Of a stretch of 64,000 bases of DNA, positions 1 to 64,000 are shown one piece after another. The DNA is taken from the IMG/VR virus record IMGVR_UViG_3300035670_000018, positions 62,001 to 126,000 of that record, one strand, 5' to 3'. The number at the start of each line of letters is the position of its first letter. The stretch's first letter is position 1. The position numbers and the translations under genes are program-made. The notes beneath the pieces are model-generated. The model ran no database searches, was not told the origin of the DNA, and saw only the letters and a list, made by a program, of their open reading frames with translations. This DNA is from a virus.

Positions 1-588
1 GCTACTCTAGAGGAAGAAGTAGAAACACTTAAGGAAGAATTGTCATCTAACGTTGATGACTATCTAAACTATGTGGTTGAACAGTGGGTATCTGATAATG
101 AAGTTGCTATTGAAGCAGGACTTCGCACAGAATTGACCGAAGACTTCATCTCAGGTCTTCGTCAGCTATTTGCTGAAAACTACATTGATATTCCAGAAGA
201 CAAGATTTCAGTCGTTGAAGAATTTGGATCTAAGATTGAAGAACTTGAAGCTAAGTTAAACGAAGAAATCGCACGTAATGTTGAACTTACAAGCATTCTT
301 TCAGAAAGCAAAAAGACAGAAGTTCTTCATGCTATGACAGAAGGTTTAACAGCAACTCAGGCCGAAAAGCTTAAGCAGCTTGCAGAAGGCGTAGAGTTTG
401 TTGATGTTGATACCTTTGCTACAAAGGTTCAGACATTACGCGAAAATTATTTCCCTTCTTCAGTAAACGCTCAGACTGAATTGGACAAGATTGAACCTGG
501 CACAGAAGGCCAGACAATGATTTCGGAAGAGAATAACCCAATGAGCAAGTATGTTCGTGTACTTGGCAAGACTCTTCCAAAGAAGTAA
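1..588 (+). CDS. 22: Prohead core scaffold protein, T4 gp22-like (5' partial)
   Basis: The frame is already open at base 1, so the N-terminus lies outside the window. The visible 195 codons are rich in Glu, Lys and Leu with a coiled-coil-like stretch (IEELEAKLNEEIARN). It ends in a Lys-rich tail 42 bases before the major capsid gene. Known: T4 gp22 forms the internal prohead core and is cleaved by gp21 during maturation. The call rests on composition and on the 22-23 gene order, not on a catalytic motif. A late promoter follows in the gap to gene 23. Confidence 0.75.
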   Translation, partial: ATLEEEVETLKEELSSNVDDYLNYVVEQWVSDNEVAIEAGLRTELTEDFISGLRQLFAENYIDIPEDKISVVEEFGSKIEELEAKLNEEIARNVELTSILSESKKTEVLHAMTEGLTATQAEKLKQLAEGVEFVDVDTFATKVQTLRENYFPSSVNAQTELDKIEPGTEGQTMISEENNPMSKYVRVLGKTLPKK

Positions 589-592
589 AAAC

Positions 593-600
593 TATAAATA
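593..600 (+). promoter_or_regulatory. Late promoter TATAAATA before gene 23
   Basis: TATAAATA lies between the scaffold stop and the capsid start, 31 bases upstream of the ATG at 631. This is the T4 late-promoter box read by gp55-containing polymerase, and gene 55 is also in this window. An AAAGGAG ribosome site follows. Confidence 0.75.
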
Positions 601-630
601 ATACTAAGATATCTCAAAAGGAGAATTTAA

Positions 631-1941
631 ATGTATCTTACAGAACAATTAGAACAGAAGTGGTCTCCAGTACTGGACCACGAAGGTGCAGGAAAGATTA
701 AGGACTCATATCGTCGTGCTGTTACAGCTATCATTCTTGAGAACCAAGAAAAGGCTATGGCAGAAGAAAGCCGTGTTCTTAACGAAGCTGCTCCAACAAA
801 CGCAACTGGTTCTGGTATTCAGAACTATGATCCAATTCTTATCTCATTGGTTCGTCGTTCGCTACCAAAGTTGATTGCTTATGACGTTTGCGGCGTACAG
901 CCAATGACTGGTCCAACAGGACTTATCTTTGCTATGCGTTCACGTTATGACAATCAGGCTGGTACAGAAGCATTCTTCAATGAAGCTAATACCCGCTTTA
1001 CATCTTCTAACAAAGCTGCTAACACTGTTGGTGGTTCACTACAGACAGGTACAGATCCAGTATCAAACGTACTAAACTCTGCTCTATACACAACAGCTAA
1101 CGGTATGTCTACCGCTGCTGCTGAAGCACTTGGTGATTCAGGTGCAAACCTATTCGCTGAAATGGCTTTCAGCATTGAAAAGGTAACTGTAACAGCCCGC
1201 TCACGCGCTCTAAAGGCTGAGTACACAATGGAACTTGCTCAGGATCTTAAGGCTGTTCACGGTCTAGACGCTGAGACAGAGTTGGCCAACATTCTGTCAA
1301 CAGAAATTCTTGCAGAAATCAACCGTGAAGTTATTCGTACAATCTACGAACAGGCTGTTGTTGGTGCTGCATACGGTACTACAACTGCTGGTACATTTGA
1401 CCTTGACACAGACTCAAACGGCCGTTGGTCAGTTGAAAAGTTCAAGGGTCTTGTATTCCAGATTGAACGTGAATGTAACGCAATCGCTAAGGCAACTCGT
1501 CGTGGTAAGGGTAATACCCTAATCGTTTCTTCTGACGTTGCTTCTGCTCTTGCAATGGCTGGCGTTCTAGACTACACACCTGCTCTTCAGGTTAACCTTG
1601 AAGTAGACGATACTGGCAACACCTTTGCTGGTACAATGCACGGCCGTGTAAAGGTCTACATTGATCCTTACTTCGGTGGTTCAGCATCTGGTAACGAACT
1701 AGTTCTAGTTGGTTATAAGGGTACTTCTCCTTATGACGCTGGTCTATTCTACTGCCCATACGTTCCTCTACAGATGGTTCGTGCTATTGGTCAGGATACA
1801 TTCCAGCCAAAGATCGGCTTCAAGACACGTTACGGCATGGTAGCAAACCCATTCGCACAGGGTACAGATGCTGGTCTTGGTGTTCTTACACCACGTACCA
1901 ACAACTACTACAGAATATTCCGTGTCCGCAACCTCATGTGA
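631..1941 (+). CDS. 23: Major capsid protein, T4 gp23-like
   Basis: A 436-residue protein, shorter than the 521 residues of T4 gp23. It has family features: N-terminal YLTEQLEQKWSPVLDH, the MTGPTGLIFAMRSRY segment near residue 93, and the helix around ILSTEILAEINREVI. It forms the hexameric capsid lattice. The ATG at 631 follows AAAGGAG. Codons are pyrimidine-ending and strongly biased, as in a highly expressed gene. The gene has its own late promoter and is followed by a strong terminator. The N-terminal delta piece normally removed by gp21 is probably residues 1 to about 60 (inference). Confidence 0.95.
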   Translation: MYLTEQLEQKWSPVLDHEGAGKIKDSYRRAVTAIILENQEKAMAEESRVLNEAAPTNATGSGIQNYDPILISLVRRSLPKLIAYDVCGVQPMTGPTGLIFAMRSRYDNQAGTEAFFNEANTRFTSSNKAANTVGGSLQTGTDPVSNVLNSALYTTANGMSTAAAEALGDSGANLFAEMAFSIEKVTVTARSRALKAEYTMELAQDLKAVHGLDAETELANILSTEILAEINREVIRTIYEQAVVGAAYGTTTAGTFDLDTDSNGRWSVEKFKGLVFQIERECNAIAKATRRGKGNTLIVSSDVASALAMAGVLDYTPALQVNLEVDDTGNTFAGTMHGRVKVYIDPYFGGSASGNELVLVGYKGTSPYDAGLFYCPYVPLQMVRAIGQDTFQPKIGFKTRYGMVANPFAQGTDAGLGVLTPRTNNYYRIFRVRNLM

Positions 1942-1970
1942 CATATTGTCGCACTTTGCGATATAAGTTT

Positions 1971-1996
1971 GGGGAGCTTCGGCTCCCCTTTCTTTT
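1971..1996 (+). terminator. Rho-independent terminator after gene 23
   Basis: A perfect 7-bp stem GGGGAGC/GCTCCCC closes a TTCG tetraloop (1971-1988) and is followed by a T-rich run. It lies 30 bases after the capsid stop and should end the abundant capsid transcript. Confidence 0.9.
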
Positions 1997-2000
1997 GTTA

Positions 2001-2007
2001 CTAAATA
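2001..2007 (+). promoter_or_regulatory. Late promoter CTAAATA before GIY-YIG gene
   Basis: CTAAATA sits directly behind the gene 23 terminator and 34 bases upstream of the endonuclease start, so the inserted gene has its own late transcription signal. Confidence 0.6.
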
Positions 2008-2040
2008 CATAAGATTATTAGTTATAGGAAATAAATGTGA

Positions 2041-2637
2041 ATGGGTATCATCTATCTTTGGACTAACAAAAATACCAACAAACATTATGTTGGACAAACA
2101 ATACATCCAGATCAGCGCAAACGCAATCATATACATGAAGCTTTTGTTCGTGGATCAGATTATTATTTTCATCGTTCATTACGTAAACATGGTTTAGATG
2201 CTTTTACATACATCGTACTTGAAGATAATGTTGACAGAGACAAACTCAATGATCGTGAAAACTTCTATATCAACAAATACAATACTATCTGGCCAAATGG
2301 CTACAATGAATGTGAAGCGAATAGTCTGTCTCAAGATTCCATTAGAAAAATGAGTGAGACTAAAAAACAACAGTGGCAAACAATGAGTGATGAAGACAAA
2401 ATAAAATGGAAACAAGAGCGTGAAAACTTTACTATGAAAGGTAAAACTCAAACACCTAAACAAAAGAGAGCCGCAGCAGAAGCTAATCAGAAAGAATGGT
2501 TGATTACCTATCCAAATGGCATCATAGTAAAAATAACAAATCTTCGTCAGTTTTGCATCGATGAAGGACTAGGTACAAACGGCCAGTCAAATCTTGTTAG
2601 AGGTTCTTACAAAGGATATAAGGCCATCAAAGTATAA
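2041..2637 (+). CDS. GIY-YIG homing endonuclease
   Basis: A free-standing endonuclease of 198 residues. The GIY-YIG domain is at the N-terminus: IIYLWTNKNTNKHYVGQT contains the two signature strands, then Arg at about residue 23 and a His/Glu-containing helix. The rest is basic, with a KMSETKKQQW-type DNA-binding element and a TPKQKRAA stretch near residue 140. It lies between the capsid gene and a tail-tube-family gene, a typical intergenic homing site. It has its own late promoter. Its target site is unknown. Confidence 0.9.
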   Translation: MGIIYLWTNKNTNKHYVGQTIHPDQRKRNHIHEAFVRGSDYYFHRSLRKHGLDAFTYIVLEDNVDRDKLNDRENFYINKYNTIWPNGYNECEANSLSQDSIRKMSETKKQQWQTMSDEDKIKWKQERENFTMKGKTQTPKQKRAAAEANQKEWLITYPNGIIVKITNLRQFCIDEGLGTNGQSNLVRGSYKGYKAIKV

Positions 2638-2640
2638 ATA
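2633..2640 (+). promoter_or_regulatory. Late promoter TATAAATA overlapping endonuclease stop
   Basis: TATAAATA overlaps the TAA of the GIY-YIG gene and lies 17 bases upstream of the tail-tube-like ATG, giving that structural gene independent late expression. Confidence 0.7.
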
Positions 2641-2656
2641 GTGTTAGAGGTAATCA

Positions 2657-3175
2657 ATGACAACAGAATCATTTCTCACAACTATACCAGACAATACTAG
2701 TTTTCTTCAGACAACTAGATACACTTTTGTTATACCTAACTTGCCTTTTGCAAGATACTTTTGTCAGAGTATCAATCTTCCTGGTGTCACATCCAACGAA
2801 GTTGAAGTTCCTACTCCATTCTCAAACACGTTCAGACATGCAACCAAAATGTCTTTTGAGCCATTCTCTATTACTTTTCTAATAGACGAAGACTTGAAAG
2901 TGTGGGAAGAAACATATAAATGGATTGTATCTCTAACTCGTCCTGAAAGCAACAAGCAATACATCAAGTATAGAGATGAAAACGCATCACCTTATCAGGA
3001 CGGTATATTGACGCTCAATACAAACGCAAACATACCAAACATGAGAATCAAGTTTAAAAACGTCCATCCTACTTCTCTCAGTGGCATACAGTTTGGCACA
3101 ATAGCATCCGCTGAAACTACTCCTACAGCAGATCTTTCTTTCAGATACGATTTACTTGAGATTGAAAGATTTTAG
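2657..3175 (+). CDS. Tail tube-family protein, T4 gp19/gp54-like
   Basis: 172 residues with the layout of myovirus tube proteins: an N-terminal F-x-V strand, SINLPGV, then VPTPFSNTFRHATK, then a region ending in EDLKVWEETYKWI. The C-terminal VHPTSLSGIQFG...LSFRYDLLEI aligns in pattern with the end of T4 gp19. It could be the tube monomer or a tube-like baseplate component (gp48/gp54 type); sequence alone does not separate these. It is expressed from the late promoter overlapping the upstream stop codon. Confidence 0.7.
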   Translation: MTTESFLTTIPDNTSFLQTTRYTFVIPNLPFARYFCQSINLPGVTSNEVEVPTPFSNTFRHATKMSFEPFSITFLIDEDLKVWEETYKWIVSLTRPESNKQYIKYRDENASPYQDGILTLNTNANIPNMRIKFKNVHPTSLSGIQFGTIASAETTPTADLSFRYDLLEIERF

Positions 3176-3204
3176 TTGACAGGAACTTAATTTCCTTATA
3201 TACT
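3176..3204 (+). promoter_or_regulatory. Sigma70-type promoter TTGACA-N17-TATACT
   Basis: TTGACA (3176-3181), 17 bases, TATACT (3199-3204), directly after the tail-tube stop and 28 bases before uvsY. It marks the switch from late structural genes to the recombination genes. The spacer contains the imperfect palindrome GGAACTTAATTTCC. Confidence 0.8.
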
Positions 3205-3232
3205 TACAATCATTTTTTGTAATGGAGATGTA

Positions 3233-3682
3233 ATGAAACCGCCAGTGAACATTGACACACTCATGGAAGAATGGGTCAAAGACTCAGCATGGGATGAAAC
3301 TGAACCACAAAAAGCCATGGCTAACATACCAAAGCTTCATGCGAAGTATTTGCGTATCATGACACATCACAATCTGTTAGTCAAGAAGCTTTATGCTGAG
3401 TATAACACTCGGCGCAAGATCAAGTGGGAATACTACAGCGGTGATCTGAACAATCCAGAAGACCTTGAGAAGTATGGCCTTGAACCTATGATGAAGAAGG
3501 TATTGCGCGCAGACTTGTCTCACTATCTTGATTCAGATACTGAACTAAATAACATACTGTTGAAGAAAGTGATACATGAAGAGATTGTTGAGTTCTGTAA
3601 GAATGTATTGAAGGAGTTGAACAATCGTACTTGGCAGTTGAAAGAATACATGTCATGGGAAAGATTTGTTGGTGGACAGTAA
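3233..3682 (+). CDS. uvsY: Recombination mediator UvsY
   Basis: 149 residues, close to the 137 of T4 UvsY. It shares the N-terminal LMEEWVKD-type segment, the central KWEYYSG motif (T4: ARLDYYSG) and the MMKKVLRADLSHYLDSDTEL stretch. Known: UvsY loads UvsX recombinase on gp32-coated single-stranded DNA. ATG at 3233 follows GGAG and the strong promoter at 3176. uvsW follows, as in T4, but the pair is split by a zinc-finger gene that overlaps the uvsY end. Confidence 0.9.
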   Translation: MKPPVNIDTLMEEWVKDSAWDETEPQKAMANIPKLHAKYLRIMTHHNLLVKKLYAEYNTRRKIKWEYYSGDLNNPEDLEKYGLEPMMKKVLRADLSHYLDSDTELNNILLKKVIHEEIVEFCKNVLKELNNRTWQLKEYMSWERFVGGQ

Positions 3683-4199
3683 TAGTAAAATAATAGATCC
3701 TTTATCAGAAGCCTTAGGTATTGAATGTTCTATTGAAATAGATTATTCAGATTGTGTAATCTTTGATCCTGTTACTAACAGAGAAGAAGCTATAAAGCGT
3801 AATGCTGAAATAGTTGAATGTGATAGGTGTGGAGTAAAAGGCAATAGACCTAACATGATAAGGTGGCATTTTGAAAATTGCACAACTAAACTAAAAAAAT
3901 GTAAGCAGTGTCAGAACATTATACCGAGACAAGGCATTAAGGACAGTTTGTATAAAGATAAGAAATATTGCAGTAGAAGTTGTTATATGAAAACTAAGAT
4001 TGGTAAAACACCAATCGTGATGACACAAGAAGTCAGAACAAAGATATCAAAATCTGCTCTAAGCAGGTCTGAACAATTGAGCGTTAGAATGAAAAACAAC
4101 ATTAGTCAACTGGAAAAGTTAACATGTTCCAATTGTGGTAAAACCATGAACAAAGGAAACTTTATAAAATGGAATCATGGAGAACAGTGTGAACAATAG
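3672..4199 (+). CDS. Zinc-finger protein, probable homing-endonuclease relative without catalytic domain
   Basis: About 175 residues. GTG at 3672 is preferred, with GGGAAAG upstream; TTG codons at 3666 and 3669 are alternatives. It has three Cys clusters: CDRCGVKGN...WHFENC (about residue 51), CKQCQNI...YCSRSC (about 77), and CSNCGKTMNKGNFIKWNHGEQC at the end. The CxxCGKxx...WHxxxC finger is common in T4-type homing endonucleases. A helix with ISKSALSRSEQ resembles a NUMOD3 element. No GIY-YIG or HNH core is seen. It overlaps both uvsY and uvsW ends, as an invader of that pair would. Confidence 0.6.
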   Translation: MDSNSKIIDPLSEALGIECSIEIDYSDCVIFDPVTNREEAIKRNAEIVECDRCGVKGNRPNMIRWHFENCTTKLKKCKQCQNIIPRQGIKDSLYKDKKYCSRSCYMKTKIGKTPIVMTQEVRTKISKSALSRSEQLSVRMKNNISQLEKLTCSNCGKTMNKGNFIKWNHGEQCEQ

Positions 4200-5664
4200 A
4201 TTGATTGTTATGAATGTTGATGAGGCTTATGTCAAGGTTATATGTGATGACGGTATCGCATATGAACTACGTGAAGCATTCAAGTTCAAAGTTCCTAACT
4301 ATCAGTTTACACCCCAGTATAAGGCAAGACTGTGGAGTGGTGATATTTTTCTTTTTGATGTGCGTAGTAGGCGGCTTTACAGGGGTTTAGTTCCCTATCT
4401 GTTTAAGTTTGCCGAAGAAAGAGATTATGATATTGATTATGAAAACGAAGACTATGATGAAGAGTTTTCGTTAGCGGAAGCAAAAGAGTTTGTAGAACTA
4501 ATAAGGCCGAAACATGCTCCAAGAGATTACCAGTTGGATGCATTCGTTCACGCTATTCGCACAAGGCGCGCTTTACTACTTAGCCCCACTGCAAGTGGTA
4601 AGTCTCTTATTATTTATTTTCTTACTCGTTTTCTGGAACACAGAGGTTTAAAACGAGGTTTGATAATCGTACCAACTGTTTCTCTTGTAGAACAGTTGAC
4701 AAGCGATTTCAAAGATTATAGTGAAACGAATGGATGGAACGTTAGCGACAAAGTACATAAGATTTATCAGGGTCAGGAAAAGTCTAGCGATAAGTTTCTG
4801 ACGATTTCAACTTGGCAGTCTATCTATCAACTGCCGAAGAAGTATTTTATTGACTACGATTTCGTGATTGGTGATGAAGCACATCTATTCAAAGCCAAAT
4901 CTCTAATAGATATTATGACGGGATTATCTAATGCAAGATATAGAATCGGAACTACTGGAACTTTGGACGGTACAAAAACCCATAGATTGGTACTTGAAGG
5001 ACTGTTTGGCTCAGTTCGTAAAGTTATCACCACCAAAGAACTCATGGATGCAAAGCACTTGGCTGAGTTCCAAATCAAGTGCTTACTACTTAGACACAGT
5101 GAGTCTATCTGTCAAGCATCAAAGAACTTTACCTATCAGCAGGAGATTGAATACCTTGTCCTTAACGATGCCAGAAATCGGTTCATCTCTAATCTGGCTG
5201 TCTCACTTGAAGGAAACACGCTCGTTCTCTTCCAGTACGTTGACAAGCACGGACGCATTCTACACAAACTCATTTCTGACAAATTGGGAGTGGACAGAAA
5301 GGTATTCTTCGTAAGTGGTAAAACAGATGTGGACATACGTGAAGAGATTCGTAAGATCGTTGAACAGGAAACGCAGGCTATTATTGTTGCTAGTTTTGGC
5401 ACTTTTAGCACTGGCATCAATATTAGAAATCTTCATAACATTATCTTTGCTAGCCCGTCTAAGTCTAGGATAAGAAACTTGCAATCCATTGGTCGTGTAT
5501 TACGTAAGAGTGAAACAAAAGATTCAGCAACTTTGTTTGATATCGCCGATGATATGAGATACAAAAAGCATGAGAACTATACATTGAAGCATTTTGCTGC
5601 CAGAATACAGATATATGGTGAAGAAAAGTTCAAGTTTAAAATATACAAAATCGAATTGAAATAG
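4177..5664 (+). CDS. uvsW: UvsW RNA-DNA/recombination helicase
   Basis: 495 residues, superfamily 2. The N-terminal about 100 residues match the T4 UvsW DNA-binding domain pattern (YELREAFKFKVPNYQFTP...LWSG). Then come Walker A PTASGKSL (about residue 136), DEAH (about 233), the TGTLDG motif III (about 262), and SIGRVLRK motif VI near 431. It unwinds R-loops and branched DNA and helps the shift from origin to recombination-dependent replication. ATG at 4177 overlaps the end of the zinc-finger gene. Confidence 0.92.
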   Translation: MENSVNNRLIVMNVDEAYVKVICDDGIAYELREAFKFKVPNYQFTPQYKARLWSGDIFLFDVRSRRLYRGLVPYLFKFAEERDYDIDYENEDYDEEFSLAEAKEFVELIRPKHAPRDYQLDAFVHAIRTRRALLLSPTASGKSLIIYFLTRFLEHRGLKRGLIIVPTVSLVEQLTSDFKDYSETNGWNVSDKVHKIYQGQEKSSDKFLTISTWQSIYQLPKKYFIDYDFVIGDEAHLFKAKSLIDIMTGLSNARYRIGTTGTLDGTKTHRLVLEGLFGSVRKVITTKELMDAKHLAEFQIKCLLLRHSESICQASKNFTYQQEIEYLVLNDARNRFISNLAVSLEGNTLVLFQYVDKHGRILHKLISDKLGVDRKVFFVSGKTDVDIREEIRKIVEQETQAIIVASFGTFSTGINIRNLHNIIFASPSKSRIRNLQSIGRVLRKSETKDSATLFDIADDMRYKKHENYTLKHFAARIQIYGEEKFKFKIYKIELK

Positions 5665-5675
5665 ACATTTGAACA

Positions 5676-5708
5676 TCCTTTGTTGTCTAAATAGTAGAAG
5701 ATAAAGGA
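5676..5708 (+). promoter_or_regulatory. Late promoter inside an RBS-sequestering hairpin (HNH gene)
   Basis: TCCTTT (5676-5681) pairs with AAAGGA (5703-5708), which is the ribosome site of the next gene. CTAAATA (5687-5693) lies in the loop. Read-through transcripts would hide the ribosome site while a late transcript starting in the loop would not. The stem is only 6 bp. Confidence 0.5.
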
Positions 5709-5715
5709 AATAACT

Positions 5716-6261
5716 ATGGATATCATTAAACTCAAAGAAGCAAAAGACAAAGGTTTAACATACTACTATACAGGTAAACCTTGTAAACATGGTCATGATT
5801 CGGTCAGACTTGTAAAAGGTGGTTCTTGTCGTGAGTGTAAAAATTTAAAGGCAGCAATAGAACGTTCTAAACCAGAATACAAACAAAAATCTGCAAAATA
5901 TCACCATGAGAGACATAAAAAGTTATATACAACAGAAAAAAGAAGAGAGAAATATAACAAAGACATAGTTGGTGCTATGTGGTATAGAGCAAAGAAACGT
6001 GCTGAACGTCGAGGTATTGAGTTTAGCATAAAACCAAGCGATATCATCATACCTGATGTATGTCCTATTTTAGGTATTACTATAAACAAGATTATTGACG
6101 GTAAAAAAGAGACATCTCCTTCGTTAGATAGAAAAGATGCTAAAGTTGGTTACACAAAAGAAAACATCGCTGTTATATCAAATAGAGCAAATCGCATAAA
6201 AAGTGATGCTACTTTAGAAGAAATAACAAAGATTATGGAATACATGAAAGGAATACAGTGA
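5716..6261 (+). CDS. HNH/endonuclease VII-like homing endonuclease
   Basis: 181 residues. The N-terminus has a zinc site KPCKHGH...GGSCRECK (residues 22-41). The C-terminal half has the phage endonuclease signature: A-x-x-RAERRGIEFSI, IPDVCPILGI, then PSLDRKDAKVGYTKENIAVIS, RANRIKSDAT. His or Asn residues of the beta-beta-alpha metal fold are placed around SLDRKD and EN. It follows uvsW and has a late promoter in its leader. Likely a free-standing homing endonuclease (inference). Confidence 0.8.
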   Translation: MDIIKLKEAKDKGLTYYYTGKPCKHGHDSVRLVKGGSCRECKNLKAAIERSKPEYKQKSAKYHHERHKKLYTTEKRREKYNKDIVGAMWYRAKKRAERRGIEFSIKPSDIIIPDVCPILGITINKIIDGKKETSPSLDRKDAKVGYTKENIAVISNRANRIKSDATLEEITKIMEYMKGIQ

Positions 6262-6719
6262 TGGCGAGGAAAAGTTCAAGTTCAAAATCTACAAAATCGA
6301 ACTCAAGTGATATCAGATTTATCAGACTTGTTACAGGTGAAGACATTGTTGCTGAAGTTACTGATGTTGCTAATGGCAAAATGATCATAAACAATCCATT
6401 GAAGATAGTCTATGCTCCTTCTGTACAAACAGGCTTTCTTTCAATATCACTCATGCAATGGGTATTTACTAGAATATCAAGAAACCAGACATTTAACTTG
6501 GACTTACATAACATTTTAGTTATGACGCAAGCCGACGATGCACTTGAAAAACACTACAAGGAATCTTTGGATACCTTTGATACTAAAAATTTTGAAACAG
6601 AATATAATGATTATACTGAAGAATCTGATGAGTTTGACACTCTTGAACCTGATAAAGGACTTGAAATGTTGAAGAATCTTATGGACAAGATAAAGAACAA
6701 TAAAGGAAAGTTACACTAA
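6261..6719 (+). CDS. Sm/Hfq-like conserved phage protein (paralogue of 42529-42828)
   Basis: 152 residues from ATG 6261, which overlaps the upstream TGA. A Ser/Lys-rich tail (residues 1-15) precedes a compact domain: FIRLVTGEDIVAEVTD, then MIINNPLKIV, then MQWV. The K/RL(V/I)xGEDI(V/I)A-x-V pattern with a following NPxxIV strand is shared with the protein at 42529-42828. It resembles small Sm-like beta-barrels (inference). The C-terminus is acidic. Function is unknown; many T4-like phages of non-enteric hosts have such genes near recombination genes. Confidence 0.55.
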   Translation: MARKSSSSKSTKSNSSDIRFIRLVTGEDIVAEVTDVANGKMIINNPLKIVYAPSVQTGFLSISLMQWVFTRISRNQTFNLDLHNILVMTQADDALEKHYKESLDTFDTKNFETEYNDYTEESDEFDTLEPDKGLEMLKNLMDKIKNNKGKLH

Positions 6720-6982
6720 TGGCAAAAGAAACTATAACAGAGTTAGATGAATCTAACGATTTTGGTTTTTCATTTCATGATGAAGAAGAGATTGTAACAT
6801 CTTCTGGTGTTACTAATGAAGTTGAATTACTAAAGAACAGATTGAAGACCATAAGAAAGACATATCTTCCTTTGCTTCAACATTTAGCAAAAGATCCTGA
6901 TAAGCCTATGATCAAGTGGCCTAACAGAAAAGACATACTGGATAAGCAGATCAAGAAGATGATTGAACTGACAGAAGTATAA
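6719..6982 (+). CDS. Conserved small T4-superfamily protein, function unknown
   Basis: 87 residues, ATG overlapping the previous stop by one base. Acidic N-terminus, then a helix VELLKNRLKTIRKTYLPLLQHLAKDPDKPMIKWPNR. The NL-x-K(D/N)P-x-K-x-x-I-x-WPNR pattern recurs in T4-like phages. No known enzyme motif. Its place between the Sm-like gene and gene 55 suggests middle or late expression. Confidence 0.5.
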   Translation: MAKETITELDESNDFGFSFHDEEEIVTSSGVTNEVELLKNRLKTIRKTYLPLLQHLAKDPDKPMIKWPNRKDILDKQIKKMIELTEV

Positions 6983-7054
6983 TTAAAGGTATTCATATCA
7001 TCGCTGGCATAGCTAGAATACAGCTATGTCAAGCGTTTGTCAAGAGGAAAGTGC

Positions 7055-7642
7055 ATGACCAAACAAAATAATAAAGTACACTACGTAGATAATCAAAAGT
7101 TCTATCAGGAAATCTTAGAACACAAGAGAAAGCTAAAAGAAGCGAGAGAACAAGGTAAAGAAGATCCTAGATTGTCCAACTACATAGGTGAATGTATATG
7201 GAAGATAGCAAACAAGCTGTCATGTAAGCCTTGCTTTATCAACTATTCCTACAGAGATGAGATGATTTCAGATGCCATAGAAAACTGTATACTATATTTC
7301 AATGACTATGATCCAAATAGAGGTTCCAATCCATTTGCATACTTTACTCAGGTCATATACTTTGCTTTCCTGAGACGCATCAATAAGGAAGAAAAGAACA
7401 GATACATCATCTATAAGAATTTCCAAGAGACTGTTATAAACAATGGACATGCAGGATTCCTCGTAGATGGAGATGACAATCACTTGCTTTCCGTAAATCT
7501 TTATGATAACATAAATGAGTTTATGGAAAAGTATGAGAAGAAAGAAGCTATCAAAAAGCAAAAGCGAAAAGAACAAAAGTTAGGTCTAACAAAGTTTTAT
7601 GAGGAAGAAAAAGATGAACAGCGAAGTACCGTTTCAAGTTGA
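7055..7642 (+). CDS. 55: Late sigma factor, T4 gp55-like
   Basis: 195 residues from ATG 7055, chosen over the TTG at 7037 because GAGGAAAG precedes it. The core SYRDEMISDAIENCILYFNDYDP...NPFAYFTQVIYFAFLRRI is the conserved region-2-like part of gp55. Known: gp55 binds host RNA polymerase and recognises TATAAATA late promoters, using the gp45 clamp as activator; gp45 is also in this window. The C-terminus is very basic and acidic-patchy, as in T4. Confidence 0.93.
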   Translation: MTKQNNKVHYVDNQKFYQEILEHKRKLKEAREQGKEDPRLSNYIGECIWKIANKLSCKPCFINYSYRDEMISDAIENCILYFNDYDPNRGSNPFAYFTQVIYFAFLRRINKEEKNRYIIYKNFQETVINNGHAGFLVDGDDNHLLSVNLYDNINEFMEKYEKKEAIKKQKRKEQKLGLTKFYEEEKDEQRSTVSS

Positions 7643-7799
7643 ACACTTGATTAATAGTCTTCTGAACCAGAAAGAAAATATCCATATTCGTGGAAACTAT
7701 AGAAACAGACTGGAAACGATAAAAGAAGCTATTGACAAAAGCATCCGTTTATACGATAATGAGTTATATATGTCTAACAATAGAAAAAGGAAGGCATAA
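7614..7799 (+). CDS. Small conserved phage protein, function unknown
   Basis: 61 residues from ATG 7614, preceded by GAGGAAGA, and overlapping the end of gene 55 by 29 bases. It contains VPFQVEHLINSLLNQKENIHIRGNYRNRLETIKEAI, a short helical protein with a basic tail. Translation is probably coupled to gp55. No function is recognised. Confidence 0.5.
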   Translation: MNSEVPFQVEHLINSLLNQKENIHIRGNYRNRLETIKEAIDKSIRLYDNELYMSNNRKRKA

Positions 7800-7810
7800 A
7801 TCATAGGAAT

Positions 7811-7818
7811 GATAAATA
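7811..7818 (+). promoter_or_regulatory. Late promoter GATAAATA
   Basis: GATAAATA lies 59 bases before the ATG at 7877. A GTGGGT/ACCCAC hairpin lies between promoter and gene, and CGCT...AGCG flanks the AAGGAG ribosome site. Confidence 0.5.
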
Positions 7819-7876
7819 GATGTGGGTCGCAGGACGGGAATCCTCACCCACTCTAACGCTATGAAGGAGCGCCAGC

Positions 7877-8383
7877 ATGTCTATTTATACTTACCGCATA
7901 AACAAATCTATTTCTGAAGCTTTAGGAATAGAATATCAAGAAATTCCAGAACTATCCGATCAAGAACTGAATAAATTTGAGATTTCTGAAACAGAAAGTA
8001 TTCCAGGTCCAAAACATTGTGATGAAACCAAACTAAGCATTTCACTTAGTAATAAGGAATACTACAAGACTGATAGAGGTTTGAAAAGACGCAAAATCAT
8101 ATCAGAAAGAAATAAGATTATCAAGTCTCAAGAAATGAAAAGTAGATGGGAACAAAACTATGAACAACTTAGAGAGTTGACAAAGAATAAAGGACGAAGA
8201 AAAGGTTGTAAAGACTTACGTAAGAGAAAGCAAAGAGACCTTAGAAAAGTTCAAAAAGATATGATACAATATAATGATGTGTATGCTGCTGCGTCTGTTC
8301 ACTATAAAGACAATCCAAACGGAGCGCATTATATAAGACGAATGTGTAGACTACAGATTTCAGGATGGAAGTATAATGACTAA
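7877..8383 (+). CDS. NUMOD3-containing protein, probable homing-endonuclease relative
   Basis: 168 residues, very basic. Around residue 49 GPKHCDETKLSISLSNK matches the NUMOD3 DNA-binding element seen behind GIY-YIG and HNH domains. No nuclease core is present. The N-terminal ISEALGIEYQEI resembles LSEALGIECSIE of the protein at 3672-4199. It sits just before gene 47, overlapping it by 8 bases. It may be a DNA-binding remnant or a distinct regulator. Confidence 0.5.
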   Translation: MSIYTYRINKSISEALGIEYQEIPELSDQELNKFEISETESIPGPKHCDETKLSISLSNKEYYKTDRGLKRRKIISERNKIIKSQEMKSRWEQNYEQLRELTKNKGRRKGCKDLRKRKQRDLRKVQKDMIQYNDVYAAASVHYKDNPNGAHYIRRMCRLQISGWKYND

Positions 8384-9455
8384 AGTTGCTATGATAACAG
8401 ATTTACATCTTGGTGTTAGAAATGACAATCCAATCTTTTATGAATACTTCAAAAAATCGTTTGATTGGTTTTTCAATTACCTTGATGAACATAACATCAA
8501 AGATTGTATTGTGTTAGGTGATCTTGTTGATCGCAGGAAGTATATCAATATACTTACTGCTAATCGACTTAGGGAAGATTTTTTAGAACAACTTGAAAGT
8601 AGAAATATCAAAACACATGTTATTCCTGGAAATCACGATTGCTACTTCAAGAACACTAATGATGTAAACATATTGGAAGAAATAATCGGTAATCGCTACC
8701 AGAACATCAATATATACTCAACACCAACAGAGATTGAGATTGATGGTTGTGCATTCTTTCTTTTGCCTTGGATCACAAAGGCCAATGAAAAGGCGTGTTA
8801 TGAAGCTGTAGAGAATACCAAGTCACTTATTTGTTGTGGCCATCTTGAACTTGATGGGTTTGAGATGCAGAAAGGATTGTTATCAGACCATGGCTGGAAT
8901 CATAAAGTGTTTTCACGTTTTGATCATGTCTTTACTGGTCATTATCATCACCGTTCCACTCGGGATAATATTTACTATATTGGTGCTTTTTGTGAGCATA
9001 TATGGAGCGATTACAATGATCCTCGCGGTTTTATTATCTTTGATACAGGAACCCGTGTTGTTGAGTTTCTTCGCAATCCTTTTCGTATTTTTCATATGGT
9101 GGCTTATGATGATGTGAAGCATCCTGATATTCTTGAGAAGATTAGTGCAACTGACTATTCCAAGTTCAAAGATACCTATGTAAAGATTGTGTGTGTGAAT
9201 AAGACTAATCCATATGCGTTTGATGTTTTACTTGACAGATTGTATCAAGCACAAGCAGCAGACATTTCCATTGTGGAAGATATCAATTCGTTCACTGACA
9301 ATAATGCAGATGAACTTGTAGACGAAGCACAAGACACATTGACGATCCTAGATAATTTTATAAGTGGGTTGACATTACCTGTAGAAAATGATAAAATGAA
9401 ACATTACATGCGTGAGGTATATACCGAAGCACTGTCGTTGGAGACTATAGAATGA
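8376..9455 (+). CDS. 47: Recombination endonuclease subunit gp47 (Mre11-like)
   Basis: 359 residues, close to T4 gp47 (339). Metallophosphoesterase motifs are in order: DLHLG (about residue 9), GDLVDRR (about 48), GNHDC (about 85), GHLELDG (about 154), GHYHH (about 188). With gp46 it resects double-strand ends for recombination-dependent replication. ATG at 8376 overlaps the upstream NUMOD3 gene. A small gene separates it from gene 46. Confidence 0.93.
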   Translation: MTKVAMITDLHLGVRNDNPIFYEYFKKSFDWFFNYLDEHNIKDCIVLGDLVDRRKYINILTANRLREDFLEQLESRNIKTHVIPGNHDCYFKNTNDVNILEEIIGNRYQNINIYSTPTEIEIDGCAFFLLPWITKANEKACYEAVENTKSLICCGHLELDGFEMQKGLLSDHGWNHKVFSRFDHVFTGHYHHRSTRDNIYYIGAFCEHIWSDYNDPRGFIIFDTGTRVVEFLRNPFRIFHMVAYDDVKHPDILEKISATDYSKFKDTYVKIVCVNKTNPYAFDVLLDRLYQAQAADISIVEDINSFTDNNADELVDEAQDTLTILDNFISGLTLPVENDKMKHYMREVYTEALSLETIE

Positions 9456-9826
9456 AGTATAACATTGGTAACAAATTCTGGCGTGTGAATAAGATATTCA
9501 ACCGTCTCACAGGCGTACAGAAGAAGCTGAAGATGGTTGATGCTGATGGTATTGAATGGTATCGCTATGATAAGGATAGTGTCGATTTTGACTTGATGGA
9601 AGTCGAAATTGTAGGTACATTCAATGCTGTTGTCGAAGGGCACAACATTTGGAATGAAGAAGAGTATTGTGACCGCTACTGTATGAAGATCGGTGATCAC
9701 TACGATGAAGTGTGGGAAGATGAATTTGATGGTGAACATCGCGGACACTATACTTCTTATTTCCATACCAAAGAAGAAGCTGAAGAATACATCAAGGAAC
9801 AGCGTGAGTATCACAACGCACTATGA
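9452..9826 (+). CDS. Conserved protein between genes 47 and 46, function unknown
   Basis: 124 residues, overlapping both neighbours by 4 bases (ATGA type), so it is translationally coupled to gp47 and gp46. It is acidic, rich in Trp and Tyr (NKFWRVNKIF, IEWYRYDKD, NIWNEEEYCDRYC), and ends in a helix KEEAEEYIKEQREY. No catalytic motif is visible. Position suggests a role near the recombination nuclease, but that is inference. Confidence 0.55.
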   Translation: MKYNIGNKFWRVNKIFNRLTGVQKKLKMVDADGIEWYRYDKDSVDFDLMEVEIVGTFNAVVEGHNIWNEEEYCDRYCMKIGDHYDEVWEDEFDGEHRGHYTSYFHTKEEAEEYIKEQREYHNAL

Positions 9827-11535
9827 TTACATTTGAACTGATTAGATGGAAGAACCTTCTTTCTACTGGTAATGCGTGGACTGAGATTGAACTGAATTCC
9901 TCAAAGACAAACTTGATAGTAGGCGCGAACGGGCATGGTAAATCAACCATACTTGACGCGCTTACTTTTGTTTTGTTTGGTAAACCATTCCGTAAAATCA
10001 ACAAGCCTCTACTTATAAACAGTGTGAATAACAAAGACTGTAAAGTTGAGATTGTATTCAAGGCCTACGGCAAAGACTACAAGATTGTGCGTGGCATTCG
10101 TCCTAATATCTTTGAGATATGGGTTGATGGTTCATTGTTGAATCAGGACTCAGCTTCCAGAGACTATCAGGAATATCTTGAAAAGTTCATTCTCAAGATG
10201 AACATGAAGTCCTTCTGTCAGATTGTCATTCTTGGTTCAGCATCTTTTACACCGTTCATGCAGCTAACACCTGCTGATCGTCGCACTATCATTGAAGACT
10301 TGTTGGACATTCAAATCTTCTCAGTAATGAGTCTATTGGTAAAGCAGCGTTGGCAAGAAAACAAGGAAAGTGTAGAGAAGAACCGTATGCTTCTCAAGTC
10401 TGCACAGGACAAGAGAGACTATGTTGAGCGTACACTTGCCAATCTAAAGCAGAACAATGATGACAGACTGCTTGAACTTGAAAAGCAGCTTGCAGATTTT
10501 ACACAGCAAAAGAAAGATTTGTTAGAGAAAGTGAAAGGTCTTCTGGATGAAAAAGAAGACCTGATGACAGATGTTCTCACACTGACAGATGTTCGCAATG
10601 ACTATTCAAACTCTATTGTATCGCTCACAACTCAGGAAACAAACATTCAAAGATGCGACAAAGAGATTGAGTTTCTGACTGAACATGATGAGTGTCCAAC
10701 CTGTAAGCAGCATATTGATGAACACTTCAGAGCAAGACGAAAGATCAAGCTTCATGAAGAAGCAGCAGAAGCACAGAAGTATGCTGATCTGCTAAAGAAG
10801 TATATGGACGATCTTCTCACAAAGATCAACAATCTTGAAGACAAGTCTAAGCGGTCGCATTCTATCTCTGCTGAAATCAAGTCCAGTAAGCAGACAATGA
10901 TGCATATCGTTTCCATGATGAACGACATTGAAGACAATATGAATAAGATCCGAAATGCAGACAAGCTTGTAATGGACAGCGAAAAGGACTTGAAATCTGC
11001 TGAAGAAGAAATCTATCGCATGGAAGGGTCTTTGCAGTTCCGTCTAAACGAACGTACCATGATTGAAACGGCCATGTCTCTACTCAAGGATGGTGGTATC
11101 AAGACGAAGATCATCAAGCAATATATTCCAATCATTAACAAGCTTGTAAATAAGTATCTTGCTCAGATGGGCTTTTTTGTCAACTTCAACATTGATGAGA
11201 ACTTCAATGAGGTAATCAAGTCTAGATATCGTGATGAGTTTTCATATTCCAATTTCTCAGAAGGTGAGAAGACACGCATTGATCTTGCATTGCTGTTTAC
11301 TTGGCGTTCCATTGCAAAGATGAAGAACAGTGTGAATACCAATCTGCTTATTCTGGACGAGATTCTTGATGGAAGTCTTGATGCAAATGGTACCGATGAG
11401 TTCCTCAAGATCATTCAGACATTGACAGATGACACGAACACCTATATAATATCACACAAACAAGATCAACTCTTGGACAAGTTTGATAAAGTATACCGCT
11501 TTGAGAAGCAAAAGAATTTTAGTAGGATGGTATAA
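9823..11535 (+). CDS. 46: Recombination endonuclease subunit gp46 (Rad50-like ATPase)
   Basis: 570 residues. Walker A GANGHGKST (about residue 35), long coiled coil, zinc-hook CPTC (about 290), ABC signature FSEGEKTRIDLALL (about 478), Walker B LLILDEILDGSLD (about 509). It pairs with gp47 to form the SbcCD/Mre11-Rad50-like complex. The coiled coil is short, as in T4 gp46. The gene starts inside the preceding stop (ATGA). A near-perfect promoter lies inside its 3' end. Confidence 0.94.
   Translation: MITFELIRWKNLLSTGNAWTEIELNSSKTNLIVGANGHGKSTILDALTFVLFGKPFRKINKPLLINSVNNKDCKVEIVFKAYGKDYKIVRGIRPNIFEIWVDGSLLNQDSASRDYQEYLEKFILKMNMKSFCQIVILGSASFTPFMQLTPADRRTIIEDLLDIQIFSVMSLLVKQRWQENKESVEKNRMLLKSAQDKRDYVERTLANLKQNNDDRLLELEKQLADFTQQKKDLLEKVKGLLDEKEDLMTDVLTLTDVRNDYSNSIVSLTTQETNIQRCDKEIEFLTEHDECPTCKQHIDEHFRARRKIKLHEEAAEAQKYADLLKKYMDDLLTKINNLEDKSKRSHSISAEIKSSKQTMMHIVSMMNDIEDNMNKIRNADKLVMDSEKDLKSAEEEIYRMEGSLQFRLNERTMIETAMSLLKDGGIKTKIIKQYIPIINKLVNKYLAQMGFFVNFNIDENFNEVIKSRYRDEFSYSNFSEGEKTRIDLALLFTWRSIAKMKNSVNTNLLILDEILDGSLDANGTDEFLKIIQTLTDDTNTYIISHKQDQLLDKFDKVYRFEKQKNFSRMV
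11422..11450 (+). promoter_or_regulatory. Consensus promoter inside gene 46
   Basis: TTGACA (11422-11427), 17 bases, TATAAT (11445-11450): both hexamers match consensus exactly. It lies within the gp46 coding sequence, 85 bases before the next gene, and could drive the downstream set 11535-13515. Confidence 0.6.
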
Positions 11536-11885
11536 TGACAAAGACACCCGTTGAAGAATCTGCACCATATGATAATTTCATTGGACAAACTACTGAACCA
11601 GTAGTGCCTGAAGAGCCAACTCTTGCAGACTTTCTTGGTATGGAAGATGATGAGGAAAGTGAACGTGAAAAGCTTTGGGTAGGAATGCCTGAGTTTGTTC
11701 AGAAAGACAATCCTCCATTCAAGACAATATATTTGCATTTCCGCAATCAGCAAGACTTTGATGAGTTTGTCTCTAAGTATAAGTCGGTTGATGATGAGCA
11801 AACGATTTCAAAGAAGACAAAGAGCATGTGGTATCCTCACCTTGACAAGGACGAGAACTCTTTGAAGAGATGGTTTGAAGAATGA
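11535..11885 (+). CDS. Conserved phage protein with WxGMPEF motif, function unknown
   Basis: 116 residues, overlapping gp46 by one base. A Pro/Glu-rich N-terminus precedes KLWVGMPEFVQKDNPPFKTIYLHFRNQQDFDEF and KKTKSMWYPHLD. The W-x-x-MPEF...I-x-(V/L)-HF...D-x-x-x-F...T-K-S-x-WYP pattern is a widespread phage domain of unknown role, often near DNA-modification genes. Here it precedes an FkbM methyltransferase and a TAGT-like transferase. Confidence 0.55.
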   Translation: MTKTPVEESAPYDNFIGQTTEPVVPEEPTLADFLGMEDDEESEREKLWVGMPEFVQKDNPPFKTIYLHFRNQQDFDEFVSKYKSVDDEQTISKKTKSMWYPHLDKDENSLKRWFEE

Positions 11886-12565
11886 CAGTTAAGACAGTAA
11901 CCTATAGAGACATCCAAGCAGAAGTAAGAGAAGGCACCTCAGATGAATTTGTAGTTCATGAGGTGTTTTCTGGTGAGTACAATAAGCTACAGATAAAGCC
12001 TGATGATGTTGTAGTTGACTTTGGTTTGAACATCGGAATGTTCACAACATTTGCATTGAAAAAGGGTGCAGCACTTGTTCATGGATACGAACCTGATATT
12101 GACAATTATAATCTCGCATGTAAAAATGTGGCAATGAATATTCCAGATACAAGCAAGTATGTACTACACAACGAAGCTGTTGTAGGCAATGATGATAAGA
12201 CCCGCGACTTTTCTATTAATCTCAAGAAGAACAAAGGCGCACACTCACTTGTTGCAAAGCGAGGCAGAGATACGGTTACAGTCAATTGTACCAATATCAA
12301 CTATGTCTTTGAGACAGTTCAACCAACAATAGTCAAGATGGACATTGAAGGTGGTGAACTAGAGTGTTTGCCTGCAATCAATAATTGGTACAACATTCGT
12401 GAGTTTATTATGGAATTTCATCATGCACATTTGAATGATCTAAAGACACATGAGAAGTATAATGACACTCTTGATCTTCTTCGCAAGCAGTTCAACTTTG
12501 TGCAAGCCAGAGAAGACACAAAGGGTGCATGGGTAAACATTGTATATTGCAGGAATGATGTATGA
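11882..12565 (+). CDS. FkbM-family SAM methyltransferase
   Basis: 227 residues. SAM-binding motif VVVDFGLNIGMFTTFALKKGA (about residue 41), acidic loop GYEPD, and the FkbM hallmark IVKMDIEGGELECLP near residue 153. These enzymes O-methylate sugars or small acceptors. The start overlaps the upstream stop (ATGA). The next gene is a base-modification-type glycosyltransferase, so the substrate could be a modified sugar or DNA adduct (inference). Confidence 0.8.
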   Translation: MTVKTVTYRDIQAEVREGTSDEFVVHEVFSGEYNKLQIKPDDVVVDFGLNIGMFTTFALKKGAALVHGYEPDIDNYNLACKNVAMNIPDTSKYVLHNEAVVGNDDKTRDFSINLKKNKGAHSLVAKRGRDTVTVNCTNINYVFETVQPTIVKMDIEGGELECLPAINNWYNIREFIMEFHHAHLNDLKTHEKYNDTLDLLRKQFNFVQAREDTKGAWVNIVYCRNDV

Positions 12566-13515
12566 CGAATCCAAAATGGCCAGTATATATTATATCAAAA
12601 GGTAGACATGAAAGCATGTTTACCTCACGCTCACTCGCGCGTATGAAGATACCACATTACATTGCTATTGAACCACAAGATGAAGAGAACTATGAAAATG
12701 CGCTGGATAACTTTAGCATTCGCGATTATGTTACCCTTCTTATTGCTCCTTTTTCTAACCACGGTGACGGTCCTGGTCGCGCAAGAAACTGGTGTTGGGA
12801 TCACTCAATCTCTATAGGTGCTGAGAAGCATTGGGTGTGTGATGATAATATTCAAGACTTCTACAGATTGAATCGCAATCAGCGTATTCGTGTAGAATCT
12901 GGAGTGATGTTCAAAGCGTGTGAAGACTTTGTGAACAGATTTGAGAATGTGCCAATCTCAGGGCTACAGTATCGTTTCTTCATTGCGCCGAATCAAAGCT
13001 ATTATCCTTTTGTGCTGAACACTCGTATCTATTCTACTCTGCTAATCTCAAACGATTGCAAGCATCGTTGGCGTGGCCGATACAATGAAGACACTGACAT
13101 TTGCCTTCGTGTATTGAAAGATGGCGATTGTACGATTCAGTTCAATAACTTTCTGCAAGGCAAAGCGGCAACGCAAACAGTCAAGGGTGGTAATACGGCC
13201 GAGTTCTATCATGCAGAAGGTGATCTTGACAAGAGCAAGTGGCGTGATGGTCATTTGAATGCAACGGGCACAATTAACAAATCCCAGATGCTGGTAGACA
13301 TGCACCCAGATGTGGCTCGAATCGCATGGAAATATGGACGCTGGCACCATTATGTGAATTATGAGCCTTTTCAGAATCTCAATCATCCGTTGAGAAGACA
13401 GCTTGGTTTAGGACCAGAGGATAATAAGCTGAGATTAAAACCAGGGGTTGATTTGAAGAGTTTCCCTAAGGTCAACAATTATGGGATGATTCTGCGAAAG
13501 ATATCAAAGACTTAG
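12562..13515 (+). CDS. TAGT/GREB1-like glycosyltransferase, possible DNA base modifier
   Basis: 317 residues. Begins WPVYIISKGRHESMFTSRSLARMKIPHYIAIEPQDEENY and continues GPGRARNWCWDHSISIGAEKHWVCDDNIQDFYR, with a DDN in place of the GT-A DxD at about residue 94. A second acidic pair, NEDTDIC, lies near residue 176. This layout matches the TET/JBP-associated glycosyltransferases described in phages, which add sugars to modified bases. No hydroxymethylase is visible in the window, so the acceptor is unproven. Alternative: a glycan GT-A enzyme. Confidence 0.65.
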   Translation: MTNPKWPVYIISKGRHESMFTSRSLARMKIPHYIAIEPQDEENYENALDNFSIRDYVTLLIAPFSNHGDGPGRARNWCWDHSISIGAEKHWVCDDNIQDFYRLNRNQRIRVESGVMFKACEDFVNRFENVPISGLQYRFFIAPNQSYYPFVLNTRIYSTLLISNDCKHRWRGRYNEDTDICLRVLKDGDCTIQFNNFLQGKAATQTVKGGNTAEFYHAEGDLDKSKWRDGHLNATGTINKSQMLVDMHPDVARIAWKYGRWHHYVNYEPFQNLNHPLRRQLGLGPEDNKLRLKPGVDLKSFPKVNNYGMILRKISKT

Positions 13516-13622
13516 CCGAACCTAATAAAATCAATGACTTAGCCAACCAGCTATGCGTCCAGCGTATGGCTGGTATGCATTTGGGATACTTGTAAATCCG
13601 ACTTGCAATACCCATATATAGT
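13503..13622 (+). promoter_or_regulatory. Iteron/palindrome promoter cassette, copy A
   Basis: Two direct repeats, ATCAAAGACTTAGCC (13503-13517) and ATCAATGACTTAGCC (13530-13544), are followed by TATGCGTCCAGCGTATG (13552-13568) and TATGC. TTGTAA (13590-13595) then precedes the block CCCATATATAGTATATGAC (13611-13629). The same arrangement recurs near 50558-50680 and, without the repeats, near 53933-54018. The first repeat overlaps the upstream stop codon. Confidence 0.6.
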
Positions 13623-13642
13623 ATATGACAACGGAGACCTGT

Positions 13643-13906
13643 ATGACCATCACTCTCAATCTGAACTCTGAGCAAGCAGCCATGCTTTCTCATGCCATTG
13701 TTGAGTTTCAAGATTCTTTCCACCGTCTTTCTCATGAAGATCATATGATCATTGAAAAAGACGTTTCCGATCTTGAGAAGCTTGTAATGCAGATTCTCGC
13801 TCAAACTAAAGTTGAACCCAATGTTCCTGTCATGCCCTCTGCTTTTGATTCAGATGAATTGATTGCAGAATGGAACGAGTGCTTTCATGAAGATCGAATC
13901 GGTTGA
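13643..13906 (+). CDS. Small protein of unknown function
   Basis: 87 residues from ATG 13643, preceded by CGGAG at a good distance; ATG 13625 is an in-frame alternative. Sequence is helical and acidic (ITLNLNSEQAAMLSHAIVEFQDSF, SDELIAEWNECF). It is the first gene behind promoter cassette A and is separated from the VWA gene by another promoter. No family is recognised. Confidence 0.5.
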   Translation: MTITLNLNSEQAAMLSHAIVEFQDSFHRLSHEDHMIIEKDVSDLEKLVMQILAQTKVEPNVPVMPSAFDSDELIAEWNECFHEDRIG

Positions 13907-13931
13907 CATGCATCACATTTCAGTCTATGAT
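13903..13931 (+). promoter_or_regulatory. Sigma70-type promoter TTGACA-N17-TATGAT
   Basis: TTGACA (13903-13908), 17 bases, TATGAT (13926-13931). The -35 overlaps the stop of the upstream small gene. It drives the VWA/metallopeptidase gene, whose ribosome site AAGAGG follows. Confidence 0.8.
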
Positions 13932-13954
13932 ATGTCCATAATCAAGAGGACACT

Positions 13955-16186
13955 ATGGAAGTAGTACACAATCACAATGCTAAGTCCCAGCTAGCCAAGT
14001 TGCTGGCTACGGAAAACATTACGGTACAGCACTCGGCCGCCGCACAAACTGCTATGTTTGATGTGGTTAAGCGTGTTCTGATTCTCCCTGTCTGGCGCGA
14101 AATGTCCAATGACCTGTATGACATGCTGGTTGTTCACGAGGTTGGTCATGCTCTTGACACACCCTCTGACGGCTGGCTTGACGCATTGTCTGACATTGCA
14201 AAGCGAGTCACTGGTGCGGCTTCCAATCGTGCTATGGGTGCAGTCAAGGGCTTTCTAAACGTCATTGAAGACGCCCGCATTGACAAGCGCCAGAAGCGCC
14301 GTTTCCCTGGCTCTCGCCGCAACTATGTCAAGGGCTATGCTGAACTCATTGAACGTGACTTCTTTGGCACCAAGTCCAAGGACGTTAACTCTATGGCTTT
14401 CATTGACCGCTTGAATATCTACTTCAAGGGCGGTGCAATGTCTGGTATCAAGTTCTCGGCCGAAGAAAAGGCTATGGTTGCTAAGGTTGAAGCGGCTGAG
14501 ACTTTTGATGAGGTGCTTGCACTCACCGAGGAAATCTTCGGTTGGTCTAAGTCTAAGCAGGAACAGGACGAGCCTGAAACTGACTCGGACGATATTAGTG
14601 CTAAGGGTGGAATGTCCGACGAGGACGACTATGACTTTTCCGACGAGTCTGATGAGGAAGATTTCGGCGATGATGATGAGGAAGAAAACTATACCTCTGG
14701 TCGCGGCGATGACGACTCTGATGATGAGGACGAGGATGAAGACGGTGAGTCTGACTCGGACTATGATGCCGAAGCTAATGACGGCGTTCTCAAGCGCGAC
14801 TCTGATGATCCGATAAACGTCGGTGCAAAGTCTGATGATGACATTCCCGAGTCTGAAACTGAAAAGGCTTGGCAAAAGAATCAGGAAGACTTGGTAATCA
14901 AGTCGGACGAGGAATATGTCTATGTGAAGATCCCTCGCCCTGTCAAGTATGAACAGGTTGTAAATGATTACAAGATTGTTCTGGCGGATCAGCGCAAGTG
15001 TATTGCTGGCTTCTGGAACCAGGATTGGCTCAAGGCTGTTCGGACTGAACTCCAGAAGTTCAAGGCTGATGAAAACGCATCAATCTCTTTCATGGTTAAG
15101 GAGTTTGAAATGCGGAAGTCGGCTGATGAATACAGCCGTACCAGCATCTCTAAGACTGGCGTGATTGACACAAACAAGCTTCATTCATACAAGTATAATG
15201 ATGACCTGTTCCGTCGGATCACCACTGTTGCTTCTGGCAAGAACCACGGCTTTGTCATGTTTGTTGACTGGTCTGGCTCTATGGACATTCATCTTAAGAA
15301 GACTGTAAAGCAGCTTCTTTCGCTGACCATGTTCTGTAAGCGGGTTCAGATTCCGTTTGAGGTCTACTCGTTCCGTAGTGTCACTGGCTTTGATGTTGAT
15401 TCTGGTCGTATTAGTGGCAATCTTTTCACTACCAACCAGAATGAACTGTTCTTTGACAACTTCGTGGCCCGTAATCTGCTTTCATCGCGGATGAATGTTG
15501 CTGAATTCAATGATGCAATGTTCCATCTTTATGTGATGGCTTGCGGCGGTCATATTCGGAGCGATAGTCTCCAGTCCACTCCTCTTAACGAGTGTATTGG
15601 TGTGGCTGACATGATTGTCAATCGGTTCAAGGCTAAGTCTCAGGTTCAGATTGTTAACACAATCTTCCTGACTGACGGCGACTCTGATCCGATCCATGCT
15701 GTTAACGGTCTTATGTCTTCCTGGAAGTCCCGCAAGTATATTCTGCAGGATGAGATTACCAAGAAGACCTACGATATCCGTGCTAACAAGGACTCTTATC
15801 GGTATCGTGATCCTTACTCTGATAAGGAGATGACCAATCTCCTGCTCCGTGTTCTCAAGGATCGGACTGGCTGCAATCTGATCGGCTTCTATATCACCTC
15901 TTATGGCTTTAATTCAGCATATGACCGTGTGAACGGTCAGTCTGGCGAAGCGCAAAAGAAGGCTTCGGCCGATTGGCGTGATAATGGCTTCTTCGGTGTG
16001 TCAACTGCTGGTTATGATGAATACTATATTATCAACCAGAAGACGTTTGATGTATCGTCTGGAAATCTTAAGATTGATTCCAAAATGACCAAGAACAAGA
16101 TGGCCAAGGAATTCATCAAGTTTTCGGAAAAGAAAGCTGTGTCCCGCGTCTTACTCTCTCGGTTTGTCAAGCGAATTGCCGCTTGA
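13955..16186 (+). CDS. Metallopeptidase-like VWA protein (CobT-like)
   Basis: 743 residues. The N-terminus carries a zinc-peptidase motif, VVHEVGHALDT (about residue 60), followed by NVIEDARIDK. Residues about 205-295 are a nearly continuous Asp/Glu/Ser linker, as in CobT. The C-terminal VWA domain has the MIDAS motif FVDWSGSMD near residue 438 and TIFLTDGDSDP near 570. Next gene is a CobS/MoxR AAA+ ATPase, the usual partner. In CobNST these drive metal insertion; in the phage they more likely act as a MoxR-VWA chaperone pair (inference). GC looks higher than in neighbours. Confidence 0.8.
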   Translation: MEVVHNHNAKSQLAKLLATENITVQHSAAAQTAMFDVVKRVLILPVWREMSNDLYDMLVVHEVGHALDTPSDGWLDALSDIAKRVTGAASNRAMGAVKGFLNVIEDARIDKRQKRRFPGSRRNYVKGYAELIERDFFGTKSKDVNSMAFIDRLNIYFKGGAMSGIKFSAEEKAMVAKVEAAETFDEVLALTEEIFGWSKSKQEQDEPETDSDDISAKGGMSDEDDYDFSDESDEEDFGDDDEEENYTSGRGDDDSDDEDEDEDGESDSDYDAEANDGVLKRDSDDPINVGAKSDDDIPESETEKAWQKNQEDLVIKSDEEYVYVKIPRPVKYEQVVNDYKIVLADQRKCIAGFWNQDWLKAVRTELQKFKADENASISFMVKEFEMRKSADEYSRTSISKTGVIDTNKLHSYKYNDDLFRRITTVASGKNHGFVMFVDWSGSMDIHLKKTVKQLLSLTMFCKRVQIPFEVYSFRSVTGFDVDSGRISGNLFTTNQNELFFDNFVARNLLSSRMNVAEFNDAMFHLYVMACGGHIRSDSLQSTPLNECIGVADMIVNRFKAKSQVQIVNTIFLTDGDSDPIHAVNGLMSSWKSRKYILQDEITKKTYDIRANKDSYRYRDPYSDKEMTNLLLRVLKDRTGCNLIGFYITSYGFNSAYDRVNGQSGEAQKKASADWRDNGFFGVSTAGYDEYYIINQKTFDVSSGNLKIDSKMTKNKMAKEFIKFSEKKAVSRVLLSRFVKRIAA

Positions 16187-16211
16187 CAACCACCTCTTCC
16201 TAGACTATAAT
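16183..16211 (+). promoter_or_regulatory. Consensus promoter TTGACA-N17-TATAAT
   Basis: TTGACA (16183-16188) begins inside the last codons of the VWA gene; 17 bases later TATAAT (16206-16211). It gives the AAA+ gene its own strong promoter, 39 bases before its ATG. Confidence 0.85.
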
Positions 16212-16249
16212 ATACACATAATCCAAAACACACACAAAGGAAAGTTCTA

Positions 16250-17488
16250 ATGGCTAAGTCCGTTGATAAGAGTGCCTTTTTTGCCGCTGTCAAGGCTGAG
16301 TATGGTGATATCAAGACCATCACTCGCCAGCAGCTGGTTCATCTTTACGAGAATTGCAATGTTTCCTATCCGACGTGGCTTGTCAAGGACGATTCGCGGC
16401 GTATCGGTCGTGGTGTTTACTCTCTTGATGACTCTGGTATTAATGTCCAGACTGTGGCTAAGGCTGCTTGGATTGTGAAGCGGGCTAAGAATGTTATTGC
16501 AGCTTCCGACATTGCTTCGGAAGTTCCTGTTGCTCCGAATACTGCTATCTCGGTGGCTAACCAGTCCGATCTGAGCATGGCTGCTCTCCATGCTTCAGAA
16601 GCTATTACTCTGGTGCCTTCCAAGGCTAAGGGTTACGTTCCCTTCGGCCACTTTGCCGATGTTCGCATGATCATCAAGTCTGGTAAGTTCTATCCGACTT
16701 ATGTGACTGGTCTGTCTGGCAACGGTAAGACCATGATGATTGAACAGATTTGCGCCCAGGAAGGTCGTGAACTGGTTCGCGCCAACATTACCAAGGAAAC
16801 GGACGAGGATGATCTGATCGGTGGCTTTCGTCTCATTGACGGTAAGACTGTCTGGCAGAACGGCCCTGTTATCGTGGCTATGGAACGTGGTGCGATTCTG
16901 CTTCTGGACGAGGTTGATCTTGGTGACGCCAAGCTTATGTGTCTCCAGCCTGTGCTTGAAGGCAAGCCGATCTATCTCAAGAAGATCAATCGGGTTGTGA
17001 CGCCTGCCGCTGGCTTCAACATTCTAGCCACTGCGAACACCAAGGGTAAGGGTTCGGACGATGGTCGCTTCATCGGTACCAATGTCATGAATGAAGCCTT
17101 CCTTGAAAGGTTCAGCATCACCTTTGAGCAGGAATATCCGCCGCTCAAGACCGAAGCCAAGATCCTTAACAATGTGCTTCAGGCATCTGGCATTGAAGAC
17201 AAGGACTTTGCCGACAAGCTTGTCAACTGGGCTGACATGATCCGCAAGGCGTTCTATGATGGTGCGGTTTCCGATATCATCTCGACCCGTCGACTCGTCC
17301 ACATTTGCGAAGCGTTCGCAATCTTCGGCCGTGACCGTGAGAAGGCAATCAAGCTTTGTCTGAACCGCTTTGATGTTGATACCAAGAACGGCTTCATGGA
17401 TCTCTACCTGAAGCTGGACGAGACTGTCAATCCTCAGCCGGTTAAGACCGAAGAAGCTGCGGTTTCCGATGCTGAGATTGCTTTTTAG
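16250..17488 (+). CDS. cobS: MoxR/CobS-type AAA+ ATPase
   Basis: 412 residues. Residues 1-60 form a small N-terminal domain (TRQQLVHLYENCNVSYPTW). The AAA+ core has Walker A GLSGNGKTM (about residue 153), Walker B ILLLDEVDLGD (about 217), sensor 1 ILATANTKGKG (about 261), and the arginine-finger region NEAFLERFSITF (about 283). It matches CobS-like ATPases carried by many T4-like cyanophages and related phages. It probably works with the VWA protein upstream. Real role in infection is unknown. Confidence 0.85.
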   Translation: MAKSVDKSAFFAAVKAEYGDIKTITRQQLVHLYENCNVSYPTWLVKDDSRRIGRGVYSLDDSGINVQTVAKAAWIVKRAKNVIAASDIASEVPVAPNTAISVANQSDLSMAALHASEAITLVPSKAKGYVPFGHFADVRMIIKSGKFYPTYVTGLSGNGKTMMIEQICAQEGRELVRANITKETDEDDLIGGFRLIDGKTVWQNGPVIVAMERGAILLLDEVDLGDAKLMCLQPVLEGKPIYLKKINRVVTPAAGFNILATANTKGKGSDDGRFIGTNVMNEAFLERFSITFEQEYPPLKTEAKILNNVLQASGIEDKDFADKLVNWADMIRKAFYDGAVSDIISTRRLVHICEAFAIFGRDREKAIKLCLNRFDVDTKNGFMDLYLKLDETVNPQPVKTEEAAVSDAEIAF

Positions 17489-17517
17489 TTGACAGAGGGA
17501 CTATGTCCCTCTATAAT
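17489..17517 (+). promoter_or_regulatory. Consensus promoter with perfect palindrome filling the spacer
   Basis: TTGACA (17489-17494) and TATAAT (17512-17517) enclose a 17-base spacer that is wholly an inverted repeat, GAGGGAC-tat-GTCCCTC (17495-17511). A dimeric repressor bound there would block the promoter. The next gene encodes a helix-turn-helix protein. Confidence 0.85.
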
Positions 17518-17520
17518 AAT

Positions 17521-17574
17521 GGGATGGTGGTAAGAGTCACACACCGTCCCATTATCTTTGTTTGAATGTGACTC
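17521..17574 (+). promoter_or_regulatory. Pseudoknot-like leader of the HTH gene
   Basis: Stem 1: GGGATGGTG (17521-17529) with CACCGTCCC (17542-17550), one G-T pair. Its loop contains GAGTCAC (17534-17540), perfectly complementary to GTGACTC (17568-17574) downstream. This is an H-type pseudoknot topology ending 21 bases before the start codon, near the ribosome site. Confidence 0.5.
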
Positions 17575-17594
17575 GTTTATTATGGAGTGTTTGA

Positions 17595-17807
17595 ATGTCT
17601 CAGTTGTCTAAGGTTGCTAAGGTTCTCCGTCAGAATAACAAGGGTGCAGGTATCACTGTTGCTCAGGTTGCTCGTCTGACTGGAATGCCTAAGGCAAGCG
17701 TCTCTAAGCGTGTGTATGATCTACGCACTCTTGAAGGCAAGACCATTTACAGCAACTACCGTACTGTGAATGGCAAGCGCAAGATGTTTTATCGTTTTGC
17801 TGCCTAA
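17595..17807 (+). CDS. Small winged-helix/HTH protein
   Basis: 70 residues. LSKVAKVLRQNNKGAGITVAQVARLTGMPKASVSKRVYDLRTLEGKTIYSNYRTVNGKRKMFYRF has the MarR/ROK-like recognition helix (VARLTGMPKASVSKRVYDL) followed by a beta wing. GGAG lies 8 bases before the ATG. The promoter spacer palindrome and the structured leader suggest autoregulation. A strong terminator follows, so it is a single-gene unit. Confidence 0.7.
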   Translation: MSQLSKVAKVLRQNNKGAGITVAQVARLTGMPKASVSKRVYDLRTLEGKTIYSNYRTVNGKRKMFYRFAA

Positions 17808-17826
17808 CTTTTACTAACATCGCTAA

Positions 17827-17864
17827 AAGGGATGCTATATAGTTCTGTAGCGTCCCTTTTTTTA
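17827..17864 (+). terminator. Rho-independent terminator after HTH gene
   Basis: AAGGGATGCTA and TAGCGTCCCTT form an 11-bp stem with one G-T pair around a 10-base loop, followed by TTTTTTT. It also decides the next gene start: ATG 17832 lies inside the stem, so ATG 17880 is used. Confidence 0.85.
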
Positions 17865-17879
17865 TCATGGAGTTTAATT

Positions 17880-18773
17880 ATGCAATTACAAGTAAAAGTG
17901 GAAGATTTGAGAAAGTGCAAACTGTTCGTTGCTACACCTATGTATGGTGGTCAATGTCACGGTATGTATTCCAAAGCAAGTCTTGATTTGCAAGGACTGT
18001 GTATGCAGTATGGCATTGATGTCCGATTCTCATTTCTATTCAACGAATCTCTAATCACTCGCGCACGAAACTATCTTGTTGATGAGTTCTTGCGCTCAGA
18101 TTTTACCCATCTGCTATTCATCGACTCTGATATCTGTTTTGATCCACAAGATGTTTTAGCCCTCATTGCACTGGATAAGGATGTAATTGGTGCACCATAT
18201 CCAAAGAAGTCTATCAACTGGCGTAACATTGCTCTTGCTCTTACAAAGAATCCTGCCATGAATGCTGGTGATCTTGATGCATTAACAGGCGATTATGTCT
18301 TCAATCCAGTTCCTGGTACAAAGTCATTTCGTGTTACAGAACCTCTTGAGGTAATGGAAATTGGTACAGGCTACATGATGGTCAAGCGTCATGTGTTTGA
18401 TAAGTTTAAGGAAGCTTATCCTAATCTTACATACAAGCCTGATCATGTGGGTCAAGCACACTTTGATGGCTCACGATACATTCATGCATACTTTGATACA
18501 GTGATTGATCGTGGTGAACCCTTTGATAAGGTCCATGAAATGATGGAAGCTGCTGCAAAGGGCGAGAATGTACAAGAGTTGGCTAAGGAACTCCTTGATA
18601 AGGAAACAAATTCTTCTCACCGATATCTGTCAGAAGATTATATGTTCTGTCAGTATTGGAGAAAGATTGGTGGTTCAATCTGGCTATGTCCTTGGATGAG
18701 AACTACACATATGGGTACATATGCCTTCAACGGTAATATGCCCAAAATAGCCGAGTTGACAGGAAATCTCTAA
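17880..18773 (+). CDS. GT-A fold glycosyltransferase
   Basis: 297 residues from ATG 17880, preceded by ATGGAG. Features: KLFVATPMYGGQCHGMY near residue 14, ESLITRARNYLVDEFL, the DxD-containing FIDSDICFDP near 81, IGAPYPKK, and late SEDYMFCQYWRKIGG. This is the pattern of a retaining-type GT-A family common in T4-like marine and rhizobial phages. Acceptor unknown. It stands between the HTH gene and the nucleotide/replication genes. Confidence 0.7.
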   Translation: MQLQVKVEDLRKCKLFVATPMYGGQCHGMYSKASLDLQGLCMQYGIDVRFSFLFNESLITRARNYLVDEFLRSDFTHLLFIDSDICFDPQDVLALIALDKDVIGAPYPKKSINWRNIALALTKNPAMNAGDLDALTGDYVFNPVPGTKSFRVTEPLEVMEIGTGYMMVKRHVFDKFKEAYPNLTYKPDHVGQAHFDGSRYIHAYFDTVIDRGEPFDKVHEMMEAAAKGENVQELAKELLDKETNSSHRYLSEDYMFCQYWRKIGGSIWLCPWMRTTHMGTYAFNGNMPKIAELTGNL

Positions 18774-19429
18774 TGATCATTGGTGTAGTTGGTTTTATTG
18801 GATCTGGCAAGGGAACGATTGCTGATATCCTTGTACAGAAACATAACTTCACAAAACTGTCCTTTGCAGACTCGCTAAAAGACGCTACAGCGGCCATCTT
18901 CGGATGGCCGCGGCATCTTCTAGAGGGCGAGACTGCTGAAAGTCGTGCATGGCGTGAAGAAAAGGATGAGTGGTGGTCTGAGAAGACTGGCAAGCATATT
19001 ACTCCACGAAACATGCTCCAGATGATGGGTACAGAAGTCGGTCGTGACATGCTTGATCCAAACATCTGGATATATTCACTTGAGCGAAAGATGGATCTTT
19101 ATCCGAATGTAGTCATCGCTGACGTTCGCTTTCCAAATGAAATCAAGTTCATTCAAGACAAGGGCGGATTTGTTATTCGTGTGAAGCGCGGTGCTGACCC
19201 TGAGTGGTATGATACTGCACTTTCTGATAACAAGAATGGATTTGAATCAGAAGTATCGCAGATGTCCATTTATTATCCAGAAGTTCACTACTCAGAGTGG
19301 GCATGGATCGGACAGAATTTTGACTACCAATTGGACAACATAGGTCCACTTTCCATGCTGGACGGTGATGTACAACATATGATTCGTGTCTTTACAGGCC
19401 CGCAAAAGCCTGCTACAATAGCTGCCTAA
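18773..19429 (+). CDS. 1: Deoxynucleoside monophosphate kinase, T4 gp1-like
   Basis: 218 residues. P-loop VGFIGSGKGTIAD (residues 5-17), LSFADSLKDA, and the lid-like MLQMMGTEVGRDMLDPNIWI followed by VIADVRFPNEI match T4 gene 1 dNMP kinase. It phosphorylates dNMPs, possibly including modified ones, for DNA synthesis. Start overlaps the upstream stop (TAATG). A promoter for the clamp gene lies in its last codons. Confidence 0.85.
   Translation: MIIGVVGFIGSGKGTIADILVQKHNFTKLSFADSLKDATAAIFGWPRHLLEGETAESRAWREEKDEWWSEKTGKHITPRNMLQMMGTEVGRDMLDPNIWIYSLERKMDLYPNVVIADVRFPNEIKFIQDKGGFVIRVKRGADPEWYDTALSDNKNGFESEVSQMSIYYPEVHYSEWAWIGQNFDYQLDNIGPLSMLDGDVQHMIRVFTGPQKPATIAA
19391..19419 (+). promoter_or_regulatory. 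Promoter TTTACA-N17-TACAAT before gene 45
   Basis: TTTACA (19391-19396), 17 bases, TACAAT (19414-19419), inside the end of the kinase gene and 36 bases before the clamp start. Two mismatches to consensus in total. Confidence 0.5.
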
Positions 19430-19454
19430 ACTGAAATAACTTGGAGATTATATT

Positions 19455-20120
19455 ATGAAGTTGAGTGAAAATACCCTGAGTGTTCTGAAGAACTTTTCCG
19501 CAATCAATTCTGGGCTTGTGCTTCAGAAGGGAAAGACTCAGAAGACTATTTCCCCTGAGAAGTCCATTCTTGTTGAGGTAGAACTTGATGATTCTCTGCC
19601 TGAACAGTTTGGCATCTACGATCTAAATCAGTTCCTTGGTAATATCAGCACATTGAATAGCCCAGAACTCACGTTCTCGGACAGTGCTGTTATCATGAAT
19701 GATGGTGAGATTAGCTTTAACTATTACTCATGTTCTACCAATCTAATCGTATCACCGCCTGACAAGGAACTCAAGCTGAAGCAGACGGATGTTAGCTTTA
19801 CTCTAACGAATGCTGTTCTGACAAAGCTTCTTCGTCTTGCGTCTATGAACAATCTTACTCATCTGTCCGTTGTTGGTCAGAACGGTGAGATTCGTTTGCA
19901 GACACATGAGAAGGCTAATGACACTTCCAATCATGCGTCATTCAAGTTGAACGATTACAATGGTGAAGACTTTACCGCATCGTTCAAGGTTGATAACATC
20001 AAGTTGATCCCAGGAGACTATGATGTTGAAATTCAGCTTGGTGCATTTGCAAAGTTCACTGCATCGGCTGGCTCATTCAAGGACAAGATCAAGTATTTCA
20101 TCGCCCTGGAGAGCAAGTAA
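19455..20120 (+). CDS. 45: Sliding clamp gp45
   Basis: 221 residues, close to T4 gp45 (228). Starts MKLSENTLSVLKNFSAINSGLVLQKG and contains IYDLNQFLG and VSPPDKELKLK, all clamp-family patterns. The trimeric ring tethers gp43 polymerase and activates late transcription with gp55. TTGGAG precedes the ATG. The order 45-(dsbA-like)-44-62-regA resembles the T4 replication operon. Confidence 0.92.
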   Translation: MKLSENTLSVLKNFSAINSGLVLQKGKTQKTISPEKSILVEVELDDSLPEQFGIYDLNQFLGNISTLNSPELTFSDSAVIMNDGEISFNYYSCSTNLIVSPPDKELKLKQTDVSFTLTNAVLTKLLRLASMNNLTHLSVVGQNGEIRLQTHEKANDTSNHASFKLNDYNGEDFTASFKVDNIKLIPGDYDVEIQLGAFAKFTASAGSFKDKIKYFIALESK

Positions 20121-20404
20121 TGGCTGGTATCGGACACAATCAAAACTTCGTTAGCATTAACTCCCTTTCTGACACTCAGAAGAAGGAACTCAAGGAAGCT
20201 ATTGTTCAGTTGAATGATAGCCTTACGCGCGTAGCTTCTGAGCGTGACTATCAGAAGGACTCTATCAATGCAATCTCTGACAAGACTGGTGTTGATAAGA
20301 AGATTATTCGTCGCATGGCTAAGGTATACTTCCGTGCAAACTACACTCAGGAACAGGAAGAGAATCGTCAGTTTGAAGACTTCTACGATGGTGTCATGAA
20401 GTGA
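20120..20404 (+). CDS. dsbA: DsbA-like double-strand DNA-binding protein
   Basis: 94 residues. LKEAIVQLNDSLTRVASERDYQKDSINAISDKTGVDKKIIRRMAKVYFRANYTQEQEENRQFEDFYDGVMK matches the pattern of T4 DsbA (helix, KD, ELGVDGKMFNRL-like segment, acidic end). Known: DsbA binds DNA near late promoters and supports late transcription. Start overlaps the clamp stop by one base. The family call is from pattern recall without alignment. Confidence 0.65.
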   Translation: MAGIGHNQNFVSINSLSDTQKKELKEAIVQLNDSLTRVASERDYQKDSINAISDKTGVDKKIIRRMAKVYFRANYTQEQEENRQFEDFYDGVMK

Positions 20405-20658
20405 CAAAGAAGGACAAACAGGATATTATCCAACGTATGGAAGAACTCATGAGGCCTATTGACAGGCAGATCATGATGTGTGATAATGTTGAAGACATAC
20501 TAATGTTAGCTTCCAATATGCTGATTACCGCCAAGAGTATCTACGTACAGAACCTTGTCGGTGCTGGCGCTAAAGAACTTCTTCAAAGAATGGTAGATGA
20601 AATTTATGACCGAATCCTTCCTCTGGACAGAAAAGTTCCGCCCGAAGACAATAAGTGA
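20401..20658 (+). CDS. Small protein upstream of gene 44, function unknown
   Basis: 85 residues from GTG 20401, overlapping the previous gene by 4 bases and gene 44 by about 60. Mostly helical: RMEELMRPIDRQIMMCDNVEDILMLASNMLITAKSIYVQNLVGAGAKELLQRMVDEIY. No motif recognised; could replace gp33 by position but no gp33 similarity is visible. Confidence 0.5.
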   Translation: MTKKDKQDIIQRMEELMRPIDRQIMMCDNVEDILMLASNMLITAKSIYVQNLVGAGAKELLQRMVDEIYDRILPLDRKVPPEDNK

Positions 20659-21544
20659 TTGTATTCTTCCTGATCGGCTGAAGAAGCCATTTCAAGAATA
20701 TGTAAACAACAAAGAGATTCCAAATCTCATGCTGACTGGTACAGCAGGTGTTGGTAAGACAACTGTTGCACGGGCCATGTGTGATGAGATTGGTATCAAC
20801 CACTTGTACATCAACGCCTCAGAAAATCGTGGTATTGATGTACTGAGAACGACAATTCGTAACTATGCTTCAACCGTGTCTTTGACTGGTGGCAAAAAGG
20901 TCATCATTCTAGACGAAGCAGACTATATGACTCCAGATGCACAAGCAGCCATGCGTGGTGCAATTGAAGAGTTTGCTGCAAATTGTACTTTCATCTTCAC
21001 TTGTAACTTTAAGTCTAAGTTGATTGAAGCCATTCATTCACGATGTTCAGTGATTGACTTTGCCCTTCGCAATGATGAGAAGGCAAAGATGGCTTCACAG
21101 TTGATGAAGCGTATGGAATACATTCTCACACAAGAGAATGTGACATACAACAAAACGGTTCTAGCTAAGATCATTGAAAAGTATTTTCCTGACTATCGCC
21201 GTACTCTCAATGAGTTACAGCGTTACAGTTCTTCTGGTTCTCTTGATGCCGGCATTGTTGCCCAGCTTTCAGATGTAAGAAAGATAGGTGATCTTGTCAA
21301 GCATCTAAAGGACAAGAACTTCAGTGAAATGCGGAAGTGGTGTGTAGCAAACTCTGACATTGAGCCTGCACGAATCTACCGCAAGATTTACGATGGTCTG
21401 TATGAGTATATGAAGCCACACAGCATTCCGCAAGCTGTTGTGACTATCGGTAAGTATCAGTATCAGTCTGCATTTGTTGCGGATCAAGAGATAAATTTGG
21501 TTGCATGTCTGACCGAACTTATGGTAGAATGTGAGTATAATTGA
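20597..21544 (+). CDS. 44: Clamp-loader ATPase subunit gp44
   Basis: 315 residues. EKFRPKTISDCILP, Walker A LTGTAGVGKTT (about residue 47), Walker B IILDEADYM (about 103), SRC motif IHSRC (about 147). It assembles with gp62 to load gp45. ATG 20606 (MTESFLWTEKFRP) is an equally good start. The gene begins inside the preceding frame. Unlike T4, gene 62 does not follow directly: two genes are inserted. Confidence 0.92.
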   Translation: MKFMTESFLWTEKFRPKTISDCILPDRLKKPFQEYVNNKEIPNLMLTGTAGVGKTTVARAMCDEIGINHLYINASENRGIDVLRTTIRNYASTVSLTGGKKVIILDEADYMTPDAQAAMRGAIEEFAANCTFIFTCNFKSKLIEAIHSRCSVIDFALRNDEKAKMASQLMKRMEYILTQENVTYNKTVLAKIIEKYFPDYRRTLNELQRYSSSGSLDAGIVAQLSDVRKIGDLVKHLKDKNFSEMRKWCVANSDIEPARIYRKIYDGLYEYMKPHSIPQAVVTIGKYQYQSAFVADQEINLVACLTELMVECEYN

Positions 21545-22191
21545 TGGAAAGTCAAAGGCACGGATTTGACTTTGAAAATGAAGTGATATATCAGATCACT
21601 GGATTCTTCAAAGAGGAATACGAAAAGAAAATTACGAATAGCTATACTTCTTCGATGGACATTGTGAAAGGTGTCCATAGTGAATATGATTATTCTATTA
21701 AGGTTAGTAAGAATGGACGAGGAATAGGCGGTGGTGATATTCTAAGATTCAACAAACATTGTGAGAAGGGGTTCAAGCTTATCGTTGGTTGTTGGAATCA
21801 AAAGAATTCTTCCATCAAAGTTTATGACTGTATCTATGAGTTCACAATCACACCTAAAGATTATAAGAAACTGTGGGGATCAATACCATTAGATGAACTA
21901 AAAAACTTTGTGAACTATGTGAAATCAATCCCTTCAGGCAAAGAAGCACAAAAGAAAAACACTCTTTTGTGGAAAGAAAAAAGAGATATTTTATATCATA
22001 CATATGATAAAGGTGTTGTTGATATCGCAGCAAAAATTGATAGTGTATCTCAAAGAAGAGTTCAGTGTTCAATGAGACTTGAAGAATTGATTTCTTCTGG
22101 TATCGATTATGTGAAGTATACAAAGTCTTATAAAGGAATTAAGTTACCATATGAGCAAAAAAGCACATCAAGAAAATTCAAGAAAGCTTGA
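21544..22191 (+). CDS. Putative PD-(D/E)xK-type nuclease paired with a methyltransferase
   Basis: 215 residues from ATG 21544, overlapping the gp44 stop. HGFDFENEVIYQITG, then SSMDIVKG...DYSIKVSKNGRGIGGGDILRF: Asp in MDIV and Lys in IKVSK are spaced like a PD-(D/E)xK core. The C-terminal KIDSVSQRRVQCSMRLEEL may bind DNA. The last 41 bases overlap an adenine methyltransferase start, the classic restriction-modification layout. No named restriction enzyme is recognised, so the nuclease call is inference. Confidence 0.5.
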   Translation: MESQRHGFDFENEVIYQITGFFKEEYEKKITNSYTSSMDIVKGVHSEYDYSIKVSKNGRGIGGGDILRFNKHCEKGFKLIVGCWNQKNSSIKVYDCIYEFTITPKDYKKLWGSIPLDELKNFVNYVKSIPSGKEAQKKNTLLWKEKRDILYHTYDKGVVDIAAKIDSVSQRRVQCSMRLEELISSGIDYVKYTKSYKGIKLPYEQKSTSRKFKKA

Positions 22192-22984
22192 TCAATTCTA
22201 CACTAATCCTGAGTATGCAAAAGCACTATATAGGATTATTGAATCGAAGTATGAATTGTCTTCATTTGATTATATTCTAGAACCTTCAGCGGGAACTGGA
22301 AGCTTTTATAATTTGATGGATCCAAATAAGAGAATTGGATTGGACTTAGATCCTAAAAGTCCTGGTATCATCAAGCAAGACTTTCTAACATGGACAGCTC
22401 CTCTAAATGTTAATATGATAGCAATAGGCAATCCACCTTTCGGTAAAAACTCAAGTCTGGCTGTAAAGTTTTTTAACAAATGTTCAGAATCATGTTCTGT
22501 CATCGCTTTCATTGTTCCGAAAACATTTAGAAAAACCAGTATCATCAACAGACTATCATTTCATTTTCATTTGATTCATGATGATGATTTACCAAAAAAC
22601 AGTTTTGTCTATAATGATAAACCATATGATGTTCCTTGTGTGTTTCAGATTTGGGAAAAGAAAAAAGTGAAACGTGATGTCATCAAGACATATAGTTTTG
22701 ATGATATGAAAGCTTGGTTCACTCTTACAGATCCAAATTCAGCACACATATGCATTCAAAGAGTTGGTCAGAAAGCTGGAACAGTAAAGAAATCTCATTT
22801 TTCTTCTTATAGTCCACTCAGTCATTTTTTCTTAAAGTGTGCAAATGATAATGTGATATCCGTGTTTGACAAACTGAACTTTGATGCAGTAAAATACAAT
22901 ACTGCTGGTAATCCTTCGGTAAGTGCCAGCGAGTTGATTGAACTTTGGATAGAACAAGCAAGAAAGGAAAAACTATATGTCTGA
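22151..22984 (+). CDS. DNA adenine (N6) methyltransferase-like protein
   Basis: 277 residues. KLDQFYTNPEYAKAL, motif I ILEPSAGTGSFYNL (about residue 42), motif IV IAIGNPPFGKNSSLAVKFFN (about 91), then FIVPKTFRKTS. NPPF is the N6-adenine catalytic motif. ATG 22151 overlaps the upstream nuclease-like gene and the end overlaps gene 62 by 8 bases, so the pair is embedded in the clamp-loader operon. It could protect phage DNA from its partner nuclease or from a host system. Confidence 0.8.
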   Translation: MSKKAHQENSRKLDQFYTNPEYAKALYRIIESKYELSSFDYILEPSAGTGSFYNLMDPNKRIGLDLDPKSPGIIKQDFLTWTAPLNVNMIAIGNPPFGKNSSLAVKFFNKCSESCSVIAFIVPKTFRKTSIINRLSFHFHLIHDDDLPKNSFVYNDKPYDVPCVFQIWEKKKVKRDVIKTYSFDDMKAWFTLTDPNSAHICIQRVGQKAGTVKKSHFSSYSPLSHFFLKCANDNVISVFDKLNFDAVKYNTAGNPSVSASELIELWIEQARKEKLYV

Positions 22985-23402
22985 TCTTTTCAAGGATATC
23001 ATACCGTCTATTCTTCAAACTAAGAAGGTAGTCGTGACACAAGAGAATGAACGGGATTATGTCCCGTTCATTATCAATCGCGCATTATCGTTTCATCATG
23101 ACGTTATCATGTTCGCAAACGAGATGAATAAACAGTCCAGTCTGGATTCCCTTCTACAATACCACTATATGCTAAATACTGTGAGAGGGTATAAGCGACC
23201 TTTTCAGAAATGGCAAAAGCGTGAGATTGTTGAGGACTTGGAAGCAGTGAAGGAATACTTTGGCTATTCCAACGAAAAGGCCAAAGAAGCAATTTCCATT
23301 TTGTCTGACAAACAGATCGAACAGATCAAAAAGACGCTAAACAAAGGTGGTTTGAATGTTAGACATAAGAGAACTAGTGGAGGTAACACTACCAAATCCT
23401 GA
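22977..23402 (+). CDS. 62: Clamp-loader small subunit gp62
   Basis: 141 residues, shorter than T4 gp62 (187). NERDYVPFIINRALSFHHDVIMFANEMNKQS, then LLQYHYMLNTVRGYKRPFQKWQK, matches the gp62 N-terminal region including the NEMN motif. It bridges gp44 and gp45. Overlaps regA by 47 bases, as in T4 where 62 and regA are adjacent. Confidence 0.88.
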   Translation: MSDLFKDIIPSILQTKKVVVTQENERDYVPFIINRALSFHHDVIMFANEMNKQSSLDSLLQYHYMLNTVRGYKRPFQKWQKREIVEDLEAVKEYFGYSNEKAKEAISILSDKQIEQIKKTLNKGGLNVRHKRTSGGNTTKS

Positions 23403-23760
23403 CAACTTTTTAAAGGTTCGTGAGACACTTTCACGTATTGGAGTAGCCTCAAAGAAAGATAAGACATTGTTTCAGTCTTGTCATATACTGCATAAGCAGG
23501 GTAAATATTACATTACCCACTTTAAACAACTATTCTTGTTAGACGGAAAGCAGTCAGACTTTACAGAGGATGACCGTGCCCGTCTTAATTCTATTGCCAA
23601 TCTGTTAGATGAATGGAAATTAGTAGAATTAGTAGACGTTCAGAAAAGTTCTGAACCTGTTGCTCCATTGTCTCAAATCAAGATCATATCACATAAAGAA
23701 AAGTCTGAATGGAATCTTGTAGCTAAATACAATATAGGCAAGAAGCGCAAGGAAGACTGA
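23356..23760 (+). CDS. regA: Translational repressor RegA
   Basis: 134 residues (T4: 122). VEVTLPNPDNFLKVRETLSRIGVASKKDKTLFQSCHILHKQGKYYITHFKQLFLLDGKQ follows T4 RegA closely, ending ISHKEKSEWNLVAKYNIGKK. RegA binds ribosome sites of early phage mRNAs. It has about 7 extra N-terminal residues compared with T4. It closes the 45-44-62 operon. Confidence 0.94.
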   Translation: MLDIRELVEVTLPNPDNFLKVRETLSRIGVASKKDKTLFQSCHILHKQGKYYITHFKQLFLLDGKQSDFTEDDRARLNSIANLLDEWKLVELVDVQKSSEPVAPLSQIKIISHKEKSEWNLVAKYNIGKKRKED

Positions 23761-23761
23761 T

Positions 23762-24514
23762 ATGGTTCAATCATATTATCCAAACGAAGATACAAACCTT
23801 AACATAGCCAGAGGTTTGGTAAAGGGTACATTTGGTGTTCATAAGCAAGGTGCTGTTCAAGAACTTTCTCAAAATCAAACTGGTACCGTTTGGGGATATA
23901 ATGACACAAAATATCCATGGAGTGCTTGGGATGCTGGAGCAAATACAGTCGTTATAACATCTGATGCATTAGATGTGGGTAAATTTCTAACGATAGAAGG
24001 TTTGGATAGTAATTTTGAAACTGTTAAAGAAGATGTTAATTTATCATCTACCGTTGTAACAACAAATACAGAGTTCTCCCGTATAAACTTTATGTACGTT
24101 CACAACGGCGGCACTAATAACATAAAGGATATTGTGCTGAATACAAATGGTGCAAATGTTGCGATAGTTAAAGCAAATACAGGACAAGCACTAATGGGTG
24201 TATATACTGTTCCTGCTGGATACACCGCATACATTACAAAAGGTGTTATGTCATGCCAGGCTAGTGCTGATGGTACAGGTAATATGTATATTCGCTTCAA
24301 AGAAGGCTATTTCGCAGAAAACACTGTAACAGGTTTCATAACAGCACATACATTTGAAGTTTCAGGAGCAGGCGGCAAATATTGCTATGACTTCACGATA
24401 CCTCAAGCTATACCAGAAAAGTCAGATATAGATATTCAAGTGACAACAAGAACGAACAATGGTAGGTTCACTTGTGCTTGGGATATGATTTTAATTAAAA
24501 ATGGACTATCTTAA
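23762..24514 (+). CDS. Virion structural protein (head fibre/decoration-like)
   Basis: 250 residues. IARGLVKGTFGVHKQGAVQELSQNQTGTVWGYNDTKYPWSAWDAG and YTVPAGYTAYITKGVMSCQASADGTGNMYIRF resemble a virion protein family shared by podo- and myoviruses of marine and soil bacteria. Beta-rich, Gly/Thr-rich, few charged residues. ATG lies 1 base after the regA stop, unusual for a late structural gene; no clear late promoter was seen. Confidence 0.65.
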   Translation: MVQSYYPNEDTNLNIARGLVKGTFGVHKQGAVQELSQNQTGTVWGYNDTKYPWSAWDAGANTVVITSDALDVGKFLTIEGLDSNFETVKEDVNLSSTVVTTNTEFSRINFMYVHNGGTNNIKDIVLNTNGANVAIVKANTGQALMGVYTVPAGYTAYITKGVMSCQASADGTGNMYIRFKEGYFAENTVTGFITAHTFEVSGAGGKYCYDFTIPQAIPEKSDIDIQVTTRTNNGRFTCAWDMILIKNGLS

Positions 24515-24537
24515 TACAAATGACAATGGAGTATATT

Positions 24538-25164
24538 ATGAACAGATTGAACGTTTACAAGACACATCCTAATATCGTATTGCCTAAGTTTGCTACAAAG
24601 CAATCAGCATGTTTTGATATTGCATTTCAGGCTGAAGGTAAATATGAATACACTGGATACAATATGAACAATGCACCATTCAGTCGGCCACTATCTACAG
24701 GGACAATTCGTCTTATGCCTGGCGATAGAATTTTAGTTCCGACTGGACTCATTTTTGATATTCCAAAAGGTTATTCACTTCGTATTCATCCTCGGTCAGG
24801 GCTTTCATACAAGCAAGGACTTGTTCTAGCCAATCTTGAGGCTGTAATTGATTCTGATTATATTCAAGAGACATTCATCATTCTTACTAACACAACTCAG
24901 GTTGATCAGACTATCAGTAATGGTGATAGAATCGCTCAAGCTGAAATGATTAAGAGTGAAGAATATGTGCTTTGGGAAATTTTTGAAGCTCCTACTCAGA
25001 AGACAGATCGCATTGGTGGTTTAGGATCAACAGGTGTTGCTGTATTCAACGGCGAAGAAATGATGAAGAATATTACAATGTCTAAAGAAGAAGCAGATAA
25101 AGTCACTATTCCTCTAGAAGAACCTATCAAGCGTGGTAGAGGAAGACCAAGGAAGGTGGCATAA
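24538..25164 (+). CDS. dut: dUTPase with C-terminal AT-hook-like tail
   Basis: 208 residues from ATG 24538 (GGAG 7 bases upstream; ATG 24520 rejected). Trimeric dUTPase motifs: ACFDIAF, LRIHPRSGLSYKQGL, NLEAVIDSDY, NGDRIAQAEMI, and motif 5 RIGGLGSTGV. After about residue 160 come 45 extra residues ending IKRGRGRPRKVA, a GRP-centred AT-hook-like motif. It hydrolyses dUTP to dUMP. The tail could tether it to AT-rich DNA (inference). Confidence 0.9.
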   Translation: MNRLNVYKTHPNIVLPKFATKQSACFDIAFQAEGKYEYTGYNMNNAPFSRPLSTGTIRLMPGDRILVPTGLIFDIPKGYSLRIHPRSGLSYKQGLVLANLEAVIDSDYIQETFIILTNTTQVDQTISNGDRIAQAEMIKSEEYVLWEIFEAPTQKTDRIGGLGSTGVAVFNGEEMMKNITMSKEEADKVTIPLEEPIKRGRGRPRKVA

Positions 25165-25457
25165 TGCCAGCAGCACATAGAGATACTGATGATAGAGCAT
25201 GTGGAGCTAAAACAGAAGTTATCGGTCAATCAACAGTCTATGTGAATGGGCTATTATGGGCTGTTGAAGATGATATTGACAATCACTGTGATCCAAAAGG
25301 TCCTCTTGATCCTTCAGGCACAACAGTCTTCATTGAAGGTAAAAATGTGATAGTTGTTGGAGATGGATTTAAAGCACCTGATTATCAGCCGCCAGATTGT
25401 GTGATTGAACATTCTCCTACAGCACAAACTGGTTCTGGTGATGTAAGTGCTTATTGA
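25164..25457 (+). CDS. PAAR-domain tail spike tip protein (gp5.4-like)
   Basis: 97 residues. MPAAHRDTDDRACGAKT at the start, VYVNGLLWAVEDDIDNHC, and VFIEGKNVIVVGDGF give the repeating P-x-x-R/H...G...V-x-V-x-G PAAR pattern with His and Cys metal ligands. PAAR proteins sharpen the tip of the gp5 spike. Start overlaps the dut stop by one base. Followed by an early/late composite promoter. Confidence 0.85.
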   Translation: MPAAHRDTDDRACGAKTEVIGQSTVYVNGLLWAVEDDIDNHCDPKGPLDPSGTTVFIEGKNVIVVGDGFKAPDYQPPDCVIEHSPTAQTGSGDVSAY

Positions 25458-25484
25458 CATTCTAATCTCAATGTGATATAAATA
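25454..25484 (+). promoter_or_regulatory. Overlapping sigma70-type and late promoter before hsp20
   Basis: TTGACA (25454-25459), 17 bases, TATAAA (25477-25482); the -10 is also the start of TATAAATA (25477-25484), the late box. The same site could serve both phases. A GTCTTC/GAAGAC hairpin follows in the leader. Confidence 0.7.
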
Positions 25485-25544
25485 TACGTGTCTTCGCCGA
25501 AAGGGAAGACTTACAACTAACTTGCTAACATAGGAGTTAAGCAC

Positions 25545-26045
25545 ATGAATACTAAGCTTTTAGACCCGTTTTCTTTTTCAACTTTTCCTAAGCAACTTAA
25601 TACCACAATTGGCTTTGAACCCATTCTCAAGCGTCTTGCTGAGATGAGTGAAGCAATGCCAAAGATTCCAACCTATCCTCCATACAACATCAAGAAGCTT
25701 GATGAAAACAAGTATGTGATTGAGATGGCTGTTGCTGGCTTCGGCAAGCAGGATCTTGAACTTGAGTTGCAGGATGGTACACTTACCATTAAGGGTAATG
25801 TATCTTCAGAAGACGCTGACTATATCTACAAGGGTATTGCTGAACGCGCATTCACTCGTCAGTTCACTCTTGCTGATACAGTGGAAGTCAAGAATGCAGA
25901 CCTCATCAATGGTATGCTCAAAATTTGGCTTGAACGCTTCATTCCAGAAGAGAAGAAGCCAAAAAAGATTTCGATTGGTGACACTGAAACAGAAAAAGAA
26001 TCTAGCACAAAGCAGTTCTTATCTGAGAAGTATGGTGACAAGTAA
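25545..26045 (+). CDS. hsp20: Small heat-shock protein, Hsp20/IbpA-like
   Basis: 166 residues. The alpha-crystallin domain spans about 45-135: PPYNIKKLDENKYVIEMAVAGFGKQDLELELQDGTLTIKG, YIYKGIAERAFTRQFTLADTVEVKNADLINGMLKIWLER. N-terminal DPFSFSTFPKQLNTTIGFEPILKRL matches alphaproteobacterial IbpA. ATP-independent holdase; phage homologues are known in cyanophages. Driven by the composite promoter upstream. Confidence 0.92.
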   Translation: MNTKLLDPFSFSTFPKQLNTTIGFEPILKRLAEMSEAMPKIPTYPPYNIKKLDENKYVIEMAVAGFGKQDLELELQDGTLTIKGNVSSEDADYIYKGIAERAFTRQFTLADTVEVKNADLINGMLKIWLERFIPEEKKPKKISIGDTETEKESSTKQFLSEKYGDK

Positions 26046-26194
26046 TGTTATCATACCTAAAAAAGTTGTTTGCTATTCGTAGTGAACAGGAACGAATGTA
26101 TGATTTTCTAAGTCAGGCTACGGATCGTGTGCATCTTGAATATCTCCAGCGTGAATGGGATCGTATGTCTCATGCACAAAAGAGTAACTGGTAA
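26045..26194 (+). CDS. DUF3563-like small protein
   Basis: 49 residues, ATG overlapping the hsp20 stop by one base. It reads LFAIRSEQERMYDFLSQATDRVHLEYLQREWDRM; the YLSQATD-x-x-x-LE-x-x-x-RE-x-(E/D)R pattern is that of small DUF3563 proteins of proteobacteria. Function unknown. Probably acquired from a bacterial host (inference). A 15-codon frame (26194-26241) follows with TAATG overlap but is too short to support. Confidence 0.5.
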   Translation: MLSYLKKLFAIRSEQERMYDFLSQATDRVHLEYLQREWDRMSHAQKSNW

Positions 26195-26250
26195 TGGCAC
26201 CGTATACTAACGAAGAAGCTGACTGGCTATCTGGCCAGTAACACTACATA

Positions 26251-26278
26251 CTGAGGGAGACCATTCTCCCTCAGTTTT
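26251..26278 (+). terminator. Rho-independent terminator after hsp20 unit
   Basis: CTGAGGGAGA (26251-26260) and TCTCCCTCAG (26265-26274) form a perfect 10-bp stem with a 4-base loop, followed by TTTT. Confidence 0.9.
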
Positions 26279-26293
26279 CATTATGGAGAAACT

Positions 26294-27025
26294 GTGAATA
26301 TGAAACTCATTATTGAAAAGTCTGTCGTAGTCATCACGCCCACAATTGGTTCCCGAAAACTGAAAGACGCAATTCAAAGCGTTAAAAATCAAACTTATCA
26401 AAACATTGAACATCTAATTGTTGTTGATGGTCAGGAACATGAATTCACTGCTATGGATAATGGCGGTGCTCACCTATGTAAAATGCTTGTTCTTCCATAC
26501 AACACCGGCGCAAATGGCTTCTACGGTCATCGCATCTATGCTGGTATTCCTCATCTCGTCAACGCTGATTATGTGTTCTTCTTAGACGAAGACAACTGGT
26601 ATGAATCAGATCATGTTGCTTCACTTGTAGAGGTACTGGACAGAGGCAATGACTTTGCACATTCGCTTCGTAAGATTTATCATCCAGATAAGACATATGT
26701 GTGCGATGATAACTGCGAAGCACTTGGCAAGTGGCCAATCTATTTCTCACATAATGACCCACAGTATCTTGTAGATACATCCTCATTTGCATTCAATACC
26801 AAGTTCTTACAGAAGACTTGTCATCTCTGGCATTCTGGTTGGGGTGGTGATAGAAGATATCTATACTCTGTCATGCAGGGTGCAAAGTGGGATACAAATC
26901 GTAAGCATACATTATGCTATCGTCTTGATGGAAATCCAGGTTCAGTCAATGCTGATTTCTTTATCAAGGGCAATGAAGAGCAACTGAAACATTATAATGG
27001 AGAACTACCGTGGCTAAAGACTTAA
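26294..27025 (+). CDS. Family 2 glycosyltransferase
   Basis: 243 residues; GTG 26294 or ATG 26300 after TGGAGAA. SVVVITPTIGSRKLKDAIQSVKNQTYQNIEHLIVVDGQ at the N-terminus, and the metal-binding FFLDEDNWYESDHVASLVEVL near residue 95, are GT2 hallmarks. First gene of a 15-kb glycan island in which nearly all genes overlap. Substrate unknown. Confidence 0.85.
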   Translation: MNMKLIIEKSVVVITPTIGSRKLKDAIQSVKNQTYQNIEHLIVVDGQEHEFTAMDNGGAHLCKMLVLPYNTGANGFYGHRIYAGIPHLVNADYVFFLDEDNWYESDHVASLVEVLDRGNDFAHSLRKIYHPDKTYVCDDNCEALGKWPIYFSHNDPQYLVDTSSFAFNTKFLQKTCHLWHSGWGGDRRYLYSVMQGAKWDTNRKHTLCYRLDGNPGSVNADFFIKGNEEQLKHYNGELPWLKT

Positions 27026-27900
27026 TCATAGGCGGCGCAGCAAACTACAAATACGATGATGTAAAATACTGGATCAACTCAATCAAGAAGTCTGGTTTTG
27101 ATGGTGATATTGTTCTCGTTGTCACAAACATAGCATTGACTGAACTAGAAAAGATTGCACAGAAGGGCGTCCAGATTCTTGCATACGGGCAGAAAGATGC
27201 AGATGGCAATTACTCATCTAACAGCAAGATGCCGCCTCATGTTGAGCGGTTCTTTCATATCTGGAACTTTCTGAATACGACAAAAGAAGAATACGATTTC
27301 GTCATCACAACGGACGTTCGTGACGTGGTATTTCAGCGCAATCCTGTAAACTTTCTAAGAGGCGACACTTTTACCGGCTTTGTTGCTGCTGGTGAAGGTC
27401 TTGCTTATGAAGATGAGCCGTGGGGTAATAACAACTATCTTCAAGCGTTTGGTCCATTTTTTCACAATATCATCAAGTCGAAAGAAATCTATAATGTTGG
27501 TGTGATGGCAGGAGAAATGTCTCTTGTTCGTGATATGCTGTTGATGATCCTACAGTTGAGCGTCAATCGTCCTATTCCTATCGTTGATCAGGCTGTCTAC
27601 AACTTCATCCTAAGTACAGACATTTTCAAGAATCGAACCGAATTCTTTGGAAACGACTCAGGTTGGACATGTAATCTAGGCACAACTCTTGCTGCTATTC
27701 AGTCTGGCTCTGGTGATATCGGACAGAGAAATGATCCTACATCTCAAATTATGTACCAGACGAAGTATCTAGCAAATCAACCTATCATCAAGAAAGATGG
27801 TACGGTATATAATAGCTATGACATGCCGTTCTATATTGTTCATCAGTATGACCGCGTTGCTGATCTAGCAGAAAAGATCAGGATCAAGTATAATGACTAA
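27010..27900 (+). CDS. GT-A type glycosyltransferase
   Basis: 296 residues from GTG 27010, overlapping the previous gene by 16 bases. KDLIIGGAANYKYDDVKYWINSIKKSGF, VITTDVRDVVFQRNPVNFL (DxRD near residue 100), IYNVGVMAGEMSLVRDML and VDQAVYNFIL. The pattern is that of galactosyltransferase-like GT-A enzymes. Ends overlapping the fucosyltransferase-like gene. Confidence 0.7.
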   Translation: MAKDLIIGGAANYKYDDVKYWINSIKKSGFDGDIVLVVTNIALTELEKIAQKGVQILAYGQKDADGNYSSNSKMPPHVERFFHIWNFLNTTKEEYDFVITTDVRDVVFQRNPVNFLRGDTFTGFVAAGEGLAYEDEPWGNNNYLQAFGPFFHNIIKSKEIYNVGVMAGEMSLVRDMLLMILQLSVNRPIPIVDQAVYNFILSTDIFKNRTEFFGNDSGWTCNLGTTLAAIQSGSGDIGQRNDPTSQIMYQTKYLANQPIIKKDGTVYNSYDMPFYIVHQYDRVADLAEKIRIKYND

Positions 27901-28762
27901 GCCAAAGTTGAAACTCGGATTCACAGACTACTACAAGACACTTGATGATTTCTTCATGAGTGTCTTGTCAATGTCTTTTGACATTGAACGAGATGATGTA
28001 AATCCGGACTATCTTATCTTCTGTGATGAAACATTTGGACAGAACAATAAGAACTTTGATCCAAACAAGACTGTAAAGATTTTCTTCACTGGCGAAAACA
28101 GACGACCATATCATTATCAAGCACATCATGCTATCTCATTTGATCACTTAGATGGACACCAGTTCTATCGTTTGCCTCTTTATGTCTTAGACAATTGGGT
28201 GCAGACTAAGAATGGTGTCCCTGATATGTTGGAAGAAAAAAGAAGCTATGTTCACTATGACGATAAAGAATGGTTCTGCGGATTTGTAGCATCTAATCCT
28301 GCTGGTGAATATCGCAATCACATCTTTCACAAATTAAATGAATATAAGCCAGTCATGTCTGGTGGACCTTTGTTCAATAATATTGGTAGTGTGTTGCCGC
28401 GTGATGTAAACTCTAAGATTGATTTCTTTCGTAAGTGTCGTTTCTCTTTGTGCTTTGAGAATAGTTCATGGCCAGGTTATTGTACCGAAAAGATAATGCA
28501 CGGCTTCATTGCTAGGACTGTTCCAATCTATTGGGGTTCACCAACTGTTTCTATGGATTTTCAAGAGGGATCATATATCTCTCGTCATGATTTTGTGAGT
28601 GACAATAGCTTCATTGATGCTATTATTCGCGTGGATCAAGACAAGAGTGTTTGGCAAATTATAGCAAATACTCATCCTCTTCCATATAATAACGATAAAT
28701 TTTGGAGCTTAGAACGCTTCAATAGATGGTTCTTAGAGAATGTTTATAGAGGTGAAAGATGA
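27893..28762 (+). CDS. GT10 alpha-1,3-fucosyltransferase-like enzyme
   Basis: 289 residues. IFFTGENRRPYHYQAHHAISFDH, then FFRKCRFSLCFENSSWPGYCTEKIMHGFIARTVPIYWGSPTVSMDF: the last stretch is the GT10 donor-binding motif (FENS...YxTEKI...PVYxG). These enzymes transfer fucose from GDP-fucose. Gmd and an Fcl-like reductase are encoded 2.5 kb downstream, so a donor route is present. It could use a related GDP-sugar such as colitose. Confidence 0.85.
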   Translation: MTKPKLKLGFTDYYKTLDDFFMSVLSMSFDIERDDVNPDYLIFCDETFGQNNKNFDPNKTVKIFFTGENRRPYHYQAHHAISFDHLDGHQFYRLPLYVLDNWVQTKNGVPDMLEEKRSYVHYDDKEWFCGFVASNPAGEYRNHIFHKLNEYKPVMSGGPLFNNIGSVLPRDVNSKIDFFRKCRFSLCFENSSWPGYCTEKIMHGFIARTVPIYWGSPTVSMDFQEGSYISRHDFVSDNSFIDAIIRVDQDKSVWQIIANTHPLPYNNDKFWSLERFNRWFLENVYRGER

Positions 28763-29463
28763 AGATTGCTGTTTGTATCTCAGGTCAGCCTCGCGCGTAC
28801 AAGCAAGGCTATGAATATCTAAAGCGCAATCTGCTAGACAGGTATGACTGTGACATATTCATTCATTCGTGGTACAATAGTGTATATGACTCAAATGATG
28901 TTGTGAAGTTGTATAATCCAAAATCATATAAGTTTGATGCGCCTTTCTCAAAAGAGCCATTTGATTCCAAATACACGAATACACCGAATGCAAAAGGTTG
29001 GCCGCCTCATGCAACTGTGTCTATGTTCTATTCTGTCTTCCTGTCTTTGCTACTCAAAATCGAACATGAACTTGTGTTCAAAAGATATGATTGGATTGTA
29101 AAGACGCGCTTTGATTATGCACTGAATGGTGTTTTGCCTTTTGAGCAGTTAGATAAGACGAAGCTTTATATTCCAAACTGTCGTATGACACCGCTGAGAG
29201 ATTTTGGCAACGATCAGTTTGCTTTTGGTAGCAATGCTGTAATGACCGATTATATGTCTACATATCTACACATGGATCATTACTACAATGCTGATTGTGC
29301 TATGATTGGTGAAGACATGATGAGTGCGAATCTACATAGACATGGATTAGTTGGTGAAAGACTTGTTTATGTTGACATGAACAATCCATTTCCGCCAGGC
29401 CCATACAATGGAACACCTCACTCTCTTATTCGTGATGATATGGAACTATGGAAAAACTTTTAA
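28759..29463 (+). CDS. Glycosyltransferase-like protein (SGQPR family)
   Basis: 234 residues, ATGA overlap with the previous gene. KIAVCISGQPRAYKQGYEYLKRNLL, CDIFIHSWYNSVYD and WIVKTRFDYALNG near residue 114 match a GT-A-like family seen in polysaccharide loci. A DNDQFAFG-type segment follows. Acceptor unknown. Confidence 0.65.
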   Translation: MKIAVCISGQPRAYKQGYEYLKRNLLDRYDCDIFIHSWYNSVYDSNDVVKLYNPKSYKFDAPFSKEPFDSKYTNTPNAKGWPPHATVSMFYSVFLSLLLKIEHELVFKRYDWIVKTRFDYALNGVLPFEQLDKTKLYIPNCRMTPLRDFGNDQFAFGSNAVMTDYMSTYLHMDHYYNADCAMIGEDMMSANLHRHGLVGERLVYVDMNNPFPPGPYNGTPHSLIRDDMELWKNF

Positions 29464-30188
29464 AGAAACTCAAAGGTCATTCTGGCTCAACTGTTGCGTT
29501 GATGCAGGCCGATGACAATATGTTTGTCCGTAAGATTGAGAACGTTCAGCGTAACTATGAAAGGCTATCAGCCCTTATAGGATACGTTGACGTTCCTAAA
29601 ATCTATCACTATGATGGAACAATTCTTGACATGGAATATATTCATGGTACAGACATGAGAAACTACTTGCTCAACAATCCAATCAAAGACCTAAAAGAAT
29701 TTCTAGTGAACACAATATCAATGTTCGCTTCGAAATCTGTTGACAAAGACTATACTAACGTGTACAATGAGATGTTGTCATGGTTAGAAGATGGTATGTT
29801 TCCATTCACGAAAGATGAGTTGATTGCCAAGCTACCTAAGATACTGCCTAAGTCAGTATATCATGGTGATATGACACTAGAGAATATCATTTATTCCACA
29901 TCTGGTCGTTTCTACTTTATAGATGCTGTAACATTGAAGTATGATTCCTGGGTATTTGATATCGCAAAGATGAGACAAGATTTAGAATGTAAGTGGTTTC
30001 TTCGTCATGATCCTGTAATGCTAGATGTAAAGCTGCTCAACATTCAAGATCATATCCTGAAGAAGTTTCCTATAGCAAACGATGATTATTTTTTGATTCT
30101 CATGTTGCTTCGCGTCTATTTACATTGTGAGAAAGATACGCTAGAATACAATTTTATTATGAAGGAGATTAACAGACTATGGAAGTGA
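29448..30188 (+). CDS. APH/choline-kinase-fold phosphotransferase
   Basis: 246 residues. VYHGDMTLENIIYSTSGRFYFIDAVTLKYDSWVFDIAKMRQDLE near residue 143 supplies the HGD-x4-N catalytic loop and the Mg-binding Asp of the aminoglycoside/choline kinase fold. The N-lobe is short. The next gene is a nucleotidyltransferase-HAD fusion, so this may phosphorylate a sugar or alcohol to be activated (inference). Confidence 0.75.
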   Translation: MEKLLKKLKGHSGSTVALMQADDNMFVRKIENVQRNYERLSALIGYVDVPKIYHYDGTILDMEYIHGTDMRNYLLNNPIKDLKEFLVNTISMFASKSVDKDYTNVYNEMLSWLEDGMFPFTKDELIAKLPKILPKSVYHGDMTLENIIYSTSGRFYFIDAVTLKYDSWVFDIAKMRQDLECKWFLRHDPVMLDVKLLNIQDHILKKFPIANDDYFLILMLLRVYLHCEKDTLEYNFIMKEINRLWK

Positions 30189-31213
30189 TTGTACCAGCCG
30201 CTGGTCTTTCTACCAGATTTCCAAATGTAAAGCCAAAGTATCTACACTTTGGATATGATAACAAGATGATGCTTGTGAAGGCAGTTGAACCTTACATCGG
30301 CAAGCATGATATTACGGTTGTTATTCTACAGGAACATGTTGAGAAGTATAATGCACTTGAATTTGTTCGTAATGAACTTCCTGGTGCGTATATTATCATT
30401 GTCGATAAGCCAACAAAGGGTCCTGCCCAGACAGTACAGATTGCTATCAATGATATCAAGTTGACAAAGAAACATGATTTTCCAATTCTTGTGAAGGACT
30501 GTGATTCCTTTTTCGATCATCAAGTGAGTGGTGGCAACTATATCTGTACATCAAACATTTCAGACCATGAACGATTGAATAAGCTTGCCTCTAAGAGCTT
30601 TGTGAAGTATAATGATCAAAGTGTTATTACCGATATCATTGAGAAGAAGGTTGTATCCGATTCTTTCTGTGTCGGCGCTTATCGTTTTGAGTCTGCCGAA
30701 GACTATCTCGCAACATATGATGCCATCAAAGACCGCAATGGTGAATTGTTTGTATCCCATATTATTCAGCATATGTTAGCTAATGGCAGAATCTTTACCA
30801 AGAAGGATGTCACTAACTACGTTGACGTTGGCACTGCTGATGACTGGCATAGGTACAATGACATGCCTGTTATCTTCTGTGACATTGATGGCACTCTTGT
30901 CAAGGCACAGTCTCGCTATGGCAAGAATAAATATGGCACTGTTCCTGAAGTTCTAGAAGAGAATGTGAAGCGTATTCGTGAATATCATGACAAAGGATGT
31001 CAAATTTTCTTCACAACGGCCAGACCTCACATTTATCGTGAACAGACAGACAGGATGCTTCGTGATCTTGGCTTTATAAATTTCGAACTTATAACTGGTC
31101 TATATAATGCTAGACGGGTATTGATCAACGATTACAATACATCTAATCCGTACCCGCGCGCAGAAGCAATAAATATCTACCGTGATCATGATAACTTGAA
31201 GGATTTTCTATGA
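30179..31213 (+). CDS. Nucleotidyltransferase-HAD phosphatase fusion
   Basis: 344 residues in two domains. Residues 1 to about 230: sugar nucleotidyltransferase with [34 protein letters not shown] and VKDCDSFF. Residues about 235-344: HAD phosphatase with [12 protein letters not shown] (DxDGT), [14 protein letters not shown] and LINDYNTSN. Overlaps the kinase upstream by 10 bases and gmd downstream by 4. The trio looks like one activation route; nucleotide specificity (GDP or CDP) cannot be read from sequence. It could supply GDP-mannose to Gmd. Confidence 0.8.
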
Positions 31214-32211
31214 GATTTGTGGCATTAATTACAGGCATTACAGGACAAGACGGATCATATCTGGCCGAATTGCTCCTTGAAAAAGGTTATGAAGTACATG
31301 GCATTGTTCGCAGATCCAGTTCTATCAATACTGATCGCATCGACCATATTTACCCTCGTATTAATCTACACTACGGGGATTTGACAGATAGTTCATCACT
31401 CATTCGACTAATTCAGGAAATCAGACCAACCGAGATTTATAATCTTGCGGCACAATCACATGTGAAAGTGTCATTTGAGATTCCTGAATACACCGGACAA
31501 GTAGACGCACTTGGCACTCTGAGAATATTGGAAGCTGTGCGTCTACTTGGCATGGAAAAAGACGTTCGTATCTATCAAGCGTCTACATCTGAACTCTATG
31601 GGCTTGTGCAAGAAACACCACAGTCAGAAACAACTCCATTTTATCCTCGCTCACCATATGGTGTTGCGAAGCTATATGGCTTTTGGATTGTGAAGAACTA
31701 TCGTGAAGCATATAATATGCATTGTTCATCCGGCATTCTGTTCAACCATGAAAGTCCTCGCCGTGGTGAAACATTTGTGACACGAAAGATTGTTCGTGGA
31801 CTATCGCGCATCTCTACTGGTTATCAATCTTGTTTAGAATTAGGTAATTTAAATGCTAAGAGAGATTGGGGACATGCTAAGGATTTTGTTGAAGCAATGT
31901 GGCTAATGCTACAAGAGCCAGAACCAGATGATTATGTGATTGCAACAGGTGAACAATATTCAGTGAAGCAGTTTGTAGAGACCGCTGCTCCTTATTTTGG
32001 CATTCGCATCAAGTGGGAAGGCGAAGGTTTAAATGAAGTTGGTGTAGATCAAGATGGTATTGTTCGTATTCGTGTGAATGAACGTTATTTCCGTCCTGCT
32101 GAAGTTGAAACGCTGCTTGGTAATCCTGAGAAAGCCAAGAAGAAGCTTGGTTGGCGTCCTAAGTTTACATTTGAAAAGCTTGTAGAGGATATGTGTATCA
32201 ATGGACAGTAA
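31210..32211 (+). CDS. gmd: GDP-mannose 4,6-dehydratase
   Basis: 333 residues. Rossmann motif [47 protein letters not shown], and catalytic Y-x3-K in [13 protein letters not shown] (about residue 148), then [16 protein letters not shown]. Converts GDP-mannose to GDP-4-keto-6-deoxymannose, the branch point to fucose, colitose and perosamine. Next two genes encode enzymes able to use that product. Confidence 0.95.
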
Positions 32212-33139
32212 TAGTAAAATCTATGTTGCAGGACATAAAGGTCTTGTTGGCTCTGCACTCATTCGTCAGTTGCAGAAGCAGGGTTATATGAATATCCAAG
32301 TGAGTGATAATTTAGACCTTAGAAATCAGAGAGATGTTAACACATGGTTTAACAATCATAAGCCTGAGTATGTGTTTCTTGCTGCTGCTAAGGTCGGTGG
32401 TATCGGCTTTAACAAAACATATCCAGCAGACTTCATTCGTGATAATCTACTCATTCAAACGAATGTCATTGATGCTGCTAACTGGTACGGAACAAGAAAG
32501 CTAATGTTTTTAGGTACAGCCTGTATCTATCCTAAACATGCACCTGTGCCGATCAAAGAAGAATACTTGATGACTGGTCCGCTAGAAGAGACTAACATTG
32601 GTTATGCTCTAGCGAAGATTGCCGGTCTTACCATGTGCCAGAAGTACACTGAGCAGTATAGTATGAAAACTGTTTCCGTCATGCCAAATAATCTCTATGG
32701 CATTTTCGATAATTTCAGACTGAATGAATGTCATGTTATTCCTGCATTCATCAATCGATTTATCCACGCGAAAGAAAAGGGTTTGTCGCAAGTGGTGTGC
32801 TTTGGTGACGGTACGCCTACGCGCGAGTTTCTTTTTGCCGATGATTTGGCTGACGGACTAATTTTTCTAATGAACAATTACGATGACCCAAAGCCAATCA
32901 ACATTGGACCAAATCGTGAAGTGTCAATTCGTTATCTGTCTGAGTTGATTGCATCGCTTGTTGGTTATACAGGCGATATCATCTGGGATACCGCACAACC
33001 AAATGGCACACCAAGACGCGCTCTAGATACTAGCAAGATGGATGCACTTGGTTGGAAAGCCAAGACTTCACTTGAAGATGGTTTGAAGGTTACGATTGAT
33101 TGGTTCTTAGAGAATAGGAAAACATATGACCGAGTATAA
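32201..33139 (+). CDS. fcl: GDP-L-fucose synthase / ColC-like epimerase-reductase
   Basis: 312 residues. [56 protein letters not shown], catalytic [14 protein letters not shown] (about residue 132), and VMPNNLYG match GDP-4-keto-6-deoxymannose epimerase-reductases. ColC of the colitose pathway is a close relative, so the product may be GDP-fucose or, after ColD, GDP-colitose. The first codons repeat 19 bases found at 3673. Confidence 0.92.
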
Positions 33140-34280
33140 TTGGCCATTGATGAAAGACACACTGACTTGGAGTGATCGCTTCAAGTTGGCCAAATTTGTA
33201 ATGACTGCTGGTCGTTTCACTCAAGGCAAGAAAGTTGAAGAGTTTGAAGAGGCTTGGTCTAATTGGCTAGGTGTAGAACATTCGTTGTTTGTCACATCTG
33301 GTAGTACTGCAAATTTCTTGTTGCTTGATGCAGTCAAGGAAATGTACTTTAAGAAAAAGAAGAAGATCAAGGTGCTAGTGCCCGCTTGCACATGGGTGAC
33401 TAACGTCAATCCGGTGTTTCAGCTTGGTATGGAACCAATCTTCTGTGATATCAATCTGTACGACTACAGCTTTGACCTTGTAGAAGCTGAAAAGATTTCA
33501 AAGAAACATGAAATTGATATTGTGTTCACAACACATCTTCTTGGTTTACCTGCTTCTGTTAGCTTGTTGAGAAGCATGTTTTTTAAAGCTGTTATGATTG
33601 AGGATGTATGTGAAAGTCATGGCGCAGAGAATGTCTCTGGTAAAGTTGGATCAAAGTATGATGGTTCAACATTCAGCTTCTACTTTGGTCATCATATGTC
33701 TACCGTTGAAGGTGGTATGGTCAGCACAAACAATAGTCAACTCTATACAATGATGAAGATGAAGCGTTCTCATGGTATGTCCAGAGTGATTGATGATCCA
33801 CAAGTATTCAACGATCTGTTTCCTGACATTGATCCGCAGTTTCTATTTGTGACTGCCGGGTATAACTTCCGAAACACTGAATTAGGTGCTGTACTTGGTC
33901 TTTCACAGTTGAAGAGACTGGATCAATTCATTGATATAAGAAGAAAGAATTTTGACCGATATCATAAGATCATTCGTGACAGAAATGATATCTTTCACAT
34001 TCCTTTCCCTGATACCGGCAACAGTTCTTTCTGTTTTCCATTCGTCGCAAAAGACAAGAAGATAAAGAATGATTTGATCCATGAGTTGATCATGAATGGC
34101 ATTGAGTATCGTCCAGTTGTGGGTGGTAATCTGCTTCGTCAACCATACCTCTCAAAGTATAATACAATATCATGCCCTAATGCTGACATTGTACATGAGA
34201 ATGGTATATACATAGGCAATAACCAGTTTGTCGGTAAAAAAGAACTGGATCTACTTGAACAGATAATTGGAGATTTGTAA
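33126..34280 (+). CDS. ColD-like PLP-dependent GDP-4-keto-6-deoxymannose 3-dehydratase
   Basis: 384 residues of the DegT/DnrJ/EryC1 fold: FTQGKKVEEFEEAWSNWLG, VTSGSTANFLLLDA, IEDVCESHGAE. At the PLP site the usual SFxxxK-N...EGG reads FSFYFGHHMSTVEGG, so His189 occupies the lysine position. ColD of E. coli uses His188 this way to remove the 3-hydroxyl rather than transaminate. With gmd and fcl upstream it points to GDP-colitose or another 3,6-dideoxy sugar. An aminotransferase is unlikely without Lys. Confidence 0.85.
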   Translation: MTEYNWPLMKDTLTWSDRFKLAKFVMTAGRFTQGKKVEEFEEAWSNWLGVEHSLFVTSGSTANFLLLDAVKEMYFKKKKKIKVLVPACTWVTNVNPVFQLGMEPIFCDINLYDYSFDLVEAEKISKKHEIDIVFTTHLLGLPASVSLLRSMFFKAVMIEDVCESHGAENVSGKVGSKYDGSTFSFYFGHHMSTVEGGMVSTNNSQLYTMMKMKRSHGMSRVIDDPQVFNDLFPDIDPQFLFVTAGYNFRNTELGAVLGLSQLKRLDQFIDIRRKNFDRYHKIIRDRNDIFHIPFPDTGNSSFCFPFVAKDKKIKNDLIHELIMNGIEYRPVVGGNLLRQPYLSKYNTISCPNADIVHENGIYIGNNQFVGKKELDLLEQIIGDL

Positions 34281-34639
34281 TGAGCAATAAGATTGTTGCA
34301 GAGATGTTGGATGCAATCATTCGTGAACATGTCAAGGAAATTCTTGATAGAAGAATTGCGTTTGGTATTGAACCGCCAGATTATGCTGCATCTGATAACA
34401 TCGGCGAAATTCTAGAGAAGCTGGCCATTCTTCACATTCGGACATGGCACCTTGAAGATGCGATGCAAGCTGTTAAGTCTGATGAAGAACTGGCTGAACT
34501 CAAGCGCAAGGTTGATATCTGTTTCAAGATCAAGCGGCCAAAGTTAGTTGCTGCATTGAATGCTATCATTGATGATGCCATTATAAATGCAAAGTCTCTG
34601 CGTGAAGATTCTGTAAAACTGTATAAGGGCATCAAGTGA
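34280..34639 (+). CDS. DUF4254-like helical protein
   Basis: 119 residues. Begins VAEMLDAIIREHVKEIL, then ILEKLAILHIRTWHLEDAMQAVKSDEELAELKRKVDICFKIKRPKLV. The LH-x-x-x-WHxED...E-x-A-x-x-K-R-x-(I/V)D pattern resembles DUF4254 proteins, which sit in bacterial glycan loci. Function unknown. Overlaps its neighbours by 1 and 4 bases. Confidence 0.5.
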   Translation: MSNKIVAEMLDAIIREHVKEILDRRIAFGIEPPDYAASDNIGEILEKLAILHIRTWHLEDAMQAVKSDEELAELKRKVDICFKIKRPKLVAALNAIIDDAIINAKSLREDSVKLYKGIK

Positions 34640-35505
34640 CAAAGCTATGTTTCTTCAACTTCTATCATAACGGTGATCTATTTCATAGTAAGCCATTTGT
34701 TCGTGAAGTCATAAAGTATCTAGGCAAAGAGAAAGTTCTATATGCACACAATAAAGATCCTCGTGCAATTGAGGACTTAGGTTTGCAGCATGTCAGACTT
34801 GAAGGCCTATCTGATAAAGTAAAGGTCTTTCGTCCAAAAGATCCAGATATTCTCTTCGTAAATACATGGATTGGTTCTTACTTTGACAAGTATACAGGTG
34901 AATGCACACTCAATTTCAACATGAAAATGTGGGCAGATATCTACGAGGATATCAATACTGTCTTTGGTAAGAAGATGAAGCTTGGACCAGTTGAGAACTA
35001 TCTGCCTTACGTTGACTACACAAAGTATGATTTAGCCAATGTCAAAATGTATATTGATAATGAATCAAAACGCAAGATCATGTTCTGTAATGGCCCTGCA
35101 TTATCAGGCCAGTGTGAATACAATGGTAATATGGATTACATAATTAATCCATTAGCAGAAAGAAATCCAGATAAGATTTTCATAACAACACATAAGATTT
35201 CTACAGGTCTAGAAAATGTGGTGTATACAGGTGATATCATCAAGTCTGATAGATGTGACCTGAACGAGATTTCATACTTGTCAAAGTATTGTGATCTTTT
35301 TGTTGGTAGAAACTCAGGTCCTTTCTGTTATGTGTCAACAGGTGAGAACCTAAATGATACAAGAAAGACCTTCTATGCATTTGGTCATCAAGAATCAGAT
35401 TGTTTCTCATTAGGCATTCCAAAGAAGTCAAACTACATATTTGAGAAGTATGAGAATCAAATTCAACTTTTTCACTCAATAGAAGAACTTGTAACCAAGC
35501 TATGA
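34636..35505 (+). CDS. GT-B-like glycosyltransferase
   Basis: 289 residues from GTG 34636. LCFFNFYHNGDLFHSKPFVREVIKYLG, KKMKLGPVENYLPYVDY, KIMFCNGPALSGQCEYNGN, then ISYLSKYCDLFVGRNSGPFCYVSTGENL. The layout resembles heptosyltransferase/GT9-like enzymes with the donor site late in the chain. Found also in other phage glycan clusters. Acceptor unknown. Confidence 0.6.
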   Translation: MTKLCFFNFYHNGDLFHSKPFVREVIKYLGKEKVLYAHNKDPRAIEDLGLQHVRLEGLSDKVKVFRPKDPDILFVNTWIGSYFDKYTGECTLNFNMKMWADIYEDINTVFGKKMKLGPVENYLPYVDYTKYDLANVKMYIDNESKRKIMFCNGPALSGQCEYNGNMDYIINPLAERNPDKIFITTHKISTGLENVVYTGDIIKSDRCDLNEISYLSKYCDLFVGRNSGPFCYVSTGENLNDTRKTFYAFGHQESDCFSLGIPKKSNYIFEKYENQIQLFHSIEELVTKL

Positions 35506-35687
35506 CAAATTCAATTTGTAGAAAGGTATGTGAATATGAAGACGATCAAAGAATATGCAGAGGCTGCGGCCGCACGGCTGAAGAAATCACAGAATGGTTC
35601 TACGCCAACAAAGAACGAAAAATTGAAATTGCCAAAGCAGCAAGGGCGCGTACAAAAGCCAAACGTGAGGCCAACAGGCAGGGGTAG
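35502..35687 (+). CDS. DUF1289 protein
   Basis: 61 residues. CRKVCEYEDDQRICRGCGRTAEEITEWFY is the DUF1289 motif with four Cys in C-x3-C-x8-C-x2-C. Small DUF1289 proteins are common in alpha-, beta- and gammaproteobacteria; role unknown. Basic Ala/Lys/Arg tail. Likely a host-derived passenger. Overlaps the previous gene (ATGA). Confidence 0.75.
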   Translation: MTNSICRKVCEYEDDQRICRGCGRTAEEITEWFYANKERKIEIAKAARARTKAKREANRQG

Positions 35688-35690
35688 ATA

Positions 35691-36389
35691 ATGTCAGAAG
35701 TAAAAACATTGGCACTTTTTCCTGTGCCAGTATCAATTGTAAATTTTGGAGAAGAAGCAAAGGAATTAAACGAGAGTTTGATTGCGGACGCTTTTTCTGA
35801 ACAGAATATGGTGCCAAAAACAGCAGGTCGTTCTGCTGTCAATGGATGGCAATCAGAAGGATATATGGATGAGAAGTATGAGAGTTTTGCTCTATTGAGA
35901 GGAAACATCAAGACGATTATATACAATCTTCTTCCTAAGTATGGCTTTGAGACTGATTTTCCATATGATGATATCTTTGATTGTGGTATGCTCTGGGCAA
36001 ACATATTGACAAAACACTCTGCATATCACATGCCACACATTCATGGTACAGGTGAGACTTTGTTTTCTGGTGTGTATTATCCATCATCAGGACTGACACC
36101 ACAATACGAAGATTACTTCACTGACGAAGACTACAGCGATGTGGAAATAAGAGCGTCTTCTGTTCCTGAATCTGGTGATCTTGTTTTGTTTGATCCAGCG
36201 GCTGTTGAAAAACGTCAAGTTATACCAGCTTTCGTTAAGAGATATCCATACTACGGTTCAGAGATTTGCATAAAGCCTAAGAAGTCGCATCTGATTATCT
36301 TTCCTAACTACATGACACACATGGTTGCACCTATAACCATGGACAATTTTTACAGACTTAGCGTCTCATTCAGCTTCAGAAAGAAATGA
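35691..36389 (+). CDS. 2OG-Fe(II) oxygenase (phage type)
   Basis: 232 residues. AYHMPHIHGTGETLFSGVYYPSS near residue 110 gives the first His ligands, and HLIIFPNYMTHMVAP...FYRLSVSFSF near residue 200 the distal His and Arg. This is the oxygenase family common in cyanophages (PF13759 type). Substrate unknown; lying among glycosyltransferases, it could hydroxylate a glycan or protein precursor. Confidence 0.8.
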   Translation: MSEVKTLALFPVPVSIVNFGEEAKELNESLIADAFSEQNMVPKTAGRSAVNGWQSEGYMDEKYESFALLRGNIKTIIYNLLPKYGFETDFPYDDIFDCGMLWANILTKHSAYHMPHIHGTGETLFSGVYYPSSGLTPQYEDYFTDEDYSDVEIRASSVPESGDLVLFDPAAVEKRQVIPAFVKRYPYYGSEICIKPKKSHLIIFPNYMTHMVAPITMDNFYRLSVSFSFRKK

Positions 36390-38077
36390 CATTCACTCTT
36401 GTAACAGGACTATGGGACATTAAACGTGGCAATCTAACAGAGTTCGGACGTTCTTTTGATCACTATCTTGAAAACTTTGATAAGCTTCTGTCATTAGACT
36501 TCAACATGGCCATATATGTGCCTGCTGAATTGAAGCAGTATGTCCTAAAACGTAGAACACATAGAAATACAAGAGTATATGTCCAGGAACTATCTGATTT
36601 TGAAAGATCATTTGAGTTCTACAAAGAAGTTCAGTGTATCAGAATAAAAGAAGACTGGTATAAGAAAGCAGCTTGGTTAGAGAACTCACCTCAAGCAAAG
36701 CTGCCTCATTACAATCCAATTGTAATGTCCAAGTTCTTCATGTTGAATGATGTTGCAATATTCAATCCTTTTGACACCCAATATCATTTTTGGATTGATG
36801 CTGGTCTGACTAATACTGTTGATGTAAATCTCCTCAACAATCTAAGCCATATCAAGAACTACATGAAGAGTGTGAATGATAAGTTTCTTTTCTTATCTTT
36901 TCCATATGAGAACAGCAACGAAGTTCATGGCTTTGACAGCCAAGCTTTCGCTGAGTTCTGCAATGTAGATAAGACTGAATATGTTTGCAGAGGTGGATTC
37001 TTTGGTGGCACAAAAGAAAAAATCCACAGAATGAATGGTATATACTACGGGCTTCTCAAAGATACTCTTGATAAAGGTCTGATGGGTACCGAAGAGAACA
37101 TTCACACTATCATGACATATAACTATTCCAGTTCTATAGACAGATTTGAGTTGGATGAAAATGGACTCGTATATCCTTTCTTTGATAATCTAGGAAAGAT
37201 CAAGTCGGATATAGTTACGCACAATTCAGATTTGATTGCTTGGGAAAAGAACAAGCCGATTGAAGAAATCAAAACGTCATTGTATGTTCTAACATTCAAT
37301 AGTCCGAGACAATTTGAGGCTCTTGTTAAGTCATATGAAAAGAATGATCAAGACTTTCTGAATAGGACTAGAAAGATTCTTATTGATAATTCCACAGACA
37401 GAAAAACATACAAGGTCTACAATCAGTTGTGTAAGCAGTATGGTTTTGAGCATATCAAGAAAGAGAATAACATAGGCATATGTGGCGCAAGACAATTCGT
37501 GGCTGAACATTTCAATGAGAGTGATTCTGAATACTATGTGTTTCTAGAAGACGATATGACATTGAATGATGAAACGAGTGAACTTTGCGTATCTGGATAC
37601 AGGAAGCACGTTGACAATCTGTTCATAAAATCGCTTGCAATTGTTCATAAAAACAAGTATGATTATTTAAAGCTGTCCTTCTCTGAATTTTATGGAACGA
37701 ACAAGACACAATGGGCATGGTATAATGTTCCTCAAGATGTGAGAACAGAATACTTTCCAGATAGACCTAATTTGCCTGAGACAGGATTAGATCCTAATCC
37801 ACCACAAACAATCATTCTGCAAGAGAAGAGATATAAGGACTTGAAGTATTTTGAAGGTGAGTTTCACTATTGCAACTGGCCTCTGTTCTTTTCCAGAACA
37901 GGAAACAGAAAAGTTTTTCTTGACACGAAATGGAATAATCCGTATGAACAGACATGGATGAGCAACGTATTCCAGCTTCAGAAGATTGGAAAGATAAAGT
38001 GTGCTACTCTAGCCTTGAGTCCTATCTTCCATCATAGATTTGAATTTTATGATGACGACGAAAGAAAAGAGTCTTGA
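36386..38077 (+). CDS. Two-domain HtrL/YibB-like and GT2 glycosyltransferase
   Basis: 563 residues. Residues 1 to about 290 match the HtrL/YibB-WlaTC family: VTGLWDIKRGNLTEFGRSFDHYLENFDKLL, MSKFFML, FWIDAGL. Residues about 295-563 are GT2-like: SLYVLTFNSPRQFEALVKSYE, ILIDNSTD, YVFLEDDMTLND. It is the last gene of the overlapping island. Two transferase domains in one chain suggest a disaccharide-building enzyme (inference). Confidence 0.75.
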   Translation: MTFTLVTGLWDIKRGNLTEFGRSFDHYLENFDKLLSLDFNMAIYVPAELKQYVLKRRTHRNTRVYVQELSDFERSFEFYKEVQCIRIKEDWYKKAAWLENSPQAKLPHYNPIVMSKFFMLNDVAIFNPFDTQYHFWIDAGLTNTVDVNLLNNLSHIKNYMKSVNDKFLFLSFPYENSNEVHGFDSQAFAEFCNVDKTEYVCRGGFFGGTKEKIHRMNGIYYGLLKDTLDKGLMGTEENIHTIMTYNYSSSIDRFELDENGLVYPFFDNLGKIKSDIVTHNSDLIAWEKNKPIEEIKTSLYVLTFNSPRQFEALVKSYEKNDQDFLNRTRKILIDNSTDRKTYKVYNQLCKQYGFEHIKKENNIGICGARQFVAEHFNESDSEYYVFLEDDMTLNDETSELCVSGYRKHVDNLFIKSLAIVHKNKYDYLKLSFSEFYGTNKTQWAWYNVPQDVRTEYFPDRPNLPETGLDPNPPQTIILQEKRYKDLKYFEGEFHYCNWPLFFSRTGNRKVFLDTKWNNPYEQTWMSNVFQLQKIGKIKCATLALSPIFHHRFEFYDDDERKES

Positions 38078-38101
38078 CATTCTGTTGGAATAGTGTATTA
38101 T
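38074..38101 (+). promoter_or_regulatory. Promoter TTGACA-N16-TATTAT
   Basis: TTGACA (38074-38079) overlaps the end of the glycosyltransferase; TATTAT at 38096-38101 after 16 bases. It restarts transcription for the small gene at 38134 and the tRNA-Gly behind it. Confidence 0.7.
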
Positions 38102-38133
38102 ATACAGACTGACACAGACACATAGAGGAAGTT

Positions 38134-38364
38134 ATGACAAAGACCAAGTATTTTACCGAAACAGTTGAGATTGATGTTAGTCTTGATGATTGGGAAGATC
38201 AGGAACTCATTGAGGAACTTGAGGCTCGCGGCTACAAGGTTGAAGAGGAAGAAAATCTGGTTGAAGCCTTCCACTATTGGTCTCGCGGTCAGAAAAAGGA
38301 AGCACTCATTCTTCTTGAACGAGAATTTAAGTGGCTTCGTGGAATTTCTGATTTAGCAAACTAA
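38134..38364 (+). CDS. Small acidic protein, function unknown
   Basis: 76 residues: TETVEIDVSLDDWEDQELIEELEARGYKVEEEENLVEAFHYWSRGQKKEALILLEREFKWLRG. The first half is DUF-like (VDVDLDDFDDEDLIEEL pattern seen in many phages), the second helical. Preceded by AGAGGAAG. No function recognised. Confidence 0.5.
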   Translation: MTKTKYFTETVEIDVSLDDWEDQELIEELEARGYKVEEEENLVEAFHYWSRGQKKEALILLEREFKWLRGISDLAN

Positions 38365-38367
38365 ATA
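38361..38367 (+). promoter_or_regulatory. Late promoter CTAAATA before tRNA-Gly
   Basis: CTAAATA overlaps the stop of the small gene, 8 bases upstream of the tRNA 5' end. It could serve tRNA-Gly or the gene at 38471. Confidence 0.4.
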
Positions 38368-38374
38368 CAAACAG

Positions 38375-38448
38375 GCGGAGTTGGCATATTGGTTGTGTTC
38401 CAGCCTTCCAAGCTGGCTAAACGAGTTCGATTCTCGTACTCCGCTCCA
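38375..38448 (+). tRNA. tRNA-Gly (TCC)
   Basis: Acceptor GCGGAGT/ACTCCGC, anticodon stem CCAGC/GCTGG with loop CTTCCAA, T-arm CGAG-TTCGATT-CTCG, encoded CCA. It stands alone, 14 kb before the main tRNA cluster. Confidence 0.9.
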
Positions 38449-38470
38449 ATTTAAATAATGAGGTATAAAC

Positions 38471-38710
38471 ATGATTTGGTTTATCGTTTTGAATATTGTA
38501 ATGAACAATGGTGATGTTTATACCGATGTTCATTATCCTAATGCTCCCCAATACAACAATGAACAGGAATGCAATGCCGCTGGCCGCGCTCTTGTAGACG
38601 CAAAGCAGATTGAGGTCGGCACAAACTCAGGTCGCACTTTCTATGCTTGCATGGCAATCACTCCTGAGCAGATTCGGGCAGCAACAGGAAAGTCCGGCAG
38701 CAACTCATGA
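38471..38710 (+). CDS. Small protein with hydrophobic N-terminus
   Basis: 79 residues. MIWFIVLNIVMNNGDVYTDVHYPNAPQYNNEQECNAAGRALVDAKQIEVGTNSGRTFYACMAITPEQIRAA. The start is a short hydrophobic stretch; two Cys lie at about residues 34 and 59. It may be exported or periplasmic (inference). ATGAGG precedes the start. Confidence 0.45.
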   Translation: MIWFIVLNIVMNNGDVYTDVHYPNAPQYNNEQECNAAGRALVDAKQIEVGTNSGRTFYACMAITPEQIRAATGKSGSNS

Positions 38711-39402
38711 ACTACGTGTTTGATGTTGACGGAACTCTAACACCATCAAGAGGCAGAATAGATCCTGAGTTTGGTATTTTCTTTGCAACATTCTGTAAAA
38801 ACAATCCTGTTTATTTGGTAACAGGATCAGACTATGAAAAGACTGAAGAGCAACTTGGCGCACTCGTCTGCTTAGTTGAAGGTGTCTATAGCTGTTCCGG
38901 CAACATGCTGACACGATATGGTGTTGAAGTATATCGTAAAGAGTTCAAGTTACCCGAAGCTGTGCGTATGACATTGAATCATGAATATATGAAGTCTGGA
39001 TTTAGTGTAAGAACTGGTAATCACATTGAATACAGACCGGGCACAGTGAACTTCTCTGTTGTCGGCCGAAATGCTAGTAAGTGGGAACGGCAGGCATACA
39101 TTGATTGGGACATTGCCACTAATGAACGCGCCGAAATCTGTAAGCGAATGAGCAATCTGTTTCCGGACATTGAGTTTGTTGTTGGCGGTGAGACAGGTAT
39201 TGATATCTATCCAAAGGGATGTGATAAGTCTCAGATTGTAAAAGATGTATGCCCCTTCACATTCTTTGGTGATAGATGTGAAGTTGGTGGCAATGATCAC
39301 ACAATCTATCTTGAAGCTGATCAAGCACATTGGGTAAAAAGCTGGCAAGATACATATGACATACTACGAAGACTAAATGAAAAAGAAGATCAAGCACTAT
39401 AA
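38707..39402 (+). CDS. Phosphomannomutase, eukaryotic PMM2-like HAD type
   Basis: 231 residues. FDVDGTLTPSRGRIDPEFGIFF, LVTGSDYEKTEEQLG, YSCSGN, HIEYRPGTVNFSVVGRNA, IEFVVGGETGIDIYPKGCDKSQI and FFGDRCEVGGNDH are the PMM2/Sec53 pattern. Converts mannose-6-phosphate to mannose-1-phosphate. This small HAD enzyme differs from bacterial ManB (about 450 residues). With the isomerase cupin at 46642 and gmd it completes most of a GDP-deoxymannose supply. Confidence 0.88.
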   Translation: MNYVFDVDGTLTPSRGRIDPEFGIFFATFCKNNPVYLVTGSDYEKTEEQLGALVCLVEGVYSCSGNMLTRYGVEVYRKEFKLPEAVRMTLNHEYMKSGFSVRTGNHIEYRPGTVNFSVVGRNASKWERQAYIDWDIATNERAEICKRMSNLFPDIEFVVGGETGIDIYPKGCDKSQIVKDVCPFTFFGDRCEVGGNDHTIYLEADQAHWVKSWQDTYDILRRLNEKEDQAL

Positions 39403-40132
39403 ATCAATTTTCATATCTGATGTTCATCTTGGTAGCGAAGGTTGCCAAGCTGAGATTGTTAATTCATTCTTGAAGAATCATTCTTGCGACAATCTATTTC
39501 TTGTTGGTGATATCATAGATGGATGGAAGCTTAGTAAGCGCATTTATTGGCCAAAAGAACATTCTCTTGTTATCCGTCAAGTTATTAACAAGCAGAAGCA
39601 TGGTTCTAATGTTGTCTATCTAACAGGCAACCATGATGAGTTTCTGAGAGATTGGTCTGATATTTCCATTGACATTGAGTCTATTGAAATCAAAGACACA
39701 CATGATTATTATGCTATCAACGGTAAGAGATATCTAGTTGTTCATGGTGATTTGTTTGACGGTGTGCATAAAGTTGCAAAGTGGTTAAGCTATCTTGGTG
39801 ATAATGCTTATGCTATTCTTCTCAAGCTTAACAAGTTTTACAATCGTATTCGGCACTTACTTGGCTTCGGTTATTGGAGTTTGTCTGCATATCTTAAAGC
39901 CAATGTGAAAGGTGCAGTTAACTTCATATTTGATTTTGAAAACACTTTGTCTGATTACTGTAAGTCTCAAGGTTATGATGGTGTTATATGTGGGCATATA
40001 CATACTGCTGTGATTAAAGAAATCAACGGCGTTGAATATATGAACAGTGGTGATTGGGTTGAAAGCTGCACCGCTCTCGTAGAACACATAGACGGCACTT
40101 GGGAGATAGTTAATTGGACTTCAAAAGAATAG
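39377..40132 (+). CDS. LpxH-like UDP-2,3-diacylglucosamine diphosphatase family phosphoesterase
   Basis: 251 residues. Metallophosphoesterase motifs: FISDVHLGSEG (residue 12), LVGDIIDGWKL (about 43), LTGNHDEFL (about 80), VVHGDLFDG (about 118), ICGHIHTAVI (about 203). This LpxH-related family often sits beside a GT4 glycosyltransferase in alphaproteobacteria, and the same pair is present here. It may act on lipid A or phospholipid precursors of the host envelope. Confidence 0.8.
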   Translation: MKKKIKHYKSIFISDVHLGSEGCQAEIVNSFLKNHSCDNLFLVGDIIDGWKLSKRIYWPKEHSLVIRQVINKQKHGSNVVYLTGNHDEFLRDWSDISIDIESIEIKDTHDYYAINGKRYLVVHGDLFDGVHKVAKWLSYLGDNAYAILLKLNKFYNRIRHLLGFGYWSLSAYLKANVKGAVNFIFDFENTLSDYCKSQGYDGVICGHIHTAVIKEINGVEYMNSGDWVESCTALVEHIDGTWEIVNWTSKE

Positions 40133-41118
40133 TCATAGTAACTGACGCATGGGAACCACAAGTTAGCGGTGTTGTTACAACACTCAAGAAGATGGTAGAG
40201 TTTGCTGAAAAAGATGGATACGATATCGTTGTTGTTCATCCTGGCTTGTTTAAGAGAAAATTTTACTCTAAGCTTTATCCTGAAATACCATTTGCAGTAC
40301 CTTTCGGTATCTCAAAATATCTCGAATATAAGACAGATACAGTTTATCATATCGCAACAGAAGGACCGTTAGGTCTGGCTGCTGCATTCATTCTAACATT
40401 CAAGAATAGAAGATATACAACATCTTATCATACCGACTGGTCAAAGTTTATGAAAGATGTTGCTGGTATTCCTGAATGGATTACCAGGACATATCTCAAA
40501 TGGTTTCACAGAAAACGCAAAGTATTTTGCCCAACTGAAACTGTTAAGCAGTATATGATTGATAATGAAATTGGTCGCAGACAAATTGTTTGGCCTAGAG
40601 GAGTTGATCCTGAAATTTTTGTCGCAAGAATAAAAGCACATTTAAGAGGAACAAAAACAATACTCTCTGTTGGTCGCGTATCAAAAGAAAAAAATCTAGA
40701 TGCTTTTTGTCAGTTGTCAAACAAGTATAAAAAGATTGTGGTTGGTGATGGACCATATAAAGAAGAACTGAAAAGAAAATATCCTGATGTGATCTTTGTA
40801 GGATACAAGTTTGGAGCAGAACTAGCAGAGTATTACAGACAAGCTGATTGTTTTGTTTTTACCAGCAAAGCTGATACATTCGGTGTTGTAATGATTGAAT
40901 CGATGTATTGTGGAACGCCTGTTGCTGCTTATCCAGTTCAAGGTCCAATTGATGTTGTGGATAACAAGTACACAGGAATACTTGATGATAATATAGAAAC
41001 TGCGATTGAAAAGTGTTTGACATTATCACGAAAAAAGTGTAGTATAGTGGCAAGAGATAGCTGGTCGTGGAATGTTGTTTGGAACATCTTCGTTAATAAC
41101 TTGGAGAAAGATAAGTGA
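40114..41118 (+). CDS. GT4 glycosyltransferase (GDP-mannose-dependent mannosyltransferase-like)
   Basis: 334 residues from TTG 40114 (no upstream ATG; GGGAGAT precedes). RIVIVTDAWEPQVSGVVTTLKKM, TSYHTDWSKFMK, WPRGVDPEIF, ILSVGRVSKEKNLDAF, and the E-x7-E region SKADTFGVVMIESMYCGTPVAAYP. Overlaps the LpxH-like gene by 19 bases, indicating a transferred two-gene cassette. Likely adds a hexose to a lipid acceptor (inference). Confidence 0.85.
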   Translation: MDFKRIVIVTDAWEPQVSGVVTTLKKMVEFAEKDGYDIVVVHPGLFKRKFYSKLYPEIPFAVPFGISKYLEYKTDTVYHIATEGPLGLAAAFILTFKNRRYTTSYHTDWSKFMKDVAGIPEWITRTYLKWFHRKRKVFCPTETVKQYMIDNEIGRRQIVWPRGVDPEIFVARIKAHLRGTKTILSVGRVSKEKNLDAFCQLSNKYKKIVVGDGPYKEELKRKYPDVIFVGYKFGAELAEYYRQADCFVFTSKADTFGVVMIESMYCGTPVAAYPVQGPIDVVDNKYTGILDDNIETAIEKCLTLSRKKCSIVARDSWSWNVVWNIFVNNLEKDK

Positions 41119-41852
41119 AAGTATATATCGGACCATACGTAGATAGTCGCTACGTTGTTTCTTTTCATTACAAGTATATGAACAAGAAGTATAAGTGGGA
41201 ATGGGAAAAGAGCAATACTCGCTTTGAGCGAACGCTTGAGAAGCTTGAAGATTGGACTCAGGTTGTTCTGGACGCGACAATCAACAAGCTGATCAAGGAT
41301 CGTAAGCGCAAGTTTGATGTTCAGATTGACGATTATGATACCTGGTCTATGGATCATACACTCGCATACATCATTCTTCCTATGCTGAAACAGCTTAAGG
41401 CTACCAAGCACGGCAGCCCTTACATTGATAAGGAAGACCTGCCAGAGCATCTTCGTCTTTCTGAAAGAGAAGAAGCTGTTTTCAATCACGGCTATTATGA
41501 TAAGAGTCTAAATGCATCCGAAGAAGAACTTGAAGCAGCAAGCGAGAAGTTTCATTCACAGTGGGTTTGGGTTCTTGATCATATGATCTGGAGCTTTGAA
41601 CAGGAACTTGATGAGGACGAAGGTGATCATAACTTCTATGAACCCTATGCTCCTGATGAAGTTATCAAGCCACGCATGATCAGTGTCGTTAATAAAGATG
41701 GCACCACACTTGAAAAAGAATGGCCGAACTGGTCTGAAGATCGTGAGCGTGAGCGCGGCAAGTTCAGCAAAGAAAAGTATGAGGCTTATCACAAGCGCAA
41801 GCAGCTTGGCTTTACTCTCTTCGGCAAATACTATCAGAGTTTGTGGGACTGA
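41115..41852 (+). CDS. Conserved phage protein, function unknown
   Basis: 245 residues from GTG 41115. KFDVQIDDYDTWSMDHTLAYIILPMLKQLKATKHGSPYIDKEDLPEHLR, then SQWVWVLDHMIWSFEQEL. The DTWSMDxTLAxIIxPMLKQLK pattern occurs in many phages of several families, without known role. Acidic. A TTGACA-N17-TAGTAT element lies inside the upstream gene at about 41018-41046. Confidence 0.55.
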   Translation: MKVYIGPYVDSRYVVSFHYKYMNKKYKWEWEKSNTRFERTLEKLEDWTQVVLDATINKLIKDRKRKFDVQIDDYDTWSMDHTLAYIILPMLKQLKATKHGSPYIDKEDLPEHLRLSEREEAVFNHGYYDKSLNASEEELEAASEKFHSQWVWVLDHMIWSFEQELDEDEGDHNFYEPYAPDEVIKPRMISVVNKDGTTLEKEWPNWSEDRERERGKFSKEKYEAYHKRKQLGFTLFGKYYQSLWD

Positions 41853-41855
41853 CAA

Positions 41856-42116
41856 ATGAAATGTGAAACATGTAAGACCGAATACAAACCGATGCAAGGT
41901 CTTGAAGATACAGATCAAGCATCTGGTTGTGCTGCAACTCTGTATCTACATGGTGGTGTGCATTATATTCTTGCTCATTATGGTTCGCGGTTTGACATGC
42001 AACGATATGCTCTTAAACGCGGATCATTCTATGATACAGGCAACATATGTGACAACTGCATAAATAACCTTATCAATGAAGGCAAAGCAGGTCTCATTGA
42101 AGATGGAGTTTGGTAA
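41856..42116 (+). CDS. Small Cys-rich probable zinc protein
   Basis: 86 residues. CETCKTEYKP at the start and GNICDNCINNLINEG near the end form two CxxC pairs, likely one zinc site. Middle ATLYLHGGVHYILAHYGSRFDMQRYAL. Similar small proteins occur in other phages. Function unknown. Confidence 0.5.
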   Translation: MKCETCKTEYKPMQGLEDTDQASGCAATLYLHGGVHYILAHYGSRFDMQRYALKRGSFYDTGNICDNCINNLINEGKAGLIEDGVW

Positions 42117-42135
42117 ACAACAGAAGGAATAGAAC

Positions 42136-42336
42136 ATGGCATATCAGACTATTTCCGAAGAAATCCTAAAGCAAGCAGCAGAGATTATGGGACCAGACAG
42201 CAACTTTCACACAGCATTAAAATGGGGAGAAGAGTATAGACAAGCAGGGATGAACCCTGTATACTATACAGACGATACCGAGAAAATGGTATTCGTAACA
42301 ACAGAAGAAAAGATGAGCGGCGTTAAGTTTAACTAA
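42136..42336 (+). CDS. Small protein, function unknown
   Basis: 66 residues: ISEEILKQAAEIMGPDSNFHTALKWGEEYRQAGMNPVYYTDDTEKMVFVTTEEKMSG. AAGGAAT precedes the ATG. No family recognised. Confidence 0.45.
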   Translation: MAYQTISEEILKQAAEIMGPDSNFHTALKWGEEYRQAGMNPVYYTDDTEKMVFVTTEEKMSGVKFN

Positions 42337-42349
42337 TTTGGAGATTGTA

Positions 42350-42532
42350 ATGAATATTCTTGAAACACAGTGGAAGCAGCGGGCCTTTGATAGTAAGTGG
42401 GAAAAGCTTGCTAAGGTTATGGACTACGATAACAAGTATGTCTATAAGTCCGAGTCGGGTGGCAATCTGACTTACATTCCCACAAAGTGGGTCACTGTTG
42501 GTGTGTTTGACTATGTGGGGGAACTTGAATGA
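42350..42532 (+). CDS. Small protein, function unknown
   Basis: 60 residues from ATG 42350 (TTGGAG 7 bases upstream; TTG 42338 rejected). NILETQWKQRAFDSKWEKLAKVMDYDNKYVYKSESGGNLTYIPTKWVTVGVFDYVGE. Overlaps the Sm-like gene by 4 bases. Confidence 0.45.
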   Translation: MNILETQWKQRAFDSKWEKLAKVMDYDNKYVYKSESGGNLTYIPTKWVTVGVFDYVGELE

Positions 42533-42828
42533 ATATTAAGATTATCAAGCTAATCAATGGTGAAGACCTGATTGCAAAGGTTCTTCCTTCATCTAGTGAA
42601 GTGGTAAAGGTAGAAAATCCTGTTCGCATTGTTGTGATGCCAAACAAGATTGATCCAAAGACACCAAATGTTGGTCTTGCTCCTTGGGCAGAGTTCAGTG
42701 ATGAGAAGGTCTTTCATCTTGACAAATCACATGTATTGTGTATAATGACGCCTGTAAAAGAGTTTGTCAATCAATACAATACCATCTTTGGTGGACTCGT
42801 ATTACCTAACTCTGGATTGGTTACTTAA
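42529..42828 (+). CDS. Sm/Hfq-like conserved phage protein (paralogue of 6261-6719)
   Basis: 99 residues. IKIIKLINGEDLIAKVLPSSSEVVKVENPVRIVVMP matches FIRLVTGEDIVAEV...NNPLKIV of the protein at 6261. Then LAPWAEFSDEKVFHLDKSHVLCIMTPVKEFVNQY. One copy lies beside uvsW/55 and one before gp43. RNA binding is possible by fold analogy only. A promoter for gp43 lies in its 3' half. Confidence 0.55.
   Translation: MNIKIIKLINGEDLIAKVLPSSSEVVKVENPVRIVVMPNKIDPKTPNVGLAPWAEFSDEKVFHLDKSHVLCIMTPVKEFVNQYNTIFGGLVLPNSGLVT
42719..42746 (+). promoter_or_regulatory. Promoter TTGACA-N16-TATAAT before gene 43
   Basis: TTGACA (42719-42724) and TATAAT (42741-42746), spacer 16, inside the Sm-like gene and 94 bases before the polymerase start. 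Confidence 0.5.
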
Positions 42829-42839
42829 CAAGGAATATA

Positions 42840-45392
42840 ATGACCGACTTTTACACTAACGTTCAAGTGTATGGTTCCAGAATTCTTTATAGAGGTGTAG
42901 AAAACGGCAGGAAAGTAAGACGCAAGATCGATTACTTTCCTACTTTTTTTGTGCCTGCTAAGAGTAAGACTGACTGGACTACCATTCACGGTGAGTATGT
43001 ATCAGAACTGAAGCCAGGTAACATTCGTGATGCGCGAGACTTCATCAAGCAATACGAAGATGTTGATGGCTTCAAGATTTATGGCAACAACAAGTATGAG
43101 TATGCGTTCATCGGAGATACATTTGCCGATGACATTGAGTGGGATCTATCTCATATCAACATTACCAATATTGACATTGAGGTAGGCTCAGAGAATGGTT
43201 TTCCTGAGCCTGCAACTGCATCTGAACCTATCACCGCAATCACGTTCAAGAATAAGAATAAGTTTGTGGTGTTAGGTTGTGGTGCATTTGATAATCGTCG
43301 TGAAGATGTTTGGTACATTCAGTGTCGTGATGAAGCCGATTTGCTAAATAAGTTTCTTGATGAGTGGACATTCGATTATCCAGATATCATCACTGGTTGG
43401 AATGTCAAGTTCTTTGATATTCCCTATCTTGTTAATCGGATCACCAAGATCCTTGGTGAAGTAGATGCAAAACGTCTTTCGCCGTGGCTTAATCTTGATG
43501 AGCGCCGTGTAGTCATCATGGGTCGTGAACAGATTGCATTCGTGCCTTCTGGTATCTCGGTGCTTGACTACATTGAACTCTATAAGAAGTTTGCTCCTGG
43601 TGGTCAGTCTCAAGAGTCATATAAGCTTGATGCTATCTGTAATGTAGAACTTGGTGAGCGTAAGCTTTCATATGAAGAGTATGGTTCGCTCCATACTCTT
43701 TACAAGGACAACTATCAGAAGTTCATTGAGTATAACATTCGTGACGTGGAACTGGTTGGTAAGCTTGAAGATAAGTTGCGATTGATTGAACTTGCGCTCA
43801 CTCTGGCTTATGATTCCAAGTCTAACTACGATGATGTGTTCACACAGGTGCGTATGTGGGATAACATCATATATAATTATCTGAAGAAGAAGAACATGGT
43901 CGTTCCTCCGATCATTAGGCATTCTAAGGATGCAGCGTATGTTGGTGCGTTTGTGAAAGATCCATTGATTGGTATTCACAAGTGGATTGCAAGCTTTGAC
44001 TTGAATTCACTGTATCCACATTTGATTATGCAGTACAATATCAGCCCTGATACACTGATTGAACCTGCAAACTATGATGGTACTATGAGAGAGTTTATCT
44101 CACGAAACAATGTGACGATTGATTCACTCTTGAACCAAGAATGTAAGACTAGCGTCCTTAAGGTTGCTAATGTGACATTGACACCGAATGGCCAGTTCTT
44201 CACGAAAGAGAAGCACGGGTTCTTACCTGAAATCATGGAGACAATGTACAATGATAGGTCTGCGTACAAGAAGAAAGCTATCGCAGCTAAACAAGAAGCT
44301 GAACGCGAAACAGATCCAGGAAGAAAAGTTGAAATTGAAAAAAGAATCGCTAGGTTCAACAATCTTCAATTGGCTAAAAAAGTTTCTCTGAACTCGGCCT
44401 ATGGTGCTTTGGGTAATGAGTTCTTCCGCTTCTTTGATGTAAGACAGGCTTCTGCTATCACAACAGCAGGTCAGTTGTCTATTCGCTGGATTGAGAATAA
44501 GCTAAATGATTATATGAACAAGCTACTCAAAACGGAGAATGAAGACTATGTTATTGCATCGGATACGGATAGCATCTATCTCTCTCTTGATAAACTGGTC
44601 AGCAAGACTATTGTTGAGCAGAACCCAGATGCTAGTACAAAGCAAATCATCAAGTTCATGGATAAGGTTTGTGAAGATCGCATTCAACCGTTTATTGACA
44701 AAGCTTATGCTGAACTTGCTGAGTATATTAATGCCTACGAACAAAAGATGCAAATGAAGCGTGAGGCTCTTGCTGACAAGGGTATCTGGACAGCAAAGAA
44801 GCGTTACATCATGAACGTTTACAATAACGAAGGCGTTGAGTATGCGAAGCCGAAAGTAAAGGTGATGGGCTTGGAAGTAAAGAAATCTTCCACACCAGCA
44901 TTCTTTCGAGATAAGATGGAAGAGTGTATTCATATCATGCTCAACTCCACAGAAGACAAGCTGATTAGCTATGTTGAATCTGTGCGAGACGAAATGAAGA
45001 AAGCCTTGATTTCGGACATTGCATTTCCTCGTGGTGTCAATGGACTTGAGAAGTTTAGTGATGCTAAGATGATATATGGCAAAGGTTGTCCGATACATGT
45101 TAGAGGCGCTCTTGTTTACAATCATATGCTTTCGGCCAAGAAACTGAACAAAGTGTATCCACAAATCAATGAGGGTGAAAAAATCAAGTTCATCTACATG
45201 AAAGAGCCGAATCCTATTCGCAGTAATGTCATTGCCTTTCCAATGTCTCTGCCTAAAGAGTTTGGTATCGATTCATATGTTGACTATGAAACACAGTTTC
45301 TAAAGGCTTTCGTTGAACCAATCAAGATCATAACTGAAAGCATAGGATGGAAAACTGAAAGTGTATCCAGTTTAGAAGATTTTTTCTTGTAA
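42840..45392 (+). CDS. 43: Family B DNA polymerase gp43
   Basis: 850 residues (T4: 898). Exonuclease motif ITNIDIEVGSENG (about residue 107), TGWNVKFFDIPYL (about 184); polymerase motif A SFDLNSLYPHLI (about 384), motif B KVSLNSAYGALGN (about 513), motif C ASDTDSIYL (about 572). The C-terminal SSLEDFFL is the clamp-binding PIP-like tail, as in T4. Immediately followed by a homing endonuclease under hairpin control. Confidence 0.96.
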   Translation: MTDFYTNVQVYGSRILYRGVENGRKVRRKIDYFPTFFVPAKSKTDWTTIHGEYVSELKPGNIRDARDFIKQYEDVDGFKIYGNNKYEYAFIGDTFADDIEWDLSHINITNIDIEVGSENGFPEPATASEPITAITFKNKNKFVVLGCGAFDNRREDVWYIQCRDEADLLNKFLDEWTFDYPDIITGWNVKFFDIPYLVNRITKILGEVDAKRLSPWLNLDERRVVIMGREQIAFVPSGISVLDYIELYKKFAPGGQSQESYKLDAICNVELGERKLSYEEYGSLHTLYKDNYQKFIEYNIRDVELVGKLEDKLRLIELALTLAYDSKSNYDDVFTQVRMWDNIIYNYLKKKNMVVPPIIRHSKDAAYVGAFVKDPLIGIHKWIASFDLNSLYPHLIMQYNISPDTLIEPANYDGTMREFISRNNVTIDSLLNQECKTSVLKVANVTLTPNGQFFTKEKHGFLPEIMETMYNDRSAYKKKAIAAKQEAERETDPGRKVEIEKRIARFNNLQLAKKVSLNSAYGALGNEFFRFFDVRQASAITTAGQLSIRWIENKLNDYMNKLLKTENEDYVIASDTDSIYLSLDKLVSKTIVEQNPDASTKQIIKFMDKVCEDRIQPFIDKAYAELAEYINAYEQKMQMKREALADKGIWTAKKRYIMNVYNNEGVEYAKPKVKVMGLEVKKSSTPAFFRDKMEECIHIMLNSTEDKLISYVESVRDEMKKALISDIAFPRGVNGLEKFSDAKMIYGKGCPIHVRGALVYNHMLSAKKLNKVYPQINEGEKIKFIYMKEPNPIRSNVIAFPMSLPKEFGIDSYVDYETQFLKAFVEPIKIITESIGWKTESVSSLEDFFL

Positions 45393-45399
45393 ACACTGA

Positions 45400-45447
45400 C
45401 TTGACTATCTCAAAATACTAAATAGAAGTGAAGAGGAGATAGTCAAG
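45400..45447 (+). promoter_or_regulatory. RBS-sequestering hairpin with late promoter in its loop
   Basis: CTTGACTATCTC (45400-45411) is perfectly complementary to GAGATAGTCAAG (45436-45447). The 3' arm takes in part of the GAGGAGA ribosome site and touches the GTG start at 45447. CTAAATA (45418-45424) lies in the loop, so only late transcripts escape the hairpin. This is the arrangement known for T4 I-TevI. Confidence 0.8.
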
Positions 45448-46115
45448 TGAAATACAACTTCTACAAAATCATCAATAAGGCAAACGATAAGTCATACATA
45501 GGTATGACGAAGCGCGACATTGAGACACGATATCAGGAACACATTAGATGTGCCCTAAGCAATCACGATCTAAACAACGATTACATCATGCCATTATATA
45601 ACGCAATAAGAAAGTATGGAATCGACTCGTTTCATATCGTAGAACTCGATTCTACAGAACTTTCATCTCACAGAGATGCAGAGATATATGAAGGTAAACT
45701 GATAACAGAGAATGCATCACTATTACACATGAATGGTTATAATCTTAATCACATGAACGAAAATGGCACAAGAACATATGAAGCACACATCAAAACAAAG
45801 ATCGTAGAAAACAATACTGGTAAAAACAATCCTTTCTTCGGCAAGAAACACAGTGATGAGACGCGAAAGAAGATGTCAGATAAGGCAAAGAAAAGACTGT
45901 CTGATCCTAAAAACAATCCGCGATATGGTTATCAATACACAGAAGAAGATAGAGCAAAACACAGAGAGTCGAAAAGAAAGTTCGGTAAACCTTTCATGGC
46001 CGAAGGCATTCGATATCAGACATTATGTGAAGCATCAATGAGGTATAATGTGACGAAACAGGCAATACAGTTTAGATTGAAATCTAACACATATGAAGAT
46101 TGGTATTGGTTATGA
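45447..46115 (+). CDS. GIY-YIG homing endonuclease
   Basis: 222 residues from GTG 45447. GIY-YIG domain: YNFYKIINKANDKSYIGMTKRDIETRYQEHI, HDLNNDYIMPLYNAIRKYG. Then a NUMOD3 element NPFFGKKHSDETRKKMSDKAKKR (about residue 132), and a C-terminal NUMOD1/HTH-like CEASMRYNVTKQAIQFRLKS. Inserted between gene 43 and a methyltransferase. Translation appears limited to late transcripts. Confidence 0.92.
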   Translation: MKYNFYKIINKANDKSYIGMTKRDIETRYQEHIRCALSNHDLNNDYIMPLYNAIRKYGIDSFHIVELDSTELSSHRDAEIYEGKLITENASLLHMNGYNLNHMNENGTRTYEAHIKTKIVENNTGKNNPFFGKKHSDETRKKMSDKAKKRLSDPKNNPRYGYQYTEEDRAKHRESKRKFGKPFMAEGIRYQTLCEASMRYNVTKQAIQFRLKSNTYEDWYWL

Positions 46116-46651
46116 GTCTGGAACAGTTCACAAGACTGGCTGGCTCAGGGAATCCTAATCGTGAGAAGGATGACTTCTACGCGACTCCAGATTGGGCTAT
46201 CGACGCTCTTCTGGATCGCGAGAAGTTTGAAGGTGAAATCTGGGAACCTGCATGTGGTGATGGTGCTATCTGTAAAAGGTTACAGCAATATGGATACAAT
46301 CACATCTACGCAACCGATCTGATTGACAGAGGATATGGTGATGCTCATTTTGATTTCATGAATAGCAATCGAAAGACAGACAACATCATTACCAATCCTC
46401 CATTTAAGATTGGAACCAAGTTTACACTTCATGCTCTTAATCTAGCCAATGATAAGGTAGTCATGTTCAATAAGCTTTCTTTTCTTGAAGGGAAAGAAAG
46501 AAGAGATAGACTTTACTCTTTGAATATGCTAGAATGCTGTTATGTTTTTGGTGAACGAGTTGGATTTAATGGTGGAGGTGGTATGTTGGCCTTCGCATGG
46601 TTCGTGTTCAACAAAAAGTATAATGGTAAATCAAGATTGGAATGGATATGA
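46112..46651 (+). CDS. Phage DNA N6-adenine methyltransferase
   Basis: 179 residues from ATG 46112, overlapping the endonuclease stop. DFYATPDWAIDALLDREKFEGEIWEPACGDGAICKRL (motif I), DLIDRGYGDAHFDF, NIITNPPFKIGTKFTLHAL (motif IV NPPF). Single-domain enzyme. Second adenine methyltransferase in the window, unrelated in detail to the one at 22151. May protect phage DNA. Confidence 0.8.
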   Translation: MSLEQFTRLAGSGNPNREKDDFYATPDWAIDALLDREKFEGEIWEPACGDGAICKRLQQYGYNHIYATDLIDRGYGDAHFDFMNSNRKTDNIITNPPFKIGTKFTLHALNLANDKVVMFNKLSFLEGKERRDRLYSLNMLECCYVFGERVGFNGGGGMLAFAWFVFNKKYNGKSRLEWI

Positions 46652-47220
46652 GATGTAACTGTGACGCATCATGTGGTGAGAATCGATATCACAACGTTGG
46701 TGATCGTGAATGTAGATTCCATACGGTAGAAGAATATGAAGCATATTGGGGCATTAAAAAGACTATACTACCTGAACCAGAACGAAAGTTTTCAGACAAA
46801 TATCGGGAAAAAATACAAGAGTTGAAAGACATGACAGATTATAGAGACTTTGATGAAATCATGGAACAGATTGCAGCGGAACGTAAGCAGCCTTATATTC
46901 AATCAATGAAGCGCCCTTGGGGTGAGTGGCATGTGCTTGATGTAGATCGCGGATACAAGGTCAAGCGTCTTGAGATTCTACCTGATCAGGCCATCTCGCT
47001 TCAGTATCACAATCATCGCAGTGAGCATTGGACGATTGTGCAGGGCAAAGGTAAGGTCATTGTTGATGGCAATATCTTTACCGTTGAAAAGGGAGAATCG
47101 TTTCATGTTCCTCGCATGGCTCTTCACAAGATCACGAATACTCACCTAACTGAAACTTTGATTGCTATTGAAGTGCAGATGGGTGAGATATGCAGCGAAG
47201 ACGATATCGTTCGTTGCTAA
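46642..47220 (+). CDS. Mannose-6-phosphate isomerase-type cupin (ManC C-terminal-like)
   Basis: 192 residues. A Cys-rich start MRCNCDASCGENRYHNVGDRECRFH, then from about 95: SMKRPWGEWHVLDVDRGYKVKRLEILPDQAISLQYHNHRSEHWTIVQGKGKVIVDG, ending IEVQMGEICSEDDIVRC. This is the type II PMI cupin with Gln, His and Glu metal ligands. It interconverts fructose-6-P and mannose-6-P. The nucleotidyltransferase half of ManC is absent here. Confidence 0.85.
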   Translation: MDMRCNCDASCGENRYHNVGDRECRFHTVEEYEAYWGIKKTILPEPERKFSDKYREKIQELKDMTDYRDFDEIMEQIAAERKQPYIQSMKRPWGEWHVLDVDRGYKVKRLEILPDQAISLQYHNHRSEHWTIVQGKGKVIVDGNIFTVEKGESFHVPRMALHKITNTHLTETLIAIEVQMGEICSEDDIVRC

Positions 47221-47223
47221 ATA
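47217..47223 (+). promoter_or_regulatory. Late promoter CTAAATA before uvsX
   Basis: CTAAATA overlaps the end of the cupin gene, 51 bases before uvsX. A GTCAC/GTGAC hairpin follows in the leader. Confidence 0.45.
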
Positions 47224-47273
47224 AAGCGTCACGGAGATACGTGACATTAACATAGACATAAAGGAGATACGAT

Positions 47274-48326
47274 ATGTCAAATCTATTCAACTCTCTACTA
47301 AAGGAGATCGACAATGAGTATGCGGGAATTGCTGATGAAGGAGTGGAAGCTGGCGATGTTACTGGCTTTATTGGCACTGGTAGCTACAGTCTCAATGCCC
47401 TCCTTTCTGGCAGCATTTACGGAGGTCTTCCTGCCAATAAAGTCACAGCACTCGCTGGAGAACCTTCTACAGGAAAGACCTTCTATGCAATCAACATTGT
47501 CAGGCAGTTCCTCAGAGACAACGACAACGGATTCGTTTTCTACTTTGAATCCGAATCTGCTATATCTAAACAAATGCTGGCAGATCGTGGAGTTGACACC
47601 AAGAGAGTTGCAGTTGTGCCAGTCGCAACTATCCAAGAGTTTAGAACTCAAGCAGTAAAGATCCTCGACAAGTACATTGCAGACAAGGAAAGCAAAGAGC
47701 GTCCTCCAATGCTGTTCGTTCTCGACTCACTTGGCAATCTTTCTACTGACAAAGAAATGGCCGACATTGCTGACGGCAAAGACACACGCGACATGACACG
47801 CGCACAGCTTGTTCGTGGTGCATTCCGTGTTCTTACATTGAAGCTTGGTAAGGCAAAGGTGCCTCTCATCGTGACCAATCACGTTTATGATGTAGTTGGA
47901 TCATATGTGCCGACCAAGAAGATGGGTGGTGGTTCTGGTCTAGAGTATGCTGCATCTACTATTCTGTTTCTCTCTAAGAAGAAAGACAAGGACAAGGACG
48001 GTGGTGTGTCTGGTGCTATCATCACAGCAAATCTAAAGAAGGCACGACTGACGATTGAGAACAAGAAAGTAGAGACGTTACTTGATTATGCAACCGGTCT
48101 TGATCCTTATTATGGACTTCTTGACCTTGCTGAGAAGTTTGGAATCATTAAGAAAGTCTCAACAAGATACGAACTACCGGATGGCACTAAAGCTTTTGAA
48201 TCAGTCATTCTGATGAACCCAGAAAAGTATTTCACAAAGGACATTCTTGACCAGATTGATGAAGCATGTAAGAATGAGTTTTTGTATGGCAAGTCTAGTG
48301 TCACTGATGTGGAGGATGCATCATGA
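47274..48326 (+). CDS. uvsX: UvsX RecA-like recombinase
   Basis: 350 residues. [44 protein letters not shown] (Walker A about residue 61), [30 protein letters not shown] (Walker B), [35 protein letters not shown]. Strand exchange with UvsY and gp32. AAAGGAG precedes the ATG. Confidence 0.95.
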
Positions 48327-48679
48327 TTCTAGGAACAGATTTCAGATTCAGCAATGTCTATAATACTGACACTTCTGCAATTGAACTATTGACAGAAGCA
48401 TACAAGGGTGTTATATTTCGCTTTACGAATGTTGGTGTTCGTGAGAATGATGATGGAACAGCAACTCTTAGATTCTCATATGAGATCCTTTCTCCTGGCA
48501 AGTTCAAGGAAGAGAAGCTTAGAGATGATCAATACTTTGAACAACATCTTGGACTGATCCTTAATACCTTAATTCTAGACATTGTGGAGTTAGAGAGTGC
48601 AGATAGAGAAAGTTATACTGAAGAATCTGTTGATGAAAGAATCGTACACTCGGAAGACTCTACCGTTTCTGAAAAGTGA
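48323..48679 (+). CDS. Conserved small protein between uvsX and gene 41
   Basis: 118 residues, ATGA overlap with uvs[63 protein letters not shown], acidic tail. Similar frames lie near uvsX or 41 in other T4-like phages. Function unknown. Overlaps gp41 by 83 bases. Confidence 0.55.
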
Positions 48680-49979
48680 ATACTTCACGAATGAGGTTGA
48701 ACGTAACATATTCAACGAAATTCGTGACTTCACTATCAAGTATAACAATCTACCAACCGCAGATGCATTGAAGATTGAGGTTGATTCGCTTCGTAATCTT
48801 ACAGCGGATCAAGCAAGAGATGCTGCCAAGCTTATTGATGATTTACAAAACGACAATGTAGATACCAATATTGATTGGCTCATTGATAGCACTGAAAAGT
48901 TCTGTCAAGAAAAAGCAATCTACAATGCAATCATGCAGTCCATTGATATCATGAACAACAAGGGTGGCGCTCTCACAAAGGGCGCCATCCCTGATCTTCT
49001 GACACAAGCACTTGCTATCTCATTTGATCCTAATGTTGGTCACGACTATCTTGAAGACTTTGAAGAACGTTATGAGTATTACCATCGCGTAGAACACAAG
49101 ATTCCTTTTGATCTTGATTTCTTCAACAAGATCACCAAGAATGGTTTCAGCAAGAAGACACTCAACATCTTTCTTGCTGGTACTGGTGTTGGTAAGTCTC
49201 TGACGATGTGTCATATCGCTGCTGCTGCACTCGCTCAAGGCAAGAATGTATTGTATATCACTCTTGAATTGGCCGAAGAAGAGGTTGCAAAACGTATTGA
49301 CGCAAATCTGATGAACATCACCATTGATGATCTTCTACAGTTGCCGCAAGACTTGTATATGAAGAAAGCTGCTGTTCTCAAAAATAAGTCTCAAGGCAAG
49401 TTGATTGTGAAAGAGTATCCGACTGCATCTGCTTCTACACTGCATTTCAAAGCATTGTTGAATGAGTTGCATTTGAAGAAATCGTTTCAGCCAGATATCA
49501 TCTTTGTTGACTATCTCAACATCTGTGCTTCTGCAAGAATCAAACCTGGTGGTAATGTGAATAGTTATACATACATCAAGGCTATCGCAGAAGAGTTGCG
49601 TGGGCTTGCTGTTGAGTTTGAAGTTCCATTGGTATCTGCTACTCAGACAAACAGAACAGGCTTCACAAGCACCGATGTTGGTCTTGAAGATACATCTGAA
49701 TCGTTTGGTCTACCTGCAACTGCTGACTTCATGGCTGCTCTAATCTCTACTGAACAGCTTCAAGAGTTGAACCAAATCATGGTAAAGCAGTTGAAGAATC
49801 GCTATGCTGATCCAGCAACAAACAAGAGATTTGTCATTGGAATCGACAGAGCAAAAATGAAGCTGTATGATGTAGAGCAATCTGCACAGGTAGATATTGT
49901 TGACAGTGGCCAAAAACAAGGAGCAGATGATAAGATGGTAAACCGTATGACAAACAAGTTCAAATCTTTGAAGGTGTGA
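48597..49979 (+). CDS. 41: Replicative DNA helicase gp41
   Basis: 460 residues from GTG 48597 with GGAG upstream. DnaB-type: N-terminal [24 protein letters not shown], Walker A FLAGTGVGKSL (about residue 193), VLYITLELAEEEVAKRIDANLM, Walker B DIIFVDYLNIC (about 302), VSATQTNRTGF. Hexameric 5'-3' helicase that works with primase gp61 (not in window). Confidence 0.94.
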   Translation: MQIEKVILKNLLMKESYTRKTLPFLKSEYFTNEVERNIFNEIRDFTIKYNNLPTADALKIEVDSLRNLTADQARDAAKLIDDLQNDNVDTNIDWLIDSTEKFCQEKAIYNAIMQSIDIMNNKGGALTKGAIPDLLTQALAISFDPNVGHDYLEDFEERYEYYHRVEHKIPFDLDFFNKITKNGFSKKTLNIFLAGTGVGKSLTMCHIAAAALAQGKNVLYITLELAEEEVAKRIDANLMNITIDDLLQLPQDLYMKKAAVLKNKSQGKLIVKEYPTASASTLHFKALLNELHLKKSFQPDIIFVDYLNICASARIKPGGNVNSYTYIKAIAEELRGLAVEFEVPLVSATQTNRTGFTSTDVGLEDTSESFGLPATADFMAALISTEQLQELNQIMVKQLKNRYADPATNKRFVIGIDRAKMKLYDVEQSAQVDIVDSGQKQGADDKMVNRMTNKFKSLKV

Positions 49980-49980
49980 T

Positions 49981-50217
49981 ATGAATGATAAGATAGAACT
50001 CAGACAAAAGTTTGAAGATATAGACATATCAGATCCGTCAAAGCTAAAAGATGAAGACTTTGTTAAGATTTGGGTAAAAGACTGTTATCGCTGGCATGAT
50101 AGACTACTGACCGGCAATTATCAGCACTACTGTCCAGACTGGGACTATCTACCGATTGATGATACATGTATGGAATTTGAAGCTTGCACTTGTAATAAGG
50201 AAACCAGCGATGAGTAA
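49981..50217 (+). CDS. Small acidic protein, function unknown
   Basis: 78 residues: NDKIELRQKFEDIDISDPSKLKDEDFVKIWVKDCYRWHDRLLTGNYQHYCPDWDYLPIDDTCMEFEACTCN. Five Cys in the second half, several close together. Starts 1 base after the gp41 stop. Function unknown. Confidence 0.5.
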   Translation: MNDKIELRQKFEDIDISDPSKLKDEDFVKIWVKDCYRWHDRLLTGNYQHYCPDWDYLPIDDTCMEFEACTCNKETSDE

Positions 50218-50449
50218 GTATTACGTTCTGCCTCTTGAAACTGACGAACATGATTTCATTTGGTGCGTCATGGAAAATCAAACCGAACAATTGATTCAAG
50301 CCTTTGGATTTGAGGAAGACGCATTAGAGTATGCTAATTTTCTAGAAGATGGTGGTGCATTTGCCGGTTTTACTCCTTCATTTGTTCTACGTGAGGTTGT
50401 AATCCAGAAAGACATGAACAAGGAATTTACTTCTTTCATATCTGAATAA
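50210..50449 (+). CDS. Small acidic protein, function unknown
   Basis: 79 residues from ATG 50210, overlapping the previous gene by 8 bases. KYYVLPLETDEHDFIWCVMENQTEQLIQAFGFEEDALEYANFLEDGGAFAGFTPSFVLREV. No known motif. Followed by a strong isolated hairpin. Confidence 0.5.
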   Translation: MSKYYVLPLETDEHDFIWCVMENQTEQLIQAFGFEEDALEYANFLEDGGAFAGFTPSFVLREVVIQKDMNKEFTSFISE

Positions 50450-50458
50450 CAAGACACA

Positions 50459-50536
50459 GGAAAGCGGCTGGAGAGCGTTCCGGAAGACGGTTGCTACGGA
50501 TCTATCAACCCCAGAACCCTCGCTCCAGCCGCTTCC
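50459..50536 (+). ncRNA. Structured element closed by a 14-bp stem
   Basis: GG-A-AAGCGGCTGGAG (50459-50473) pairs with CTCCAGCCGCTTCC (50523-50536); one A is bulged. The 49-base interior can form smaller stems. No T run follows, so it is not a typical terminator, and no T-loop or CCA is present, so it is not a tRNA. Possibly a processed small RNA or an mRNA 3'-end element. Confidence 0.5.
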
Positions 50537-50557
50537 TACCTCATTCCAAACGATCCC

Positions 50558-50680
50558 AATAAAATCAATGACTTAGCCACCATATAAATCAATGACTTAG
50601 CCTATGCGTCTGGTGCATATCTGCTATGCGGAGATAACCCTTGAAAATCGGGGTTGCCGACCCCATATCTAGTATGTAAC
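50558..50680 (+). promoter_or_regulatory. Iteron/palindrome promoter cassette, copy B
   Basis: Two copies of ATCAATGACTTAGCC (50564-50578 and 50588-50602), then TATGCGTCTGGTGCATATC (50603-50621) containing the hairpin GCATA-tctgc-TATGC, then TTGAAA (50641-50646), a GGGGT/ACCCC hairpin, and CCCATATCTAGTATGTAAC (50662-50680). Same order and spacing as copy A; a 22-base stretch around the first repeat is identical in both (13524-13545, 50558-50579). Confidence 0.65.
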
Positions 50681-50697
50681 AAGAGAAGAGGTATTCC

Positions 50698-50898
50698 ATG
50701 TGAGTGTTCGCGATGTTCGGTTCTATTCATTATGAGGGCGATGACTTGCTCGGCGTATACTCTACCCTTGAAGCGGCCCGCGCTGCTCGGGACACGTATC
50801 AGTTGCAAGAACGTCAGTATGAGTATGACGAGTTTCGTATTCGCGCTCTGGATGTAGACGCTGCGGCTTATGCCGTGCCGTTCTTCACCTCGCTCTGA
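50698..50898 (+). CDS. Small protein with AUG-UGA start-stop at its 5' end
   Basis: AGAGG is ideally placed for ATG 50698, but the second codon is TGA. GTG 50704 and ATG 50713 follow in the same frame and open a frame of 64 or 61 residues (MFGSIHYEGDDLLGVYSTLEAARAARDTYQLQERQYEYDEFRIRALDVDAAAYAV). Codon use is GC-richer than average. Restart or UGA read-through would be needed to use the ATG at 50698. Function unknown. Confidence 0.45.
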
Positions 50899-50989
50899 TA
50901 TGCGTTCCGCGCATATCAGACATGCGTTTGCTGCTCTTGATAATCTGATCGACCGACACTATCTTATGAGTATGACAAAGGAGAATAAC

Positions 50990-51154
50990 ATGACATATCG
51001 TTGGGGTGAATACATTCTTGTCATTACTGAGAATGAAAGTGGTAAGGTCGTCTATACTAAGCGGTATGAGAATATGTCTGGTACTGCTATGATGGATGAA
51101 CAGAAGTTCTTTCGTCGGGACTACCCGATGCCCAAGTATCGTATTGAATGGTAA
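50990..51154 (+). CDS. Small protein, function unknown
   Basis: 54 residues from ATG 50990, preceded by AAAGGAG. TYRWGEYILVITENESGKVVYTKRYENMSGTAMMDEQKFFRRDYPMPKYRIEW. Basic C-terminus. First of a run of tightly spaced tiny genes. Confidence 0.5.
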   Translation: MTYRWGEYILVITENESGKVVYTKRYENMSGTAMMDEQKFFRRDYPMPKYRIEW

Positions 51155-51165
51155 GGAAAATTGAA

Positions 51166-51330
51166 ATGGAAAAAGTCTACGTCCTCCTTGAGAAGAATCT
51201 TGATACGAAAAATGTTCGTATTGAGGGTGTCTATGAATCTCTCAAGAAGCTTGAAGATCAAATGTGGTTTCTCATGAACTTCAATGAGGAACAAAAGTAT
51301 TACATGATTGAGGAGATGGATGTGCAATGA
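51166..51330 (+). CDS. Small protein, function unknown
   Basis: 54 residues from ATG 51166, with AAGGAAA upstream. EKVYVLLEKNLDTKNVRIEGVYESLKKLEDQMWFLMNFNEEQKYYMIEEMDVQ. The pattern of a two-strand plus helix domain resembles small phage proteins with VYVV...EDVxIxGVFxS. Function unknown. Confidence 0.5.
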   Translation: MEKVYVLLEKNLDTKNVRIEGVYESLKKLEDQMWFLMNFNEEQKYYMIEEMDVQ

Positions 51331-51503
51331 TTAGGCACTATGCAAACGAATATCAGATTCAGCTTCAAGCTGAGGCTCTGATGGACGCTCTGGATCACAA
51401 GTATATCAACACCGCAATGACGGAAATGGAATACGACATGCGTGTGGATGCAATCAACAAGTGGGAAAAAGCGCGACTCAAGGAGTTGAAGCAGTATGCT
51501 TAG
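51327..51503 (+). CDS. Small helical protein, function unknown
   Basis: 58 residues, ATGA overlap with the previous gene. IRHYANEYQIQLQAEALMDALDHKYINTAMTEMEYDMRVDAINKWEKARLKELKQYA: amphipathic helices, charged. No family recognised. Confidence 0.5.
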   Translation: MIRHYANEYQIQLQAEALMDALDHKYINTAMTEMEYDMRVDAINKWEKARLKELKQYA

Positions 51504-51642
51504 GTTCCTGCTCGGTATGGTTGTCGGCGCTTCGGCCACAACTGGTTTCGGTTTTCAGATTGTGATGGGCGCAATCGGTCTCGGCTTCATGGCTTGGGGC
51601 TTCTATGCAATGTATATGAATGGTGAACTCAGTGAATATTGA
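51496..51642 (+). CDS. Small membrane protein
   Basis: 48 residues. LRFLLGMVVGASATTGFGFQIVMGAIGLGFMAWGFYAMYM forms one or two hydrophobic segments with a Gly-rich middle, then a short acidic tail. Overlaps the previous gene by 8 bases. Probably inserts in the inner membrane; function unknown. Confidence 0.5.
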   Translation: MLRFLLGMVVGASATTGFGFQIVMGAIGLGFMAWGFYAMYMNGELSEY

Positions 51643-52150
51643 TATCTATGGCAAGTCTAAGCATATGTGCAAAGCGGAAATCAAGTTCGCTACTGCATTC
51701 TTTGCTCAGTATCTAATGGGTACCAGACTCGCAAAGAATCTTGACATTGAGATTCGGATTGAGGGTCAGGGTCGCGCAGAGGGGCATTGTAATCCTCTTG
51801 ATGGTGAACGGCGCCCTCGGTCCTTTGAGATTGGTATCAGACCTGGAATGCAGCGGTACAAGATGCTCCAGTGCCTCGCGCATGAGATGGTGCATTTGAA
51901 GCAGTATGCTAAGGGTGAGTTGTCCAATGAGTTGATCACTGCAAAGTGGCAGGGAAAGACTTACAAGCTTACCAACTCAATGGAAGACTATTTCAACTGG
52001 CCTTGGGAAATTGAAGCTTATGGTCGTGATCGGTCGCTTTATCTGTTCTATCAGGTGATGTTGAACTCGGAAAAGATCAAGTTCAAGAATGGTAAGATGT
52101 ATATGAAGGGTAAGCTTTTCAAGCTTGACAAGGCTAAGAATACCAAGTAA
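51620..52150 (+). CDS. SprT-like zinc metallopeptidase
   Basis: 176 residues. CLAHEMVHLKQYAKGEL near residue 86 is a HExxH zinc motif with downstream Glu candidates, and PWEIEAYGRD supplies the ExxA-type third ligand. Early IDIYGKSKHMCKAEIKFATAFF. Comparable SprT-like proteins are common in phages. Start at ATG 51620 lies inside the membrane-protein gene; GTG 51632 is an alternative. Confidence 0.7.
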   Translation: MVNSVNIDIYGKSKHMCKAEIKFATAFFAQYLMGTRLAKNLDIEIRIEGQGRAEGHCNPLDGERRPRSFEIGIRPGMQRYKMLQCLAHEMVHLKQYAKGELSNELITAKWQGKTYKLTNSMEDYFNWPWEIEAYGRDRSLYLFYQVMLNSEKIKFKNGKMYMKGKLFKLDKAKNTK

Positions 52151-52159
52151 GATATACGC

Positions 52160-52387
52160 ATGATCAAGACACAGTGGAAAATCAAGATTGGCGACATGAT
52201 CCATGTTCGCACTCATTACAAGTATGGTGTGATGGATAATGTCCATATCAAGTCTGGAAAGGTAGTGCAAAGTGAGCGACATGATCCCGTTGGTACTTTT
52301 CGTTTGTATACAGGTAATCCTCAGTACCCCGTTTCTCTTATCGCAGATGAACGGGTCACTGGCATTAAGCTTCGTGAGGTCGCGTAA
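52160..52387 (+). CDS. Small protein, function unknown
   Basis: 75 residues. IKTQWKIKIGDMIHVRTHYKYGVMDNVHIKSGKVVQSERHDPVGTFRLYTGNPQYPVSLIADERVTGIKLREV: beta-rich, SH3-like in outline (inference). Starts 9 bases after the peptidase stop. Confidence 0.45.
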   Translation: MIKTQWKIKIGDMIHVRTHYKYGVMDNVHIKSGKVVQSERHDPVGTFRLYTGNPQYPVSLIADERVTGIKLREVA

Positions 52388-52566
52388 TGGCTAGTATTCA
52401 TGTACCGTCAGGTAAACTGACATGGGAAGAAAAGTTGGAGATCCGCAAACACGCGCTAGAGTGTGCCGCTAGGACGTATCAAGGACAAGGCGCATTTAAT
52501 GCAGAAAACGTTACCAATCGTGCTGCAATCTTTGAAGACTACTTGATGGGGAAGAATGATGGTTAA
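52387..52566 (+). CDS. Small protein, function unknown
   Basis: 59 residues, ATG overlapping the previous TAA by one base. ASIHVPSGKLTWEEKLEIRKHALECAARTYQGQGAFNAENVTNRAAIFEDYLMG. Helical; the ending resembles small phage proteins of unknown role. Confidence 0.45.
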   Translation: MASIHVPSGKLTWEEKLEIRKHALECAARTYQGQGAFNAENVTNRAAIFEDYLMGKNDG

Positions 52567-52747
52567 GTCTTATGATGTAAGTTTTCATCTTGACGAATCT
52601 CTTGCAGGATGGTATCTTTACTGCTTTGAGGACGATGATGTAGTCCATGAGCAGTTCTTCCGCGACCGCGATGATGCTCACGCTATGGGCCATCGCTTTC
52701 TTGATGGACTGTATGTCAAGGGTTTCCCGATTGAGGAACTGGCATGA
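52559..52747 (+). CDS. Small acidic protein, function unknown
   Basis: 62 residues from ATG 52559 (52556 also possible). VKSYDVSFHLDESLAGWYLYCFEDDDVVHEQFFRDRDDAHAMGHRFLDGL. Overlaps both neighbours. No motif. Confidence 0.45.
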   Translation: MVKSYDVSFHLDESLAGWYLYCFEDDDVVHEQFFRDRDDAHAMGHRFLDGLYVKGFPIEELA

Positions 52748-52974
52748 GAAAGCAGAGTCTTTGGAATCGATTTCTTAACTGGTACAGTCCAGTTTGGGGT
52801 ATGCTCGTTCCGCTTGTCATCGCAGTAGGCTTTCTTTTTGTTCTAGAATATAAAGCAGATGAACAAAAGCTTGCATTTTCTAATGCCTGTGCTACAATGG
52901 GTGGTGTCGCATTGATTGGACGTAACGGAACAAAAGTTTGCTTCAAGCAGGATGTTGTCCTGTCTGTACACTAA
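52744..52974 (+). CDS. Single-pass membrane protein
   Basis: 76 residues. Basic start RKQSLWNRFLNWYSPVWG, hydrophobic segment MLVPLVIAVGFLFVLEY (residues about 20-36), then a soluble part NACATMGGVALIGRNGTKVCFKQD with two Cys, possibly periplasmic. Function unknown. Confidence 0.5.
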   Translation: MRKQSLWNRFLNWYSPVWGMLVPLVIAVGFLFVLEYKADEQKLAFSNACATMGGVALIGRNGTKVCFKQDVVLSVH

Positions 52975-52977
52975 ATA
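52971..52977 (+). promoter_or_regulatory. Late promoter CTAAATA before the tRNA cluster
   Basis: CTAAATA overlaps the membrane-protein stop, 15 bases upstream of the first cluster tRNA-like gene. Confidence 0.4.
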
Positions 52978-52991
52978 AAATACAGTTTAAT

Positions 52992-53074
52992 GGCCACGTA
53001 ACCGATGGCGGCTTCTACCCGCTTAACCGTAACTGGAGTTGAAAATGGGAGTTCGAATCTCTCCGTGGTCGCCA
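52992..53074 (+). tRNA. Atypical tRNA-Arg (TCT), no D-arm
   Basis: Acceptor GGCCACG/CGTGGTC plus G and encoded CCA, T-arm GGGAG-TTCGAAT-CTCTC. Only 8 bases separate the acceptor from a stem GGCGG/CCGCT whose loop CTTCTAC gives anticodon TCT. Instead of a D-arm there are 24 bases between anticodon arm and T-arm, including GTAACTGGAG. Partner in oddity: tRNA at 56811. Confidence 0.5.
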
Positions 53075-53096
53075 TTTCAAATTATGGAGAAAGTGA

Positions 53097-53363
53097 ATGT
53101 CTGCACCGAAGACCAAGACCAAGTACACTTCTAAGGGTGAGCGTGAAGCGAACCGTAGCTTGTCAAAGGCTATCAAGCGTGATCGCACAGTCATTGAGAA
53201 GTCTCAGATCAAGCAGAAGGCATGGTTGAAGGGACAGAACCCTTGGATCGTCGTGCCGAATGAGAATACAGCCGATACTAAGGCACGGTTTGTTCGCGTT
53301 CGTGCTGAGACTGAGTGGGGTGATCCGCGCAAGGGCTTCATGTTCGGCGCGATGAAGGACTAA
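53097..53363 (+). CDS. Small basic protein, function unknown
   Basis: 88 residues, GTG or ATG start near 53097 with TGGAGAAAG upstream. SAPKTKTKYTSKGEREANRSLSKAIKRDRTVIEKSQIKQKAWLKGQNPWIVVPNENTADTKARFVRVRAETEWGDP. Strongly basic N-terminal half. Lies between the first two tRNAs. No family recognised. Confidence 0.5.
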   Translation: MSAPKTKTKYTSKGEREANRSLSKAIKRDRTVIEKSQIKQKAWLKGQNPWIVVPNENTADTKARFVRVRAETEWGDPRKGFMFGAMKD

Positions 53364-53370
53364 GATTAAC

Positions 53371-53447
53371 GCCCCCTTAGCCCAGCGGTAGGAGGCACCG
53401 GACTTAAAATCCGTACAGGGACAGTTCGAATCTGTCAGGGGGTACCA
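53371..53447 (+). tRNA. tRNA-Leu (TAA)
   Basis: Acceptor GCCCCCT/AGGGGGT, anticodon stem CCGGA/TCCGT with loop CTTAAAA, T-arm ACAG-TTCGAAT-CTGT, CCA encoded. Short variable loop rather than the long arm usual for Leu. Confidence 0.85.
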
Positions 53448-53451
53448 AATT

Positions 53452-53528
53452 TGCATCTGTAGCACAGCGGTTAGTGCTATCGGCTCATAACCGATTGGTC
53501 CTTGGTTCGAATCCAAGCGGATGCACCA
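53452..53528 (+). tRNA. tRNA-Met/Ile2 (CAT)
   Basis: Acceptor TGCATCT/GGATGCA, anticodon stem ATCGG/CCGAT with loop CTCATAA, T-arm CTTGG-TTCGAAT-CCAAG, CCA encoded. Elongator Met or lysidine-modified Ile2 cannot be separated here. Confidence 0.88.
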
Positions 53529-53533
53529 AATAA

Positions 53534-53623
53534 CGGAGTGAGACTAAGAGTCAGAGAGGACTTATAAACCTTTTGCAGCCGATTACTGCCTTTGAGGTGG
53601 AGCGTTACCACCCACTCCGACCA
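53534..53623 (+). tRNA. Degenerate class II tRNA-like gene (loop reads TAT, Ile)
   Basis: Acceptor CGGAGTG/CACTCCG plus ACCA; D-like hairpin GACT-AAG-AGTC without GG; anticodon-like AGAGG/CCTTT with CTTATAA inside; variable arm GCAG/CTGC; T-like stem GGTGG/CCACC with loop AGCGTTA instead of TTCRANY. tRNA-Thr(GGT) at 59589 has a related loop, ATCGTTA, so it may still work. Confidence 0.4.
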
Positions 53624-53628
53624 ATATT

Positions 53629-53705
53629 GCCCTCGTAGCCCAACTGGCAGAGGCAGCAGATTCAAATCCTGCTCAGTGTAAGTTCGACTCTTACCGAGGG
53701 CACCA
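53629..53705 (+). tRNA. tRNA-Leu (CAA)
   Basis: Acceptor GCCCTCG/CGAGGGC, D-arm GCCC...GGC, anticodon loop TTCAAAT in stem GCAGA/CCTGC with one A-C mismatch, T-arm TAAG-TTCGACT-CTTA, CCA encoded. Confidence 0.75.
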
Positions 53706-53714
53706 AAAAAAAAG

Positions 53715-53755
53715 TTGACAAAAACATAAAATCCAGCTAGGATGTTGTATAAATA
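53715..53755 (+). promoter_or_regulatory. Early promoter followed by late box, before leader peptide
   Basis: TTGACA (53715-53720), 17 bases, TAGGAT (53738-53743); five bases later TATAAATA (53748-53755). Both would transcrib the 28-codon leader frame and the terminator at 53892. Confidence 0.7.
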
Positions 53756-53779
53756 GAATACAGTTTAAGAAAGACGGAA

Positions 53780-53866
53780 ATGAAACCCATTCTACCTCCA
53801 TTTACAATTAATCAAGAAACATGCCAGCCATCATGGGCAGGTGTGATGAGGGGTTCTATGTATTAA
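53780..53866 (+). CDS. Leader peptide of a putative attenuator
   Basis: 28 codons (MKPILPPFTINQETCQPSWAG...). ACGGAA precedes the ATG. The frame covers GGGGTTCT (53850-53857), which can pair with the 5' arm of the downstream terminator. The short length, placement between promoter and terminator and overlap with a competing stem fit a regulatory leader. Contains Trp19, Cys15 and three Pro. Confidence 0.5.
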   Translation: MKPILPPFTINQETCQPSWAGVMRGSMY

Positions 53867-53891
53867 GTCTTAGTACAGACTTAGTTTCTTA

Positions 53892-53929
53892 GAACCCCGA
53901 AGCCAAAAGTTTCGGGGTTCTTCGTTTTT
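53892..53929 (+). terminator. Terminator/attenuator after the leader peptide
   Basis: GAACCCCGAA (53892-53901) and TTCGGGGTTC (53911-53920) form a perfect 10-bp stem, followed by TTCGTTTTT. AGAACCCC (53891-53898) can instead pair with GGGGTTCT at 53850-53857 inside the leader frame. Confidence 0.8.
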
Positions 53930-53932
53930 ATA

Positions 53933-54018
53933 GTTGCGTCCAGTGCATAGCAGATATGCGAAAAAAGAATAAGAAAAGACTTGAAATTGGCTGCGACAAG
54001 CACTATATTAGATATGTA
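53933..54018 (+). promoter_or_regulatory. Palindrome promoter cassette, copy C
   Basis: TTGCGTCCAGTGCATAGC...TATGCG (53934-53960) contains GCATA-gcaga-TATGC, the exact reverse complement of the 15-mer in copy B. Then TTGAAA (53981-53986), 17 bases, TATATT (54004-54009) and the shared AGATATGTAA block. The direct repeats of copies A and B are missing. Confidence 0.6.
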
Positions 54019-54288
54019 AGAGAGAAAAGAGTTTCCCAGCCGCGCGGGACAAGATGCGGTCGCTGTTTAACATTGTTAAGTTCCTATGAGTTACCCTTGC
54101 TCACTCAAGGGCGCACTGAGTAGCGAAATATCCAGTGAGGGACTGTGACTCAGCACAGCCTCACATTCTATCTCTTCAGATATGCACCGGGCATTGTAGC
54201 TACTGCCTAGTGTGGCACAGTCGCGCTGCTTCGGTGGCGTTCAAGATGAACTGTTCGATTCAGTTGGTGCATATCTGAAGTGATAGAA
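54019..54288 (+). ncRNA. Large structured RNA candidate downstream of promoter C
   Basis: No protein frame is supported between 53930 and the tRNA at 54294. Hairpins: CCTTG/CAAGG, and GTGAGG-CTGTG/CACAG-CCTCAC (54135-54164). Then a 22-bp near-perfect stem, 54166-54188 with 54266-54288 (one T-T mismatch), encloses a UUCG hairpin CGCTGC/GTGGCG and a T-arm-like hairpin AACTG-TTCGATT-CAGTT next to the stem. The last part resembles a tRNA with a very long acceptor stem and no CCA. Confidence 0.55.
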
Positions 54289-54293
54289 TACAT

Positions 54294-54370
54294 TCCTCTC
54301 AAGCCAACTAGGTGGAGGCAACTGACTGTTAATCAGTGTACGACAGGTTCGAATCCTGTGGGGGGAGCCA
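54294..54370 (+). tRNA. tRNA-Asn (GTT)
   Basis: Acceptor TCCTCTC/GGGGGGA with G-T pairs, anticodon stem ACTGA/TCAGT with loop CTGTTAA, T-arm ACAGG-TTCGAAT-CCTGT, CCA encoded. Starts 6 bases after the large structured RNA. Confidence 0.88.
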
Positions 54371-54376
54371 ATTCAT

Positions 54377-54463
54377 GGACCAGTCGCCTAGTGGCTATGG
54401 CAGCAGACTCTTAATCTGTCGTGAGAAATCACATCGTGGGTTCGAGTCCCACTTGGTCCTCCA
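54377..54463 (+). tRNA. tRNA-Lys (CTT) with long variable arm
   Basis: Acceptor GGACCAG/TTGGTCC, anticodon stem GCAGA/TCTGT with loop CTCTTAA, variable hairpin GTGA-GAAA-TCAC, T-arm GTGGG-TTCGAGT-CCCAC, CCA encoded. A class II variable arm is unusual for Lys. Confidence 0.8.
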
Positions 54464-54468
54464 ATCAT

Positions 54469-54542
54469 GGCCTATTAGTGAATGGATATCACACCGCTCT
54501 GTCTAAGCGGAGAAGCGAGTTTGAGCCTCGCATAGGTCGCCA
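54469..54542 (+). tRNA. tRNA-Asp (GTC)
   Basis: Acceptor GGCCTAT/ATAGGTC, anticodon stem CCGCT/AGCGG with loop CTGTCTA, T-arm GCGAG-TTTGAGC-CTCGC, CCA encoded. Followed by a 71-base spacer with hairpins ACGGC/GCCGT and GGGT/ACCC. Confidence 0.88.
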
Positions 54543-54613
54543 TTTAGTACGCCTGTCCCGCTTTGGGAAGTTGGGTAGGGTTGACGGCACCCTCGCAGTA
54601 CGAAAGCCGTTAT

Positions 54614-54691
54614 CTGAGTGTACGAGAGTCTGGTTACATCCCATAGATTTGGAATCTATGAACGCAGGTTCGAATCCTGCCACTCAGACCA
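54614..54691 (+). tRNA. tRNA-Pro (TGG)
   Basis: Acceptor CTGAGTG/CACTCAG, anticodon stem ATAGA/TCTAT with loop TTTGGAA, T-arm GCAGG-TTCGAAT-CCTGC, CCA encoded. Confidence 0.9.
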
Positions 54692-54696
54692 ATTAT

Positions 54697-54770
54697 ATCA
54701 GTGTAGTGTAACGGTAGCACGGCAGCCTCCAAAACTGCTTGTCAGGGTTCGAATCCTTGCACTGGTGCCA
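54697..54770 (+). tRNA. tRNA-Trp (CCA)
   Basis: Acceptor ATCAGTG/CACTGGT, anticodon stem GCAGC/ACTGC (one mismatch) with loop CTCCAAA, T-arm CAGGG-TTCGAAT-CCTTG, CCA encoded. Confidence 0.85.
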
Positions 54771-54773
54771 GTC

Positions 54774-54884
54774 AGAAAGAGCGGTAGTCGGAGTGCGAAT
54801 CCGATGAGAACATGCCTGTGATCGCACACAGGCATTAAGTATCCTCACCATAGACTTCGGTCAACATAGAGGAACGCTCTTTCT
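54774..54884 (+). ncRNA. Multi-hairpin RNA closed by a 10-bp stem
   Basis: AGAAAGAGCG (54774-54783) pairs with CGCTCTTTCT (54875-54884). Inside: TCGGA-gtgcgaa-TCCGA, ATGCCTGTG-atcgca-CACAGGCAT (9 bp, perfect), and CCTC/GAGG enclosing GAC-TTCG-GTC. It is tRNA-sized and branched but has no T-loop, anticodon or CCA. It starts 4 bases after tRNA-Trp and ends just before a promoter. Confidence 0.65.
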
Positions 54885-54886
54885 AC

Positions 54887-54915
54887 TTGACTTTACGTGA
54901 TGCCTCGTCTATAAT
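54887..54915 (+). promoter_or_regulatory. Promoter TTGACT-N17-TATAAT
   Basis: TTGACT (54887-54892), 17 bases, TATAAT (54910-54915), 24 bases before the gene at 54940. It restarts transcription within the cluster, directly after the multi-hairpin RNA. Confidence 0.85.
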
Positions 54916-54939
54916 AAGACAACAATCAACGAGGTAACT

Positions 54940-55155
54940 ATGGCAAAGATGACGATTAAGAAAGTGATGGAATTACAAGATCATTTCATCAAAGCTGGTA
55001 TTATGAAAGACCCTAAGTCTTATACCGCAGATGAATTGAAGTATCTTAATCCTGCTATTCCATCTGACTTCATTGATGATTATGTTGATGTTCGTGATGG
55101 TAAGAAGAAAGAAAGCGACTGGCAGCGTATTCCGCTGAAGATCGAAGATTTGTAA
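54940..55155 (+). CDS. Small protein, function unknown
   Basis: 71 residues after GAGGTAA. AKMTIKKVMELQDHFIKAGIMKDPKSYTADELKYLNPAIPSDFIDDYVDVRDGKKKESDWQRIPLKIEDL. Helical with a polar C-terminus. Its promoter also serves the tRNAs behind it. No family recognised. Confidence 0.5.
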   Translation: MAKMTIKKVMELQDHFIKAGIMKDPKSYTADELKYLNPAIPSDFIDDYVDVRDGKKKESDWQRIPLKIEDL

Positions 55156-55161
55156 TACAAT

Positions 55162-55236
55162 GGGCTTGTAGTATAATGGGTATTATCTCCCGCTTGCACC
55201 GGGAAGAACAGGGTTCGATTCCCTGCTTGTCCACCA
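55162..55236 (+). tRNA. tRNA-Ala (TGC)
   Basis: Anticodon stem TCCCG/CGGGA with loop CTTGCAC, T-arm CAGGG-TTCGATT-CCCTG, CCA encoded. The acceptor GGGCTTG/CTTGTCC has two T-T mismatches; the Ala-specific G3-U70 pair is present. Confidence 0.82.
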
Positions 55237-55244
55237 AGTTTAAC

Positions 55245-55318
55245 GCCTCTATAGTTCAATGGCAGAACGCCTGTTTTGTAATCAGGATATCAGGGTTCGA
55301 TTCCTTGTCGAGGCACCA
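55245..55318 (+). tRNA. tRNA-Thr (TGT)
   Basis: Acceptor GCCTCTA/TCGAGGC (one mismatch), anticodon stem CCTGT/TCAGG with loop TTTGTAA, T-arm CAGGG-TTCGATT-CCTTG, CCA encoded. Confidence 0.85.
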
Positions 55319-55322
55319 GTTT

Positions 55323-55437
55323 AGCGTTGTAGGAGCAGAAGTGACCTTGTTGGGATGGTCTGCTGTATGCGGCTCACAGGCGAGTTGAGGGGTTTGATCA
55401 CCCCAAGTCTGGCGAGGGTTCAATTCCCTCCAACGCT
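55323..55437 (+). ncRNA. 115-nt tRNA-like RNA without CCA
   Basis: Acceptor-like AGCGTTG/CAACGCT (7 bp, perfect) and a true T-arm GAGGG-TTCAATT-CCCTC. Between them are 84 bases with AGCAGA/TCTGCT and GGGGT-ttgatc-ACCCC hairpins and no standard anticodon arm. CTGTATG could present GTA, but with a weak stem. No CCA follows. It may be an aberrant tRNA or a tRNA-mimic. Confidence 0.55.
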
Positions 55438-55524
55438 AATCTAATTTGATCTGGCTACGTAGCAGCAATGTGCGTCATGAATGTCAGACAGTCAACCAAA
55501 TAACTGTGCGGTTGACACCAGTTT

Positions 55525-55610
55525 GGGTGAGCGGCAACGACGGTGAGTTGCGGCGGACTGTAAATCCCCTGTCTATGACTTAGAAGGTTCGAATCCTTTC
55601 TCACCCACCA
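55525..55610 (+). tRNA. tRNA-Tyr (GTA)
   Basis: Acceptor GGGTGAG/CTCACCC, loop CTGTAAA in stem GCGGA/TCCCC (one mismatch), class II variable region, T-arm GAAGG-TTCGAAT-CCTTT, CCA encoded. The 84-base spacer before it holds GTCAACC/GGTTGAC (55491-55497, 55510-55516). Confidence 0.85.
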
Positions 55611-55617
55611 AATTGAT

Positions 55618-55698
55618 TTAGCTACTCACACAGTATGGTTACGCCATATCTTAGAGTCACGAATGCTAAACAACCAGACTTAATACTGTGCTGTCTGG
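55618..55698 (+). ncRNA. Structured spacer RNA with crossing stems
   Basis: TTAGC (55618-55622)/GCTAA (55665-55669); TATGG-ttacg-CCATA (55634-55648); CACAGTAT (55629-55636)/ATACTGTG (55683-55690); CCAGAC (55674-55679)/GTCTGG (55693-55698). Some stems cross, so alternative folds or a pseudoknot are needed. No frame or tRNA is present. Confidence 0.4.
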
Positions 55699-55708
55699 AT
55701 TATTTTAT

Positions 55709-55794
55709 ACTACCTTATCCAAGTGGTTGAAGGAAGGCGGCCGATAACCGTCTGGCGAAAGCCCGCGTTTGTTCGAATCAAACAGGTAGTACCA
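55709..55794 (+). tRNA. Class II tRNA, loop CCGATAA (Ile GAT or Ser CGA)
   Basis: Acceptor ACTACCT/AGGTAGT, Ser/Leu-like D-arm with GTGGTTGAAGGA, stem GGCGG/CCGTC, variable hairpin GGC-GAAA-GCC, T-arm GTTTG-TTCGAAT-CAAAC, CCA encoded. By position the anticodon is GAT, but base 33 is C, not T; reading one base earlier gives CGA (Ser), which suits the class II body. Confidence 0.65.
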
Positions 55795-55796
55795 TT

Positions 55797-55871
55797 TCCT
55801 GTGCTTGCAATCTCTCAGTTAAAAGCTGTTGCAAGATTAAGTGTTATGTCTAATATGACATAGACACAGGA
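55797..55871 (+). ncRNA. Two-arm structured RNA with 7-bp closing stem
   Basis: TCCTGTG (55797-55803) pairs with CACAGGA (55865-55871). Inside: CTTGCAA/TTGCAAG (55804-55810, 55829-55835) with CAG/CTG, and TATGTC-taatat-GACATA (55845-55862). The size and 7-bp closing stem recall a tRNA, but no tRNA loops are present. It could also act as a terminator for the convergent minus-strand gene. Confidence 0.5.
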
Positions 55872-55872
55872 T

Positions 55873-56157
55873 CTATTCTCTTGAAGGATAAAGACCTTCA
55901 ACCACCATATGTGGTACAAGTTCGTCATCATGCCATTCGCGTCTGACTTTCTTGCCATAGTCTGGTCCAGAATCAACGAATGGTCTTAAGTCTGGTAGTG
56001 CGAAAGTGTGAATACCATCGCCACCCCAACGGGTGCCCAGTAGAGAGAACAAAGGTTCATGATGTTGAATTTCTAATATCTGCCCGCGACATACCACAGT
56101 GTCTCTTGTGTTCCAAGTAAAAGGCAGATAAACAACTTGACTAATATAAGCTTCCAT
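55873..56157 (-). CDS. Tail-collar-domain protein (minus strand)
   Basis: 94 residues from the third ATG at 56157 (minus), which has ATGGAG 7 bases upstream. EAYISQVVYLPFTWNTRDTVVCRGQILEIQHHEPLFSLLGTRWGGDGIHTFALPDLRPFV is the phage tail collar domain (CxGQxLxIxxxxxLFSLLGxxYGGDGxxTFxLPDLR). Tail collar domains occur in phage fibres and in bacterial MdpB-like proteins. It is the only convincing minus-strand gene here and has its own late promoter. Short and stand-alone, it may be a virion accessory protein. Confidence 0.85.
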   Translation of the reverse strand: MEAYISQVVYLPFTWNTRDTVVCRGQILEIQHHEPLFSLLGTRWGGDGIHTFALPDLRPFVDSGPDYGKKVRREWHDDELVPHMVVEGLYPSRE

Positions 56158-56186
56158 GGTATACTCCATTATATGAGTTGACATGG

Positions 56187-56193
56187 TATTTAG
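56187..56193 (-). promoter_or_regulatory. Late promoter CTAAATA on minus strand
   Basis: TATTTAG on the + strand reads CTAAATA on the minus strand, 30 bases upstream of the tail-collar start. It lies 4 bases from the 5' end of the + strand tRNA-Gln. Confidence 0.65.
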
Positions 56194-56197
56194 TTAT

Positions 56198-56271
56198 TGG
56201 GAGATCATCTAAAGGTAGGATAGCGGTCTTTGAAACCGCCGATCTTGGTTCGATTCCAAGTCTCCCAGCCA
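56198..56271 (+). tRNA. tRNA-Gln (TTG)
   Basis: Acceptor TGGGAGA/TCTCCCA, anticodon stem GCGGT/ACCGC with loop CTTTGAA, T-arm CTTGG-TTCGATT-CCAAG, CCA encoded. Confidence 0.92.
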
Positions 56272-56323
56272 ATTCGTGCTTGCATAGCATATAGTCAATA
56301 GATGTAGCCGCACTACAATAGAC

Positions 56324-56407
56324 GGACTGGTTACCGTAGTGGCGAACGGCGCTGACTTTTAATCAGCTATGCAAACACCGTGGGTTCGAGTCCCACCCAG
56401 TCCTCCA
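56324..56407 (+). tRNA. tRNA-Lys (TTT)
   Basis: Acceptor GGACTGG/CCAGTCC, anticodon stem GCTGA/TCAGC with loop CTTTTAA, enlarged variable loop TATGCAAACACC, T-arm GTGGG-TTCGAGT-CCCAC, CCA encoded. Like tRNA-Lys(CTT) it has an extended variable region. Confidence 0.88.
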
Positions 56408-56412
56408 ATTAT

Positions 56413-56487
56413 GGCGCATTAGTTTAGTGGTCAGAATACTGGGCTTTCAATCCGGGGAGAAGGGTTCAATTCCCTTATGCGCTGCCA
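56413..56487 (+). tRNA. tRNA-Glu (TTC)
   Basis: Acceptor GGCGCAT/ATGCGCT, anticodon stem CTGGG/TCCGG with loop CTTTCAA, T-arm AAGGG-TTCAATT-CCCTT, CCA encoded. Confidence 0.9.
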
Positions 56488-56492
56488 AATAT

Positions 56493-56570
56493 TGCGGGAT
56501 AGAGCAGTCAGGTCAGCTTGCTAGGTTCATATCCTAGAGGTCGCAGGTTCGAATCCTGCTCCCGCTTCCA
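56493..56570 (+). tRNA. Initiator-like tRNA-fMet (CAT)
   Basis: T1-T72 mismatch at the acceptor end (TGCGGGA/TCCCGCT), D-stem GAGC/GCTT with the A11-T24 pair typical of bacterial initiators, anticodon stem CTAGG/CCTAG with loop TTCATAT, T-arm GCAGG-TTCGAAT-CCTGC, CCA encoded. The three G-C pairs usual in initiator anticodon stems are not complete. Confidence 0.75.
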
Positions 56571-56571
56571 T

Positions 56572-56646
56572 GCTGCATTAGTCTAGTGGTTAAGACGCAG
56601 GTCTGTGAAACCTGTTACGGCGGTTCGATTCCTCCATGCAGTACCA
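56572..56646 (+). tRNA. tRNA-His (GTG)
   Basis: Acceptor GCTGCAT/ATGCAGT, anticodon stem CAGGT/ACCTG with loop CTGTGAA, T-arm GGCGG-TTCGATT-CCTCC, CCA encoded. Confidence 0.85.
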
Positions 56647-56651
56647 TTTAT

Positions 56652-56725
56652 TGCCCGGTCGTCTAACGGTAGGACGCCAGATTCTGACTCTGGCTATCGT
56701 GGTTCGAATCCATGCTGGGCAGCCA
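56652..56725 (+). tRNA. tRNA-Gln (CTG)
   Basis: Acceptor TGCCCGG/CTGGGCA, anticodon stem CCAGA/TCTGG with loop TTCTGAC, T-arm GTGG-TTCGAAT-CCAT, CCA encoded. Confidence 0.9.
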
Positions 56726-56729
56726 ATAT

Positions 56730-56804
56730 GGGGTAATGGTGAAATGGGAACACCGTGGTCTGCAAAACCATTATGAGTAGGTTCGATTCCTACTTACCCC
56801 TCCA
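56730..56804 (+). tRNA. tRNA-Cys (GCA)
   Basis: Acceptor GGGGTAA/TTACCCC, anticodon stem GTGGT/ACCAT with loop CTGCAAA, T-arm GTAGG-TTCGATT-CCTAC, CCA encoded. Confidence 0.9.
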
Positions 56805-56810
56805 AACTAT

Positions 56811-56904
56811 GCATCCGTATCCCCCTTGGCTACGAACCAAGAGTAAGGTAACTGGAGATGGTCAGAGATGACTAATGCAGGTTCGAATCCTGTCGGATGC
56901 TCCA
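56811..56904 (+). tRNA. Atypical tRNA-Arg (ACG), no D-arm, long insert
   Basis: Acceptor GCATCCG/CGGATGC plus T and CCA, T-arm GCAGG-TTCGAAT-CCTGT. Only TATCCCC separates the acceptor from CTTGG-CTACGAA-CCAAG, the standard Arg(ACG) arm. About 35 bases between anticodon arm and T-arm include GGTAACTGGAG and hairpin GTCA-GAGA-TGAC. The TAACTGGAG string is shared with the other odd tRNA-Arg at 52992. Confidence 0.6.
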
Positions 56905-56920
56905 CTAAAGGAAAACAACA

Positions 56921-57283
56921 ATGAAACTATTAATAGCAGCCTTTGCTGCCCTATTTTTAATGACAGCACCCAGTAATGCTACAACAATGGTAGCATCATG
57001 GTATGATTGTGTTAAGCCTGGTGAATGTAGTAAACATAAGATTACTGCAAGCGGGCAAAAATTCAATCCAAATGCTTTAACAGCAGCACACAAGACATTG
57101 CCTTTCGGCACAAGACTGAGAGTTACACACAAAGGAAGATCGGTAATAGTAGTAATTAATGATAGGGGCCCGTTCATTAGAGGCAGACATTTAGACCTAT
57201 CAAGAGCAGCAGCAAGAAAGATTGGCTGCGGTGGAGTTTGCACAGTCAAGGTTGAAATCTTAGGAAAGAAGAAGAAAAGATAG
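56921..57283 (+). CDS. RlpA-like double-psi beta-barrel protein, exported
   Basis: 120 residues. Signal peptide KLLIAAFAALFLMTAPSNA. Then VASWYDCVKPGECSKHKITASGQKFNPNALTAAHKTLPFGTRLRVTHKGRSVIVVINDRGPFIRGRHLDLSRAAARKIGC: the RlpA/DPBB motif (ASWYG, TASGE, TAAHKTLPFGT, VxINDRGPF, LDLS). RlpA enzymes cut or bind naked peptidoglycan glycan strands. It is located among tRNAs, so probably a host-derived cargo gene acting in the periplasm. Confidence 0.9.
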   Translation: MKLLIAAFAALFLMTAPSNATTMVASWYDCVKPGECSKHKITASGQKFNPNALTAAHKTLPFGTRLRVTHKGRSVIVVINDRGPFIRGRHLDLSRAAARKIGCGGVCTVKVEILGKKKKR

Positions 57284-57285
57284 AC

Positions 57286-57314
57286 TTGACAACATGTGGG
57301 ATTTAGTCTAATAT
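57286..57314 (+). promoter_or_regulatory. Promoter TTGACA-N17-TAATAT
   Basis: TTGACA (57286-57291), 17 bases, TAATAT (57309-57314), right after the RlpA-like gene. It drives a 130-base leader with a GTGG/CCAC hairpin and then tRNA-Ser(TGA). Confidence 0.8.
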
Positions 57315-57444
57315 ATACATCGTGGCGGTAAGTAATGCGTTCCGTCATCCCGCAGCTAGAGGTTTGTGAGTGGACTGTTGACTGGAAACTCTCATTAACA
57401 CAATAGTGGAGGCCGTAACCACTTTAAGAAATCGGAGCGAAATT

Positions 57445-57532
57445 GGATAGGTGGCAGAGTGGTCTATCGCATCGGTCTTGAAAACCGAAGTACCTTCGGG
57501 TACCGTAGGTTCGAATCCTACCCTATCCGCCA
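57445..57532 (+). tRNA. tRNA-Ser (TGA)
   Basis: Acceptor GGATAGG/CCTATCC, anticodon stem TCGGT/ACCGA with loop CTTGAAA, variable arm GTACC-TTCG-GGTAC, T-arm GTAGG-TTCGAAT-CCTAC, CCA encoded. Confidence 0.93.
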
Positions 57533-57549
57533 AACAAGAGGAAGATACA

Positions 57550-57696
57550 ATGAGTAAAGATTGTGGTTGTGGAAGAAGTCCGACTGGTAAGTGTATCGGT
57601 TGGCATGGGTTGACAAATGAACAATACTCTGCTAAACTACAAGAATACGAAAAGAAGAACTTGACGGAATCAGCTCCTCAGTTGCTTCGTGATTGA
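57550..57696 (+). CDS. Small Cys-rich protein
   Basis: 48 residues from ATG 57550 after GAGGAAG. SKDCGCGRSPTGKCIGWHGLTNEQYSAKLQEYEKK: C-x-C-x7-C and a His suggest a metal or Fe-S site, CDGSH-like in outline. Similar short proteins occur in bacteria. Lies between tRNA-Ser and tRNA-Phe. Confidence 0.5.
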   Translation: MSKDCGCGRSPTGKCIGWHGLTNEQYSAKLQEYEKKNLTESAPQLLRD

Positions 57697-57702
57697 ATAA
57701 AC

Positions 57703-57778
57703 GCTGCCTTGGTATAGCTGGTGCGTACATGCGCCTGAAGAGCGTGGGGACTCTGTTCGATTCAGAGAGGCAGCACCA
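57703..57778 (+). tRNA. tRNA-Phe (GAA)
   Basis: Acceptor GCTGCCT/AGGCAGC, anticodon stem TGCGC/GCGTG with loop CTGAAGA, T-arm CTCTG-TTCGATT-CAGAG, CCA encoded. Confidence 0.88.
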
Positions 57779-57792
57779 TTTAGAGAGTTAAT

Positions 57793-57948
57793 ATGAAACT
57801 TAAAACTTGGTGGAAACATGCTGTGTTCCATTATGACATTCTAAAGGTGGATGATACTTGTGTTGATTACCTTAAGATGGTAACATTCTGGCATCCCGAA
57901 TACAAAGAGTATCAGACAACAGTAAGTCATGTTTCAAACATAGAATAA
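57793..57948 (+). CDS. Small protein, function unknown
   Basis: 51 residues: KLKTWWKHAVFHYDILKVDDTCVDYLKMVTFWHPEYKEYQTTVSHVSNIE. Follows tRNA-Phe by 14 bases. No motif. A perfect hairpin GAGGTGA-tgg-TCACCTC (57959-57975) follows the stop, without a T run. Confidence 0.4.
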   Translation: MKLKTWWKHAVFHYDILKVDDTCVDYLKMVTFWHPEYKEYQTTVSHVSNIE

Positions 57949-57991
57949 TGCGTCTTGGGAGGTGATGGTCACCTCACCGCTCTCTGAAATA

Positions 57992-57998
57992 CTAAATA
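57992..57998 (+). promoter_or_regulatory. Late promoter CTAAATA before tRNA-cluster endonuclease
   Basis: CTAAATA lies only 5 bases upstream of the ATG at 58004, so the late transcript would be nearly leaderless. Confidence 0.5.
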
Positions 57999-58003
57999 GT
58001 AGT

Positions 58004-58576
58004 ATGAGATACACCATTTACAAAACGACTAATACAGTCAACGGCAAATACTACATTGGTAAACATCAAACCATTGATCCAATGGATAACTATCTGGGTT
58101 CAGGTAAGGCTATTGCTAATGCCATAAAACTACACGGTAAAGATTCTTTTGTGAAAGAAGTTCTGTTTGATTTTGATACAGAAGAGGAAATGAACAGTAA
58201 AGAGCGTGAACTTATTACTGAAGATATCGTAAACGATCCGATGTCTTACAATTTAGGTGTCGGTGGAGAAGGCGGTCCTCACTTCAGTGGAAGAAAACAT
58301 ACAGACGAAACGCGAAAAAAACAGAAAAACGCAAATACAGGTCGTGTCTATGATTACGATAAGTATAGCGAAGAAAGAAAAAAGACCTTCTTTACTGAAG
58401 GCAATGAATACTGGAAGAAAAGAAAAAAGAACTTTCATACGGAAGAGAGCAAACAAAAGATTCGAGAAAAAAGGTTATTACAACCAACACCGAATTTAGG
58501 GCGCAAAATGTCTGAGGAACAAAAAGAAAAGATTCGTCAGACGCTTCTAAAGCGAAACAAGAATATGCCTGTGTAG
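58004..58576 (+). CDS. GIY-YIG homing endonuclease overlapping tRNA-Met
   Basis: 190 residues from ATG 58004. RYTIYKTTNTVNGKYYIGKHQTIDPMDNYLGSGKAIANAIKLHG is the GIY-YIG domain of the Seg type; then MSYNLGVGGEGG, a NUMOD3 element FSGRKHTDETRKKQKNAN and a second NLGRKMSEEQKEKIRQTLL. The last codons and stop lie inside tRNA-Met (58567). It likely spreads by cutting near this tRNA in related phages. Confidence 0.92.
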   Translation: MRYTIYKTTNTVNGKYYIGKHQTIDPMDNYLGSGKAIANAIKLHGKDSFVKEVLFDFDTEEEMNSKERELITEDIVNDPMSYNLGVGGEGGPHFSGRKHTDETRKKQKNANTGRVYDYDKYSEERKKTFFTEGNEYWKKRKKNFHTEESKQKIREKRLLQPTPNLGRKMSEEQKEKIRQTLLKRNKNMPV

Positions 58577-58641
58577 TTCATTGATAGAACATGCGTCTCA
58601 TAAGCGCAATGTAGGTGGTTTGATTCCACCCACAGGCACCA
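58567..58641 (+). tRNA. tRNA-Met/Ile2 (CAT)
   Basis: Acceptor GCCTGTG/CACAGGC, anticodon stem TGCGT/GCGCA with loop CTCATAA, T-arm GGTGG-TTTGATT-CCACC, CCA encoded. Its first 10 bases are also the end of the endonuclease gene. Confidence 0.88.
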
Positions 58642-58649
58642 AATAAATA

Positions 58650-58860
58650 GAATGCTAACTCCGACGGGAGTTGGCCGAGTGCAAGGAAATGACTGCTCAC
58701 CAGGAGCGGTTAACTTGGCTAGATGGTGTGGTGCCCGTGCGCGACTGACGAGAGTCAGAGGCGTATCGTCTCCGACCAAGAGAATCTAGGCTGACACGTG
58801 GCAGATACAAGGTATCTTGGTCGTGTCTTGTGGGTGTACCCCAGTCCCACCTCACCTTAT
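58650..58860 (+). ncRNA. About 200-base structured region between tRNAs
   Basis: No supported frame. Hairpins: AACTCC-gacg-GGAGTT, CTGCT/AGCGG, CTGAC-gaga-GTCAG, GACACG/CGTGTC enclosing AGATAC-aag-GTATCT, and GTGGG/CCCAC. TTGGCCGAGTGCAAGG resembles a Ser-type D-arm and CTCCGACCA resembles a tRNA end, so part may be a decayed tRNA-Ser. A late-type AATAAATA (58643-58650) precedes it. Confidence 0.45.
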
Positions 58861-58865
58861 TAAAT

Positions 58866-58939
58866 GCGGGTTTGTTGTAGTGGTAGCGAACTACCTTGCC
58901 ATGGTAGAAGCGCGGGTTCGATTCCCGCATCCCGCTCCA
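58866..58939 (+). tRNA. tRNA-Gly (GCC)
   Basis: Acceptor GCGGGTT/ATCCCGC (one mismatch), anticodon stem CTACC/GGTAG with loop TTGCCAT, T-arm GCGGG-TTCGATT-CCCGC, CCA encoded. Confidence 0.88.
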
Positions 58940-58954
58940 ATCATAAATACCAAT

Positions 58955-59131
58955 ATGCTAACTATTCTATTTGTATTTTTGTTGTTGGGAACAGAAGTTC
59001 TTGCTTTCCTTATCATGATAGTGGTGTTAACATATGAAAAGATGTTTCCTAAAGAAGAACAGAAAAACAATATATTCTATGATGATAAGATGATAAATAT
59101 TGATGACCAATCAAGGTCAAACACGAGGTAA
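58955..59131 (+). CDS. Single-pass membrane protein
   Basis: 58 residues from ATG 58955. LTILFVFLLLGTEVLAFLIMIVVLTYEKMF is one long hydrophobic segment, then a charged tail. CATAAATA (58942-58949) just upstream is a late-promoter candidate. Overlaps nothing; the next gene is also membrane-bound. Could be part of a lysis pair (inference). Confidence 0.5.
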   Translation: MLTILFVFLLLGTEVLAFLIMIVVLTYEKMFPKEEQKNNIFYDDKMINIDDQSRSNTR

Positions 59132-59135
59132 GAAT

Positions 59136-59309
59136 ATGTTGAACACAGTTGTTGTTTTGGTTCTTGTTGCTGTTGTACTATGGGTCGGTTGGACTCTTTG
59201 GCAGAACGGCTGGGATGTAAAGAAGGCAGGTGCTGCTCTTGTAGCTGCGGCCGCTGCTGCTTGGCTCTGGATATCAGATTCGATTACATCTCTAACCGCA
59301 GGCATGTAA
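59136..59309 (+). CDS. Small two-segment membrane protein
   Basis: 57 residues from ATG 59136 (GAGGTAAG upstream). NTVVVLVLVAVVLWVGWTLW, then a short polar turn QNGWDVKKAG, then AALVAAAAAAWLWISDSITSL: two hydrophobic segments as in small holins, but no holin family is recognised. Starts 4 bases after the previous stop. Confidence 0.5.
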   Translation: MLNTVVVLVLVAVVLWVGWTLWQNGWDVKKAGAALVAAAAAAWLWISDSITSLTAGM

Positions 59310-59310
59310 T

Positions 59311-59420
59311 CTAGAAACCGCTCTTGGCCCGTAGCGGTATAGAAGTCTTCTGGGTAAGTCGTGCAAATGCTAATTCCAAATTATCAGGTTGCAGGACAAG
59401 CTAACGGGCTTCCAATTCAA
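59311..59420 (+). other. Structured 110-base spacer
   Basis: Holds no frame. ACCGCT-cttggcccgt-AGCGGT, and GCCCGT from that loop can pair with ACGGGC about 75 bases further on, giving a kissing or pseudoknot option. Precedes tRNA-Val. Confidence 0.4.
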
Positions 59421-59495
59421 GCTTCTTTCGCCAAATGGGAAGGCATCGGTTTTACACACCGACATGACAAGGTTCGATTCCTTGAAGAAGCACCA
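59421..59495 (+). tRNA. tRNA-Val (TAC)
   Basis: Acceptor GCTTCTT/AAGAAGC, anticodon stem TCGGT/ACCGA with loop TTTACAC, T-arm CAAGG-TTCGATT-CCTTG, CCA encoded. Confidence 0.9.
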
Positions 59496-59500
59496 TTAAT

Positions 59501-59582
59501 GCGAGTATGGTGAAATGGCAGACACACTTGCCTTAGAAGCAAGCGCGAAAGCATGGGGGTTCAAGTCCCTCTACTCGCACCA
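59501..59582 (+). tRNA. tRNA-Leu (TAG)
   Basis: Acceptor GCGAGTA/TACTCGC, anticodon stem CTTGC/GCAAG with loop CTTAGAA, class II variable region GCGAAAGC, T-arm GGGGG-TTCAAGT-CCCTC, CCA encoded. Confidence 0.9.
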
Positions 59583-59588
59583 ATCACT

Positions 59589-59662
59589 GCCTCTATAGTT
59601 CAAAGGCAGAACACGGCTTTGGTAAAGCCGAAACACAGGATCGTTACCTGTTAGAGGCACCA
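59589..59662 (+). tRNA. tRNA-Thr (GGT)
   Basis: Acceptor GCCTCTA/TAGAGGC, anticodon stem CGGCT/AGCCG with loop TTGGTAA, T-arm ACAGG/CCTGT with the unusual loop ATCGTTA, CCA encoded. Confidence 0.85.
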
Positions 59663-59677
59663 TTTAGGAACTTAACA

Positions 59678-60175
59678 ATGATCAGAAAGAATATGGATTT
59701 AGACGAAGTTCGTGCATTCATCCAAGCACAATCTCCCGAAACAAAGATTTATCTAGGTGGCGACTCTGAACGCTTTCAGTTGAATGGTGTATGGATGGCT
59801 GACTACATCAACGTTGTCGTTGTTCATAAGAACGGCAAGAACGGTTGTCGTGTGTTCGGTTCTGTTGTGCGTGAGCGTGACTATGACCAGCAGAAGGACA
59901 AGCCACGTATGCGTCTCATGAATGAAGTAATGAAGACTGCACAGCTTTACCTTGATCTGGAAGAAGCTATCGGTGAACGTGACTTTGAAATTCATCTGGA
60001 CATCAATCCTGACTTGAAACACGGCTCATCTTGTGTTATAAATGAAGCTGTTGGTTACATTCGTGGTATGTGTAATGTGGTACCGCTAGTGAAGCCAAAT
60101 GCTTGGGCAGCATCTTACTGTGCTGACAGGTACAAGGACGCTATTCAACATATTCCACAAGTGAAGGTAGGATAA
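59678..60175 (+). CDS. YkuK/DUF458-like RNase H-fold protein
   Basis: 165 residues. KIYLGGDSERF (first acidic motif), VVVVHKNGKNGCRVFGSVVRERDY, FEIHLDINPDLKHGSSCVINEAVGYIRGMCNVVPLVKPNAWAASYCADRY. The DS, HLDINP and KPxAWAAxxxADR motifs fit DUF458, predicted RNase H-like nucleases. Occurs in several phages and firmicutes. Substrate unknown. Confidence 0.8.
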   Translation: MIRKNMDLDEVRAFIQAQSPETKIYLGGDSERFQLNGVWMADYINVVVVHKNGKNGCRVFGSVVRERDYDQQKDKPRMRLMNEVMKTAQLYLDLEEAIGERDFEIHLDINPDLKHGSSCVINEAVGYIRGMCNVVPLVKPNAWAASYCADRYKDAIQHIPQVKVG

Positions 60176-60179
60176 AATT

Positions 60180-60629
60180 ATGACTAAGTTTTTTGTTATG
60201 TTGGCAGTGATGGCTGCTGCAATCTTTATGCTTGCTACTGGCACTAGAGCAGGAGTTGAACCTCTTGGTGAGCATGAAGTGATTATTAGGATTGACAAGT
60301 CCGATCAGAAGATGTACGTAGAAACGCCTACTGATTATTTTGAGTGGGATGTTTCTACTGGTCGTAAGGGTTATCGTACTCCTGTTGGCGTGTTTCAGCC
60401 CTATCTTTTGAGACCGATGCATTACTCAAGCAAGTATAATAACGCGCCGATGCCTCATTCAATTTTCTTTCATGGTGGTTATGCAATTCATGCGACAACA
60501 GAAGTAAAGAAGCTTGGTCAACCCGCATCACATGGATGTATTCGTCTTAGCCCTCAGAATGCTCGTTGGTTGTATCGCATCGTAAACGAGTACGGCAAGT
60601 ATAATACATATATAGAGATTACAGAATAA
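60180..60629 (+). CDS. L,D-transpeptidase (YkuD), exported
   Basis: 149 residues. Signal segment TKFFVMLAVMAAAIFMLATGTRA. Catalytic motif ATTEVKKLGQPASHGCIRLSPQNA near residue 105 (HGxxxH-like plus SHGCIRL with catalytic Cys), preceded by GYRTPVGVF. Makes or remodels 3-3 peptidoglycan crosslinks, or anchors proteins to the wall. Rare phage cargo; with the RlpA-like gene, a second periplasmic wall enzyme. Confidence 0.93.
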   Translation: MTKFFVMLAVMAAAIFMLATGTRAGVEPLGEHEVIIRIDKSDQKMYVETPTDYFEWDVSTGRKGYRTPVGVFQPYLLRPMHYSSKYNNAPMPHSIFFHGGYAIHATTEVKKLGQPASHGCIRLSPQNARWLYRIVNEYGKYNTYIEITE

Positions 60630-60633
60630 TATA

Positions 60634-60724
60634 GGAAGGATGGCCGAGAGGCCGAAGGCACCTCACTGCTAACGAGGCGTACCCTAATCAGGTACCGTGG
60701 GTTCGAATCCCACTCCTTCCGCCA
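60634..60724 (+). tRNA. tRNA-Ser (GCT)
   Basis: Acceptor GGAAGGA/TCCTTCC, anticodon stem CCTCA/CGAGG (one mismatch) with loop CTGCTAA, variable arm GTACC...GGTAC, T-arm GTGGG-TTCGAAT-CCCAC, CCA encoded. Last tRNA of the cluster. Confidence 0.92.
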
Positions 60725-60739
60725 AATTATGGATTAGTT

Positions 60740-61429
60740 ATGGAATACGATGGCATTTTCTTTATCAATCATGCGCTGAAGGTAAATCAACTATCAGTGT
60801 ATTCAAATCAGGAGCGTTTCGAGCAAACACTTGAAACGCTCTCTTCTATTAACAAGTATTGTCCCAATAACAAAGTGTTCATCTTTGATTCGTCTCCTGA
60901 AAGACCTGATGTAGAATATTTTGAGGAACTTAGCAACAGAGGCTCAATCGTTTTCTACTCTGGTGAAGAACCGGATGTAAAACGATTTTCTCAACACGGA
61001 CAACGAAGTATTGCCGAATGCATCTCATTCATATACTTTCTAAGCTGGTTTCAAAAACAAGACTTTAAGGCCAAGCGCATCTATAAGCTGTCTGGTAGAT
61101 ACAGACTGAATGACAATTTCATTGTTGATGATGATCGGTATAAGGATGCATTTGTCTTTGCTAATGCTCTAGACTCATGGATGCCAAAGCACATGCAAGA
61201 GAGTATTGGAATTGATAAACTATTCAGACTTAGACTCTGGCATATGGACTACAATCTGTTAGGACTATTCTATATACAGCTTTCAAAAATCCTTCAAGAC
61301 TGTGCCAAATATCACATAGATGTTGAGCATAGCTATTATAAAAACTTGCATACATATAAGACAATTGAACTTGACAAAATTGGTGTATGTGGTAATATAG
61401 CACCAAGTGGAGAATATATTGATGAGTAA
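60740..61429 (+). CDS. Glycosyltransferase-like protein
   Basis: 229 residues. YDGIFFINHALKVNQLSVYSNQERFEQTLETLSSINKYCPNNKVFIFDSSPERPDVEYF, later RIYKLSGRYRLNDNF. The layout (stacked-strand start, IFDSS, YKLSGRYRL) is like GT-A enzymes of phage glycan loci. No DxD confirmed. First gene of the second sugar module; overlaps the dehydratase. Confidence 0.5.
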   Translation: MEYDGIFFINHALKVNQLSVYSNQERFEQTLETLSSINKYCPNNKVFIFDSSPERPDVEYFEELSNRGSIVFYSGEEPDVKRFSQHGQRSIAECISFIYFLSWFQKQDFKAKRIYKLSGRYRLNDNFIVDDDRYKDAFVFANALDSWMPKHMQESIGIDKLFRLRLWHMDYNLLGLFYIQLSKILQDCAKYHIDVEHSYYKNLHTYKTIELDKIGVCGNIAPSGEYIDE

Positions 61430-62447
61430 AACGGTATTGATTACAGGCGGTGCAGGCTTTATTGCACATCATGTTGTAGATTGCTTCCTTAAAAACACCG
61501 ACTGGCATATTGTCACATTGGATAGATTGGACTATTCAGGCAATCTCAATCGTCTACATGAAGTCCTAGAAACATATCCTCATGAAACAAGAAAGCGCGT
61601 TCGGACAGTCTTTCATGATCTGAAGGCTGAACTGAATCCTCTTGTACAGAATTTCATTGGTGATCCAGATATCATTCTACATCTGGCCGCAGCATCACAC
61701 GTTGATAGGTCTATCACACATCCTCTAGAATTCATTACCGACAACATCATGGGTACAGCCAATCTTCTTGAGTATGCAAGACGACTGAACAATCTTGAAA
61801 TGTTCCTATACTTCAGCACAGATGAAATCTTTGGTGTTGCACCTCCAGGCGTTGCGTATAAGGAACGTGATCGCTACAACTCAACTAATCCATACTCTGC
61901 ATCAAAGGCTGGTGCAGAAGAACTATGCGTTGCATATGAGAATACATACAAGATGCCTATGATGGTCACTCACACAATGAATGTGTTCGGTGAGCGTCAG
62001 ACTCCAGAGAAGTTTATTCCGCTCTGTATCAAGAAGGTCATGCGCGATGAGACTGTGACCATTCATGCAGATGCAACAAAGACAAAGGCTGGTTCACGGT
62101 TCTATGTTCATGCTAAGGACGTGGCCGATGCGCTACTATTCTTGCTTCAGAACAATCCTCAGATTGAACCAGATTATGGTCTTGCAAAGTGTCGTAAGTT
62201 TAATATCGTTGGCAAAGAAGAAGTGGACAATCTATCTCTAGCTAAGATGATTGCAGCCGCTCAAGGCAAGGAACTAAAATATGAAATGGTCGACTTCCAT
62301 ACGTCTAGGCCTGGGCATGATTTGCGTTATGCTCTTAGTGGTGATCTTATGCGAAGCCTTGGTTGGGAACCTCGCGTGGCTCTAAGTGATCGCATTAAGG
62401 AAGTATCTGATTGGTACGTTAACAATACAAAATGGTTAGGACTGTAA
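61422..62447 (+). CDS. dTDP-glucose 4,6-dehydratase-like SDR (RmlB family)
   Basis: 341 residues from ATG 61422 (TGGAG upstream; GTG 61407 rejected). VLITGGAGFIAHHVVDCFL, LDRLDYSGNLNRL, LHLAAASHVDRSITHP, YFSTDEIFGVAP, catalytic NPYSASKAGAEEL (about residue 156), HTMNVFGERQTPEKFIP. Makes a 4-keto-6-deoxy sugar nucleotide. Next gene is a sugar C-methyltransferase, so a branched or methylated deoxysugar is likely. Confidence 0.9.
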   Translation: MSKTVLITGGAGFIAHHVVDCFLKNTDWHIVTLDRLDYSGNLNRLHEVLETYPHETRKRVRTVFHDLKAELNPLVQNFIGDPDIILHLAAASHVDRSITHPLEFITDNIMGTANLLEYARRLNNLEMFLYFSTDEIFGVAPPGVAYKERDRYNSTNPYSASKAGAEELCVAYENTYKMPMMVTHTMNVFGERQTPEKFIPLCIKKVMRDETVTIHADATKTKAGSRFYVHAKDVADALLFLLQNNPQIEPDYGLAKCRKFNIVGKEEVDNLSLAKMIAAAQGKELKYEMVDFHTSRPGHDLRYALSGDLMRSLGWEPRVALSDRIKEVSDWYVNNTKWLGL

Positions 62448-62448
62448 T

Positions 62449-63669
62449 ATGAATCAATGTGAAGAAATCAAAGAGTGTATCGCTTGTGGTAACACAAACT
62501 TAGAGCCATTGCTTGATCTTGGTTCTCAGCCACTAGCTAACTCATTCTTGAAGCATGAGAACGAACCTGAGAATTTCTATCCACTTGCAACAAACTATTG
62601 CAAAGATTGCTTTCATGTTCAGTTGACACACAAAGTCAATCCTGATCTTCTATTCAAGAACTATCTGTATGTGTCTGGCACTGCAAAGACACAGCTTGAA
62701 TACTTTGAATGGTTTGCTAAGTTTGTGTATGAGAGATGTGGTAATTTCAGAAGTGTAAAGGTTCTTGACATTGGTTGCAATGATGGATCACAGCTAGATG
62801 AATTAAAGTCTTATGGCGCTCATACCTTTGGTATTGATCCAGCTGAAAATCTTCATAAGCTAAGTTCCAAGAATCACGTTGTTCACTGTGCATATTTTGA
62901 TGGTACACAGTTTGCACCAAATGAATTTGCCGCTGTGATCTGTCAAAATGCATTTGCACACAACTACAATCAGCTTGAGTTTCTCAGCAACATGAAGAAG
63001 GTTGTTGATCCTGAAGGATATATCTATATCACAACATCACAAGCTGACATGATCTTGAATTGTGAGTTTGATACAATCTATCATGAACACCTCTCGTTCT
63101 ATAACATCAAGTCTATGAATGAACTGTGTAAGAGAGCCGGATTGTATATCCATGAAGTTGTGAAGCATCCAATTCATGGTACAAGCTTCATATTTGTTCT
63201 GACAAAGAACTCAGCTAAAAATCGTTCAGCATATGTTGAATTGCTTATTGAAGCTGAGAAGCGTATGGACTTACACAATCCAGAACTATATCAGAACTAT
63301 GTTGAAGAGTGTAAATACATCATTGAAAGCTTTGCCGAAACAGTAGCGCAAATGAAGAGTCAGTATAAGATTATTGGTTATGGTGCACCAGCTAAGGGTA
63401 ATACATTACTCAATGCTGCTAAGGTAAAGCTAGACTTTATCGTGGACGACAATCCATTGAAGCAAGGAACATTTACACCTGGTATACATATTCCTGTTTA
63501 TGGTTCAGATAAGCTGAAGGAATATAAAAACGATGATGTTGTCTTTGTTCCTCTTGCATGGAACTTCTTTGATGAAATCAAGAAGAAGATTACTGAAATG
63601 AGACCTAATCGTCTCGACATGTTTTTGAAAACTTATCCCCTAGTATATTTGGAATCAGCTAATGAATAG
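62449..63669 (+). CDS. Sugar C-methyltransferase (NovU/TylCIII-like)
   Basis: 406 residues. N-terminal zinc part CIACGNTNLEPLLDLGSQPLANSF...YCKDCFHVQLT, SAM site VKVLDIGCNDGSQLDEL (about residue 104), then CQNAFAHNYNQLEFL with the Methyltransf_13/14 layout and C-terminal IIGYGAPAKGNTLLN. This three-part layout is that of SAM-dependent C-methyltransferases acting on keto-deoxysugar nucleotides. Follows the dehydratase by 1 base. Confidence 0.88.
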   Translation: MNQCEEIKECIACGNTNLEPLLDLGSQPLANSFLKHENEPENFYPLATNYCKDCFHVQLTHKVNPDLLFKNYLYVSGTAKTQLEYFEWFAKFVYERCGNFRSVKVLDIGCNDGSQLDELKSYGAHTFGIDPAENLHKLSSKNHVVHCAYFDGTQFAPNEFAAVICQNAFAHNYNQLEFLSNMKKVVDPEGYIYITTSQADMILNCEFDTIYHEHLSFYNIKSMNELCKRAGLYIHEVVKHPIHGTSFIFVLTKNSAKNRSAYVELLIEAEKRMDLHNPELYQNYVEECKYIIESFAETVAQMKSQYKIIGYGAPAKGNTLLNAAKVKLDFIVDDNPLKQGTFTPGIHIPVYGSDKLKEYKNDDVVFVPLAWNFFDEIKKKITEMRPNRLDMFLKTYPLVYLESANE

Positions 63670-64000
63670 AATTGAAGAACTGTTTGAAACAACTGAAAAG
63701 CCCTCTACAAAGTGGTCTGGATACTTTGATGTATACGAGAGACACCTATCAAAGTTTGTAGGCAAAGCACCAAAGATCCTTGAGATTGGTGTGCTTGGCG
63801 GCGGCTCAATTGAACTGTGGCTAAAGTATTTTGGTGCAGACACTAAGGTTATAGGTATTGACATTGATGAAAGATGCTTGAAATATACCTATGATGGTGA
63901 TGCAACTGTCATAATGGGTGATCAGAATTCTACTGAGTTCTGGCAAAAGTTCCTGCAAGATAATACAGACTTTGATATCATCATTGACGATGGTAGTCAT
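63662..64000 (+). CDS. Class I SAM methyltransferase (3' partial)
   Basis: 113 codons, open at the right edge. Starts at ATG 63662 inside the upstream gene. STKWSGYFDVYERHLSKFVGKAPKILEIGVLGGGSIELWLKYFG, VIGIDIDERC and FDIIIDDGSH resemble TylF/macrocin O-methyltransferase-like or cephalosporin-hydroxylase-like enzymes acting on sugars. Probably continues the deoxysugar module. Confidence 0.75.
   Translation, partial: MNRIEELFETTEKPSTKWSGYFDVYERHLSKFVGKAPKILEIGVLGGGSIELWLKYFGADTKVIGIDIDERCLKYTYDGDATVIMGDQNSTEFWQKFLQDNTDFDIIIDDGSH

What the first reader, a model, noticed from the sequence alone, without database searches (positions are those of the whole stretch)
54774..54884. Branched multi-hairpin RNA between tRNA-Trp and a promoter
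A 10-bp closing stem holds three hairpins, one of 9 perfect pairs and one with a UUCG loop. It is tRNA-sized and well folded but not a tRNA. It directly precedes a strong promoter, so it is a transcript end or a separate small RNA.
Basis: seen in the sequence. Interest (0 to 1): 0.7.

Follow-up and report, generated by a model that had tools for sequence, protein, structure and literature searches.

The report
New kissing-loop RNA in phage tRNA cluster
Between two tRNA genes of a large uncultured phage lies a small RNA gene of a family not previously catalogued, whose four-armed fold, locked by two hairpin loops that pair with each other, has been kept by evolution in at least 26 viral contigs, but whose job is still unknown.

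Summary
Window 54774-54884 (+) folds at -44.1 kcal/mol (z -5.6). It belongs to an RNA family found here in 26 viral contigs (13 distinct sequences, 47-94% identical) that matches nothing in Rfam 15. Covariation is very strong: 93% of pairs are kept, 27 of 35 pairs show changes on both sides, and none of 500 shuffles reaches this. Two divergent members swap both partners (CGCUA/UAGCG and UGAC/GUCA), so a loop-loop kiss is supported. The core (GGUA, AACAU, CAUUAAGUAUC) is invariant. Twelve of 13 distinct members lie inside tRNA clusters on the tRNA strand, some only 2-5 nt from a tRNA, beside different tRNAs and downstream genes. The promoter after the element belongs to the next ORF and also occurs in relatives without the RNA. 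Best reading: a separate, trans-acting structured RNA released by tRNA processing, comparable in kind to T4 rnaC/rnaD but not homologous. The partner is unknown. One member outside tRNA clusters leads a nucleotide-metabolism operon, so a cis-regulatory role is not excluded.

The parts
54774..54884 (+). whole structured RNA element
   Evidence: MFE -44.1, z -5.6; covariance model match 99 bits, E 1e-21 (the window is in the training set); no Rfam match at E<=10
54774..54783 (+). P1 closing stem, 5' strand (purine-rich)
   Evidence: 9 of 10 pairs show changes on both sides across 13 members
54784..54786 (+). J1/2, GUA, invariant
   Evidence: invariant in all 13
54787..54805 (+). P2 hairpin with 7-nt loop GUGCGAA (54793-54799)
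   Evidence: 6 of 6 pairs show changes on both sides
54794..54798 (+). kissing partner in loop L2 (UGCGA)
   Evidence: complementary to 54822-54826; both partners exchanged in L094 and L138
54806..54811 (+). J2/3, GAGAAC, nearly invariant
   Evidence: partly imposed by the search pattern, but also present in members found by blastn and altered by one base in L255
54812..54835 (+). P3 hairpin (9 bp here; 6-7 bp above a conserved AU/AU step elsewhere), loop AUCGCA
   Evidence: 6 of 9 pairs show changes on both sides
54822..54826 (+). kissing partner in loop L3 (UCGCA)
54833..54843 (+). CAUUAAGUAUC: end of P3, J3/4 and start of P4; invariant
   Evidence: invariant in all 13; partly imposed by the search patterns
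54842..54873 (+). P4, variable-length arm; the UUCG hairpin (54853-54862) lies here
   Evidence: closing pairs kept, outermost UC/GA invariant; length and loop vary
54875..54884 (+). P1 closing stem, 3' strand
54697..54770 (+). tRNA-Trp(CCA) ending 3 nt before the element
   Evidence: ARAGORN
53981..54009 (+). promoter-like site (TTGAAA-17-TATATT), downstream of a strong terminator at 53891-53921; probable start of the transcript carrying Asn, Lys, Asp, Pro, Trp tRNAs and the element
   Evidence: consensus scan only
54887..54915 (+). promoter-like site TTGACT-17-TATAAT of the next gene
   Evidence: conserved in relatives with and without the RNA
54940..55155 (+). 71-aa ORF downstream of that promoter, no known family

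Best explanation
It is a phage non-coding RNA gene of a new family. It is probably transcribed with the tRNAs in front of it and freed by the host's tRNA-maturing nucleases (inferred). The RNA forms a four-way junction: P1 closes it, P2 and P3 are held together by a 4-6 bp kiss between their loops, and P4 is a free arm (pairs and kiss supported by covariation; intra- versus intermolecular kiss not resolved). This presents the invariant junction strands GGUA, AACAU and UUAAGUA as one binding surface (inferred). The RNA most likely acts in trans by binding one conserved host protein, RNA or small molecule, as a decoy or as the scaffold of an RNP. The partner is not identified.
For: Covariation: 93% of cells paired, 27/35 pairs with changes on both sides, 0/500 shuffles, slid controls fall to 35-49%. 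Kissing: every member pairs its own loops over at least 4 contiguous bp in one register. L094 (CGCUA/UAGCG) and L138 (UGAC/GUCA) changed both sides, and their loop 2 pairs poorly with other members' loop 3. Core invariant. Twelve of 13 members are in tRNA clusters on the tRNA strand; upstream gaps of 2-5 nt to tRNA-Trp, -Pro or -Ala in six representatives, downstream gaps of 9-14 nt to tRNA-Ala or -Met in L101, L086 and L137. Neighbour tRNAs and downstream genes differ between members. One significant match per genome searched that has it. No terminator-like site on the + strand between the promoter at 53981 and the element.
Against: No expression data. No partner or phenotype. Many related phages lack the RNA (some records are fragments), so it is probably dispensable. 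In four members an ORF with a ribosome-binding site follows within about 30 nt (L138, L113, L124, L114), as for a cis element. The kiss rests on two independent exchange events.
Confidence: 0.55

Rival explanations
1. Cis-regulatory leader (riboswitch-like aptamer). The kissing-locked junction binds a metabolite and tunes the gene behind it; copies between tRNAs would tune read-through or are displaced copies.
For: In L138, a phage contig without tRNAs, the element ends about 25 nt before the GTG of a PRA-PH/MazG-type pyrophosphohydrolase ORF followed by DUF6378, thymidylate synthase-like, dCMP deaminase and DNA polymerase genes. L113, L124 and L114 also have a ribosome-binding site and start codon shortly downstream. 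The architecture (two kissing hairpins over a conserved junction) is like the purine riboswitch, from general knowledge.
Against: The downstream genes share no evident function. In L101, L086 and L137 a tRNA follows at 9-14 nt; in the window, L004, L036 and L255 a promoter-like sequence follows the RNA. The closest relatives of the L138 gene (L333, L334) have a different structured leader. No expression platform seen.
Confidence: 0.2
2. Processing or boundary element of the tRNA transcript: a 3' barrier, RNase III/P site or a self-cleaving ribozyme of an unknown class that trims neighbouring tRNAs.
For: Directly abuts tRNA ends in several members. Phage tRNAs with adjacent HDV-like theta ribozymes are known (PMC10879173).
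Against: Matches no known ribozyme in Rfam and shows no HDV-type nested double pseudoknot. A plain barrier would not need some 25 invariant bases and a kiss. Some members are 53-763 nt from any upstream tRNA.
Confidence: 0.13
3. Self-assembling RNA: the complementary loops pair between molecules and build a ring or cage, as in phi29 pRNA or ROOL/GOLLD.
For: Loop complementarity covaries. ROOL and GOLLD, also phage RNAs near tRNA islands, assemble partly through kissing loops (PMC12286853).
Against: The two loops belong to neighbouring hairpins of similar length joined by a short linker, which suits an intramolecular kiss. Absent from many relatives, so not a packaging RNA of this phage group.
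Confidence: 0.08
4. Decayed tRNA or chance fold.
For: tRNA-sized and lies among tRNAs.
Against: No tRNA model hit; covariation and an invariant core of a different shape.
Confidence: 0.01

Closest known systems
T4 rnaC and rnaD (species 1 and 2 stable RNAs)
   Same: ~120-140 nt stable RNAs encoded within 1-6 nt of a tRNA or of each other at the 3' end of a phage tRNA cluster
   Different: No covariance-model match in the T4 tRNA region; rnaC has a tRNA-like T arm, and neither folds like this family
GOLLD and ROOL RNAs
   Same: Phage structured RNAs near tRNA islands, function unknown, use kissing loops (PMC12286853)
   Different: Several times longer; no Rfam match here
Purine riboswitch aptamer
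   Same: Two hairpins with kissing loops over a conserved multi-helix junction (general knowledge)
   Different: Four-way junction, unrelated core sequence, no Rfam match, mostly not in a 5' UTR
tRNA-associated theta (HDV-like) ribozymes
   Same: Phage RNA elements abutting tRNAs (PMC10879173)
   Different: Different topology; the family described here has no HDV double pseudoknot
manA RNA (RF01745)
   Same: Structured RNA in the same tRNA cluster (window 58657-58858)
   Different: A different element; no match at 54774-54884

Membership tests
tRNA | match to RF00005 / ARAGORN cloverleaf with T arm and anticodon arm | tested here: not met
Any Rfam 15 family | covariance-model match at 54774-54884 | tested here: not met
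   none up to E 10
T4 rnaC/rnaD | sequence-structure homology | tested here: not met
   R1 and R2 give no match in the T4 region; folds differ
T4 rnaC/rnaD | discrete stable RNA processed from a phage tRNA transcript | not testable with these tools
   position fits; no expression data
Purine riboswitch | RF00167 core with kissing P2/P3 loops | tested here: not met
   kissing loops present but no RF00167 match
GOLLD / ROOL | Rfam match and large multi-domain fold | tested here: not met
HDV-like/theta ribozyme | nested double pseudoknot | tested here: not met
   covarying pairs give a nested four-way junction plus one loop-loop kiss
HDV-like/theta ribozyme | self-cleavage | not testable with these tools
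   needs an in vitro assay
New family described here | P1-P4 four-way junction, L2-L3 kiss, GGUA / AACAU / CAUUAAGUAUC core | tested here: met

The most novel reading that the evidence does not exclude
A new class of phage RNA whose kissing-locked four-way junction forms a ligand or protein pocket, carried in tRNA clusters as a mobile trans-acting decoy against a host factor (for example a tRNA-directed defence nuclease or a nucleotide signal), with one phage using the same fold as a leader of its nucleotide-metabolism operon.
Probability: 0.15. Interest if true: 0.85.

Novelty: new variant of a known kind. Interest (0 to 1): 0.62.

Why it matters
Large phages carry long tRNA clusters whose non-tRNA content is mostly unread. 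This is an RNA family, absent from Rfam, with covariation strong enough to fix its fold including a tertiary contact, and with an invariant core that probably binds something. It turns the old question of what the extra stable RNAs in phage tRNA operons do (open for T4 rnaC/rnaD) into a testable one with a defined structure and mutants to make.

Tried and rejected
blastn against 50,697 GenBank phages with the element and with 10 kb around it: nothing. An exact pattern on hairpin 1: nothing. Pattern scan of 84,980 bacterial and archaeal species: 71 pattern hits, none supported by the covariance model (best E 0.26), so no sign of the family in cellular genomes within that pattern. L389, L390 and L395-L399 matched patterns but not the model. 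Weak hits in L006/L007/L008 (E 0.04 with R1, 0.11 with R2) are antisense with a degenerate core; judged chance. Relatives of the L138 MazG-type gene do not carry the family. The nearest cultured phages found by an RNase H-like protein (Stenotrophomonas DLP_6, Xanthomonas X1, Rhodobacter RcXuper, Synechococcus BUCT-ZZ01) have no significant match. Terminator and protein-coding readings rejected: no terminator-like site, and member lengths of 94-127 nt vary without regard to multiples of three. Literature searches found no description of this family.

Full report
What was checked. The window is part of a 167,363-base IMG/VR virus record. The region 53.4-60.7 kb holds a cluster of 27 ARAGORN tRNAs, and Rfam adds a manA RNA at 58657-58858. 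Nothing in Rfam matches it, even at E up to 10.

Finding relatives. GenBank phages gave nothing. IMG/VR relatives were reached through two neighbouring proteins (the 71-aa ORF, and an RNase H-like protein). blastn of the element against those loci found diverged copies. Their comparison showed two constant strings, which were then used as patterns over IMG/VR. Together these gave 13 distinct sequences from 26 viral contigs, counting the window. A covariance model trained on 8 of them recovered five held-out members, L005, L086, L137, L138 and L255, at E about 2e-9 or better. The constancy of AGAACAU and CAUUAAGUAUC is partly imposed by the patterns. Members found by blastn without them show the same bases, and L255, found without the AGAACAU constraint, differs there by one base.

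Structure. On the 13-sequence alignment, 93% of pair cells are standard pairs, 27 of 35 pairs show changes on both sides and 84 cells carry double changes. None of 500 shuffles reaches any of these, and sliding the partner by 1-3 columns drops pairing to 35-49%. That alignment was fitted to the model; a similar result on the plain MAFFT alignment of 8 members (92.6%, 23 of 35 pairs) shows that this is not an artefact of fitting.

Kissing loops. L2 (UGCGA) and L3 (UCGCA) are complementary. All 13 members can pair L2 with their own L3 over at least 4 contiguous Watson-Crick pairs in one register. L094 has CGCUA/UAGCG and L138 has UGAC/GUCA: both sides changed. L2 of L094 or L138 pairs with other members' L3 over only 1-2 contiguous bases. 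Two independent exchange events are good, not overwhelming, evidence. Whether the kiss is within or between molecules is open. P2 and P3 are similar in length and joined by about 6 nt, which favours an intramolecular kiss (inference).

Anatomy. P1 (10 bp here, purine-rich 5' strand); GUA; P2 with a 7-nt loop; GAGAAC; P3 closed by an invariant AU/AU step; UAAGUA; P4, an arm whose outermost UC/GA pairs are constant and whose length and loop vary (the UUCG loop is particular to the window and its closest relative); one linker base; back into P1.

Setting. Twelve of the 13 sequences lie in tRNA clusters on the tRNA strand. They follow tRNA-Trp, -Pro, -Ala, -Gly, -Ile or -Arg and precede tRNA-Ala, -Met, -Glu, -Asn, an ORF or a promoter, with upstream gaps as small as 2-5 nt and downstream gaps to a tRNA as small as 9 nt. 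One significant match is found in each searched genome that has it. In the window a strong terminator (53891-53921) is followed by a promoter-like site (53981-54009). No terminator-like site on the + strand lies between that promoter and the element, so co-transcription with tRNA-Asn, -Lys, -Asp, -Pro and -Trp is likely (inference). The promoter at 54887-54915 belongs to the next ORF: L002 and L003 keep promoter and ORF but have no copy of the RNA.

The exception. L138 has no tRNA. Its copy lies about 25 nt upstream of a PRA-PH/MazG-type ORF, followed by DUF6378, thymidylate synthase-like and dCMP deaminase genes and a DNA polymerase gene. This is the best argument for a cis-regulatory, ligand-sensing role. 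It is one case, its kin lack the family, and three other members precede unrelated-looking ORFs.

Judgement. Shown: a real, conserved structured RNA family with a supported loop-loop contact. Inferred: that it is a separate processed RNA acting in trans. Unknown: partner and benefit. It works somewhat like a kissing-loop aptamer and sits where T4 rnaC/rnaD sit, but it is a member of neither. No literature describing it was found in the held library, which does not include most subscription journals.

Noticed in passing
window 56811-56902: Unannotated tRNA-like RNA after tRNA-Cys: 7-bp acceptor stem, T arm (GCAGG-TTCGAAT-CCTGT) and an anticodon-like arm CTTGG-CTACGAA-CCAAG (ACG would be Arg), but no ordinary D arm and a long structured variable region. 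It is conserved (72-92%) in many relatives, with a weaker match in Stenotrophomonas phage DLP_6; some relatives have an ordinary tRNA-Arg(acg) near this place.
   Followed up: partly
window 54150-54292: Another closed multi-branch RNA (MFE -60 for 146 nt; best 115-nt window z -5.3) just upstream of tRNA-Asn, 76-92% identical in several relatives.
   Followed up: partly
window 54016-54150: Conserved non-coding stretch after the promoter-like site at 53981, 78-95% identical in relatives.
   Followed up: no
window 55795-55872: Three-way-junction RNA candidate (TCCTGTG/CACAGGA closing stem, z -4.7), found only in L021 among the loci held.
   Followed up: partly
window 55321-55440: tRNA-like sequence with acceptor stem (AGCGTTG/CAACGCT) and T arm but about 120 nt long, not called as a tRNA and not found in relatives.
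   Followed up: no
L035 1642-1780, L014 3257-3392, L042 2566-2700: Relatives lacking this RNA carry other foldable non-coding sequence at the same site after tRNA-Trp, suggesting the site accepts different RNA genes.
   Followed up: no
L333 2880-2990: A different, strongly folding leader (GGGGGCA/TGCCCCC closing stem, -45 kcal/mol) precedes the homologue of the MazG-type gene that has the family element in L138; no Rfam match.
   Followed up: partly
L034, L094, L255 (P4 arm): P4 of three otherwise diverged members contains a shared module GGUCUCCGYYAARAGCGGGC, perhaps a separately inherited insert.
   Followed up: no
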